DNA of 43,701 nucleotides, taken from NCBI GenBank assembly GCA_027449025.1, contig DAIDMK010000024.1:1-43701 (forward strand), read 5' to 3'. A program made the translations under genes and the position numbers. How positions within the stretch are numbered: position 1 is the first letter of the stretch; the number at the start of each line of letters is the position of its first letter. The DNA comes from Lutibacter sp. (lineage in GTDB: Bacteria > Bacteroidota > Bacteroidia > Flavobacteriales > Flavobacteriaceae). The notes below the pieces were generated by a model. It had not been told where the DNA came from, made no database searches, and was given only the letters and a program-made list of their open reading frames with translations. Below, in pieces: positions 1 to 43,701 of this stretch.

Positions 1-90
1 TTTCTTCCCTAAAAAACCTTCATTAAATATAGAAATAATAGATAATGGCATTATGGCTTAAATCGAACTCACGTTAAACTAAAATAAATT
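1..90. other. Window edge, no gene recognised
   Basis: AT-rich sequence beyond the stop codon of the minus-strand gene that ends at 91. I see no open reading frame of note, no clear terminator hairpin and no RNA gene here. It may be a 3' untranslated region or the start of the next intergenic space. Confidence 0.4.
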
Positions 91-855
91 TTAAAATTTT
101 TCAAAAACGCCCAATCCAAACAAGGCAAAATCATATTTTACAGGATCCAATTTATCCATTTTTCGTAAATTTTCATCCAATTCGGTCAAGGCTTTGGCGT
201 CATTTTGTTTTTTGGTTAACAAACCAAGTTTTCTTGCTACATTACCTGAATGTACATCGAGCGGACAAGAGAGTTGGGCAGGAGAGAGGCTATTCCAAAT
301 TCCAAAGTCCACACCTGTTTTATCGTTTCTGACCATCCATCTCAAAAACATATTAATGCGTTTCGCTGCCGAACCATTTAGCGGATCGGAAATGTGTTTT
401 TGGGTTCTTTGTGCATGCGGAATTTCAAAAAAGATTTTTTTAAACTTGTGAATGCTTTCTTGTGTGGAATTGGAAGTTGCGTTTTTAGAAAACACATTTT
501 CCAAGCCGCCGTGATTTTTGTAAATATGCTTCAAAGCGGTTATAAAATATTTAAAATCGGAGGTGTTAAATGTTCTATGTACAAAATGTTCAATATTGTC
601 TAAATGGTGCAATTTGTGGTTTAGTACAAAATCATAAGGCGAATTTCCCAGCAAATCCATCATAGTTGAAGCATTTTTGATAATTGATTTTCTATTTCCC
701 CAAGCAATGGTGGCAGTTAAAAAGGCAGAAATTTCAATATCTTCCTTCAATAAAAATTGATGTGGAATTTGGATGGGATCACTTTCAATAAAGCTTGGGG
801 TGTTGTATTGAATAACCTTATCATCCAAAAATTCTTTGAGTTCAGTTTTAGTCAA
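91..855 (-). CDS. TIGR02757 / DUF2400 family protein
   Basis: A 254-residue soluble protein of the TIGR02757 (DUF2400) family, which is widespread in Bacteroidota and has no established function. The family is recognisable from the N-terminal EISAFLTATIAWGNRKSI block (about residues 42-59), the central RWMVRNDKTGVDFGIW block (about 172-187) and the PLDVHSGNVARKLGLL block (about 198-213). The last two look like a helix-hairpin-helix/DNA-glycosylase-like fold, but that is inference. No signal peptide or membrane segment is visible and the length fits the family. The ATG start overlaps the end of miaA by 8 bases, so it is probably translated from the same mRNA as the last gene of the serC-led run. 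Confidence 0.8.
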   Translation of the reverse strand: MTKTELKEFLDDKVIQYNTPSFIESDPIQIPHQFLLKEDIEISAFLTATIAWGNRKSIIKNASTMMDLLGNSPYDFVLNHKLHHLDNIEHFVHRTFNTSDFKYFITALKHIYKNHGGLENVFSKNATSNSTQESIHKFKKIFFEIPHAQRTQKHISDPLNGSAAKRINMFLRWMVRNDKTGVDFGIWNSLSPAQLSCPLDVHSGNVARKLGLLTKKQNDAKALTELDENLRKMDKLDPVKYDFALFGLGVFEKF

Positions 856-1759
856 GGTGAATTAAGGTTTCAATTTTATTAATTATTTCTGCCGGATTTG
901 TTTCAAAATCAAACCAGTGAATTGTTTCATCTTTTTTGTTCCAGGTTACTTGTCGTTTTGCAAATCGGCGTGTGTTTTTTTTAATTTCCTCAATGGCAAA
1001 ATCTAAAGTACATTTTCTGTCAAAATAATCAAAAAGTTCTCTGTAACCAACCGTTTGCAGTGCATTTAGTTCTTTAGAAGGATATAGTTTTTTTGCTTCT
1101 TCTAGCAAGCCTCCTTCCAGCATAATAGCAACGCGTTTGTTTATTCTGTCGTACATTACTGCTCTATCGGCGGTTAAACCTATTTTTATCGGAATAAAAT
1201 TTCGTTTGACTTTATCCTTATTTTTGAAGGAGGAGTAAGGCTTTCCTGTTCCAATACAAATTTCCAATGCCCTGATTAATCGGTGCGGATTTTCAATTTC
1301 AATTGTGTTATAAGATTCCGGGTCTAAATTTTTTAACTGATTTTGAAGGGTTTCAATTTCACCTTTCTCAATTTGTTTATTTAATTTCAGTCTTATTTCT
1401 TGATCTATTTCAGGGAAATCGTCAAAACCTTCTAAAACGGCATTGGTATATAAGCCACTTCCGCCAACCATCACAGCAATATTATGCTTTGTAAATAATT
1501 TGTCTAATTTTTTTAGCGCATCTTTTTCAAATTGACCAACACTATAATTGTCAAAAATTGATTTATTTTGAATGAAATGATGCGGGGCTGCTGCTAATTC
1601 TTCCGTAGAAGGAACCGCAGTGCCAATGTTCATTTCTTTATAAAACTGACGTGAATCACAGGAAATAATTTCTGTATTAAAATGTTGTGCCAATTGAATG
1701 CTTAAGGCTGTTTTTCCAATAGCAGTAGCACCAATCACCGTAATTAAATAGTTATTCAT
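848..1759 (-). CDS. miaA: tRNA dimethylallyltransferase MiaA
   Basis: MiaA transfers a dimethylallyl group from DMAPP to N6 of A37 in tRNAs that read UNN codons, which stabilises codon-anticodon pairing. The 303-residue length is normal. Visible motifs are the P-loop GATAIGKT (residues 10-17), the SCDSRQFYKEMNIGTA block that carries the catalytic Asp and substrate contacts, the GGSGLYTNAVLEG block, and the C-terminal TRRFAKRQVTWNKK that contacts tRNA. The ATG start shares one base with the stop of the upstream channel gene (TAATG arrangement) and the 3' end overlaps the DUF2400 gene by 8 bases. Translational coupling is therefore likely. The identification is secure. Confidence 0.96.
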   Translation of the reverse strand: MNNYLITVIGATAIGKTALSIQLAQHFNTEIISCDSRQFYKEMNIGTAVPSTEELAAAPHHFIQNKSIFDNYSVGQFEKDALKKLDKLFTKHNIAVMVGGSGLYTNAVLEGFDDFPEIDQEIRLKLNKQIEKGEIETLQNQLKNLDPESYNTIEIENPHRLIRALEICIGTGKPYSSFKNKDKVKRNFIPIKIGLTADRAVMYDRINKRVAIMLEGGLLEEAKKLYPSKELNALQTVGYRELFDYFDRKCTLDFAIEEIKKNTRRFAKRQVTWNKKDETIHWFDFETNPAEIINKIETLIHLD

Positions 1760-2589
1760 TATTTATCATCTAATTTCTGTCCGCATTTATGGCAAAATTC
1801 CGCATCAGTCAAATGGTTGTCAGCCAAACAATGCTGACAGGTTTGTGTATGTGTTTGTGTTTTTATATCCTGTGCTGTAATTGCGGATGTTACGATACCT
1901 GTTGGCACTGCAATAATTCCGTACCCTAAAATCATGACGATGCTCGCAATAAATTGTCCAAACGGCGTATGCGGAGCTAAATCACCATAACCAACGGTGG
2001 TTAGTGTTACTATTGCCCAATACATGCTATGCGGAATACTGGTAAAACCATTTTCGGACCCCTCAATCAAATACATAATAGTGCCCAAAATAATGGTAAT
2101 TATAAAAACACTGAATAGAAATACTGCAATTTTAATTCTGCTTGCTTTTAAAGCTGTCATTAAATTAAAGGAAGCGCCTAAATATCTGGTTAATTTCAAA
2201 ATTCTGAACACCCTGAGCAACCTTAGTGCACGAAGTGCCACCAAAAAATGGGTTCCAATAAAAATTAAAGATATATATTTTGGAATTGTTGCCAAAAAAT
2301 CTATAATACCGTAAAAACTGAAAATATATTTTGAAGGTTTTTTAATAACAATTATTCGTATTATATATTCCAGGGTAAAAAGAATGGTGATTACCCATTC
2401 TGAGATATCTAAAAAATTGTGGTATTTGGCATTAAAACTTTCAACACTCTCAAGCATTACAAGTAAAATGCTCGATAAAATAGCAATTATTAAAACAATA
2501 TCAAACCATTTTCCTGCTGGGGTATCAGCATCATAGATAATATGATAAAGTTTTGATTTCCAATTTAATTCGTGTGGTTTCTGTTTCAA
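1759..2589 (-). CDS. Voltage-gated-type potassium/ion channel with C-terminal zinc ribbon
   Basis: A 276-residue inner-membrane protein of the six-TM voltage-gated cation channel family. The segments run from about residue 30 to 240. An S4-like arginine-rich helix lies at about 117-136 (LRALRLLRVFRILKLTR). A pore loop carries the K+ selectivity filter TVGYGD at 198-203, and S6 follows. The C-terminal tail has four cysteines (C251, C254, C266, C269) in a CxxC...CxxC zinc-ribbon arrangement, probably cytoplasmic. The predicted start is TTG at 2589; no suitable ATG lies before S1. It sits 48 bases after the exonuclease gene and overlaps miaA by one base. Potassium selectivity is inferred from the filter; a physiological role cannot be read from the context. 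Confidence 0.85.
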   Translation of the reverse strand: MKQKPHELNWKSKLYHIIYDADTPAGKWFDIVLIIAILSSILLVMLESVESFNAKYHNFLDISEWVITILFTLEYIIRIIVIKKPSKYIFSFYGIIDFLATIPKYISLIFIGTHFLVALRALRLLRVFRILKLTRYLGASFNLMTALKASRIKIAVFLFSVFIITIILGTIMYLIEGSENGFTSIPHSMYWAIVTLTTVGYGDLAPHTPFGQFIASIVMILGYGIIAVPTGIVTSAITAQDIKTQTHTQTCQHCLADNHLTDAEFCHKCGQKLDDK

Positions 2590-2637
2590 AATAAAATTTT
2601 TATTAAAAGTAAGACTAAAATAAAACTTTTATCTTAA

Positions 2638-3714
2638 TTAAAAGCGGATTAGTTTTTCAACGTTGTTTTTTTGAAGGTATTGTTTGATGATTGTCCTGTT
2701 TTGGGTCGAATTTTCCATAGGCGAAATCATACATCTCAGGATTTCAATATTATTTAACTGATAACCTAAATGGGTGAAGCAAAAGCCTTTTAGTTCGTTA
2801 TTCTCAATTAAAACTACCGATTTTTCACCGAGATTTCGTCCTTTATCAACCACTACCAAATTGTCATTGCTGAAGGAAATTTTCGCAAAATTATTTTTAG
2901 TCAATAAATTATATTTTGGCCGGTTAACTTTCAATTCTTCAGCATATTTAAGTTCTGCAATTAACGGATTGCCTGTTTCTTCGTAAGTAACGGAAACAAC
3001 ATCAGTTTGTAACATCATCGCACTTTTTGAAGTTCTTAAAAACAATTGATTTACCGCTTTTTTAATGCTTTTCCCTTTTCCAATATAAAGAATTTTGTTG
3101 CTGCTATGAATATAGAATACGCCTGTTTTTGAGGGCAATTCATCGATGATTGAAAGCAGTTTGGGTGCCATCGATCTACTGTTTTCTTTAGCAGCAGCCT
3201 CTTTTACAATTTCTTTATAAGAATCTTTGTCCAATAAAAGTTTAAAAAGAAGCACCGTTGCAAGTGCATCTCCATCTGCTCTGTGGCGACCTGATAGCGG
3301 AATTCCAAGTGTTTTGCATAGATTCCCTAATTTATAAGAATTCAGGTCGGGTATTAATTTTTGACTTAATTCAACCGTACACAATGTTTTTCTTTTGAAT
3401 TCAAATCCCAATCTTCTGAACTCAGTAGTTAAAATTCGATTGTCAAAACTCGCATTGTGTGCCACTAAAACACAATCGGTAGTAATTTCAACAATCCGTT
3501 TTGCAATCTCATAAAATTTAGGTGCATTTTTTAACATACCAGAATTTATGCCTGTTAAGTTGACCACAAAAGGCTGAATTTCTCTTTCAGGGTTTACCAA
3601 ACTTATAAATTGATCAACAATTTGATGACCGTCAAATTTATAAATAGCAATTTCAGTAATGCCTTCTTCATTAAATTTACCGCCGGTGGTTTCTATGTCA
3701 AGTATTGCGTACAA
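2638..3714 (-). CDS. DnaQ-like 3'-5' exonuclease fused to a GIY-YIG domain
   Basis: A two-domain nuclease of 358 residues. The N-terminal half is a DEDDh exonuclease of the DNA polymerase III epsilon/DnaQ type: DIETTGG (ExoI, about residues 6-12), HNASFDNRIL (ExoII) and HRADGDALAT (ExoIII with the catalytic His). The C-terminal half, from KTGVFYIHSSNKILYIGKG, is a GIY-YIG domain like that of UvrC/Cho. The fold start is preserved as VFYI...LYIGKG, with the family's Arg position less obvious (QLFLRTSK). I chose TTG at 3714 because homology begins there and it falls one base after the yggS stop. An ATG at 3753 would overlap yggS by 38 bases. The architecture suggests repair or flap processing, but the exact role is unknown. 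Confidence 0.85.
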   Translation of the reverse strand: MYAILDIETTGGKFNEEGITEIAIYKFDGHQIVDQFISLVNPEREIQPFVVNLTGINSGMLKNAPKFYEIAKRIVEITTDCVLVAHNASFDNRILTTEFRRLGFEFKRKTLCTVELSQKLIPDLNSYKLGNLCKTLGIPLSGRHRADGDALATVLLFKLLLDKDSYKEIVKEAAAKENSRSMAPKLLSIIDELPSKTGVFYIHSSNKILYIGKGKSIKKAVNQLFLRTSKSAMMLQTDVVSVTYEETGNPLIAELKYAEELKVNRPKYNLLTKNNFAKISFSNDNLVVVDKGRNLGEKSVVLIENNELKGFCFTHLGYQLNNIEILRCMISPMENSTQNRTIIKQYLQKNNVEKLIRF

Positions 3715-3715
3715 A

Positions 3716-4384
3716 TTAATTATAATTTCGTGTTCCAAAAATGGCACTTCCAACCCTAATCATCGTGCTTCCTTCTTCAATGGCAATTTTATAGTCACCA
3801 CTCATTCCCATCGATAAAATAGTTGGGTTTACATTAAATGATTTGTATTTTTCAAGTGAATCAAAAAAGGTTCTAAGAGTTTTAAATTCAGTGCTAATAA
3901 TGCCATTATTTTCTGTAAAGCTTGCCATCCCCATCAATCCGCTGATGTTAATGTTTTTCAGATTTTTTAATTCTTCGGATTTTAATAGTTCTTCAACCTC
4001 TTCAAATGACAGTCCGAATTTTGTTTCTTCACTTGCGATTTTCACTTCCAGCAGACAATTGATTAACCGATTGTGCTTAAGTGCCTGTTTGTTTATTTCT
4101 TTAAGTGTTTTAAAACTGTCAACGCCGTGAATTAAATGCACAAAAGGGGCCATATATTTCACTTTGTTCCTTTGTAAATGGCCAATCATATGCCATTCGA
4201 TATCTTTTGGTAAGATTTCGAATTTTTCGACCATTTCCTGAATTTTATTTTCCCCAAAAGCCCTATGCCCAGCTTGATACGCTTCCAAAATGGAAGACGC
4301 AGGCTGGGTTTTAGAAACCGCGATTAGCGTAGCATTTTTAGGTATTGATTGTAAGATATTATGTAAATTTTGTTTTATAAGCAC
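3716..4384 (-). CDS. YggS/PLPBP family pyridoxal phosphate homeostasis protein
   Basis: A 222-residue cytosolic protein of the YggS (PLPHP, COG0325) family. It binds pyridoxal 5'-phosphate but has no known catalytic activity and acts in vitamin B6 and amino-acid homeostasis. The PLP lysine is K25 in IAVSKTQP. Other hallmarks are FGENKIQEM, WHMIGHLQRNK, the central GLMGMASF and the C-terminal LSMGMSGDYKIAIEEGSTMIRVGSAIFG phosphate-binding region (quoted from its start). The start is GTG at 4384, 4 bases after the DUF1015 stop. Its place downstream of serC, a PLP enzyme, and serA fits a general B6 support function. Length and motifs are normal. Confidence 0.93.
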   Translation of the reverse strand: MLIKQNLHNILQSIPKNATLIAVSKTQPASSILEAYQAGHRAFGENKIQEMVEKFEILPKDIEWHMIGHLQRNKVKYMAPFVHLIHGVDSFKTLKEINKQALKHNRLINCLLEVKIASEETKFGLSFEEVEELLKSEELKNLKNINISGLMGMASFTENNGIISTEFKTLRTFFDSLEKYKSFNVNPTILSMGMSGDYKIAIEEGSTMIRVGSAIFGTRNYN

Positions 4385-4388
4385 ACCA

Positions 4389-5639
4389 TTAATTTAATTT
4401 ATTGATTACCAATCCCGAACGTAATTTTGGCTCAAACCAAGTTACTTTTGGAGGCATAATATTTCCGGTATCAGCGATATTCATCAATTGATTCATACTC
4501 ACAGGAAATAAAGCAAATGCAACCGCCATTTCACCGCTGTCAACACGTTTGCTCAATTCTGATAAACCTCTTATCCCGCCTACAAAATCAATTCGCGTAT
4601 CGGTTCGTAAGTTTATGATATTTAAAATTGGTTCCAAAATATATTTTGACAATACGCGCACATCTAAGCTATCGATGGGATCGTCATCATTATAAGTTGG
4701 TTTTTTAGCAGTTAAACCATACCATTTTCCGTCTAAATACATAGAGAAATCGTGTAATTTTTCTGGTTTTATAATGGATTCGCTAATTTGTGTAATTTCA
4801 AAATTCGCATTTGTTTTTTCTAAAAATTCAGCGGTGCTTAAACCGTTTAAATCTTTAACTACACGATTGTAATCAATGATTTGCAATTGGTTATCAGGAA
4901 AATGTACTGCCATAAAAAAATTATAAGGCTCATTACCGGAATGATTTGGATTTTGAGCACTAAATTCGGCACTCATTCCAGCGGCAGCGGCTGTTCTATG
5001 ATGTCCGTCAGCCACATAAGTGCAAGGTACTTTTTCTTTAAAAAGCTTCTCCAAATTTTTATTGACTTCCTCATCTTCAATAACCCAAAAATGATGTCCG
5101 AAGTTATCCTCGGCATAAAAATCATAAATTGGATTGTTTTTTGTTATAATATGATTAACGATTGCATCAATCTCAGGAACAGCTCTATATGTAAAAAAAA
5201 CAGGTTCAATATTGGCTTTTAAGTGTCTTGTTAGAACTTTTCGGTCTTCTTCTTTATCCGGGCGAGTTAATTCGTGTTTTTTAATTTTTCCATTCAAATA
5301 ATCTTCACATGCTGCAGCGCCAACAATACCATATTGAGTTTTGTTATTCATGGTTTGTGCATAAATATAATAATGAGCTTTGCTATCCTGAATTAAAAAA
5401 CCTTTTTTCTGAAAATCTTCAAAATTATCTTTAGCTCTTTTATACACTTTTTCATCATGAGGATCTGTGTTTTTGTCAAATTCAATATCAGCACGTGTAA
5501 TATGTAATAATGATGATTTTTTTCCTTCAGCCATATTTGCAGCCTCTTGGTAATTCATTACATCATAGGGTAAACAAGCGACCTCTTCAACAATATTTTT
5601 TGGTGGTCGAAGTCCTTTAAAGGGTTTTATAATTGCCAT
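4389..5639 (-). CDS. DUF1015 family protein linked to serine biosynthesis genes
   Basis: A 416-residue cytosolic DUF1015 (COG4198) protein. The family signature is visible at the N-terminus (FKGLRPP...ACLPYDVMNYQEA), then RPDKEEDRKVLTRH at mid-protein, and VADGHHRTAAAAGM at about residues 210-223. The GHHR-x3-A pattern resembles the nucleotide/phosphate-handling motif of ParB/Srx-fold proteins such as the SerK serine kinase. That resemblance is my inference, not a proven assignment. It lies 3 bases after serA and 4 bases before yggS, so it is very probably co-translated with serC-serA. No phosphoserine phosphatase gene is present in the cluster, which makes a role in serine or phosphoserine metabolism an attractive hypothesis. 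Function remains unknown. Confidence 0.85.
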   Translation of the reverse strand: MAIIKPFKGLRPPKNIVEEVACLPYDVMNYQEAANMAEGKKSSLLHITRADIEFDKNTDPHDEKVYKRAKDNFEDFQKKGFLIQDSKAHYYIYAQTMNNKTQYGIVGAAACEDYLNGKIKKHELTRPDKEEDRKVLTRHLKANIEPVFFTYRAVPEIDAIVNHIITKNNPIYDFYAEDNFGHHFWVIEDEEVNKNLEKLFKEKVPCTYVADGHHRTAAAAGMSAEFSAQNPNHSGNEPYNFFMAVHFPDNQLQIIDYNRVVKDLNGLSTAEFLEKTNANFEITQISESIIKPEKLHDFSMYLDGKWYGLTAKKPTYNDDDPIDSLDVRVLSKYILEPILNIINLRTDTRIDFVGGIRGLSELSKRVDSGEMAVAFALFPVSMNQLMNIADTGNIMPPKVTWFEPKLRSGLVINKLN

Positions 5640-5642
5640 TCG

Positions 5643-6602
5643 TTATTTACTAGTTTTAAAAAATTCAATAATTTGTGAAGCCAATTCCGTGCCAATTCTA
5701 TCTTGAGCCTCAGTAGTTGCCGCTCCAATATGAGGAGTAAGCGATATATTTGGATTCATTAACAACTGAATTTCAGGTGTTGGCTCTTTTTCAAATACAT
5801 CAAGTGCCGCACCAGCAATTTTTCCTATTTCAATGGCTTTCACCAAAGCAACTTCATCAATTACACCGCCACGTGCAGCATTCACAATAAATGCGTTATT
5901 TTTCATTAACTCAAATTCCTTTGTGGACAGTACATATCCTTTTTGGGCAGGAACGTGAATTGAAATAAAATCGGCCTGTTTTAAAACTTCTTCTTTGGAA
6001 ATGGTTTTTATGTTAAAAAATACCGTTTGATGGTCAAAAAACTCAAGTTCCAACTTTGCACTTTCAATAAATGGGTCAAAAGTTACCACTTTCATCCCCA
6101 ATCCTAAAGCAATATTAGCGGTGGCTTGTCCAATTCGACCAAAACCAAGAATACCAATTGTTTTACCTTTTAATTCTATACCTTTTGCGTAGGATTTTTT
6201 TAAATCATTAAATTTTGAATCCCCAACCAAAGGCATGTTTCTGTTAGATTCGTGTAAAAAACGCACCAATCCAAATAAATGTGCAAAAACAAGTTCTGCT
6301 ACAGAATGTGAAGATGCAGCAGGTGTGTTTATAACGTTAATTCCTTTTTCACGAGCATATTCAACATCGATATTATCCATTCCAACACCACCACGACCAA
6401 CAATTTTAAGGTTAGGGCAGTTGTCAATAATGTCTTTTCTAACTTTGGTAGCACTTCTTACAAGCAATACAGAAACTTTATTTTTATTGATATAATCTAC
6501 AAGTTGGTCTTGGGCAACGGTTGTTGAATCTACTTCAAAGCCAGCTTTTTCAAGAGCGGTAATTCCACCTTTCGCTAGTCCGTCATTCGCTAATACCTTC
6601 AT
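5643..6602 (-). CDS. serA: D-3-phosphoglycerate dehydrogenase (short form)
   Basis: SerA oxidises 3-phosphoglycerate to 3-phosphohydroxypyruvate with NAD+, the first step of serine biosynthesis. From the chosen ATG at 6602 the protein is 319 residues. It begins MKVLANDGLAKGG; a start at 6644 would add 14 Lys/Asn-rich residues and run into serC. The 2-hydroxyacid dehydrogenase motifs are the dinucleotide-binding GILGFGRIGQ, the NAARGGVIDE block with the substrate arginine, an acidic partner in the FEKEP segment, and TPHIGAAT with the catalytic histidine. The C-terminal ACT/ASB regulatory domains of long SerA forms are absent, so serine feedback through ACT is not expected. Its position 22 bases after serC supports SerA over other hydroxyacid dehydrogenases. 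Confidence 0.92.
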   Translation of the reverse strand: MKVLANDGLAKGGITALEKAGFEVDSTTVAQDQLVDYINKNKVSVLLVRSATKVRKDIIDNCPNLKIVGRGGVGMDNIDVEYAREKGINVINTPAASSHSVAELVFAHLFGLVRFLHESNRNMPLVGDSKFNDLKKSYAKGIELKGKTIGILGFGRIGQATANIALGLGMKVVTFDPFIESAKLELEFFDHQTVFFNIKTISKEEVLKQADFISIHVPAQKGYVLSTKEFELMKNNAFIVNAARGGVIDEVALVKAIEIGKIAGAALDVFEKEPTPEIQLLMNPNISLTPHIGAATTEAQDRIGTELASQIIEFFKTSK

Positions 6603-6624
6603 TTTTATCTTATTTTTATTTAAT

Positions 6625-7695
6625 TTATGATAATTGTTTTTCAAGTTGTTTCATGGCATCAACCAAAACTTGCACACTTTCAATTGGCAAAGCATTGTAT
6701 ATGCTTGCACGGTAACCACCAACAGACCTGTGACCTTTAAGTCCGCTAATTCCTGCAGTGCTCCAAAGTTTGTCGAAAGCTTCTTTATTTGCCTCATCAA
6801 CCAAATTAAAAGTGGCGTTCATAAGGGAACGATCTTCTTTTTCTGAATACCCTTTGAAAAGTGGATTTCTGTCAATTTCAGCGTAAATCAATGCTGCTTT
6901 TGCTTCATTTAATTTTTCGATAGCCGGAATTCCGCCTAAATTTTTCAACCATTCTAAGGTAAGCATAGACACATATACTGCAAAAACAGCAGGTGTGTTA
7001 AACATACTTTCCTTTGCAATATGAACCTGATAATCTAATATTGAAGGTATTTTTCTTCCCGATTTTCCCAGAATTTCATCTTTTATCACAATTAATGTTG
7101 TTCCTGCAGGTCCCATATTTTTTTGCGCACCTGCATAAATAATATCAAACTTGCTAAAATCCAACTGACGTGAGAAAATATCGGAACTCATATCACAAAT
7201 TAACGGACTGTTGGTTTTTGGAAATGATTTTAATTGAGTTCCGTAAATGGTGTTGTTTGAAGTGCAATGAAAATAATCTGCATCCGCTGGAATTGCGTAA
7301 TTTTTTGGAATATAGTTATAGCCTTTGTCTTTTGATGAGGCTACTACTTCAACATTGCCAAAAGTTTTTGCTTCTTTTATGGCATTTGAACTCCATGTGC
7401 CCGTATCTAAATAAGCGGCTTTTCCATCAATCTTTAATAGATTGTAAGGAACCCTTAAAAATTCGAGACTTGCACCACCTTGCAAAAATAGGACAGAGTA
7501 TCCCGAAGGTAGGTTTAATAATTCTTTGGCTAGGTTGCAGGCTTTATCCATCACATCAACAAATTCTTTGCTTCTGTGTGAAACTTCAATTAATGATAAA
7601 TCAAGACCGTTGAAATTTAATAAAGCGTCTGCCGCTTTTTTAATAACTTCTTGAGGTAAAATTGATGGACCTGCACTAAAATTATGTTTTTTCAT
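6625..7695 (-). CDS. serC: Phosphoserine aminotransferase SerC
   Basis: SerC is a PLP enzyme that transaminates 3-phosphohydroxypyruvate with glutamate to give O-phosphoserine; it can also serve PLP synthesis. The 356-residue length is typical. Key sites are the N-terminal FSAGPSILP, the LQGGASLEF phosphate region at 71-79, CTSNNTIYGTQ, the PLP Schiff-base lysine K192 in AGAQKNMGPAG, and the C-terminal GLKGHRSVGGYRASIYNA with substrate arginines. It is the first gene of a minus-strand run of eight. The 78-base gap upstream contains an inverted repeat next to the start codon (7699-7723) that could influence expression. The identification is secure. Confidence 0.97.
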   Translation of the reverse strand: MKKHNFSAGPSILPQEVIKKAADALLNFNGLDLSLIEVSHRSKEFVDVMDKACNLAKELLNLPSGYSVLFLQGGASLEFLRVPYNLLKIDGKAAYLDTGTWSSNAIKEAKTFGNVEVVASSKDKGYNYIPKNYAIPADADYFHCTSNNTIYGTQLKSFPKTNSPLICDMSSDIFSRQLDFSKFDIIYAGAQKNMGPAGTTLIVIKDEILGKSGRKIPSILDYQVHIAKESMFNTPAVFAVYVSMLTLEWLKNLGGIPAIEKLNEAKAALIYAEIDRNPLFKGYSEKEDRSLMNATFNLVDEANKEAFDKLWSTAGISGLKGHRSVGGYRASIYNALPIESVQVLVDAMKQLEKQLS

Positions 7696-7698
7696 TTG

Positions 7699-7723
7699 GC
7701 GTAAAAAATAAATTTATTTACGC
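7699..7723 (-). promoter_or_regulatory. Inverted repeat immediately upstream of serC
   Basis: GCGTAAA (7699-7705) and TTTACGC (7717-7723) form inverted arms around an AT-rich centre, and the inner AAATAAA/TTTATTT bases extend the symmetry with a small bulge. The element ends 4 bases before the serC ATG, so in mRNA it would form a hairpin beside the start codon; as DNA it could be an operator. A possible -7 element (GAAATTTG read on the minus strand) lies just upstream at about 7724-7731. A regulatory function is inferred from position and symmetry only. Confidence 0.4.
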
Positions 7724-7773
7724 AAATTTCGGGAAAAAAGACGGAGCAACCCTTAAAAAATTAAAAAAATGTG

Positions 7774-8835
7774 TTAGATATTTAACAAAAACTTCAAAGT
7801 GTCAACGCCATCGGCATAGTCCCATAATTTTGGATGTTGCGTTTGCCCAAATTTTACAAAATTTAAATCGTTTTCGATGCAAACAATACATTGAATGGCT
7901 TCTTTTTCAGTTTCCAATTTTGTCAATAAATTTTTATAAGAATCGTAAAACTCATAAAAAATAGTTGCAATTGGAGAAGCGTAACTTGGGTCTTCTTTCA
8001 ACATTACAAAGCCATTGTCTTGAATTTTAAACAAACTCATTAAATAAATAGCTTTGTTATAATCGTAATTGTTTTCGTATTTTTTTATGTTTATGATATC
8101 ATTGAATTTATACAAAGCATTAAAAAACAGGTCGAAGTTGTAATTTTTAGGAACAAAAATTTTAGAAACACTTCTACACCCTAAACCAAAATATTGAAAG
8201 ATATCATCGCCTAAAGCTTCCAATTGCTGTTTGGTTTCTTTACCGGTAATGATGGCTACGGAATTTTTGCTGCTTCTGATAATGGAAGGATATTTTCCGA
8301 AATAAAATTCAAAATAACGTTTCGTATTGTTGCTTCCGGTAGCTATAACAGCATCAAAATCTTCTAATTTTTTTTCAGTAAAGGTGATTTTATTTTTAAA
8401 ATAGGGATGGTGATATTCCAAAAATTTAGCTATTAAAGGCAAAAAATGTTTATCGTTTGAGGAAAGTTTAACCAAGGCATTGTTGCCACTTAATAAAACC
8501 GTTAAAAAATCATGAAATCCAACTAAGGGAATGTTTCCTGCCATAATAATGGCAATGTTTTTAGGTCTAGTATTTTCATCAATGCTATAGGTTGATGTCC
8601 ACTTTTTTAAATTTTCGATGGTTAGTGCTTCGCTCCAGCTTTCAAAAGCCTTTAAAACATTTTCTTGGGTAAACCAACCGTTAAATTCCGACGCTCTGTT
8701 GATTTGCATTTCAAACGCATCAAAAAGAACGGGATTGAATTCAGCACTTTTATTTTTTTCAATTTTTGAAGTTGAAAATTGTTTAAAAAATTCACCGAGT
8801 TTTGCGAAAGCTTCTATCCGTTGGTTTAAATCCAT
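7774..8835 (-). CDS. LuxC-type acyl-CoA reductase
   Basis: A 353-residue protein of the acyl-CoA reductase (LuxC, PF05893) branch of the aldehyde dehydrogenase superfamily. Such enzymes reduce fatty acyl thioesters to aldehydes through an acyl-cysteine intermediate. Visible features are the nucleotide-binding region NIAIIMAGNIPLVGFHDF (about 93-110), LSGNNALVKLSSND, the VIATGSNNTKRYFEFYFGKY block, and the probable nucleophile C220 in YFGLGCRSVSK. It lies next to a divergently transcribed two-cluster ferredoxin and just downstream of the serC promoter region on the opposite flank. No luciferase or other lux gene is present, so bioluminescence is not implied. The true substrate in Bacteroidota is not known to me. 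Confidence 0.87.
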   Translation of the reverse strand: MDLNQRIEAFAKLGEFFKQFSTSKIEKNKSAEFNPVLFDAFEMQINRASEFNGWFTQENVLKAFESWSEALTIENLKKWTSTYSIDENTRPKNIAIIMAGNIPLVGFHDFLTVLLSGNNALVKLSSNDKHFLPLIAKFLEYHHPYFKNKITFTEKKLEDFDAVIATGSNNTKRYFEFYFGKYPSIIRSSKNSVAIITGKETKQQLEALGDDIFQYFGLGCRSVSKIFVPKNYNFDLFFNALYKFNDIINIKKYENNYDYNKAIYLMSLFKIQDNGFVMLKEDPSYASPIATIFYEFYDSYKNLLTKLETEKEAIQCIVCIENDLNFVKFGQTQHPKLWDYADGVDTLKFLLNI

Positions 8836-8958
8836 TCTATGGTATCTTAAAATTAAATTTTTATATTCCCTCTGGTAAAAATGATTTTAAATAAAACATC
8901 AGAGGAACCCACATTATATTTTTTTATATTTTACAAAATAAAAAGTAAAAAAAATATG

Positions 8959-8966
8959 TAGGTTTG
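8959..8966 (+). promoter_or_regulatory. -7 promoter box upstream of the ferredoxin gene
   Basis: TAGGTTTG matches the Bacteroidota sigma-A -7 consensus TAnnTTTG and lies 25 bases before the ferredoxin ATG. No clear TTG -33 element is visible at the usual distance, so the assignment rests on the -7 match and its placement in a divergent intergenic region. Confidence 0.5.
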
Positions 8967-8991
8967 TGGCAAAATTAATCTAAATAAAATT

Positions 8992-9354
8992 ATGGCCATA
9001 AAAATAACCGACGAATGTATTAATTGTGGTGCTTGTGAACCGGAATGCCCTAATAATGCGATATATGAAGCTGCAGAAAACTGGAAGTTTTCTGATGGTA
9101 CAAAACTTACCGGTAAAATAATTTTAGCCAATGGAAAGGAATTTAATGCTGATGAAACACAAGAACCCATCAATGATGAATATTACTTTATAGTTGCAGA
9201 TAAATGTACTGAATGCAAAGGATTTTTTAACGAACCGCAATGTGCTGCTGTTTGTCCGGTAGATTGCTGTGTGCCGGATGATGATATTGTTGAGACAGAA
9301 GAACAATTATTGGCAAAACAAAAGTTTTTACACAATGGGGAGCAAGATTTTTAA
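8992..9354 (+). CDS. Ferredoxin with two [4Fe-4S] clusters
   Basis: A 120-residue soluble electron carrier. The first cluster motif is [11 protein letters not shown] at about residues 9-19 followed by PNNAIY. The second begins CTECKGFF and continues after an insertion with [10 protein letters not shown], so the C-terminal cluster has the extended spacing of Azotobacter/Chromatium-type ferredoxins. An acidic segment and a short C-terminal helix follow. It is divergent from the LuxC-type reductase gene, 156 bases away, and could act with it as a redox partner, which is inference. The ATG start is preceded by a good -7 box at 8959-8966. Confidence 0.92.
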
Positions 9355-9451
9355 TTAAATTAGTTTACAGTTACCAGTTTCAAAAGGCAGTAAGCCGGAA
9401 GTTTGTATAAACAAATTGATGTATAAAAGTTTTAACAAATAAATAAATACC
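9355..9451. other. Convergent intergenic gap with weak hairpin
   Basis: This gap separates two convergent genes. TTTGT and ACAAA at about 9402-9415 can form a five-base-pair hairpin, but no run of T follows closely, so it is at best a weak terminator. Nothing else is recognised. Confidence 0.3.
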
Positions 9452-10642
9452 TTATTTCTGCTTTAAAATTAAAAAACTATAACGAATTAATAACATCACC
9501 ATAACCGGTATAATTGCATGGTTAAAAACCTGTATTTTCAAAACCCATACAATTGCCTGTACTGCCAATAAAACCAATAATAATGTATTATAATTTATCA
9601 GCCATTTTGGTAAAACTTCTTTAAACATAAAAAAGGCAACTACTAAATTTGGCGCAAAAGCCCATAAAAAGTTGAAGTTTTTATAGGTTGCGGTATGACT
9701 TGTGGCAAACCATAACAATAAAACCACAACGCCTATTAAACCAGTTATAAAATACAGAGAAAAATCAATCCATTTGCTTCTTTTGTTATTGGTATAATTT
9801 TGATAGGTTTTAACTATAAAAAATAGCGCAATTACCAACAAAACAATTAATGGCTGCATTATAGAAAATGGACGAGGCTGAATATTTTCATTTAAAACAG
9901 TGTTGTCTGTTTTTACTATAGGAATATTTTTCCCATCAACTTTTATGGTAGCATTGTTGAAACCCAGGTAAATATAATCGGGTAAAAACTTATATTCGGC
10001 AGCGGTTGCATCCCTGTCAATTACAGATCCCAAGGCTAAATCAATCCCAAATTTCCCCCATTTAAATTTATCGGCAGTATAGTCGGCAATTAAGCCCCGA
10101 TGAGATTTATGGTCGGTAATATGGTTGTTGTTAAAAGTGACTTTGTCTTTTAAAACAGTTTTAATCACTTCTTCTATTTTTGTCGAACAATTGTCATAAA
10201 AGAAATCATATTGATAAGAGCTGTTTTCTGGTTTTGCATTGTTTTCCAAAAAATCATAAACTGCCTGTACATCGGCTTCATTTAATGCTAATTCCTGTGT
10301 TTTAACCCAACGATTTTCATAATTAAACTGTTGTAAAAAATAGCCATAACGGGTTGTAGAAAGTTGGTAAATTAGTTTTCCTTTTGCAAAATTGAGATAG
10401 AAATTTGGTTTGTTGAAGTCGAAAGTGCCGTAGTTATATATTTTATCCAACTTTAAAAACGGGTCGTAAACCCTAAAAGCACTGTGACCAAAAGCGCTGT
10501 ACAATTCGCTTCCGGGTCCGCAGGTAACAACGCTTACGCTGGCTTCTGATGTTAATTTCTGTTGTGCCATCAATTGAAAGCAACTAAAAAACAGTATAAA
10601 AATGAAGTGAAATTTCTTGCGCATTTTATTTGAAAAACCCAT
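9452..10642 (-). CDS. DUF4105 domain membrane protein
   Basis: A 396-residue envelope protein. An N-terminal signal peptide (about residues 7-26, MRKKFHFIFILFFSC...LMAQ) precedes a DUF4105 domain (Lnb N-terminal periplasmic-like domain). Its likely papain/NlpC-like residues occur in SELYSAFGHSAFRVYD, YNYGTFDF and YDFFYDNCSTKI. From about residue 260 the rest is hydrophobic, with roughly four to five membrane segments, so the domain probably faces the periplasm. Start codons at 10642 and 10624 are both possible; the latter begins right at the signal peptide. The catalytic role is inferred from the conserved His and Cys positions. No substrate is known. Confidence 0.82.
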   Translation of the reverse strand: MGFSNKMRKKFHFIFILFFSCFQLMAQQKLTSEASVSVVTCGPGSELYSAFGHSAFRVYDPFLKLDKIYNYGTFDFNKPNFYLNFAKGKLIYQLSTTRYGYFLQQFNYENRWVKTQELALNEADVQAVYDFLENNAKPENSSYQYDFFYDNCSTKIEEVIKTVLKDKVTFNNNHITDHKSHRGLIADYTADKFKWGKFGIDLALGSVIDRDATAAEYKFLPDYIYLGFNNATIKVDGKNIPIVKTDNTVLNENIQPRPFSIMQPLIVLLVIALFFIVKTYQNYTNNKRSKWIDFSLYFITGLIGVVVLLLWFATSHTATYKNFNFLWAFAPNLVVAFFMFKEVLPKWLINYNTLLLVLLAVQAIVWVLKIQVFNHAIIPVMVMLLIRYSFLILKQK

Positions 10643-10951
10643 CGTTAAAAATTCATAGGATTATAGTACAACTATTTAAATGTGATGATAACTAATGTCA
10701 TATTTTATGGCTATTAATTAAAAGAGCGAATGTAAAAAAAACTTTCTAAGTTAAGTTTAAAATTTAGGAAATATTATGTTTGTAAATTTAAAAAATCGAT
10801 TTTTACTCATAAAAATCTTAGCTGAATTCTGATTAAATCCGTAGGTGAATAAAATGATTTTAAATTGGTATTTAGCAATTTATTAAAAAGTTCTATCGAA
10901 TTAAATTTTACTGAAAAACAATGATTAAATTTACGAAAAATAAAAATAGTG
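10643..10951. promoter_or_regulatory. Divergent intergenic region with a -7 box
   Basis: About 309 AT-rich bases separate the DUF4105 gene from pssA. The clearest signal is TATGTTTG at 10775-10782, a match to the Bacteroidota -7 consensus on the plus strand. It implies a long leader of about 165 bases before pssA if it is used. TAAATTTA at about 10925-10932 is a weaker alternative close to the gene. I see no convincing hairpin, repeat or small gene in the rest. Confidence 0.35.
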
Positions 10952-11719
10952 ATGCTAAAAAAATACATTCCCAATTTATTGACGCTACTTAACTTACTTT
11001 CAGGAACAATTGCAGTATATTTTGCGGTTAAAGAAGAATTGGTAATCGCGGCAGGTTTTGTTTTTTTAGGGATATTTTTTGATTTCTTCGACGGATTTGC
11101 GGCAAGAATCATGAAAGTTCAGGGAGAATTGGGAAAACAATTGGACTCATTGGCTGATGTTGTTACAAGTGGGGTAGTGCCTGGAATAGTTTTGTTTCAG
11201 CTGATTTCTAAATCGGTAGCGGATGAAACTTGGGAAAATGCCGTTAAATCGGTTTTGAAAATAGGAAACGAACATTATTTCACGAGTTCTTTTTTTATCT
11301 CCTTAATTGGATTGCTTTTTACGCTTGGCGCCGCATACAGGCTGGCGAAATTTAATATTGATGAACGGCAAACAAGTTCATTTATTGGTTTGCCGACACC
11401 GGCTGCGGCATTGGTGGTTTTATCATTGCCGTTAATATTAAATTTCAGCGGAAATGAATTTGCATCTTCGATTATCCAAAATGTATGGTTTTTAATAGGA
11501 ATTTCTATCCTTCTTTGTTATTTAATGAATGCGGAAATCCCTTTATTTTCATTAAAATTTAAAGACTACAGTTGGAAAAAAAATAAGATAAAGTATGTGT
11601 TTATAATGCTTACGGCTATTTTTAGTGCCTTATTTCAATTTATAGCCATTCCATTGGTAATATTGTTATATGTTTTGCTGTCAACCATTGAAAATAAGCT
11701 ACTTAAAAAATCGATTTAA
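10952..11719 (+). CDS. pssA: CDP-diacylglycerol-serine O-phosphatidyltransferase
   Basis: PssA condenses CDP-diacylglycerol with L-serine to make phosphatidylserine, the precursor of phosphatidylethanolamine. The 255-residue integral membrane protein carries the complete CDP-alcohol phosphotransferase signature at about residues 45-72: [20 protein letters not shown] with LAD following, that is DG-x2-AR-x8-G-x3-D-x3-D. Six to seven hydrophobic segments are visible. I chose ATG at 10952; a GTG directly before it (10949) would add one residue. The gene converges on lptB with a four-base overlap of the two stop-codon regions, leaving no room for an intergenic terminator. Confidence 0.94.
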
Positions 11720-12450
11720 AATTTTCTTCTTTTTAACTCGAAATCTTTTCCTAGATAGACACGTCTAACAGTTTCATCTTCAGCAAGTTCTTGTGGTGTT
11801 CCTTCTTTTAAAATACCACCTTCAAACATCAAATAGGTTTTATCGGTAATGGCAAGTGTTTCTTGCACATTGTGGTCGGTAATTAAAATACCGATATTTC
11901 TGTCTTTTAGATGCGCCACAATATTCTGAATATCTTCAACGGCAATTGGGTCAACACCGGCAAAAGGCTCATCCAATAAAATAAACTTAGGATCTGATGC
12001 CAATGCCCGCGCTATTTCAGTTCTTCTTCGTTCCCCGCCCGAAAGTAAATCACCTCTGTTTTTACGTACATGAGCCAAACCAAATTCCTTTAACAAAGAT
12101 TCCATTTTGTCTTTTTGATCTGCCTTCGACATATCCGAAAATTGCAATACAGATAAAATATTATCTTCAACAGTTAATTTTCTAAAAATAGAAGCTTCCT
12201 GCGCCAAATAACCCACACCTTCCTGTGCTCTTTTATACATTGGGTACTTGGTAATTTCCTGATTGTCCAAATATATTTTTCCTTCATTGGGCTGAATCAT
12301 TCCAACAATCATATAAAATGAAGTGGTTTTTCCTGCGCCATTCGGACCTAAAAGTCCAACAATTTCTCCCTGTTCCACTTGTAATGAAATTCCGTTCACA
12401 ACATATTTGCTCCCGTATTTCTTTTTTATATTTTCAGCTCTTAAAATCAT
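11716..12450 (-). CDS. lptB: LPS export ABC transporter ATPase LptB
   Basis: LptB is the cytoplasmic ATPase of the LptBFG complex that extracts LPS from the inner membrane for transport to the outer membrane. The 244-residue sequence has Walker [10 protein letters not shown] (about 35-43), the Q-loop in [14 protein letters not shown], the signature LSGGERRR, Walker [14 protein letters not shown] and the H-loop ITDHNV. The C-terminal [13 protein letters not shown] ending is characteristic of LptB rather than of branched-chain amino-acid ATPases. The other Lpt genes are not in the window. It converges on pssA with a four-base overlap and is the last gene downstream of the kdsD-tatC-CMD set. Confidence 0.95.
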
Positions 12451-12522
12451 TGTTGCTTATTTGTTGAATTGTGTAATTGTTTAATTGATTTTTTTAAACT
12501 TTCAATTATTCATTTTTAATTA

Positions 12523-12897
12523 TTAATTATCCATTGTCTCAAGTTCTTCCCAATATTCATAAGCCCGTCTTAAATGAGGAATTACGATGGTGCCGCCAAC
12601 CAAAGTTGCTATGGATAGTGATTCCATCACCTTTTCTTTGGAAACCCCAGCCTTAAAACATCCTTCTAAATGATATTTGATGCAATCATCACATCGCAAA
12701 ACAGCCGAAGCCACCAAACCTAATAATTCTTTAGTTTGAACATCTAAATGACCGGTTTTGTAGGCATTGGTATCAATGTTAAAAATCCTTTTGATGATTT
12801 TATTGTCATCAGCCAAAATTTTATCGTTCATTTTTGCCCGATAGGCGTTAAATTCTTCTACTTGATTAGGCATTTTTAAGTTCTTTTTTGCGCTCAT
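12523..12897 (-). CDS. AhpD-like carboxymuconolactone decarboxylase family protein
   Basis: A 124-residue protein of the CMD/AhpD fold. The redox motif CDDCIKYHLEGC (about residues 70-81) has the CxxC plus downstream His of AhpD-type peroxidase partners, so a thiol peroxidase or disulfide-reductase role is likelier than muconolactone decarboxylation. The ATG at 12897 overlaps tatC by 32 bases. An alternative ATG at 12873 (MPNQVEEF) overlaps by only 8 bases (ATGCCTAA) and matches where homology seems to begin, so the true start may be there. It is probably cotranscribed with tatC. Confidence 0.88.
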   Translation of the reverse strand: MSAKKNLKMPNQVEEFNAYRAKMNDKILADDNKIIKRIFNIDTNAYKTGHLDVQTKELLGLVASAVLRCDDCIKYHLEGCFKAGVSKEKVMESLSIATLVGGTIVIPHLRRAYEYWEELETMDN

Positions 12898-13699
12898 TTT
12901 TTAAAACTACTTTCGAAATAAATATACTTACTTCATATAAAACAAGGATAGGAATTGCTACAATAATTTGGCTAACAATATCTGGAGGAGTAATTACTGC
13001 GGATAAAATTAATACCAAAACCAATGCATGTTTTCTATATCTTTTTAAAAAATCGGGTGTAATTAATCCCATTTTAGTTAAGAAATACATCACTATTGGC
13101 AATTCAAAGATCAATCCGGAAGCCAATACCGATGATTTTAACAAGGAGATATAGGAATCAATTTTAATGTTTCGTTCCACCAAATCACTTACAGAATAAT
13201 TTCCTAAAAAGTTTACAGAAAGTGGCGTAATCACATAATATCCAAACAAAACTCCCACAAAAAACAAAAACGAAGAAACAATGATAAAAGCCACTGCGCC
13301 TTTTCGTTCTTTTTCATAAAGGCCTGGACTTATAAATTTCCAAAATTCCCATATAATAAAGGGAAAAGCAATAATAAATCCGACTGTAATTGATATCCAA
13401 ATATGAGCACTAAATTGCTCTCCCATTTCCAAACTTTGCAAGGTAAAAGGGATTTTATCTATACACAAACCATCTGTGCCAAAGAATCTTGAAACGCGGC
13501 AAAATACCCTGTATGTAATAAAATTAGGATCCTTAGGTGCGAAAATAATTTTGTTGAAAATGAAGTTCTTCATCAAAAATGCAATTATGCCAAAAATAAA
13601 TATAGCTGCACTAGAGCGAACCAAATGCCATCTCAATTCTTCAACATGGTCTAAAAATGACATGTCTTTTTCAAGTTCTCCTTTTTTCTTTTTTGCCAT
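12866..13699 (-). CDS. tatC: Sec-independent protein translocase TatC
   Basis: TatC is the core membrane subunit of the twin-arginine translocase and the receptor for RR signal peptides. The 277-residue protein starts with a lysine-rich cytoplasmic tail and the conserved MSFLDHVEELRWHLVRS block (about 13-29) that binds signal peptides. Six membrane segments follow, with the first periplasmic loop extended. The conserved FWKFISPGLYEKERK sits at the second cytoplasmic loop, with the functional Glu near it. tatA/B are not in this window. It is separated from kdsD by one base and overlaps the CMD gene. Confidence 0.95.
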   Translation of the reverse strand: MAKKKKGELEKDMSFLDHVEELRWHLVRSSAAIFIFGIIAFLMKNFIFNKIIFAPKDPNFITYRVFCRVSRFFGTDGLCIDKIPFTLQSLEMGEQFSAHIWISITVGFIIAFPFIIWEFWKFISPGLYEKERKGAVAFIIVSSFLFFVGVLFGYYVITPLSVNFLGNYSVSDLVERNIKIDSYISLLKSSVLASGLIFELPIVMYFLTKMGLITPDFLKRYRKHALVLVLILSAVITPPDIVSQIIVAIPILVLYEVSIFISKVVLKNERKKELKNA

Positions 13700-13700
13700 T

Positions 13701-14666
13701 TTAAAAAATTCCTTCTTTTAATAAATCATGCAAATGTACAACACCTATGTATATAGAATTGTCTTCAACCAAAATTTGGGAAATTTTATTATTTTCCATA
13801 GTTTCCATTGCTTCAATGGCCATCGCATCAACCTGTATTGTTTTCGGATTTTTGCTCATAATATCTTTAGCGACAAGCTTGCCAATATCGGGCGAATCTT
13901 TTAGCATTCTTCTTAAATCGCCATCAGTAATAATGCCAACTATTTTATTGTTATCAATAACGGCAGTGGTACCCAACCGTTTTTTTGAAATTTCAATAAT
14001 CACATCTTTAATTGGCGTAGTTGGGGCAACTTTTGGCATTTCATTTTTCCCAATTAAATCACTCACCCTTAAATATAATTTTTTTCCCAAGGCACCGCCA
14101 GGATGGTATTTTGCAAAATCTTTACTCGAAAAATTGTTGAGTTTCAATAAACATATTGCCAAAGCATCGCCCATAACCAATTGTGCTGTGGTACTTGTTG
14201 TTGGCGCTAAATTATTTGGATCAGCTTCTTTTTCCACACAGGAATTCAACAAAAAATCGGCATTTGAGCCTAAAAATGATGCTGCATTGCCTGTAATTGC
14301 AATTATTTTGTTTCCGTAATTTTTAATTAATGGCAATAATACCTTTATTTCTGGTGTGTTTCCGCTTTTTGAGATGCAAACCACCACATCATTTTCCTGA
14401 ATAATTCCTAAATCGCCGTGAATGGCATCGGCTGCATGCATAAATATTGCTGGGGTTCCTGTAGAATTTAACGTAGCGACAATCTTTGTTGCGATGTTTG
14501 CGCTTTTGCCAATTCCGGTCACAATTACCCTTCCTTTAGACTGATGAATAAAATTTACGGCATTTTCGAAATCTGCATCTAGAAAATTTACTAAATTCGC
14601 AATCGCTTTGCTTTCAATTAAAATTGTTTGCTTTGCATTCTCAATAATTGTATTTTTATTTTTCAA
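13701..14666 (-). CDS. kdsD: Arabinose-5-phosphate isomerase (KpsF/GutQ/KdsD family)
   Basis: KdsD converts ribulose-5-phosphate to arabinose-5-phosphate, the first step of Kdo synthesis for the LPS inner core. The protein has an N-terminal SIS domain (TGIGKSANIATK, HAADAIHGDLG, CISKSGNTPE, APTTSTTAQLVMGDALA) ending with FAKYHPGGALGKKL, followed by two CBS domains (about 200-320). I chose the TTG at 14666, giving 321 residues beginning MKNKNTIIENAKQ, because homology begins there. A second TTG at 14687 would add seven residues and no ATG is suitable. A minus-strand -7 box TATTTTTG lies at 14714-14721. It leads the tatC-CMD-lptB set. Confidence 0.93.
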   Translation of the reverse strand: MKNKNTIIENAKQTILIESKAIANLVNFLDADFENAVNFIHQSKGRVIVTGIGKSANIATKIVATLNSTGTPAIFMHAADAIHGDLGIIQENDVVVCISKSGNTPEIKVLLPLIKNYGNKIIAITGNAASFLGSNADFLLNSCVEKEADPNNLAPTTSTTAQLVMGDALAICLLKLNNFSSKDFAKYHPGGALGKKLYLRVSDLIGKNEMPKVAPTTPIKDVIIEISKKRLGTTAVIDNNKIVGIITDGDLRRMLKDSPDIGKLVAKDIMSKNPKTIQVDAMAIEAMETMENNKISQILVEDNSIYIGVVHLHDLLKEGIF

Positions 14667-14713
14667 GAGATTATGATTTTTTAACAAAAAAAAGTTTTAT
14701 CTTTAATTTTAAA

Positions 14714-14721
14714 CAAAAATA
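14714..14721 (-). promoter_or_regulatory. -7 promoter box upstream of kdsD
   Basis: Read on the minus strand this is TATTTTTG, a match to TAnnTTTG, 27-48 bases ahead of the two candidate kdsD starts. The region is very AT-rich and no TTG -33 element is clear, so a chance match is possible. Confidence 0.35.
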
Positions 14722-14808
14722 TATTTATTTATTTAGAAATTGAATAAACTGCTAATAAAAAAGTAAAAGTCAAAATTTATGAAATTTTTTAAATCATCAA
14801 CTAAGAGA

Positions 14809-14834
14809 TTGTTTTAGTTGTGGGTTTAAATTTG
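14809..14834 (+). promoter_or_regulatory. Bacteroidota-type promoter of recQ
   Basis: A TTG at 14809-14811 and TAAATTTG at 14827-14834 (consensus TAnnTTTG) lie 23 bases before the recQ ATG. The 15-base spacing is slightly short compared with the usual 17-23. The fit of the -7 box and its place in a divergent intergenic region support it. Confidence 0.5.
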
Positions 14835-14856
14835 TATTAATAATTTAGAAGTGATA

Positions 14857-17055
14857 ATGAATAGTAAAGAAATTGATTTACATGAGGCTTTAAAAAAATA
14901 TTTTGGTTTTACTAAATTTAAAGGTCTTCAAGAGCCTGTTATAAAAAGTATTATTGAGGGAAATGACACATTTGTGATAATGCCAACCGGCGGAGGAAAG
15001 TCCTTATGCTACCAGCTTCCCGCCTTGGTTAAAGAGGGTACAGCCATCGTTGTTTCACCGTTAATTGCATTGATGAAGAACCAGGTTGATGCCATTCGAG
15101 GCATTTCAGCGGAGCATGGAATTGCACATGTACTAAATTCATCCTTAAATAAAACGGAGGTTGCTCAAGTTAAAGGTGATATAGAGAAGGGAATTACAAA
15201 ATTATTGTATGTAGCTCCAGAATCTTTAATGAAAGAAGAGTACATCGACTTTTTAAAAAATCAGAATATATCTTTTGTAGCCATAGATGAAGCACATTGT
15301 ATATCAGAATGGGGGCATGATTTTAGGCCGGAATATAGAAACCTTAGAACCATAATTCAAAAAATAGACCATGTTCCATTAATTGGACTGACTGCAACTG
15401 CAACCCAAAAAGTACAGGAAGATATTATAAAAACGCTAGGCATGTTAAATGCCAATACCTTTAAAGCTTCCTTTAACCGACCCAATTTATTTTATGAAGT
15501 TCGGCCTAAAACAAAAAACATAAATTCTGATATTATTCGATTTGTACGCCAATTTCAGGGCAAATCGGGTATTATTTATTGTTTAAGTCGAAAGAAAGTT
15601 GAAGAAATAGCACAAGTATTACAAGTAAATGGCATAAAAGCAGTTCCTTATCACGCAGGATTGGACGGAAAAACCAGATCAAAACACCAAGATATGTTTT
15701 TGATGGAAGATGTTGATGTGGTGGTGGCAACGATTGCTTTTGGAATGGGGATTGACAAGCCTGATGTTCGTTTTGTGATTCATCATGACATTCCAAAAAG
15801 TTTGGAAAGCTATTATCAGGAAACTGGAAGGGCAGGACGCGATGGTGGTGAAGGTTTTTGTTTGGCTTATTATTCTTATAAAGATATTGAAAAGTTAGAA
15901 AAATTCTTATCAGGAAAACCTGTAGCAGAGCAGGAAATAGGCAATGCTTTGTTACAAGAAGTGGTTGGTTATGCAGAAACATCCATGTCTCGCAGAAAAT
16001 ATTTGTTGCATTATTTTGGGGAAGATTTTGATGAAGTAAATGGGTTGGGCGCACTAATGGATGACAATGCCAAAAACCCCAAGAAAAAACATGAGGCTGA
16101 AGCTGAATTAAAAATGCTATTGGAAGTTGTTGTAAAAACTTACCAAAAATATAAAGCAAAAGATCTTGTAAACACCTTAACTGGAAAATTAAATGCCCAA
16201 TTGAAATCCCATAAAACAGACGAACAAGCATTTTTTGGCTGTGGAAAAGAACAAGACGGAAAATATTGGATGGCGTTGATTAGACAAGCATTGGTTGCGA
16301 GATTTATCAATAAAGAAATTGAGCAATATGGTGTTATAAAAATTACTGACAAAGGAACTGACTTTATTGAAAATCCGTCTTCATTTATGATGACTGAAGA
16401 CCATGTTTATGATGAAAGTACTGATGCAACAATTTTAGCAAACATTAACGGAAGCGGAAATTCTGCGGATGAAGTGTTGCTTAAAATGCTCAAAGAATTA
16501 CAAAAGTCGGTTGCCAAGAAAAATGGTGTTCCACCTTATGCGGTACTGTTGGAACCATCGTTGGAAGATATGGCATTGAAATATCCAATGACTATGGATG
16601 AGTTAAAAAACATTTATGGCATTGGTGAAGGAAAAGCAAACAAATACGGCAAACCATTTATTGAATTGATTGCAAAATATGTAGAAGAAAACGACATTCT
16701 TCGACCAGATGATTTTGTGGTTAAGGGCACTGGTGTAAATTCAGGCCTAAAACTTTATATCATTCAGAATACAGACAGGAAAATTCCGCTCGAAGATATT
16801 GCAAAATCAAAAGGTTTAAGTTTTAATGAATTGATTGAAGAAATGCAAGGAATTGTTTATAGCGGCACCAAATTAAATATTAATTACCATATTGATGAAT
16901 TGTTGGATGAAGAGCAACAGGATGAGATTTTTGACTATTTTATGGAATCTAAAAGTGACAGGATTCAAGAAGCGTTAGACGAATTTGATGGTGATTATGA
17001 TGAAGAAGAGTTGCGCTTGATGCGTATAAAATTTATGAGTCAGGTTGCTAATTAA
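14857..17055 (+). CDS. recQ: ATP-dependent DNA helicase RecQ
   Basis: RecQ is a superfamily 2 3'-5' helicase acting in recombination and fork repair. From ATG 14857 the protein is 732 residues (GTG at 14851 adds two). Motif I is MPTGGGKS with K48, motif II is DEAH at 144-147 followed by the RecQ aromatic-rich loop ISEWGHDFRPEYR, and motif VI is QETGRAGRDG near 320-330. An RQC winged-helix region and a C-terminal HRDC domain (from about residue 550) follow, then an extended acidic tail. The zinc-binding cysteines normally found after RRKYLLHYFG are absent: the stretch at about 384-404 contains no cysteine. The stop lies three bases from the convergent ZIP gene. Confidence 0.95.
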   Translation: MNSKEIDLHEALKKYFGFTKFKGLQEPVIKSIIEGNDTFVIMPTGGGKSLCYQLPALVKEGTAIVVSPLIALMKNQVDAIRGISAEHGIAHVLNSSLNKTEVAQVKGDIEKGITKLLYVAPESLMKEEYIDFLKNQNISFVAIDEAHCISEWGHDFRPEYRNLRTIIQKIDHVPLIGLTATATQKVQEDIIKTLGMLNANTFKASFNRPNLFYEVRPKTKNINSDIIRFVRQFQGKSGIIYCLSRKKVEEIAQVLQVNGIKAVPYHAGLDGKTRSKHQDMFLMEDVDVVVATIAFGMGIDKPDVRFVIHHDIPKSLESYYQETGRAGRDGGEGFCLAYYSYKDIEKLEKFLSGKPVAEQEIGNALLQEVVGYAETSMSRRKYLLHYFGEDFDEVNGLGALMDDNAKNPKKKHEAEAELKMLLEVVVKTYQKYKAKDLVNTLTGKLNAQLKSHKTDEQAFFGCGKEQDGKYWMALIRQALVARFINKEIEQYGVIKITDKGTDFIENPSSFMMTEDHVYDESTDATILANINGSGNSADEVLLKMLKELQKSVAKKNGVPPYAVLLEPSLEDMALKYPMTMDELKNIYGIGEGKANKYGKPFIELIAKYVEENDILRPDDFVVKGTGVNSGLKLYIIQNTDRKIPLEDIAKSKGLSFNELIEEMQGIVYSGTKLNINYHIDELLDEEQQDEIFDYFMESKSDRIQEALDEFDGDYDEEELRLMRIKFMSQVAN

Positions 17056-17058
17056 AAA

Positions 17059-17730
17059 TTAAGCCAAATAAGCCACAACCATACCAGCCAATATTGCAAC
17101 AAATTTTAGAAGATTAAACTTATGGTCTTTTGATGTTTCAAACAAAATTATTGTTGAAATATGTAAAAAGATTCCTATGATAATTGCAGTAATCTCTGTT
17201 TTATAATGTGTCAAAATTTGAACATATTCCCCAGCCAAACTCCCTAAAGGTGTCATTAAAGAAAATAGTAATAGAAATAACACCGCATTCCTTTTTGAGA
17301 TTTTTGAGCTTACAAAAAAAGTGCCCAAAATAATTGAAATTGGAATATTGTGAATCACTATTGCCCATAGTAAATATTCGTGTCGCTGGCTATGTGCTAA
17401 TGGTATTCCTTCCAAAAAAGCATGAATATTTAAACTGATGAATAATGCCCAGGGAAAAACAACATTTTCCTCTGTATGAATATGACCGTGTTCAGCACCT
17501 TTTGAGAAAAAATCCAGAATAAGCTGCAATAACAATCCCAAAAGAATAAATAAGCCAATATTTGTTTTATTTGACGCATAAACTTCAGGAAACAGATGTA
17601 AAATTGTGATAGAAAGTAAGTAAGCCCCACTAAACGCCAATAATAATTGAACGGTCTTAAAACTTGGTTTCAATCCGAAAACGATAATAATACCAACCAA
17701 TACGGAGGCAATAAGTGCAATATAGGTCAT
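17059..17730 (-). CDS. ZIP family divalent metal transporter
   Basis: A 223-residue inner-membrane protein of the ZIP (ZIP/SLC39) family, which imports zinc or other divalent metals. About seven to eight hydrophobic segments are visible. A cytoplasmic histidine-containing loop (EHGHIHTEEN, about residues 79-88) lies between TM3 and TM4. TM4 carries NIHAFLEGIPL, with the metal-binding His and Glu, and TM5 carries IHNIPIS. The substrate cannot be decided from sequence. Its start overlaps the upstream methyltransferase stop by four bases (ATGA), so the two are cotranslated. The C-terminal end converges tightly on recQ. Confidence 0.86.
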   Translation of the reverse strand: MTYIALIASVLVGIIIVFGLKPSFKTVQLLLAFSGAYLLSITILHLFPEVYASNKTNIGLFILLGLLLQLILDFFSKGAEHGHIHTEENVVFPWALFISLNIHAFLEGIPLAHSQRHEYLLWAIVIHNIPISIILGTFFVSSKISKRNAVLFLLLFSLMTPLGSLAGEYVQILTHYKTEITAIIIGIFLHISTIILFETSKDHKFNLLKFVAILAGMVVAYLA

Positions 17731-18455
17731 TCTAGAACTAAGATTAAACGGTCTGAGGTTTCTTCATTAAAATCTTCTAACTGATAATTTCCAAAAGTAA
17801 ATTTAATTTTAAATCCGATAGAATTTACATAGGAATTAATTTTAGCAAAATCTAAGCTTTTTACTTTTTCAAAATAGGTGTGGTGCTTGCCATCCGCATC
17901 AAAATTTATTTCTTTTATGATAAATCCGTTTTTTACATAACGATTCATTTTAAAAGTAATGCCATCAATAGTAAGTTCTTCCTCAGAAACTAGCGTAGAA
18001 ATCACTTTTTTTGCATTCATAAAATCGATTATAGCAATTCCGTTTGGATTTAAACCATTTTTAATATTTAGTAAAATGGCAATATCTTCTGCATCATCTT
18101 CAAAAAAACCGAAACTTGTGAACAGATTTAAAATAACATCAAACTTGCTATTAAAAAAATTACGCATATCATGTTCTTCAAATTGAAGCGTTTCAGTTTC
18201 AAATTGTTTGGCATATTCTATGCTGTTTTTAGATAAATCGGCACCAATAACCTTGAAGCCCAATGAGTTTAAATAGATGGAATGACGCCCTTTTCCGCAT
18301 CCTAAGTCCAAAACCGAATCTCCTTTTTCTAATTTTAAAAAAGTAATTAACTTTTCTAAAAATGCCTGACCTTCAGAATAATCTCGATGTTTATATAAAA
18401 TATGGTAATAGCTTGTATCAAACCAAGAAACAAACCAGTCTTTATTTTTAGTCAT
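17727..18455 (-). CDS. Class I SAM-dependent methyltransferase
   Basis: A 242-residue cytosolic methyltransferase of the Rossmann-like class I fold. Motif I VLDLGCGKGRHSIYL occurs near residues 48-62, motif II KVIGADLS near 69-76, an acidic post-motif segment EHDMRNFF follows, and NLFTSFGFF marks motif IV. The N-terminal WFVSWFDTSYYHILYKHRDYSE segment is typical of a Bacteroidota subfamily. Its substrate is unknown to me and nothing in the neighbourhood fixes it. The stop overlaps the start of the ZIP transporter by four bases. Confidence 0.85.
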   Translation of the reverse strand: MTKNKDWFVSWFDTSYYHILYKHRDYSEGQAFLEKLITFLKLEKGDSVLDLGCGKGRHSIYLNSLGFKVIGADLSKNSIEYAKQFETETLQFEEHDMRNFFNSKFDVILNLFTSFGFFEDDAEDIAILLNIKNGLNPNGIAIIDFMNAKKVISTLVSEEELTIDGITFKMNRYVKNGFIIKEINFDADGKHHTYFEKVKSLDFAKINSYVNSIGFKIKFTFGNYQLEDFNEETSDRLILVLE

Positions 18456-18545
18456 AATATTGAAATGACTGCAAAAATAAGAATTTGTTTGGTTTAATGT
18501 TTAAGGAATGCCTTGTTTTTATTATTCTATAAAAAGTTTTGAACA

Positions 18546-18587
18546 CCTCCTGCATGCAGATCTATCTATCCGGTAGGTAGGCAAGCT
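18546..18587. repeat. Palindromic intergenic repeat-like element
   Basis: Two adjoining symmetric units stand out by base composition from the AT-rich surroundings. One is the perfect ten-base palindrome CTGCATGCAG at 18550-18559. The other is an imperfect hairpin, CTATCTATCC paired with GGTAGGTAG at 18562-18580, with one bulged T and one G-U pair. The element resembles short palindromic units (pattern CCTACCTACCGG...) that I recall as dispersed in flavobacterial intergenic DNA. Only one copy is present here, so repeat status is an inference. Confidence 0.45.
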
Positions 18588-18622
18588 TTTTCTAAATTTT
18601 AACTTTTAACTGAATATTTCAG

Positions 18623-18630
18623 TACTTTTG
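18623..18630 (+). promoter_or_regulatory. -7 promoter box of the THUMP methyltransferase gene
   Basis: TACTTTTG matches the Bacteroidota consensus TAnnTTTG and ends 17 bases before the ATG at 18648. The -33 region lacks an exact TTG. Confidence 0.5.
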
Positions 18631-18647
18631 CAAAATAATTATATAAT

Positions 18648-19826
18648 ATGGAACGAAATTTTAAAATGGTTGCCACCACGATGTTTGGCTTGGAGGAAGT
18701 ATTGGCAACAGAACTTAAAAATTTAGGGGCGCAAGATGTAGAAACGGGCGTTAGGAGCGTTACTTTTTTAGGTGATAAAGGCTTTATGTACAAAGCAAAT
18801 ATGGCTTTGCGTACGGCGATTAGAATTTTGAAGCCTATTAAATCCTTTAAAGTTGCAGATGAAGATGATTTGTATAAAAAAATACAACAAATTCAGTGGG
18901 AAAAACATATGAGTGTTTCCAGTACCTTTTCTATTGGTGCTGTAGTAAATTCTCAGGGTTTTACTACAAATTCTCATTATATCACGTTAAAATCCAAAGA
19001 TGCCATTGCGGATTATTTCAGAAATAAATACAATGAAAGGCCAAGTGTTGACACAAAACATCAGGATTTAAAAATTCACGTTCATATTCATAACAATTAT
19101 TGTTCCATTTCTTTAGACAGCTCGGGGGATTCCTTGCACAAGCGAGGCTATAGAAGTGCTACAAATATTGCACCCATAAACGAAGTTTTGGCGGCAGGTT
19201 TGGTGTTGCTTTCAGGATATACGGGCGATTGTAATTTTATTGACCCGATGTGTGGCTCAGGAACTATTTTAATTGAAGCTGCGATGATTGCCAACAATAT
19301 TCCGGCAAATATCAACAGAAATGAATTTGGATTTGAAAAATGGTCAGATTATGATGAGGAGTTGTTTTTTACTATCCAAGATTCTTTGATAAAAAAAATA
19401 CGCAATTCCCATTTTAAAATCATGGGGTTTGACAAAGCGCCTTCTGCAGTTGTAAAAGCAAAGGAAAATGTGGCAAATGCCAATTTAAGCGAATTTATTG
19501 GGGTGCATCATGTAAACTTTTTTAATTCAGTAAAGGAAGTGTTTGGGCGTACCATTATTTTATTCAACCCACCTTATGGAGAGCGTTTGGATATTGATAT
19601 GCAAGAATTTTATAAAAAAATTGGCGATACCTTAAAAAGTGGTTATTCAGATTCTACCGTTTGGTTTATTACTTCAAATATGGAAGCCATAAAACATGTT
19701 GGACTTAGAACTTCAAGAAGAATTCCTATGAAAAACGGAGATTTAGATTGTTTGTTTGTGCGTTACGATATGTATGAAGGAAGTAAAAAAGCAAAAAAAC
19801 AATCAACTAAAGAAGAAGAGTCTTAA
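18648..19826 (+). CDS. THUMP-domain class I RNA methyltransferase (RlmL N-terminal type)
   Basis: A 392-residue protein of the UPF0020/RlmL family that methylates guanine N2 in RNA, most likely 23S rRNA. The N-terminal part (about 1-155) is a ferredoxin-like plus THUMP RNA-binding module beginning FKMVATTMFGLEEVLATEL. The catalytic domain carries the LHKRGYR block, motif I FIDPMCGSGTILIEAA (about 199-214) and motif IV FNPPYGERL (about 306-314), the NPPY type used for amino-group methylation. Unlike the E. coli enzyme it is a single methyltransferase module without the RlmK half. The Lys/Glu-rich tail is unstructured. A strong terminator follows. Confidence 0.88.
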   Translation: MERNFKMVATTMFGLEEVLATELKNLGAQDVETGVRSVTFLGDKGFMYKANMALRTAIRILKPIKSFKVADEDDLYKKIQQIQWEKHMSVSSTFSIGAVVNSQGFTTNSHYITLKSKDAIADYFRNKYNERPSVDTKHQDLKIHVHIHNNYCSISLDSSGDSLHKRGYRSATNIAPINEVLAAGLVLLSGYTGDCNFIDPMCGSGTILIEAAMIANNIPANINRNEFGFEKWSDYDEELFFTIQDSLIKKIRNSHFKIMGFDKAPSAVVKAKENVANANLSEFIGVHHVNFFNSVKEVFGRTIILFNPPYGERLDIDMQEFYKKIGDTLKSGYSDSTVWFITSNMEAIKHVGLRTSRRIPMKNGDLDCLFVRYDMYEGSKKAKKQSTKEEES

Positions 19827-19859
19827 GGGCAAATCACTCATTGTTTGTGGAAAAAGCAA

Positions 19860-19889
19860 AAAAGGCGTTGCACTAATACAACGCCTTTT
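19860..19889. terminator. Bidirectional intrinsic terminator
   Basis: Eleven-base arms AAAAGGCGTTG (19860-19870) and CAACGCCTTTT (19879-19889) flank an eight-base loop. A T-rich stretch follows on the plus strand and an A-run precedes it, so it can serve both the upstream plus-strand gene and the convergent minus-strand gene. Confidence 0.88.
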
Positions 19890-19911
19890 GTTATTTTAAT
19901 TCAAATAATTC

Positions 19912-21048
19912 TTAGTTTCTTCTTGAAGAATTTCTGCTTGAATTTTCCTCTTTATCTGATTTCTCATTAGATTTCCTGTCTTTTGATTCTTTTGCAGTTC
20001 GATCTTTTCGAGTGTTTGTTTTATTATTTTTTTGTTGCACTCTTTCAGGAGCACGATTTTCAGCTATTCTTCCGCTATTCGCGCTATGTTCACTCTGACT
20101 TGGTCTATTAACAGTAGTTGATCTTCTATCAGTATTGTTACCGTTTTGGACTGATCTTTCGTTAGATGCAGGTCTGTTAACTGTATTAGATCTTCTATCA
20201 GTATTATTACCAGCCTGATTTGTTCTTGCATTAGAACTAGGCCTGTTTACCGTAGTTGTTCTTCTATCAGTGTTGTTAACAGAACTATTATTGCGATTAC
20301 TTTGACTTGTTCTGTAATTGGTATTTCTTCTGCTTACCGGCTCTTTTCGGTCATCATATCTATTAGGAACACTTTTAGTTGCTACACGTCTTGTGTCATT
20401 ACCATTTCTATTATAATTTTTATGGTAATATTTATTCCTAGAATGATCACTATAATAGGTGTAACGTGTTGGATAATAGTGATTTCTATAAGGATTGTAA
20501 CTTACAATTCTGAAATCAAATAATGGTCTTATAAAATAATTATGATATGGATGAAACACATAATTACGGTTGTAATTGTTAATATATCCTGAGTAATGGC
20601 TATAATAACCTTGTCTGTTATAATATACATGCAACCCGCCTATGCGAACCAATCTTCCTGAATCGTAGGTGATATGCGTATTTCCAATTCTATTTACGCG
20701 ACCGTAATAGTCATAATAAATAGGAATATCCTCTACCTGGATAATGGCTCCATAGTCGTCATACTGCACGTATGCATCATAGTCATAACCAGAGTTGAAA
20801 CTTATGTTTACGCCATTGCCTTGATAATTAACACCAAAACCACTTCTTTGGTTTCTTGGGTTGATGTAAAAATCGAATTCACCATTTTGAAAAACAGCAA
20901 ATGTTACGTTTCTTTCAACAAAGGTGAAAGAATCTCCATAGTCATTGTTATAATAATTTATTGAAGAATTCTCAATTTTAAAAGTCGAAGCCTGCACACC
21001 AAACCCAACGACTAAAACCGTTGCCAATAGTAATAATTTTGTTTTCAT
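19912..21048 (-). CDS. Secreted Asn/Arg-rich repeat protein, function unknown
   Basis: From ATG 21048 the protein has 378 residues. It starts with a clear Sec signal peptide (MKTKLLLLATVLVVGFGVQAS). The first half is rich in Tyr, Asn and Gly with short beta-type repeats (NGEFDFYINPRNQRSGF..., YYNRQGYYSHYSGY). The second half is low-complexity, Asn/Arg/Ser/Thr-rich and strongly basic. It contains three tandem 23-residue units starting NNTDRR, coded at 20071-20277. The C-terminus is a Lys/Asp/Ser-rich charged tail. I recognise the general type of flavobacterial exported protein but no named domain with a known role. A start at 21093 would put 15 extra residues ahead of the signal peptide and is unlikely. 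Confidence 0.72.
   Translation of the reverse strand: MKTKLLLLATVLVVGFGVQASTFKIENSSINYYNNDYGDSFTFVERNVTFAVFQNGEFDFYINPRNQRSGFGVNYQGNGVNISFNSGYDYDAYVQYDDYGAIIQVEDIPIYYDYYGRVNRIGNTHITYDSGRLVRIGGLHVYYNRQGYYSHYSGYINNYNRNYVFHPYHNYFIRPLFDFRIVSYNPYRNHYYPTRYTYYSDHSRNKYYHKNYNRNGNDTRRVATKSVPNRYDDRKEPVSRRNTNYRTSQSNRNNSSVNNTDRRTTTVNRPSSNARTNQAGNNTDRRSNTVNRPASNERSVQNGNNTDRRSTTVNRPSQSEHSANSGRIAENRAPERVQQKNNKTNTRKDRTAKESKDRKSNEKSDKEENSSRNSSRRN
20071..20277 (-). repeat. Three tandem 69-base coding repeats
   Basis: Three in-frame units of 23 codons encode NNTDRR(T/S)xTVNRP followed by a more variable Ser/Asn-rich part. Copies are similar at DNA level, especially over the segment coding for DRR and VNRP. Such arrays can expand or contract by slippage or recombination. 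Confidence 0.85.
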
Positions 21049-21121
21049 GATAAAAAATTTAAAGGTTAAACTAAATTTGCTGGTTAGCAGCATTCCTTTT
21101 CACAAATACAAACAACGTGCC

Positions 21122-21155
21122 AAAAAAAAAGATGCCCAATTTTATTGGGCATCTT
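21122..21155 (-). terminator. Orphan intrinsic terminator on the minus strand
   Basis: Perfect 12-base arms AAGATGCCCAAT (21129-21140) and ATTGGGCATCTT (21144-21155) enclose a three-base loop. Read on the minus strand the stem is followed directly by nine T residues (21130-21122). No minus-strand gene lies upstream of it, and the next minus-strand start codon is downstream at 21048. It must end either an unannotated short transcript or act as an attenuator in the leader of the secreted protein gene. Confidence 0.8.
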
Positions 21156-21377
21156 ACCTATTTAAATTCAAAAAAATGAAATTATAAGTTACTAATATTT
21201 CCAAGTGTTTTTTTCAAATTTGCTGCGAATATAAATACTTAATAATATTTTTATATGACAAATGTTACTTATCAAGATTTTTTTTATTTTTTTTATTTTT
21301 TGAAGAAAATTAAATTGTACACATACGCTGTTTATTAAATTGATTTTAAATATTTTTACGTTTTAAAACCAGAGCCT
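21156..21377. other. Divergent intergenic region, possible small RNA
   Basis: AT-rich DNA between the orphan terminator and priA. No open reading frame of note. A minus-strand transcript ending at the terminator would start somewhere here; TATATTCG (minus strand, about 21227-21234) is one mismatch from the -7 consensus. A stretch coding for a structured RNA cannot be proven by eye. Confidence 0.3.
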
Positions 21378-23822
21378 TTGGATAATTTTATTGATGTTAT
21401 TTTACCCATTCCCCTACAAAAGTTATTTACTTATAAAATAACCGAAGCGGAAGTTTCCTTTTTGAAACGAGGGATGCGTGTTGCTGTAGAATTTGGAAAA
21501 TCAAAAATATATACCGCATTGGTTTATAAAATTCATCAAATTCCGCCAGTTGGATACGATGCAAAGGAAATTTATCAAATATTAGATGAAATTCCTGTTG
21601 TAAACAATATGCAAATTACCCATTGGGAATGGATTTCCAATTATTATATGTGTTCTTTGGGTGAAGTTTACAGGGCTGCGCTGCCATCAGCTTTTTTATT
21701 GGAAAGCGAAACTGAGGTTCAATTGGTTTTGGGATTTACAAATGAAGAAGTGCTTAGTGACGAAGAATTTTTAATTTTTGAAGCTTTGCAGCATCAATCA
21801 CAGCTATCAATACAGCAAATTATTGAAATTCTTGGAAAAAAAAGTGTATTTCCAATTATCAAATCCTTACTCGATAAAAATGCCATTGTAGTAAAAGAAC
21901 AAATTTATGAACAGTACAGGCCGAAATTAGAAAAATATATTCGATTGGCAGATGCTTGGAGCGCAGCCGAAAAATTATCAGAATTGCTGGACTCCTTAAG
22001 CAGGGCAAAAAAACAACGAGAGCTTATTTTAACCTATTTTCAATTACAGGCTTCAAAAAAACCGATAAAGCAAAGTAAGCTACAAGAGGATTCAAATAGT
22101 TCTTCCGCAGTGTTAAAATCATTAATTGATAAAGGTGTTTTTGAAGTCTATTTCATCCAACAAGACCGAATTAATTTCGACGGAAAATCGGGCAAGATAA
22201 AAGAGTTGACCCCACATCAGGAAGAGGCTTTTTTAGCCATAAAAGATAACTTCAAAACAAAGCAAACTATACTTTTAAAAGGCATCACAAGTAGCGGTAA
22301 AACAGAAATTTACGTAAAATTAATTAAACAAGTTATTGAAGATGGTAAGCAAGTTCTTTATCTGCTCCCAGAAATTGCGCTCACTGCACAATTAATTGAT
22401 AGATTGCAACTTTATTTCGGAGAATATTTGTCTGTTTTTCATTCAAAATATTCGATGAATGAACGCGTTGAAGTATGGAATAATGTGTTGGAAAACAAAC
22501 CAAAAGCGCAATTGATTTTAGGCGCTCGATCTTCCATATTTTTGCCTTTTTCCAATTTAGGACTCATCATTGTTGATGAAGAACATGAACCTTCTTTTAA
22601 ACAATATGATCCGGCGCCAAGATATCATGCTAGGGATGCCTCAATAGTTTTGGCGAATCAACACCAAGCTAAAGTGATACTGGGTTCAGCAACACCAAGT
22701 ATAGAAACCTATTACAATGCGCAACATGGAAAATATGGTTTGGTGGAATTAAATAGGAGATTTGGCAATGTTTTACTACCTGAAATTGAATTGGTAGATG
22801 TAAAAGAAAAGCACCGAAAAAAGCGAATGAAAGGTCATTTTTCCGACCGATTGCTTGAATTGATTACCGAATCGCTAGATAATAAAGAGCAAGTAATTTT
22901 ATTCCAAAACCGGCGTGGTTATGCGCCCGTTGTAGAATGTGAAACTTGTGGTGTTTCGCCGCAATGTCCCAATTGTGATGTGAGTTTAACCTACCATAAT
23001 TTCAGAAAAGAATTGCGATGCCATTATTGCGGACATCATCAGGCTATGCCCCATAATTGCGGCGCTTGCGGTAGCGAAAAATTGAACACTAAAGGTTTTG
23101 GAACCGAGCAAATTGAAATTGAATTGATGGAATTGTTTCCAAGCGCAAAGGTGGGTAGAATGGATTTCGACACTACGCGAGGCAAATACAGTTATCAAAA
23201 AATTATTGGTCAATTTCAATCACAAGAAATAGATATTTTGGTAGGTACGCAAATGCTTTCAAAAGGACTGGATTTTGCAAATGTGTCCTTGGTGGGAATT
23301 ATGAATGCCGATAATATGTTGAATTTCCCCGATTTTAGGGCACACGAAAGAAGTTATCAGTTGATGGTTCAAGTTTCTGGTAGGGCGGGACGTGCAAGCA
23401 AAAGAGGAAAGGTTGCCATACAAACCTACAATCCGCACCATCAAATATTACAGCAAGTTTCAACCAATGCCTTTGAAGAAATGTATAAGGAGCAATTAGA
23501 TGAACGCTGGCAATACCATTATCCGCCATTTTACCGAATAATTAAAATAACCTTGCGCCATAAAGATTTTAATAGGGTAGAAGAAGGCGCTGTTTGGCTG
23601 GGAAAATCATTAATCTCCATTTTTAAGCATGATATTTTGGGACCTTCAATACCGGGAATTTCAAAAATAAGGAATTATTATATCAGAACAATCATTATAA
23701 AAATACCGCAAAAACAATCATTGAAAGTTAGTAAAAATCAAATACAAAGGGTTAAAAATGCATTTCAATCCATCAATCAATTTCGTGCCATTAAATTCAA
23801 TATTGATGTGGATAATTATTAA
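21378..23822 (+). CDS. priA: Primosomal replication protein N' (PriA helicase)
   Basis: PriA recognises abandoned replication forks and reloads the replisome. The 814-residue protein starts at TTG 21378: the reading frame has a stop 14 codons upstream and no ATG before the conserved FIDVILPIPLQKLFTY start of the 3' DNA-binding domain. Helicase motif I is KGITSSGKTEIY near residue 300-311, and motif II is the DEEH box within VDEEHEPSFKQYDPAPRYHARD (family hallmark). The zinc-binding region is complete, with CETCGVSPQCPNC and CHYCG...CGACG at about 520-565. The QVSGRAGRA motif VI and C-terminal domain follow. Length is normal. Confidence 0.96.
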   Translation: MDNFIDVILPIPLQKLFTYKITEAEVSFLKRGMRVAVEFGKSKIYTALVYKIHQIPPVGYDAKEIYQILDEIPVVNNMQITHWEWISNYYMCSLGEVYRAALPSAFLLESETEVQLVLGFTNEEVLSDEEFLIFEALQHQSQLSIQQIIEILGKKSVFPIIKSLLDKNAIVVKEQIYEQYRPKLEKYIRLADAWSAAEKLSELLDSLSRAKKQRELILTYFQLQASKKPIKQSKLQEDSNSSSAVLKSLIDKGVFEVYFIQQDRINFDGKSGKIKELTPHQEEAFLAIKDNFKTKQTILLKGITSSGKTEIYVKLIKQVIEDGKQVLYLLPEIALTAQLIDRLQLYFGEYLSVFHSKYSMNERVEVWNNVLENKPKAQLILGARSSIFLPFSNLGLIIVDEEHEPSFKQYDPAPRYHARDASIVLANQHQAKVILGSATPSIETYYNAQHGKYGLVELNRRFGNVLLPEIELVDVKEKHRKKRMKGHFSDRLLELITESLDNKEQVILFQNRRGYAPVVECETCGVSPQCPNCDVSLTYHNFRKELRCHYCGHHQAMPHNCGACGSEKLNTKGFGTEQIEIELMELFPSAKVGRMDFDTTRGKYSYQKIIGQFQSQEIDILVGTQMLSKGLDFANVSLVGIMNADNMLNFPDFRAHERSYQLMVQVSGRAGRASKRGKVAIQTYNPHHQILQQVSTNAFEEMYKEQLDERWQYHYPPFYRIIKITLRHKDFNRVEEGAVWLGKSLISIFKHDILGPSIPGISKIRNYYIRTIIIKIPQKQSLKVSKNQIQRVKNAFQSINQFRAIKFNIDVDNY

Positions 23823-23844
23823 AGCTATTTTATTGAATTTACAC

Positions 23845-23874
23845 TTGCCAATTAAGGAAATAACGCTATATTTG
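23845..23874 (+). promoter_or_regulatory. Promoter of the rpsF-rpsR-rplI operon
   Basis: This is the best promoter in the window: TTG at 23845-23847 and TATATTTG at 23867-23874 with a 19-base spacer, an exact fit to the Bacteroidota -33/-7 pattern. It ends 33 bases before the rpsF ATG, as expected for a strong ribosomal protein promoter. Confidence 0.8.
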
Positions 23875-23907
23875 CACCCTTAAAAGTAAAAACTTAAATT
23901 ATTAATT

Positions 23908-24255
23908 ATGAATCATTACGAAACTGTTTTCATTTTGAATCCCGTTTTATCTGATGTTCAGGTAAAGGAAACAGTAAAGAAGTTTGAGGACTATCTTGTT
24001 TCTAAAGGTGCCGAAATGATATCAAAAGAGGATTGGGGCTTAAAAAAATTAGCGTACACCATCCAAAACAAAAAAAGTGGATTTTATCACTTATTCGAAT
24101 ACAAAGTTGCTGGAGAAACAATCGCTCCTTTTGAACTTGAATTTAGAAGAGATGACAGTATTATGCGTTATTTAACCGTTGCGTTAGATAAACATGCTGT
24201 TGCTTGGGCTGAAAAAAGAAGATTAAGAGACGGTAGTAAAGCAGTTAAAAAATAA
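23908..24255 (+). CDS. rpsF: 30S ribosomal protein S6
   Basis: S6 binds the central domain of 16S rRNA as a dimer with S18. The 115-residue sequence begins [16 protein letters not shown] and contains the family's [23 protein letters not shown] core and [19 protein letters not shown] Lys/Arg-rich tail follows. It is the first gene of the S6-S18-L9 operon, with a strong promoter just upstream and rpsR six bases downstream. Confidence 0.98.
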
Positions 24256-24260
24256 GCGTT

Positions 24261-24554
24261 ATGTCTATAGAACAACAAGCAAAAGGAGGAAAACAAGGTG
24301 ATGTTCGTTACCTAACTCCGTTAGATATTGAAACAAAACAAGTAAAGAAATACTGTCGTTTTAAAAAGAACAACATCAAATATATCGATTATAAAGATGC
24401 TGATTTCTTATTATACTTAGTAAATGAACAAGGTAAAATTCTACCTCGTCGTTTAACAGGAACTTCATTAAAATACCAACGTAAAGTGTCTGTTGCCATT
24501 AAAAGAGCACGTCACTTGGCTTTATTGCCATACGTTGCAGATATGTTAAAATAA
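24261..24554 (+). CDS. rpsR: 30S ribosomal protein S18
   Basis: S18 is the partner of S6 on the platform of the small subunit. The 97-residue protein has the conserved [20 protein letters not shown] and [20 protein letters not shown] blocks and [10 protein letters not shown]. The N-terminal Gln/Lys/Gly-rich extension is usual in this phylum. It sits between rpsF and rplI with gaps of 5 and 15 bases. Bacteroidota S18 is of interest because these organisms often lack leader anti-Shine-Dalgarno signals, but no such feature is visible here. Confidence 0.98.
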
Positions 24555-24569
24555 AAACAGCAAGGAATT

Positions 24570-25022
24570 ATGGAAATTATATTAAAGCAAGACGTTGAAA
24601 ACCTAGGGTTTAAAGATGATCTTATTACTGTAAAAAATGGTTTTGGACGTAACTATTTGATTCCTCAAGGATTTGCAGTGTTGGCAACAAGTTCAGTAAA
24701 GAAAGTATTGGCAGAAACTATAAAGCAACGTGCTTATAAAGAAGAAAAATTAATAAAAGATGCTACAGAAATTGCAGATGCAATTAAAGCATTAGATATT
24801 AAAATTTCTGCTAAAACAGCCGATAACACAAAATTATTTGGATCAGTAAATAACCAAGATGTTGCAGATGCTTTAGCAGCTGCTGGTCAGACTATTGAGA
24901 AAAAATACATCAAAGTTGAAGGCGGTACTATTAAAAGAATTGGAAAATACAATGCTACAATTAGATTGCATAGAGCAGTTGTGGTAGAATTGCCAATTGA
25001 AATCGTTGCAGAAGCAAAATAA
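24570..25022 (+). CDS. rplI: 50S ribosomal protein L9
   Basis: L9 binds 23S rRNA domain V and extends from the ribosome on a long helix, helping reading-frame maintenance. The 150-residue protein has the N-terminal MEIILKQDVENLGFKDDLITV block, the rRNA-binding VKNGFGRNYLIPQGFA segment, a central helix and a C-terminal domain with TKLFGSVNNQDVADAL and RLHRAVVVELPIEIV. It is the last gene of the operon and is followed by a good intrinsic terminator. Confidence 0.98.
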   Translation: MEIILKQDVENLGFKDDLITVKNGFGRNYLIPQGFAVLATSSVKKVLAETIKQRAYKEEKLIKDATEIADAIKALDIKISAKTADNTKLFGSVNNQDVADALAAAGQTIEKKYIKVEGGTIKRIGKYNATIRLHRAVVVELPIEIVAEAK

Positions 25023-25054
25023 CTAACATTTTTTAGTTAATAAATATATTAAAG

Positions 25055-25077
25055 CCCACTAATAAGTGGGTTTTTTT
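25055..25077 (+). terminator. Intrinsic terminator after rplI
   Basis: CCCACT (25055-25060) pairs with AGTGGG (25065-25070) across a four-base AATA loop, followed by seven T residues. It ends the S6-S18-L9 operon. Confidence 0.88.
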
Positions 25078-25092
25078 ATGAAACAAATATTG

Positions 25093-25124
25093 TTGTTTAC
25101 TTATAAAATCATTTAGTAAATTTA
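25093..25124 (+). promoter_or_regulatory. Possible promoter of the M3 peptidase gene
   Basis: TTG at 25093-25095 and TAAATTTA at 25117-25124 are spaced by 21 bases. The -7 element differs from TAnnTTTG only at its last base. It ends 24 bases before the ATG at 25149 and follows the rplI terminator. Confidence 0.4.
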
Positions 25125-25148
25125 CCAACCATATCTAAAATCTAAATA

Positions 25149-27260
25149 ATGAAAAAAACGATTATATTATTAACATTAATGATTGCTGTTATATCGTGCA
25201 GTCAAGACAAAAAAAACGCTTTAATGGAAAATGATCTATCCAACAACCCATTTTTAAAGGAAAGTACGCTTCCTTATCATGCTCCGGACTTTACTAAAAT
25301 TCAAAATAAACATTTTAAACCAGCATTGGTAGAGGCCATGAAACAACAGTCTAATGCAGTAAATCTAATTATTGAGAATGATGAAAAAACTACTTTTGAG
25401 AATACCATACTTGCCCTAGAAAAAAGTGGGGAAATGTTAGACAGGGTTGCTAATGTATTTAATTCTTTAACTGCAGCCAACACCAACGATACTTTAAAAA
25501 AAGTAGAATCTGAAATTGCTCCCTTAAAGGCAAAACATTATGATGAGATTTATTTAAATGATAAGTTATTTGCAAAAGTAAAGGACATTTACACAAATAG
25601 AGACAGCCTTAACTTGGATGCTGAGTCTTTTAAATTGGTAGAAAATTATTATGAAAAATTCACAATCGCAGGCGCTAATTTATCGAAGGAAGACAAAGTT
25701 GCTTTAAAAAATATTAATGAACAGCTAGCATCTTTAAGTACAACTTTTAATCAAACCTTGCTAGATGCAAATGAAGCGGCTACTATTGAAATTCATGATG
25801 TCAAAAAGCTTGCAGGACTTTCAAAAGAACAAATTGAAAATATTAAAGATAAAACCAAAGAAAACACTTGGCGATTAACAATTACCAATACTACGCAACA
25901 ATCTCAATTACAATATTTAGAAGATAGAGAAGTAAGAAAGCAATTATTTGAAGCTGGTTGGAATAGGACTAATGCAGGAAAATATGACACCAAGGAATTG
26001 GTTACTAAAATGGTTGAATTGCGTGCTCAAAAATCAAAATTATTAGGTTTTGATAATTTTGCTTCCTGGAGATTGCAAAACACGATGGCTAAAAATCCGC
26101 AAACAGTTTTGGATTTATTTGCGAAATTGGTTCCGGCAGCAACTTTAAAAGCTAAAAATGAGATAGGTGAAATTCAAAAAATGATAAATAGTCAAGGTAA
26201 AACTTTTGAGTTAGAACCTTGGGATTGGAATTTTTATGCCGAAAAAGTCAGAAAAGCTAAATACGATCTAGATGAAAGCGAAATTAAACCTTATTTTGAA
26301 CTAAATACAGTTTTAGAAAAAGGCGTTTTTTATGCAGCACAAAAATTATATGGGATCACTTTCAAAAAGAGAACTGATATTCCAACTTATCAAGATGATG
26401 TTGTAACCTATGAATTATTTGAAGAAGATGGCACGCCACTTGGTTTGTTTTATGGCGATTATTATGCTAGAAGTTCCAAAAGTGGAGGAGCATGGATGGA
26501 TAATTTTGTTACACAATCAACATTATATAACAAAAAACCAGTTATTTATAATGTAATGAATATTGCGAAACCTGCAGAAGGTGAACCAACTTATTTGTCA
26601 TTTGATGAAGTTGAAACCATGTTTCATGAATTTGGTCACGCATTGCACGGTTTTTTTGCAAGTCAGCATTATCCTAGTTTATCAGGTACTGCAGTTGCCA
26701 GAGATTTTGTGGAATTTCCTTCTCAATTCAATGAGCATTGGGCATTAAATTCGATTATTCTTGATAATTATGCTTTAAATTATAAAACTGGCGCTAAAAT
26801 TCCTCAAGAATTAATCACTAAAATTAAAAATTCAGGTTCGTTTAATCAAGGATATAGCTTAATTGAAGTTTTGGCTGCATCTAATTTAGACATGCTTTGG
26901 CACACCATTTCGGCTGATACGAAAATTACAGATGTAAATAAATTTGAAACCGGTGCGCTAAATTCAGTTCATTTATTAATGAAAGAAGTCCCAACAAGAT
27001 ATAGTTCTACCTATTTTGCGCATATTTTTAGCGGTGACTATTATGCAGGATATTATTCATATTTGTGGACAGAAGTTCTAAGTCATGATGCTTTTGACTA
27101 TTTTACAGAACATGGCGGTTTAACAAGAAAAAATGGACAACGCTACAGAGATATGGTTCTTTCAAGAGGAAATACATTAGAACTAGAAAAAATGTATAAA
27201 GATTTCAGAGGTTCAGCACCTAAAATTGAACCTATGATCAAAGCAAGAGGATTAAACTAA
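25149..27260 (+). CDS. M3 family metallopeptidase (peptidyl-dipeptidase Dcp type), lipoprotein
   Basis: A 703-residue zinc peptidase of family M3 that releases dipeptides or short peptides. The N-terminus is a lipoprotein signal: hydrophobic stretch followed by lipobox VISC with the acylated cysteine at residue 17, so the enzyme is envelope-anchored. The zinc site is HEFGH at 493-497, with the third ligand Glu about 522 in FVEFPSQFNEHW. The M3 C-terminal YYAGYYSYLWTEVLSHDAF block (near 640) is complete. The SDLxxNPFL...PYHAPDF region after the lipobox marks the Dcp branch. It is monocistronic: a terminator precedes it and about 400 bases separate it from the next gene. Confidence 0.93.
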   Translation: MKKTIILLTLMIAVISCSQDKKNALMENDLSNNPFLKESTLPYHAPDFTKIQNKHFKPALVEAMKQQSNAVNLIIENDEKTTFENTILALEKSGEMLDRVANVFNSLTAANTNDTLKKVESEIAPLKAKHYDEIYLNDKLFAKVKDIYTNRDSLNLDAESFKLVENYYEKFTIAGANLSKEDKVALKNINEQLASLSTTFNQTLLDANEAATIEIHDVKKLAGLSKEQIENIKDKTKENTWRLTITNTTQQSQLQYLEDREVRKQLFEAGWNRTNAGKYDTKELVTKMVELRAQKSKLLGFDNFASWRLQNTMAKNPQTVLDLFAKLVPAATLKAKNEIGEIQKMINSQGKTFELEPWDWNFYAEKVRKAKYDLDESEIKPYFELNTVLEKGVFYAAQKLYGITFKKRTDIPTYQDDVVTYELFEEDGTPLGLFYGDYYARSSKSGGAWMDNFVTQSTLYNKKPVIYNVMNIAKPAEGEPTYLSFDEVETMFHEFGHALHGFFASQHYPSLSGTAVARDFVEFPSQFNEHWALNSIILDNYALNYKTGAKIPQELITKIKNSGSFNQGYSLIEVLAASNLDMLWHTISADTKITDVNKFETGALNSVHLLMKEVPTRYSSTYFAHIFSGDYYAGYYSYLWTEVLSHDAFDYFTEHGGLTRKNGQRYRDMVLSRGNTLELEKMYKDFRGSAPKIEPMIKARGLN

Positions 27261-27337
27261 ATTGGGTCAATCAAAAAACAAAGTTAGTACCAATTTATCT
27301 ATAGCCTCCAAAATGGTTAAAACAGAGACAGATAATT

Positions 27338-27367
27338 TTGCACCACAAAGATATCTTTGTGGTGCAA
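27338..27367. repeat. Perfect 30-base palindrome
   Basis: TTGCACCACAAAGAT (27338-27352) is followed directly by its exact inverse complement ATCTTTGTGGTGCAA (27353-27367), centred on GATATC. The symmetry ends abruptly on both sides. No T-run follows on either strand, so it is not a standard intrinsic terminator. It could be a protein binding site, an mRNA 3'-end stabilising hairpin or a mobile-element relic. Confidence 0.85.
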
Positions 27368-27580
27368 CACAAAAAACCTTTATCAGATTCAATATTTTTG
27401 ATATAGAAATCTACTTCAATGGCTCAATACTCCATTTACAAAGGAATAATTGCCTCCAAAAAAATACATACAAGAGTTTTTTTTGAAAATTAAATAAAAT
27501 AACGAAATAAGACAGTAAAATAGTTAGATTTACTGTGTCTAAAATTTAATTAGCACAGAATTGTTAATAAAGATATAAGG

Positions 27581-27609
27581 AGTCTACCTTTTATGTAGAC
27601 TTTTTTTTT
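27581..27609 (+). terminator. Intrinsic terminator or attenuator before the TonB receptor gene
   Basis: AGTCTAC (27581-27587) pairs with GTAGACT (27595-27601) around a seven-base loop, and the stem is followed by T residues through 27609. It lies 320 bases after the peptidase stop and only 48 bases before the receptor ATG, so it could end a small RNA or 3' untranslated region, or work as an attenuator. Confidence 0.75.
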
Positions 27610-27657
27610 ATTTTTGAATACGATTAATTAATTATTATAAATTTAACATTAAATTTC

Positions 27658-30600
27658 ATGAAAAAACAATTATTATTTTCTATGCTAATTGCTGTGTTTT
27701 TTGTTGTAAGTGCCTTTTCGCAGGCAACAACTTCAAAAATTCAGGGAGTGGTAAGTGATGACACTCTTGCAGGATTATTTGGTGCAACCGTTGTTGCAAA
27801 ACACTTGCCGACAGGAACAATTTCTGGAACTATCACGTTAGAAAGCGGCAGGTATTCATTGCCAAACTTGCGGGTTGGCGGTCCTTACACAATAACTTTT
27901 AGCTATATAGGTTTCAAAACTATTGAATATATTGATGTATATTTAGAATTAGGTAAAGCTTTTGACATAGACGTTAATATGGAAAGTGAAAGTGAGCAAT
28001 TAGGAGAAGTAGTTATTACCAGCGGAAAAAACACTACTTTTAATAGTGATAGAACCGGGGCTGAAACAAGTGTAGGGAACAGGGAACTGACAAAATTACC
28101 AACAATTTCAAGATCTACTGCAGATTTTACACGTTTAGATCCTTCTGCATCGGGTGGTTCCTTTGGTGGTAGAAACGACCAATTTAATAACTTTACTTTA
28201 GATGGTTCTATTTTTAACAATCCATTTGGATTAGATGCTGCCACACCTGGTGGACAAACAGGTGCGCAACCAATATCATTAGATGCCATTGAACAGATTT
28301 CTGTTGCAACAGCACCTTACGACGTAACGTTATCGGGTTTCACAGGGGCTTCTGTAAATGCAGTTACTAAAAGTGGTACCAATAAAGTAACAGGAACTAT
28401 CTACGGTTTTTTTAGGAACCAAGATTTAACGGGTAGTAAAGTAAAAGGAGAAGATATATTTGTTCCAAAATTAGATCAAAACCAATATGGTATCAGTATT
28501 GGAGCACCTATTGTTAAGGACAAACTTTTTGTTTTCGCTAATTTCGAAGTTGATGAAAGAAGCGATTTAGGTCAAACTTGGTTGCCAAATAAAGGCACAG
28601 GTGCCATAAATGAATCAAGAGTTTTAGAATCCGATTTAAAAGCAGTACAATCCGCTTTACTCAATCTAGGATATGATCCAGGTTCTTACGAAGGATTTAC
28701 TCATGATTCAAACAGCACAAAAGGTATATTAAAATTTGATTGGAACGTGAATGAAAATAACCGTTTGGCAGTTATTTATAATTTTTTAGATGCGTCAAGT
28801 GATAAGACTGCACATCCAACGGCTATATCATATAGAGGTCCTAGCGCTCAAACTTTACAATTTGAAAATTCTGGGTACCAAATTAACAATAAATTGCAAT
28901 CATTTTTATTGGAGTTAAATTCTAAACTGGATGACAATGTATCAAATAAACTTCAAGTAGGTTATACACATTTTGACGATTTTAGAGTTCCGTTTTCTGA
29001 ACCTGCACCAGTGATTAATATTTATAAAGATGGTTCACCATATATTATTGCTGGACATGAACCATTCTCAATCAATAATACTTTAGACCAAAAAGTATTT
29101 CAATTAACGAACAATTTAAATATCAGCAAAGGAGACCATAACTATACCATTGGTTTTTCATTCGAAAAATTTCAATTTGAAAATTCGTTCAATTTAGCGG
29201 GTTATGATAATTTTACATATCCATATAGAGGTACATTTACAATACCAGGATTTGGAGGACCATACCCATCTGTACAGGATTTTTTAGATCTTTCTAATCC
29301 TGGTGGTGTTGTTGATACAAATATAACTTATGCTGAAAATGCATATAATAGTCGTAATGCAGCAGGAGCAGGTAATGACGGTGGTTGGAAATTAGCTGAA
29401 ACAAATGTTGGTCAATTGGCATTTTATTTGCAAGATGAGTGGAATATAAATGACGATTTTAAAATTTCTTATGGCGTTAGATTTGACAAACCATTGTATT
29501 TTGATACTTCTGAATTAATTCAGAAATACATAGACACTGATAATGGAGCAACAAGAGATAATAGCATTTTATATTACGATCCAGAAACAGGTGATGCAGT
29601 TACGTTAAACTCAACCAAAATGCCAAACAATCAATTCCTAATTTCACCAAGGCTAGGATTTAACTGGGATATGAATGGAGATAAAACAGTTCAGTTAAGA
29701 GGAGGGACAGGATTGTTTACAGGTCGTTTTCCTTTTGTTTGGCTGGGTAACCAAGTAAGCGGCGCAGATGATGGATATTTTCAAATTGTTGATCCAGACT
29801 TTAAATTTCCACAAGTATGGAGATCAAGTTTAGGATTGGATTACCAATTAGAAAACGGAGTTGTGCTTACCACAGATATATTTTACACGAAAGATTTAAA
29901 TGGTGCTCATGTGCAAAACTGGGGATTAAAAACACCGACAGGTACTTTAAATGGTGTTGATAATAGACCTGTTTATAATAATTCAGACAAAGGAGCGAAC
30001 AATGCTTATGTATTTACAAATTCCGATAAAGGAAGAACTTTGAATGTAAGTTTTAAAGCGCAAAAATCTTTTGAAAATGGTTTGTATGTAATGGCGGCTT
30101 ATAATTATTTAAACTCTAAAGACGTAAACTCCATTGAAGCAGAAATTACAGGAGATGCATTTGCATTTAATCCATCTTTAGGAAATTCAAATGATGCTAC
30201 ATTGGCTTATTCTAAATATGGTGATACACACCGTTTTATTGGTGTGGCTTCCAAAACTTGGCAATACGGTGCAAATGACCAATGGGGAACTTCACTTTCT
30301 GCATTTTTTGAATATGCCCAAGGAGGAAGATTTTCTTATACTTACGGTGGTGATATAAATAATGATGGGTCTTTTGTGAATGATTTAATTTATATTCCAA
30401 CTGCTCAAGAAATTAACAATATGTCATTTGACACTTCATTAGACACAGAAGCAAACCAAAGACAAGCTCTGGAATCATATATTCAACAAGATGATTATCT
30501 TAGTGGCAGAAGAGGAGATTATGCAGAACGTTATGGTGCTTTAGCTCCTTGGAGAGGGAAATGGGACATGAAATTTATTCAGGAATTGAAAGTTTCAAAA

Positions 30601-30828
30601 ACCAATTCTATACAATTTAGCATTGATATTTTAAATGTAGGCAATCTGATTAATTCAGATTGGGGATTGGTTCAAGAACCTAATGCAGTGCAACCAATTG
30701 GTGTAACTGTGGATGGAACCGGAACTCCAACCTATGCATTTAATCCAAATTTAAAGGATACTTTTGTTTATGATGCAGGTTTATTATCAAGATGGCAAAT
30801 GCAATTTGGATTGCGTTATTCATTCTAA
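27658..30828 (+). CDS. Oar-like TonB-dependent outer-membrane receptor
   Basis: A 1056-residue outer-membrane protein. A signal peptide (residues 1-21, ending AFSQ) is followed by a carboxypeptidase-regulatory-like beta-sandwich (about 25-112; QGVVSDDTLAGLFGATVVAK, then SGRYSLPNLRVGGPYTITFSYIGFK) and a plug domain (about 115-245) with FNNFTLDGSIFNNPFGLD and ISVATAPYDVTLSGFTGASVNAVTKSG. The rest is a 22-strand-type barrel ending in an aromatic residue (RYSF), the usual Bam signal. The SVNAVTKSGTN and AP-x-DV blocks match the Oar (adhesion-related) branch rather than SusC. No SusD partner follows. The ligand is unknown. A strong terminator follows. Confidence 0.9.
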   Translation: MKKQLLFSMLIAVFFVVSAFSQATTSKIQGVVSDDTLAGLFGATVVAKHLPTGTISGTITLESGRYSLPNLRVGGPYTITFSYIGFKTIEYIDVYLELGKAFDIDVNMESESEQLGEVVITSGKNTTFNSDRTGAETSVGNRELTKLPTISRSTADFTRLDPSASGGSFGGRNDQFNNFTLDGSIFNNPFGLDAATPGGQTGAQPISLDAIEQISVATAPYDVTLSGFTGASVNAVTKSGTNKVTGTIYGFFRNQDLTGSKVKGEDIFVPKLDQNQYGISIGAPIVKDKLFVFANFEVDERSDLGQTWLPNKGTGAINESRVLESDLKAVQSALLNLGYDPGSYEGFTHDSNSTKGILKFDWNVNENNRLAVIYNFLDASSDKTAHPTAISYRGPSAQTLQFENSGYQINNKLQSFLLELNSKLDDNVSNKLQVGYTHFDDFRVPFSEPAPVINIYKDGSPYIIAGHEPFSINNTLDQKVFQLTNNLNISKGDHNYTIGFSFEKFQFENSFNLAGYDNFTYPYRGTFTIPGFGGPYPSVQDFLDLSNPGGVVDTNITYAENAYNSRNAAGAGNDGGWKLAETNVGQLAFYLQDEWNINDDFKISYGVRFDKPLYFDTSELIQKYIDTDNGATRDNSILYYDPETGDAVTLNSTKMPNNQFLISPRLGFNWDMNGDKTVQLRGGTGLFTGRFPFVWLGNQVSGADDGYFQIVDPDFKFPQVWRSSLGLDYQLENGVVLTTDIFYTKDLNGAHVQNWGLKTPTGTLNGVDNRPVYNNSDKGANNAYVFTNSDKGRTLNVSFKAQKSFENGLYVMAAYNYLNSKDVNSIEAEITGDAFAFNPSLGNSNDATLAYSKYGDTHRFIGVASKTWQYGANDQWGTSLSAFFEYAQGGRFSYTYGGDINNDGSFVNDLIYIPTAQEINNMSFDTSLDTEANQRQALESYIQQDDYLSGRRGDYAERYGALAPWRGKWDMKFIQELKVSKTNSIQFSIDILNVGNLINSDWGLVQEPNAVQPIGVTVDGTGTPTYAFNPNLKDTFVYDAGLLSRWQMQFGLRYSF

Positions 30829-30849
30829 ATTTTAAATTTAATATATTTG

Positions 30850-30876
30850 AACCGCCCAAATTGGGCGGTTTTTTTT
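30850..30876 (+). terminator. Intrinsic terminator after the TonB receptor gene
   Basis: AACCGCCCAA (30850-30859) and TTGGGCGGTT (30861-30870) form a GC-rich stem followed by an eight-base T-run. It lies 22 bases after the receptor stop codon. Confidence 0.9.
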
Positions 30877-30994
30877 ATTTATATAACAGATGAAATGCTT
30901 ACAACAAATTAATCTAACAGAAAAAAAAGATTCTGAGCGTTCCATTTGTCAAATAAAAAACAACAAATAAAACGAGTATAACAAATTTTAATAA

Positions 30995-31059
30995 ACAAAG
31001 GAATGATTAATAGTGAACAGCATCTGTCACCGTTTAAAAATAAAATTTAAACAGATGAA
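30995..31059 (+). promoter_or_regulatory. Leader block with mini-ORF, shared with the second lpxD
   Basis: The 17 bases from 30995 (ACAAAGGAATGATTAAT) are identical to 41832-41848, and the last 24 or so bases before the start codon (AT-rich, ending TTAAACAGATGAA) also match with one or two differences. The block contains a 15-codon mini-ORF at 31003-31050 (MINSEQHLSPFKNKI) that ends four bases before the ATG of the DUF6495 gene. It may be a translated leader peptide or a duplicated translation-initiation region. Confidence 0.5.
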
Positions 31060-31525
31060 GTACAGACAATTAACCAAAGAACAGTTTTCGGAATTACATA
31101 AAGAGTTTGCTGAATTTTTGGCGACTCAGCAAATTGATGCAGAAGAGTGGAAAAAAATAAAAGAAGAAAAACCCTCTATGGCTGAAGAAGAATTAAATAT
31201 ATTTAGTGATGTTGTTTGGGAAAATGTTTTAATCAAAACGGAATATTTAGAGCATATTTCTGCAAACGACATTAATTTATTTAAATGTAATTCAGAAGAC
31301 ATAATTAGAATTTACATTAAGTTAAAGGACAAAAACAAAAATTTTTTAAGCACGAATGATTTCCAATGGTTTTTGAAAAATCCGCTAGATGATAGGTTTG
31401 AGTATTTTAGAGCTGAAAAAAAATATAAAAAACCACGAAATACAGAATTGTTTGAACTTATCGAAATGGGAAGTCAAATTTCAAAAGGAGAATTATTTAC
31501 GGCAATCAATCAATTAATTGCTTAA
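31055..31525 (+). CDS. DUF6495 family protein
   Basis: A 156-residue acidic, probably cytosolic protein. It begins MKYRQLTKEQFSELHKEF and carries the EFLATQQIDAEEWKKIKEEKP block that I associate with the flavobacterial DUF6495 family, whose role is unknown. I chose ATG 31055 rather than a GTG at 31013, because the family start is MKY and the extra 14 residues would overlap the mini-ORF leader. The mostly helical sequence has no signal peptide, membrane segment or catalytic motif that I can identify. Its 3' end overlaps the convergent sirtuin gene by 20 bases. Confidence 0.75.
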   Translation: MKYRQLTKEQFSELHKEFAEFLATQQIDAEEWKKIKEEKPSMAEEELNIFSDVVWENVLIKTEYLEHISANDINLFKCNSEDIIRIYIKLKDKNKNFLSTNDFQWFLKNPLDDRFEYFRAEKKYKKPRNTELFELIEMGSQISKGELFTAINQLIA

Positions 31526-32189
31526 CGACCTTAACAACACCAACTGAAGCTTTTTCTGCTAAAACAGTTAAATTTGTATATAGATTTTGTTGAATAGTTG
31601 GTTTTGGGTCAATAAAATAGATTGAAACGGTAGGCTTTGCACAATTGATTAAATGTGCTGCCGGGTACACTTGCATAGAGGTTCCAACTATAATCAAAAT
31701 ATCGGCATCTTGAGTGATTTCCAATGCCTTGTCAAACAGGGGTACGTTTTCTCCAAACCATACAATATGTGGTCTTAGCTGAGAATTTTCTTCACAAAAA
31801 TCACCTAAAATCAAATCCTTTTTCCAAGCATAAATCAAGTTTGGATTTATGGTGCTTCTTACTTTCAATAATTCACCATGTAAATGCAACACGTGAGAAC
31901 TTCCTGCGCGCTCGTGCAAGTCGTCAACATTTTGGGTGATAATGCTTACCGTATATTTTTTTTCTAATGTGGCCAATGCCTTATGCGCTTCATTTGGAAA
32001 AACTTCAAATAACTGAGCTCTTCGTTTGTTGTAAAAATCCAATACCTTTTCCTTATTTTTTCGCCATCCCATGGGAGAGGCAACTTCCATAACATCATGA
32101 CCTTCCCATAAACCATTAGAATCTCTAAAGGTATTAATCCCACTTTCTGCACTAATTCCCGCGCCCGTTAAAACAACTATTTTTTTCAT
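31506..32189 (-). CDS. cobB: NAD-dependent protein deacylase (sirtuin, CobB type)
   Basis: A 227-residue sirtuin. It removes acyl groups from protein lysines using NAD+. The NAD-binding start is LTGAGISAESGINTFRD, the QNVD motif lies at 86-89, the catalytic histidine is H104 in HLHGEL, and RPHIVWFGE and IVGTSMQVYPAA complete the Rossmann core. Tyr53 and Arg56 (YNKR) match the YxxR pair of class III enzymes that prefer succinyl/malonyl lysine, so desuccinylase activity is possible. The usual four zinc cysteines are missing; the region between H104 and RPH holds only C132. The length is normal, so this looks like a lineage feature, not damage. Confidence 0.92.
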   Translation of the reverse strand: MKKIVVLTGAGISAESGINTFRDSNGLWEGHDVMEVASPMGWRKNKEKVLDFYNKRRAQLFEVFPNEAHKALATLEKKYTVSIITQNVDDLHERAGSSHVLHLHGELLKVRSTINPNLIYAWKKDLILGDFCEENSQLRPHIVWFGENVPLFDKALEITQDADILIIVGTSMQVYPAAHLINCAKPTVSIYFIDPKPTIQQNLYTNLTVLAEKASVGVVKVVKQLID

Positions 32190-32217
32190 ATCTTTTAATT
32201 ATTCAAAAGTAAAATTT

Positions 32218-32225
32218 TATCTTTG
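32218..32225 (+). promoter_or_regulatory. -7 promoter box of the TrmH-type gene
   Basis: TATCTTTG matches TAnnTTTG and ends 18 bases before the ATG at 32244 in the short divergent gap with the sirtuin gene. Confidence 0.5.
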
Positions 32226-32243
32226 AAAAAACATCCAATTTAG

Positions 32244-32924
32244 ATGGTAGATTATAAATTTATTAAATATTTAGAGCAATTTGTATCAGAAAAGAGAAGA
32301 AATTTATTTAAAGAAGTTCTAGAAAATCGAACGCGACATTTTACAGTAGCCATTGAAGATATTTTTATGCCTCAAAATGCCAGTGCTGTGGTAAGAAGCT
32401 GTGATGTTTTTGGTTTACAGGATGTTCATATCATTGAAACTAAATATAAATTTTATGCATCAAACCATATTGCCAAAGGTGCCCAAAAATGGTTAGATTT
32501 TTCGGTTTATAAAGAAAAGGATAACAACAATACTTTAGATTGTATTGAAAATTTAAGATCAAAAGGATATAAAATCATTGCAACAACTCCACACAACGAT
32601 TCTTGTATGTTACAGGACTTTAATATTACCGAAAAAGCAGCATTCTTTTTTGGGGTAGAGAAGGCTGGACTTTCAAAAGATGTGATGGACAATGCTGACG
32701 GATTTTTAAAAATACCGATGGTTGGTTTTACTGAAAGTCTGAATATTTCTGTAGCAGCTGCCATCATTCTTCAAAATCTGACTGAAAAGCTAAAGAAATC
32801 TGAGGTGAAGTGGCAATTGACAGAAACTGAAAAAGACATAAAATACCAAGAGTGGATGGAGAAATCCATCAAAAGCATCAAAAAAATCAAGGAAAACTAT
32901 TATTCCAAAATTGCTATTCAATAA
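32244..32924 (+). CDS. TrmH family tRNA/rRNA 2'-O-methyltransferase
   Basis: A 226-residue SpoU/TrmH (SPOUT, trefoil-knot) methyltransferase. Motif 1 is NASAVVRSCDVFGLQDVHIIE with the catalytic arginine, motif 2 is FFFGVEKAGLSKDVMDNAD and motif 3 is IPMVGFTESLNISVAAAIIL. These are all in the order and spacing of the family. The sequence and the N-terminal helix EKRRNLFKEVLENRTRHFTVAIED resemble TrmH, which methylates G18 in the D-loop of tRNA, so that is the most likely target, but other SpoU members modify rRNA. The 3' end overlaps the convergent DUF4258-like gene by 11 bases. Confidence 0.88.
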   Translation: MVDYKFIKYLEQFVSEKRRNLFKEVLENRTRHFTVAIEDIFMPQNASAVVRSCDVFGLQDVHIIETKYKFYASNHIAKGAQKWLDFSVYKEKDNNNTLDCIENLRSKGYKIIATTPHNDSCMLQDFNITEKAAFFFGVEKAGLSKDVMDNADGFLKIPMVGFTESLNISVAAAIILQNLTEKLKKSEVKWQLTETEKDIKYQEWMEKSIKSIKKIKENYYSKIAIQ

Positions 32925-33282
32925 TAATTTTTTCAATAAAGGCAGTTGAATCGCAATTTTTAACCGTTAAAGTGATGTTTTTTAATTCTCTGCGTCCTTT
33001 TATATCGTATTGAATGCAGGTATCTAATTTAATTTTGTCCCAAATATTCACATTTCCCTTTTTTAAAATCCAAGAAATTTGAGCAGTATCAATTTGTTTT
33101 GTAAGGATGGAAGTTTTAACGGCTTCAGAATAAATATGTTTTTTTATACTGATATTTTTTAAAACTCGCGCGTTTGGGCCATAATCGAAAGTAGTTTCTT
33201 TTTTATCAAAAATGAAGAATACGGCAATAACCCCTATGGTCAATCCCACTAAAAAATAAGGCAAACGTTGTTTAAAAGTCAT
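32914..33282 (-). CDS. Small membrane-anchored DUF4258-like protein
   Basis: From ATG 33282 a protein of 122 residues: a short cytoplasmic start (MTFKQRLPYF), one membrane segment (about 8-26), then an envelope-exposed domain with FDYGPNARVLKNI, ISWILKKGNVN and ITLTVKNCDSTAFIEKI. I recall this pattern as DUF4258-annotated proteins next to alanine dehydrogenase in flavobacteria. The function is unknown. The gap to ald is one base, so it is cotranslated with ald. A start at 33324 would overlap ald by 41 bases and is less likely. Confidence 0.65.
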   Translation of the reverse strand: MTFKQRLPYFLVGLTIGVIAVFFIFDKKETTFDYGPNARVLKNISIKKHIYSEAVKTSILTKQIDTAQISWILKKGNVNIWDKIKLDTCIQYDIKGRRELKNITLTVKNCDSTAFIEKIIIE

Positions 33283-33283
33283 A

Positions 33284-34486
33284 TTATAAGAACAATAAAT
33301 TGATATCTCTATACGGCAAACCAAACCAATCGGCCACAGTTTTATTGGTTAAAATTCCGTGGTAAAAGTACATCCCTTTTTGTAAACTTTTGTCAAATCT
33401 GGCAGCATTTTCAAATCCGCCTTCATCAGCAATATTTGTTAAGTACGGCGTAAAATTATTACTGATTGAAGCTGAGGCAGTTCTTGAATATCTGGAAGGA
33501 ATATTAGGAACACAATAATGGATTACGCCATGCTTTTGAAACGTTGGTTTTTTGTGCGTGGTTAATTCAGAAGTTTCAAAACATCCGCCACAATCAATGC
33601 TAACATCAATTATTACGGCTCCATTTTTCATTCGCATCACCATTTCTTCTGTAACTAAAACTGGAGAACGTAATTTTCCTCTAACTGCTCCAATGACCAC
33701 ATCACAGCGCATTAATGCTTTTAACAATGTTTTGGGTTGTATAGTTGATGTGTAAATAGGATGGCCCAAACGGTGTTGGAGATTTCGTAATTTGGTAATT
33801 GAATTGTCAAATACTTTTACACTGGCACCCAATCCAATTGCGGAACGCACGGCAAATTCGCTAACGGTACCCGCGCCCAAAATAACAACTTCGGTTGGTG
33901 GTACGCCTCCAATATTCCCAAACAACAATCCGCGGCCTTCATTGTTGCTGCTCATTATTTCCCCGGCAATTAATATGGAAGCTGTTCCTGCAATTTCACT
34001 TAAAGATTTTACTATAGAAAACACCCCTTGATCATCTCTAATAAAATCAAACGCAATCGCCGTAATACGCTTACTTGCCAACGCTTCAAAATATTTTTTT
34101 GTTTGGGTTTTTAACTGTAGCGCAGAAAAAATAATGCTTTGTGGATTAATTAAATTAATTTCCTCTAATGAAGGTGGCTCAACTTTTAAAATTATATGAC
34201 AACCAAAAGCTTCTTTTACATCATAGGATATTTTTGCGCCGGCTTCAGAATATTCTTTATCCGGAAAATTTGCGCCATCACCGGCTCCAGTTTCAATTAC
34301 AAATTTATGTCCTTGGGCAGTCAGTGCCGCAACAGCATCGGGCGTTAAGCAAACTCTTTTTTCCTGATAATGGGTTTCTTTAGGAATTCCGATAATAAGT
34401 CCGCTTTTCCTTTTTATAATCTCCAAAGTTTCTTCTTGAGGAATTAACTCTTGCTGACTAAACGGTGAAGAAATTTTTTTACCCAT
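33284..34486 (-). CDS. ald: Alanine dehydrogenase
   Basis: A 400-residue NAD-dependent enzyme of the alanine dehydrogenase/PNT family that interconverts alanine and pyruvate plus ammonia. The N-terminal domain has LIIGIPKETHYQEKRVCLTPDAV with the substrate residues, and the central NAD domain has VVILGAGTVSEFAVRSAIGLGASVKVFD. DVSIDCGGCFETSELTTH marks the catalytic Asp region. The first 30 residues are an extra hydrophilic extension common in Bacteroidota. It overlaps tsaE by 8 bases upstream and is one base from the DUF4258-like gene. Amino-acid catabolism is the likely role, although some family members may act in the biosynthetic direction. Confidence 0.92.
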   Translation of the reverse strand: MGKKISSPFSQQELIPQEETLEIIKRKSGLIIGIPKETHYQEKRVCLTPDAVAALTAQGHKFVIETGAGDGANFPDKEYSEAGAKISYDVKEAFGCHIILKVEPPSLEEINLINPQSIIFSALQLKTQTKKYFEALASKRITAIAFDFIRDDQGVFSIVKSLSEIAGTASILIAGEIMSSNNEGRGLLFGNIGGVPPTEVVILGAGTVSEFAVRSAIGLGASVKVFDNSITKLRNLQHRLGHPIYTSTIQPKTLLKALMRCDVVIGAVRGKLRSPVLVTEEMVMRMKNGAVIIDVSIDCGGCFETSELTTHKKPTFQKHGVIHYCVPNIPSRYSRTASASISNNFTPYLTNIADEGGFENAARFDKSLQKGMYFYHGILTNKTVADWFGLPYRDINLLFL

Positions 34487-34895
34487 TATTCCTAAGTTCT
34501 AAAGTTCGTAATTGATTATTGTTTGCTGTAATTGTTATCAAAACGGAGTTTAAAGGTACTAAATTTTTTACTTTTTCTGGCCATTCAATCAAACACCAGC
34601 TATCACTAAAAAAATATTCCTCAACACCAATGTCTAAAGCTTCACATTCATTGTTAATTCTATAAAAATCAAAATGATACACTTTTTCGGAATTAATCGT
34701 ATGATATTCATTAACCAACGAAAAAGTAGGGGAGCTAACCCTATCAGAACTCCCCAATTGCTTAACAATTTCCTTAATTAAAGTTGTTTTTCCAACACCC
34801 ATTTCACCATAAAAAAGCAACACCTTATTTTTTGCCGTTTTTATAACTTCTTTCGCAATTGTAGGCAATTCTTCTAAGGTGTAATTTTTAATCAT
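34479..34895 (-). CDS. tsaE: tRNA N6-threonylcarbamoyladenosine biosynthesis ATPase TsaE
   Basis: TsaE is the ATPase that works with TsaB, TsaC and TsaD to make t6A37 in tRNAs that read ANN codons. The 138-residue length is normal. P-loop GEMGVGKTT is at 30-38, followed by SSPTFSLVNEY (sensor block with the conserved Thr) and HFDFYRI, then IEWPEKV near the end. It overlaps ald by 8 bases. The gap of about 80 bases to porX carries only AT-rich sequence with a symmetric AAAGTTTAAACTTT near 34956-34969 and no T-run hairpin that I trust. Confidence 0.94.
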   Translation of the reverse strand: MIKNYTLEELPTIAKEVIKTAKNKVLLFYGEMGVGKTTLIKEIVKQLGSSDRVSSPTFSLVNEYHTINSEKVYHFDFYRINNECEALDIGVEEYFFSDSWCLIEWPEKVKNLVPLNSVLITITANNNQLRTLELRNNG

Positions 34896-34975
34896 TTACT
34901 ATGTTTTTTTTATGTTTAACTGTTGAAAAGTGTAATTGTTTTTTAATTTTACTTTAAAGTTTAAACTTTTTTAAC

Positions 34976-36523
34976 TTATTTAGGTACAAATATAGCACAA
35001 GGAATAATCATTTCCTCTAAAGAAATTCCACCATGTTGATAGGTGTTTCTAAAATAATTTACGAAATGATTATAATTATTTGGGTAGGCAAAAAACAAGT
35101 CTTCTTTGGCAAAAATAAATGCACTGTTTATTGAAATTGAAGGCAACAAAATTTCTTTTGGATATTTAACAGCATAAACATCTTTTTCCTCATAACTTAA
35201 ACTTCTTCCCGTTTTATAACGTAGATTGGAACTTATATTTTTATCACCAATCACTTTTGAAGGCACTTTAGAATTAATGGTGCCATGGTCGGTGGTGACA
35301 ATCAATTTTAATCCTAAATTTTGTGCTTTTTGTATGATTTCTAGCAAAGGTGAATTAAGAAACCAACTATTCGTCAATGATCTGTAAGCCTTATCATCAC
35401 TGGCCAATTCTTTAATAACTTCCATTTCGGTTTTTGAATGGGAGAGCATATCCACAAAATTATAAACGATGACCGTTAAATCATTTTCTTTAACAGCATT
35501 GAAATTTTCAACCAATTGTTTGCCGGTTTTTAGATTGGTTATTTTATAAAATGCGAATTTTATATTTTGTCGAAGTCGTTTTAATTGCGCTGCCAAAAAT
35601 TCTTCTTCATACAAATTTTTTCCTCCCTCTTCTATATCGTTTTTCCAATATTCAGGATGTTTTTGTTCCATTTCCAAAGGCATTAAACCTGAAAAAATAG
35701 CATTTCTGGCATATTGTGTTGCTGTTGGCAAAATGCTGTAAAAAGCAATTTCCTCTTGTTTTTTATAATAATTTGCAATTGTTTTCTCTATGATTTTGAA
35801 CTGGTCAAAGCGTAAATTATCGATTACAACCAACAATGTTCCTTTTGTGGTACTAATTTCAGGAAGAATCACTTTTTTGAATAAAGTGTTTGACATAATA
35901 GGCGCATCTTCATCATGAACCCAATCTTTATAATTTTTTTTTATAAATTTAAAAAACAGCGAATTGGCTTCTTGTTTTTGGCTTTCCAAAATTTCAATCA
36001 TTCCGGTATCGCTGATATTTTCGAGTTCCAATTCCCAATATAACAGCTTTTTATAAATCAAAATCCACTCTTCATACGAATTTACCATCGCCAAATCCAT
36101 GGCTATTTTTCTAAATTCCAGCTGATAATTTGAGGTGGTTTTTTCAGAAATCAAACGCGAATGGTCTAGATTCTTCTTTAAACTCAACAAAATTTGGTTT
36201 GGATTGACTGGTTTTATTAGATAATCGGCAATTTTATTGCCAATGGCCTCTTCCATAATATATTCCTCTTCGCTCTTGGTAATCATCACAACGGGAAGGT
36301 TTGGGCGTTTACTTTTTATTTGGCTCAATGTTTCCAATCCGCTTAAACCAGGCATATGTTCGTCTAAAAAAACAATATCGTAATTATTTCCTTCGCACAT
36401 ATCAATAGCGTCGGCACCATTGTTTGATGTAGAAACAGTATATCCTTTTTTCTCCAAAAATAGAATATGTGGCTTCAAAAGATCTATTTCATCATCAACC
36501 CATAAAATGTTTATATTACCCAT
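34976..36523 (-). CDS. porX: PorX response regulator with PglZ domain (type IX secretion)
   Basis: PorX is the response regulator of the PorXY system that controls the type IX secretion system of Bacteroidota. The 515-residue protein has an N-terminal CheY-type receiver (about 1-120) with phospho-acceptor D54 in VFLDEHMPG and K104 in YLIKPVNP. A C-terminal PglZ domain of the alkaline phosphatase superfamily follows. There D235 lies in LLVVIDNLRFD, the active-site Thr in PTATQYAR (266-273), and metal residues D412/H413 in VTTDHGT. It is not a DNA-binding regulator by sequence; a nucleotide phosphodiesterase activity is known for a PorX homologue. It precedes tsaE on the same strand and is divergent from the HD gene. 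PorY is not in the window. Confidence 0.93.
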   Translation of the reverse strand: MGNINILWVDDEIDLLKPHILFLEKKGYTVSTSNNGADAIDMCEGNNYDIVFLDEHMPGLSGLETLSQIKSKRPNLPVVMITKSEEEYIMEEAIGNKIADYLIKPVNPNQILLSLKKNLDHSRLISEKTTSNYQLEFRKIAMDLAMVNSYEEWILIYKKLLYWELELENISDTGMIEILESQKQEANSLFFKFIKKNYKDWVHDEDAPIMSNTLFKKVILPEISTTKGTLLVVIDNLRFDQFKIIEKTIANYYKKQEEIAFYSILPTATQYARNAIFSGLMPLEMEQKHPEYWKNDIEEGGKNLYEEEFLAAQLKRLRQNIKFAFYKITNLKTGKQLVENFNAVKENDLTVIVYNFVDMLSHSKTEMEVIKELASDDKAYRSLTNSWFLNSPLLEIIQKAQNLGLKLIVTTDHGTINSKVPSKVIGDKNISSNLRYKTGRSLSYEEKDVYAVKYPKEILLPSISINSAFIFAKEDLFFAYPNNYNHFVNYFRNTYQHGGISLEEMIIPCAIFVPK

Positions 36524-36528
36524 ATTGT

Positions 36529-36536
36529 TATCTTTG
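36529..36536 (+). promoter_or_regulatory. -7 promoter box of the HD-domain gene
   Basis: TATCTTTG matches TAnnTTTG and sits 26 bases before the TTG start at 36562. It lies just outside the porX start codon on the opposite strand. It supports the late TTG start over the upstream in-frame ATG at 36469. Confidence 0.5.
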
Positions 36537-36561
36537 CATTATATTTATAAAAATTATTGTT

Positions 36562-37791
36562 TTGAACGAGAAAAAAACAAACAAACTAAAAATATTAAAC
36601 GACCCAATTTACGGTTTTATTACGATTCCGAATATATTAATTTATAATTTGATTGAACATCCGTATTTTCAAAGGTTAAGGAGAATTTCTCAAATGGGAT
36701 TGTCGCACTTGGTTTATCCAGGCGCACACCATACGCGATTTCACCACGCCATAGGAAGCGTTCATTTGATGCAAAAAGCAATCAGAATCTTGAAATTTAA
36801 AGGTGTTCAAATTTCCGAAGAAGAAGCAACGGCAGTTTACATTGCAATTTTGTTGCACGATATTGGTCATGGACCATTTTCGCACGCTTTAGAAGGACAA
36901 TTTATAAAAGGTATTTCGCACGAGAGTATCTCCTTATTATTTATGGAAGCTTTAAATGATGAGTTTAAAGGCCAACTTTCAATGGCGATAGAAATATTTA
37001 AGGGAAATTATCATCGTAAATTTTTGCACCAACTTATTTCCAGTCAGCTGGATATGGATAGGTTAGATTATCTAAAAAGGGACAGTTTTTATACAGGAGT
37101 TGCTGAAGGTACAATCAATTCAGAGCGCTTGATAACCATGCTCGATGTAAAAAATGACAATTTGGTGGTTGAAGAAAAGGGAATTTACAGTGTGGAAAGT
37201 TTTATTGTTGCACGTAGAATTATGTATTGGCAGGTTTATTTGCATAAAACAGCGCTTGTGGCTGAAAAATTATTGAATAAAATTTTAAAACGTGCAAAAG
37301 AACTTTCTTTACAGGGTGTTGAATTACCAGCCACAAAAATGTTGTCTGTTTTTTTAAAACAACCCATTAATAAAGATAATTTTACCGCCGAAAACTTAAA
37401 ATCATTTTCAAAACTAGACGATTATGATATTTTGACTGCCATAAAAGAATGGATTTCTTTTGATGATAAAGTGCTTTCAAGATTATCCAAAAGCTTAATT
37501 AACAGAGAGCTGCCAAAAGTAGTGCTGCAAAATGAGCCATTTTCTGAACATCAGATTTTAACAATAAAAAAGTTGGTTCAAGAAAAATTCCATTATAGCG
37601 ATAAGGAGCTAGATTATTTTGTGTATGACGGCGAAATCAGCAATCAGGCATATGATTCAACAAAAAATAATATCCAAATAATATACAAAAACGGCACCTT
37701 AAAAGATGTAACTGAGGCTTCTGACCATTTAAATATCTTGGCATTATCGAATCCTGTTTATAAGTACTACATCTGTTATCCTAAGAAATAG
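36562..37791 (+). CDS. HD-domain phosphohydrolase
   Basis: A 409-residue HD-superfamily protein similar to dGTPase/SpoT-like HD hydrolases. The N-terminus has DPIYGFITIPN and LIEHPYFQRLRRISQMG. HTRFHHAIGSVHLM supplies the first metal histidine and ILLHDIGHGPFSHAL the HD motif at about residues 96-110. QLDMDRLDYLKRDSFYTGV follows. A long helical C-terminal region lacks recognisable domains. I chose TTG at 36562 because an in-frame ATG at 36469 would overlap porX and add 31 residues unlike the family, and a -7 box lies between. Substrate is unknown. A short 33-base gap separates it from lpxD. Confidence 0.85.
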   Translation: MNEKKTNKLKILNDPIYGFITIPNILIYNLIEHPYFQRLRRISQMGLSHLVYPGAHHTRFHHAIGSVHLMQKAIRILKFKGVQISEEEATAVYIAILLHDIGHGPFSHALEGQFIKGISHESISLLFMEALNDEFKGQLSMAIEIFKGNYHRKFLHQLISSQLDMDRLDYLKRDSFYTGVAEGTINSERLITMLDVKNDNLVVEEKGIYSVESFIVARRIMYWQVYLHKTALVAEKLLNKILKRAKELSLQGVELPATKMLSVFLKQPINKDNFTAENLKSFSKLDDYDILTAIKEWISFDDKVLSRLSKSLINRELPKVVLQNEPFSEHQILTIKKLVQEKFHYSDKELDYFVYDGEISNQAYDSTKNNIQIIYKNGTLKDVTEASDHLNILALSNPVYKYYICYPKK

Positions 37792-37811
37792 GTAGAATTG
37801 AACTTTTTTTT

Positions 37812-37819
37812 TACTTTTG
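37812..37819 (+). promoter_or_regulatory. -7 box almost abutting the lpxD start codon
   Basis: TACTTTTG fits TAnnTTTG and lies only five bases before the lpxD ATG (37825). If used, transcription would begin at or next to the start codon, giving a leaderless mRNA. No good -33 TTG is seen at normal spacing, so it could be fortuitous. Confidence 0.35.
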
Positions 37820-37824
37820 CATAA

Positions 37825-38862
37825 ATGAAATTTACAGCAATTCAAATAGCAAAAATTCTGGATGGCGAAATCTTCGGAAATAAAAATGTCGAAGTATTTA
37901 GTCTTTCCAAAATAGAAGAAGGAGAAGATGGATCACTAACATTTCTGTCAAATCCAAAATACACCCCTTTTATTTATTCAACAAAAGCTTCCATAGTGAT
38001 TGTGAATAAAGACTTTGTGCCTGAAAAGGAAATTGAAACGACCCTAATAAAAGTTGAAGATGCTTATCTGGCTTTTTCCACATTGTTAGAGTTTTATTCC
38101 AAAGTAAAATCGGAGAAATTGGGAATAGAAACACCATCCTATATAAGTGAATCAGCAACTATTGGTACAAATTTATATTTGGGTGCATTTTCATACATAA
38201 GCGCCAACGTTTCAATTGGTGATAATGCGAAAATTTATCCCAATGTTTATATTGGAGATAATGTTAAAATAGGGGACAATGCCATCATTCATGCAGGCTC
38301 AAAAATTTATTCCGAAACAATAATTGGTTCTAATTGTACCTTGCATGCCGGCGTAATTTTAGGGTCAGATGGATTTGGTTTTGTGCCAAGTGCGGAAGGA
38401 ACATATAATAAAATTCCACAAATAGGCAATGTTATTATTGAAGATAATGTTGATATTGGCGCCGCAACAACCATTGATAGAGCAACATTAGGCTCAACAA
38501 TTATCAGAAAAGGCGTAAAATTGGACAATCAAATTCAGATAGCGCACAATGTTGAAATTGGCGAAAACACGGTTATTGCTGCCCAAACTGGTGTTGCGGG
38601 CTCAACAAAAATTGGTGAACATTGTATGATTGGCGGACAAGTTGGCATTGTAGGTCATATTGTAATTGGAAATAATGTCAAAATCCAAGCACAGGCAGGA
38701 GTTGGAAGAAACATAAAAGATGATGAAATGATACAAGGATCACCTGCAATGGGTTATTCAGATTTTAATAAATCATATGTTTATTTTAAAAAATTACCAG
38801 AACTGGTAGCGACTATAAATGCATTGGAAAAAGATTTTAAAGCTTTAAATGAGAAAAAATGA
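37825..38862 (+). CDS. lpxD: UDP-3-O-(3-hydroxyacyl)glucosamine N-acyltransferase LpxD
   Basis: LpxD adds the second (N-linked) hydroxyacyl chain from acyl-ACP to UDP-3-O-acylglucosamine in lipid A synthesis. The 345-residue protein has the N-terminal uridine-binding domain (about 1-100), a left-handed beta-helix of hexapeptide repeats ([17 protein letters not shown] and so on), the substrate loop [10 protein letters not shown] at 180-189 and catalytic H241 in QIAHNV. A C-terminal helical segment (from about 310) is present. It overlaps lpxC/fabZ by four bases and heads the lpx operon. This is the full-length, canonical LpxD of the two in the window. Confidence 0.95.
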
Positions 38863-40256
38863 GGAATAAACAGAAAACAATCAAAAATGAAGTAACACTT
38901 TCTGGTGTTGGATTGCATACTGGTAATAAAGTTACTTTAACTTTTAAGCCTGCCCCCATAAATCATGGATATGTTTTTGTAAGAAAGGATTTAGAAGGAG
39001 AACCTATTATTGAGGCAAGTGCAGAATATGTAATAAATACCCAAAGAGGTACAAATCTTGAAAAAAGAGGGGTTTTTGTAAATACATCTGAACATGTTTT
39101 GGCGGCCGTTGTAGCTTTAGATATTGATAATATTATTATTGAAATTAATGCTCCAGAACCTCCAATTATGGATGGGTCCTCCAAACATTTTGTGGAAGCC
39201 CTTGAAAAAGCAGAGATTGAGGAACAAGAGGCGACGAGGGATGAATTTATTGTTAAGGAAATTATTTCTTATAGAGATGAGGAAACAGGTAGCGAAATTA
39301 TTTTAATGCCCTGTGACAATTATCAAATAACAGCCATGGTAGATTTTGGTACCAAAGTTTTAGGAACCCAAAATGCCACAATGAACTCAATTTCAGAGTT
39401 TAAAACCGAGATTGCCAATGCCAGAACTTTCAGTTTTCTTCATGAATTGGAAACTTTATTGGACAATAACTTAATTAAAGGTGGTGATTTAAACAATGCC
39501 ATAGTTTATGTGGATAAAGAAATATCCGAAGGAACAATGAGCAAACTTAAAAAAGCTTTCAATAAAGAAACACTCGCTGTTAAGCCAAACGGGATATTGG
39601 ACAACCTAACATTGCGGTGGGCAAATGAGGCAGCCCGTCATAAGTTGTTGGATGTTATTGGTGATTTAGCCTTAGTTGGTTGCAGAATTAGAGGCAAAGT
39701 AATTGCAAACAAACCGGGACATTTAGTGAATACTGTTTTTGCTAAAAAACTTCAAAAAATTATTAAATTGGAAAAACGGAATTGTGTTCCAAAATTTGAT
39801 TTAAATCAGCCTCCTTTGATGGATATTCATAAAATTATGAGTATTCTTCCTCACAGGCCGCCTTTTTTGTTGATAGATCGGATTTTAGAATTATCTGACA
39901 GACACGTAGTCGGAATGAAAAATGTAACCATGAATGAAGCATTTTTTGTGGGACATTTTCCGGGATCCCCAGTAATGCCGGGTGTTTTGCAAGTTGAAGC
40001 TATGGCACAATGTGGAGGCGTTTTGGTATTAAGCACAGTTCCAGATCCAGAAAATTATCTAACTTACTTTATGAAAATGGACAATGTGAAATTTAAACAA
40101 AAAGTGTTGCCAGGAGACACTTTAATATTTAGTGCCGAATTAATTTCTCCTATAAGAAGAGGAATTTGTCATATGCAATCTTATGGTTATGCAAACGGTA
40201 AACTAGTAGTAGAGGCAGTATTAATGGCACAAATTGCTAGAAAACCAATAGAATAA
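38859..40256 (+). CDS. lpxC/fabZ: LpxC-FabZ bifunctional protein
   Basis: A fusion of LpxC (UDP-3-O-acyl-GlcNAc deacetylase, the committed lipid A step) with FabZ ((3R)-hydroxyacyl-ACP dehydratase). In LpxC (about 1-310), zinc ligands H79 (SEHV), H261 and D265 (HKLLDVIGD) and the general-base H288 (PGHLV) are present. In FabZ (about 315-465), [13 protein letters not shown] precedes catalytic H366 and E380 in [21 protein letters not shown]. The fusion is characteristic of Bacteroidota and couples control of hydroxyacyl-ACP flow between lipid A and fatty acids. It overlaps lpxD by four bases and shares one base with lpxA (TAATG). Confidence 0.97.
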
Positions 40257-41038
40257 TGAATCAACCTTTAGCATATATTCATCCGCAGGCAAAAATAGCA
40301 ACAAATGTAGTTGTTGAGCCTTTTACAACCATCCACAACAATGTTATTATTGGATCAGGAACTTGGATTGGTTCCAATGTAACCATTATGGAAGGTGCCA
40401 GAATCGGTAAAAATTGCAGAATTTTTCCAGGAGCGGTTATTTCAGCAATCCCACAAGATTTAAAATTTGATGGTGAGGATTCATTGGCCATTATTGGTGA
40501 CAATACTACAATAAGGGAATGTGTAACCATAAATAGAGGCACAAAAGCACTTGGGCATACAAAAATAGGTGACAATTGTTTAATTATGGCAACAACCCAT
40601 GTGGCGCATGATTGCATCATAGGCAACAATTGTATCTTGGCAAATGGTTCGATCATTGCTGGCCATGTAATTATTGGCGACTATGCCATATTAAGTGGTT
40701 TGGTGGCGGTACATCAGTTTATCCATATTGGTGAACACTCTATGGTTTCGGGCGGTTCCTTGGTACGTAAAGATGTTCCACCATTTTCTAAAGCAGGAAA
40801 AGAACCAATATCTTTTATCGGTATTAATTCAATCGGATTAAGAAGAAGAGGATTTGCAACAGAAAAAATTAGAGAAATTCAGGATATCTATAGAATTTTA
40901 TACCAGAAAAATTACAATACCACGCAGGCTTTGGAAAAGATTGAGGCCGAAATGGAAGCAACAAAAGAAAGAGATCAAATTATACTTTTCATTAAAAACT
41001 CACAAAGAGGAATCATGAAAGGATATACAGGAAGTTAA
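40256..41038 (+). CDS. lpxA: UDP-N-acetylglucosamine acyltransferase LpxA
   Basis: LpxA transfers the first 3-hydroxyacyl chain from ACP to O3 of UDP-GlcNAc. The 260-residue length is normal. Hexapeptide repeats run through the first two thirds, with catalytic H118 in THVAHDCIIGNNC (E. coli His125 equivalent). GLVAVHQFIHIGEHSMVSGGS and the GINSIGLRRRGF segment with a C-terminal helical region are family signatures. The ruler residues that set chain length cannot be read confidently. It overlaps lpxC/fabZ by one base and is the last gene before a 199-base intergenic gap. Confidence 0.97.
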   Translation: MNQPLAYIHPQAKIATNVVVEPFTTIHNNVIIGSGTWIGSNVTIMEGARIGKNCRIFPGAVISAIPQDLKFDGEDSLAIIGDNTTIRECVTINRGTKALGHTKIGDNCLIMATTHVAHDCIIGNNCILANGSIIAGHVIIGDYAILSGLVAVHQFIHIGEHSMVSGGSLVRKDVPPFSKAGKEPISFIGINSIGLRRRGFATEKIREIQDIYRILYQKNYNTTQALEKIEAEMEATKERDQIILFIKNSQRGIMKGYTGS

Positions 41039-41237
41039 CAATTAGCCCGTCTAACCCCGAAGGGAGAACTGAGCGTTAAGTAAATGTGCTGAGAACATTT
41101 TTAGGAATTGTGCCAACTAGTGCGTTGGCATTATAAGTTAAAAATTGTAAATTTCACGAAATTACCTAATTTACACCCTGAGCGCAGTTAAAAGACAACA
41201 ATTAAAAAGTTAAACGAATAAACATATAAACAAATAA
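41039..41237. other. Intergenic region with GC-richer repeat-like words
   Basis: About 199 bases between lpxA and efp with no credible gene. It has GC-richer patches: CCCCGAAGGG (41056-41065; a small CCC/GGG hairpin), GAACTGAGCG at about 41068-41077, and CCCTGAGCGCAGT at about 41176-41188. They resemble the CTGAGCG-x-AGTCGAAG palindromic words I recall as scattered in Bacteroidota intergenic DNA. Similar to these, CTGAGCG also occurs at about 30934-30940. The efp promoter and leader are AT-rich with no clear box. Confidence 0.4.
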
Positions 41238-41804
41238 ATGGCAACAACATCGGATATTAGAAACGGATTGTGTATTAGATACAATAATGATATTTTTAAA
41301 GTAATTGAGTTTTTACACGTAAAACCTGGAAAAGGTCCGGCTTTTGTGCGCACGAAATTAAAAAGTTTATCTTCAGGGAAAGTTTTGGACAATACATTTC
41401 CTGCCGGTAGAAAAATAGAAGACATTAGGGTGGAGACTCAAAAATTCCAATTTTTGTATCCTGAAGGTGATTCATTTCATTTTATGAATACAGAAGATTA
41501 TAATCAAATTACCTTGCAAAAAAATGTATTGGATGCTCCCGATTTATTAAAAGAAGGAGAAATCGTAACGATTATTATCAATACCGAAGACAACTTACCA
41601 CTGTCTGTTGATATGCCAATGAGTGTAATTTTGGAAATAACGCACACTGAACCGGGTGTTAAAGGAAATACCGCAACAAATGCAACAAAACCGGCAACTG
41701 TTGAAACAGGTGCTGTTATCAATGTTCCGTTATTTATCAACGAAGGCGATAAAATTAAAGTTGATACGGCGAAAGGTGCATATTTAGAACGCGTTAAAGA
41801 ATAA
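41238..41804 (+). CDS. efp: Translation elongation factor P
   Basis: EF-P binds between the P and E sites and relieves ribosome stalling at polyproline. The 188-residue protein has the three-domain EF-P pattern: an N-terminal KOW-like domain with K32 at the tip loop (HVKPGKGPAFVRTK), the conserved site of possible modification, then two OB-fold domains. The N-terminus is MATTSDIRNGLCI and the C-terminus carries DKIKVDTAKGAYLERVKE, the EF-P family end. No modification enzyme is encoded nearby. Its position between lpxA and the second lpxD is a recurrent flavobacterial arrangement as I recall it. Confidence 0.97.
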   Translation: MATTSDIRNGLCIRYNNDIFKVIEFLHVKPGKGPAFVRTKLKSLSSGKVLDNTFPAGRKIEDIRVETQKFQFLYPEGDSFHFMNTEDYNQITLQKNVLDAPDLLKEGEIVTIIINTEDNLPLSVDMPMSVILEITHTEPGVKGNTATNATKPATVETGAVINVPLFINEGDKIKVDTAKGAYLERVKE

Positions 41805-41831
41805 TTTTGGTACGAGCAATACGTATATTGC

Positions 41832-41894
41832 ACAAAGGAATGATTAATTGCGAATTAACTACTACAGCTAAAAAATAAAAATTAAACAGATGAA
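41832..41894 (+). promoter_or_regulatory. Leader block with mini-ORF upstream of the second lpxD
   Basis: A mini-ORF at 41840-41878 ([12 protein letters not shown]) is preceded by AAAGGA and ends 11 bases before the lpxD ATG at 41890. The first 17 bases match 30995-31011 exactly and the last roughly 24 match the same distance before the DUF6495 start, so both genes share this leader. The same DNA recurs at the right edge of the window. Confidence 0.5.
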
Positions 41895-41913
41895 ATTACC
41901 TCGTAAATATAAG
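41837..41913 (+). repeat. Internal copy of the terminal 77-base repeat
   Basis: These 77 bases recur without mismatch at 43625-43701. They cover the mini-ORF leader and the first eight codons of the second lpxD. The base before each copy differs (A at 41836, T at 43624), which fixes the left limit. Confidence 0.95.
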
Positions 41914-42813
41914 TTGAAAGAAATTGCGGATATTATTGGGGCAACTTTTGTGGGGCCTGAAGATTATCCAATTACTGGTTTTAATGAAATACATGTGGTT
42001 GAAGAAGGTGATATTGTTTTTGTGGACCATCCAAAATATTACGACAAAGCGCTTCATTCAAAAGCCTCCGTTATTCTGATAAATAAGAAAGTTGAATGTC
42101 CGGCAGGAAAAGCATTGCTTATTTCAGAAGACCCCTTTACCGATTTTAACAAATTGACCAAATATTTCAATCCATTTAAAGCCGTTAATTCACCCATTTC
42201 TGAGTCGGCTATTATTGGTGAAAACACGGTAATACAGCCAAATGTATTTATAGGGAATAATGTTAAAATTGGCGCTAATTGTTTAATTTATCCCAATGTG
42301 GCCATTTATGATAATTGTGTTTTAGGAAACAACGTCACCATTCATGCAGGCACTATTTTGGGCGCCGATGCCTTTTATTATAAAAAGCGACCAAGTGGTT
42401 ACGATAAATTAATTTCCGGCGGAAGCGTAATTATTGAAGATAATGTTGATATAGGGGCACTTTGTACTATAGATAGGGGCGTTTCTGCCAATACAACTAT
42501 TAAAAAAGGAACGAAAATAGACAATCAGGTCCAGGTTGGTCACGATACTGTAATTGGCGAAAATTGTCTGATTGCTTCACAAACAGGAATTGCTGGCTGT
42601 GTTATTATTGAAAATAATGTTACTTTATGGGGACAAGTAGGCACAAATAGTGGTATTACCATAGGGGAAGGCGCAGTTGTTCTTGGACAAACAGGTGTCA
42701 CAAAATCCTTAAAAGGAGGCATCTCTTATTTCGGAACTCCCGTAGAGGAATCAAGAAAGAAATTGAAAGAGATGGCAGAAATAAAACAGCTGATAAAAAA
42801 TCAAAAAAAGTAA
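41890..42813 (+). CDS. Second LpxD-like N-acyltransferase
   Basis: A 307-residue LpxD paralogue. It has an N-terminal uridine-binding-like domain (about 1-100), hexapeptide repeats and the catalytic-site histidine H218 in QVQVGHDTVIGENCLIAS, in the same place as H241 of the first LpxD. It differs in the substrate loop (GADAFYYKKRPSG in place of [13 protein letters not shown]) and has a shorter C-terminal part. Annotation as lpxD is common for such genes. A separate acyl specificity, or action on another sugar nucleotide, is plausible but unproven. Its leader is shared with the DUF6495 gene, and it lies between efp and sucD. Confidence 0.88.
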   Translation: MKLPRKYKLKEIADIIGATFVGPEDYPITGFNEIHVVEEGDIVFVDHPKYYDKALHSKASVILINKKVECPAGKALLISEDPFTDFNKLTKYFNPFKAVNSPISESAIIGENTVIQPNVFIGNNVKIGANCLIYPNVAIYDNCVLGNNVTIHAGTILGADAFYYKKRPSGYDKLISGGSVIIEDNVDIGALCTIDRGVSANTTIKKGTKIDNQVQVGHDTVIGENCLIASQTGIAGCVIIENNVTLWGQVGTNSGITIGEGAVVLGQTGVTKSLKGGISYFGTPVEESRKKLKEMAEIKQLIKNQKK

Positions 42814-42843
42814 TAAATCCTTCTATCCTAAACTTAGAAAAAC

Positions 42844-42851
42844 TACTTTTG
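42844..42851 (+). promoter_or_regulatory. -7 promoter box of sucD
   Basis: TACTTTTG matches TAnnTTTG and ends 36 bases before the sucD ATG. No convincing TTG -33 element is visible. Confidence 0.5.
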
Positions 42852-42887
42852 TAATACGATAAAAACTTTAATTCAAAATATACTTCA

Positions 42888-43631
42888 ATGAGCGTTTTAG
42901 TCAATAAAAATTCAAAAATAATTGTACAAGGATTTACAGGAAGTGAAGGCACTTTTCACGCAACCCAAATGATAGAATATGGAACAAATGTTGTTGGTGG
43001 TGTTACTCCAGGAAAAGGAGGAACTTCTCACTTAAATAAGCCTGTTTTTAATACTGTACAAGATGCAGTTGATCAAGTGAAAGCTGATACTTCAATAATT
43101 TTTGTGCCACCGGCTTTTGCTGCTGATGCTATTATGGAAGCCGCTGCTGCTGGCATTAAAGTAATTATTTGTATTACGGAAGGAATTCCTGTTGCAGATA
43201 TGGTAAAAGTGAAAGCTTATATTGACAATAAAGAATGCAGATTGGTTGGACCTAATTGTCCGGGAGTAATTACACCAGGAGAAGCTAAAGTTGGCATTAT
43301 GCCAGGTTTTATTTTCAAAAAAGGAAATGTGGGCATTGTTTCTAAATCGGGAACTTTAACTTATGAAGCTGCTGATCAAGTGGTGAAAAAAGGATATGGA
43401 ATTACCACAGCCATTGGTATTGGTGGTGATCCAATTATTGGAACTACAACAAAAGAAGCTGTTGAATTGTTAATGAATGATCCTGAAACCAAAATTATTG
43501 TTATGATTGGTGAAATAGGAGGTCAGTTAGAAGCAGAAGCTGCACGTTGGGTAAAAGCAACTGGGAATAAAAAACCAGTAGTTGGTTTTATTGCAGGTCA
43601 AACTGCTCCTAAAGGAAGAACAATGGAATGA
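42888..43631 (+). CDS. sucD: Succinyl-CoA synthetase alpha subunit, 3' end cut by a junction
   Basis: SucD is the alpha subunit of succinyl-CoA synthetase in the TCA cycle; it binds CoA and carries the phosphohistidine. The frame is clean from [21 protein letters not shown], with the CoA-binding [36 protein letters not shown] and [10 protein letters not shown] blocks, up to [10 protein letters not shown]. There the expected GHAGAI (with the active-site His) is replaced by Glu and a stop, so only 247 of about 290 residues remain. The switch coincides with the start of the 77-base copy of the upstream lpxD leader. The true gene probably continues normally; residues from 43625 onward should not be trusted. 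Confidence 0.9.
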
Positions 43632-43701
43632 TTAATTGCGAATTAACTACTACAGCTAAAAAATAAAAATTAAACAGATGAAATTACCTCGTAAATATAA
43701 G
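43625..43701 (+). repeat. Terminal 77-base exact repeat of 41837-41913
   Basis: The final 77 bases of the window are identical to an internal stretch beginning 1788 bases earlier. The length is an odd number typical of de Bruijn graph k-mers, and the copy ends exactly with the window, so a contig-end overlap is the likely origin. Confidence 0.92.

Follow-up and report, generated by a model that had tools for sequence, protein, structure and literature searches.

Does this contig end in a second copy of lpxD behind a broken sucD, or does its end reflect the way in which it was assembled? The window, the whole analysed stretch of 43,701 bases, comprises all of contig C24 of the Lutibacter sp. 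draft genome (G000; 3,340,972 bases in 136 contigs). Position 43701 is the last base of this contig, and contig end and window end thus coincide. Taken as biology, the copy would imply that a lipid A gene is duplicated and a TCA-cycle enzyme broken; alone it supports neither. The relevant features are given below, with the names efp, lpxD and sucD taken from NCBIfam.

30973..31054, plus strand: further copy of the start-codon repeat family described below, abutting the ATG of a 156-aa ORF
41238..41804, plus strand: efp, elongation factor P, upstream neighbour
41813..41889, plus strand: decayed copy of the 88-nt start-codon repeat before lpxD (profile match, E 3e-8), followed by ATGAAATTA of lpxD
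41837..41913, plus strand: first occurrence of the 77-mer, consisting of 53 bases of leader (41837-41889) and the first 24 bases of lpxD
41890..42813, plus strand: lpxD, complete, 307 aa
42888..43631, plus strand: sucD, truncated by the junction, 247 codons with stop TGA (43629-43631); NF004230 positions 1-245 of 291
43620..43626, plus strand: junction zone ACAATGG; the relative G005 is collinear up to 43626 and continues into GHAGAI
43625..43701, plus strand: terminal copy of the 77-mer, very probably a k-mer overlap (graph node) at the contig end

Direct comparison of positions 43625-43701 with 41837-41913 revealed zero mismatches at an offset of 1788 bases, confirming the exact copy at the contig end described in the initial annotation. 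The full 77-mer was present at just these two sites in the readable part of the genome. The five bases preceding the two copies are ACAAT and ACAAA, respectively (four of five identical), and identity starts right past the differing base, T at 43624 versus A at 41836. Such a start fits a contig whose written sequence extends as far as the node at which two paths join. The terminal copy stops eight codons into lpxD (ATG at 43678).

To place this length in the context of the assembly, the longest exact match anchored at the terminal base was determined for 123 of the 272 contig ends, on both strands and against the own-genome sequence in the sample. The other ends lie on contigs reading as N (82) or outside the sample (67); contigs C96-C136 (41 of 136; 505-2277 bases) read wholly as N. 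The match was exactly 77 bases long at 45 of the 123 readable ends and exceeded 77 bases at none of them. Nine ends reached 76 bases, five 75 bases and 14 between 23 and 74 bases, while 50 displayed no match of at least 21 bases. The value of 77 is the ceiling as well as the commonest length among the ends having a match. Of 400 random interior anchors used as control, 394 showed no match of at least 21 bases, and since the longest match in this set was 48 bases, a chance origin of the 77-base match is excluded. The ceiling across contig ends therefore indicates that 77 was the k-mer length of the assembler. The final k of SPAdes is often 77. Repeats at the contig ends of any draft genome can be sorted in the same way, by checking whether end-anchored matches stop at one length.

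These counts strongly support the assembly-graph overlap suggested in the initial annotation. Together with the identity, the position at the contig end, the T/A start of identity and the normal continuation of sucD in relatives, they make it very probable that the 77-base copy is a graph overlap rather than a 77-base repeat of biological origin. We infer an assembly by a SPAdes-like de Bruijn graph with k = 77. The path running from efp through lpxD to sucD would have re-met the k-mer node of the lpxD leader by means of a join after ACAATGG in sucD. The contig would then have been written through the already-passed node and ended there, probably halted since this node was already used, leaving a lasso of 1788 bases. 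Because the node had served at the lpxD leader before, the terminal 77 bases by themselves are no independent evidence for a second lpxD. A published account gives overlapping sequences at contig ends as a product of the SPAdes process (PMC5481147). C24 resembles such overlaps in its exact terminal repeat of one constant, odd length, which is ceiling and commonest value at contig ends, and differs in having its partner in the same contig, 1788 bases inwards, and in reaching it via a join absent from the relatives seen.

The overlap accounts for the contig end, but not for the join between sucD and the leader. Reads or contigs of smaller k must therefore have contained the junction. In C24, GRTM is followed by E and a stop in place of GRTMGHAGAI. 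Twelve relatives of the same genus were compared, one of which (G004) had no sucD match; all eleven others encode GRTMGHAGAI within an uninterrupted SucD of 290-294 aa. The junction string was detected in five of the 286 loci examined, all five being C24 itself. At the switch, the leader reads ACAAAGG and sucD reads ACAATGG, so that just GG is exactly common. We give roughly an even chance to chimeric reads or a wrong graph link as the source of this join.

A real tandem duplication or amplification of 1788 bases, in the order leader-lpxD-sucD' then leader-lpxD-sucD, would have closed the graph loop just as well and is compatible with the k-mer overlap. We regard it as a serious, if tentative, candidate. 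De Bruijn-type assemblers are expected to follow a well-covered junction, and the contig takes the junction over the normal sucD continuation. Such loops exist elsewhere in the assembly. Five of the 45 ends with 77 bases recur solely inside their own contig (C7, C15, C24, C74 and C75), and the four contigs other than C24 begin with a 77-mer that recurs inside the same contig. Three of these four are tandem repeats: C7 holds the dispersed repeat in array form, and an imperfect similarity continues past the 77 bases in C74 and C75. Nothing beyond the 77 bases recurs in the 1000 bases of C15 examined. The sequence order at the C24 junction is the one that a short-homology tandem gene duplication gives, although the second copy in C24 spans only 77 bases, which the overlap explains. 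Against a duplication stands the absence of any other trace, with SucD uninterrupted in 11 of 11 relatives and the junction string confined to C24 among the 286 loci. Moreover, homologous recombination between the two 77-mer sites is unlikely, as no more than GG, or ACAA-GG if a mismatch is allowed, is common to both at the break.

An excised circle of 1788 bases carrying lpxD and most of sucD, next to a normal chromosome, would also supply junction reads, and by logic alone its sequence across the junction would be identical. The initial annotation was correct in stating that a tandem duplication or a circle yields the same sequence. Still, lpxD and most of sucD fill the segment with no sign of a replication gene, and the chromosomal path should prevail over a circle that is rare; we consider this origin very improbable. 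The further argument that a dead SucD favours an artefact fails, as a circle need not remove the chromosomal copy in all cells and a tandem duplication retains a whole downstream sucD, by which SucD function would be preserved. With the downstream sucD whole in this arrangement, the truncated frame says nothing on TCA function. Taken together, causes of the join besides a chimera or false link and a tandem duplication appear improbable.

The normal order is unbroken in G005, where efp, lpxD and sucD are followed by a thioredoxin-like gene (labelled by eye from its translation) and a minus-strand gene. SucD of G005 is 98% identical to that of C24, and C24 is collinear with this locus up to ACAATGG (L159 position 5068). 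The reversed end of contig C14 aligns to the same locus from position 6045, past 176 unaligned bases. Because this alignment begins 977 positions past the stop of C24 in G005, C14 is likely the true neighbour of C24. The approximately 976 bases in between were found in no readable contig, 41 small contigs reading as N. Searches of the readable contigs with the missing 976 bases returned just short dispersed repeats at the DNA level and, at the protein level, nothing closer than distant thioredoxin-like proteins, the top-scoring of which had 34% identity. Likewise, no readable contig continues the sucD side of the branch or contains an intact sucD 3' end, with 41 of the 136 contigs reading as N. 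A small N-reading contig of about 1 kb could contain the missing bases. We do not claim that the genome has lost the 3' end of sucD, since 41 contigs, all shorter than 3 kb, read as N. The C14 end itself opens in another repeat (TCATCAAACTTCTTGGAATC...), which is present at further contig ends too.

Bases 1-59 of the 77-mer are part of a dispersed repeat family, a point absent from the initial annotation, and this family is a more interesting lead than the contig-end copy. These 59 bases have at least 61 matches in the own genome, with 40 of 125 candidates scored, two of them being the 77-mer itself. The repeat abuts start codons, mostly ATGAAA, and is in places arranged head-to-tail in units of 88-89 bases. 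Contigs C7 and C57 likewise open in arrays of it.

A profile was built from 57 copies in other genomes with the following ATG left out; all 57 had been retrieved by a search pattern including ATG. In 450,484 readable bases of the own genome it yielded 27 matches, all 27 with ATG at the profile end (extrapolated by 2 and 5 bases in two of them). Downstream of these matches we found an ORF of at least 60 aa in 13 cases, the next repeat unit in nine, a short ORF in four and the end of C24 in one. The exact repeat core occurred in 107 stretches (80 titles: Lutibacter, Flavobacteriaceae, Flavobacteriia, Flavobacteria bacteria, Gelidibacter and Bacteroidetes bacteria), and the profile matched 164 times in these loci. 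After removal of 15 matches with a truncated 3' end, two running off and one duplicate, 38 copies had not been picked by the search pattern, and these were followed by ATG in 37 cases and by CTG in one. Of the 37 copies, 17 lead into an ORF that has at least 60 aa or is still open at the end of the locus, 10 into the next unit and 10 into a short ORF. Of the 108 exact-core copies, in which the core includes the ATG, 76 lead into a long or open ORF, 22 into the next unit and 10 into a short ORF. Within the genus, 30 of 38 genomes, the own included, matched the repeat consensus at least once. Read in frame from its first ATG, the repeat encodes a mini-ORF of 27 codons stopping 4 bases before the ATG of the gene in 33 of the 57 training copies; in the others the frame stops after four codons (23 of 57) or after 18 codons (1 of 57). 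Folding of the 57-copy alignment was weak (-4.5), and the consensus alone gave -8.1 with a different shape.

Insertion of this repeat into sucD would offer another route to the join, as the 77-mer is mostly a copy of the repeat and ACAATGG in sucD resembles its internal ACAA-GG. The terminal copy, however, begins midway through the repeat, shows the decay peculiar to the lpxD leader and carries 18 lpxD-specific bases after ATGAAA, and all 27 profile matches in the readable own sequence run into ATG. We rejected an insertion as extremely improbable, since the lpxD-specific bases travel along.

Comparison of the gap between efp and lpxD revealed the repeat in G000 (decayed), G001, G002, G005 and G009 (as an array). 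The copy in G000 is without the 5' ATGAA(A/C)CGAGC and reads GGTACGAGC; G001, G002, G005 and G009 retain ATGAAACGAGC at the repeat 5' end before lpxD. No repeat was found in G006, G007, G008, G010 and G012, in which the efp stop is followed after 4 to 11 bases by ATGAAATT of lpxD, or in G011, which has a different upstream sequence. G003 (unparsed) and G004 (without sucD match) stood outside this comparison. Like small bacterial repeats of the REP/MITE type, the start-codon repeat is short and multicopy, with relatives differing in its presence at an orthologous site. Unlike these, it abuts start codons and forms head-to-tail arrays of 88-89 bases, its lpxD copy has no Rfam match (none with E up to 1 over 41700-43701), and the loci surrounding the own genome's seven Y1 transposase matches contain no copy. 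A tie to Y1 transposases (IS200 or REP-associated) was rejected on the latter ground. Viral contigs contained no exact match of the repeat core. A thin word search of titles and abstract starts found no description of such a start-codon repeat, which may be published elsewhere.

With about half of our confidence behind it, we propose that the 77-mer consists largely of a decayed copy of a mobile element of 88 nt, which belongs to a Lutibacter-like genus and inserts exactly at ATGAAA starts. The old ATGAAA would be left heading the mini-ORF, with its stop 4 bases before the new ATGAAA of the gene, and self-adjacent insertion would give rise to arrays with different numbers of copies between relatives. 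Such an element might tune the translation of many genes, and the copy in the lpxD leader may have aided a real lpxD amplification; both its mobility and its effect on translation we infer. The family could bear on the evolution of translation leaders in these bacteria.

Further repeats accompany this family. Of 111 exact-core copies, 40 have GGCAGG in the 100 bases upstream (L042, L043, L044 and others). Here a palindrome resembling CCTGCCGGCAGGCAGG is inserted in the stretch from GGCGAAC to the core, at a nearly constant position as judged by eye. A second repeat type is located at about 30890-30966 of the window, before a unit of the first repeat, and also in the own contigs C7 (159-246), C65 and C75. 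In C7, C65 and C75 it contains a short frame, 22-29 codons long, which starts with MKRLQQ in C7; there the repeat lies just before a start codon. In L015, a run of N (1704-1802) falls within a repeat array before the start of a gene that is aspartokinase-like by eye.
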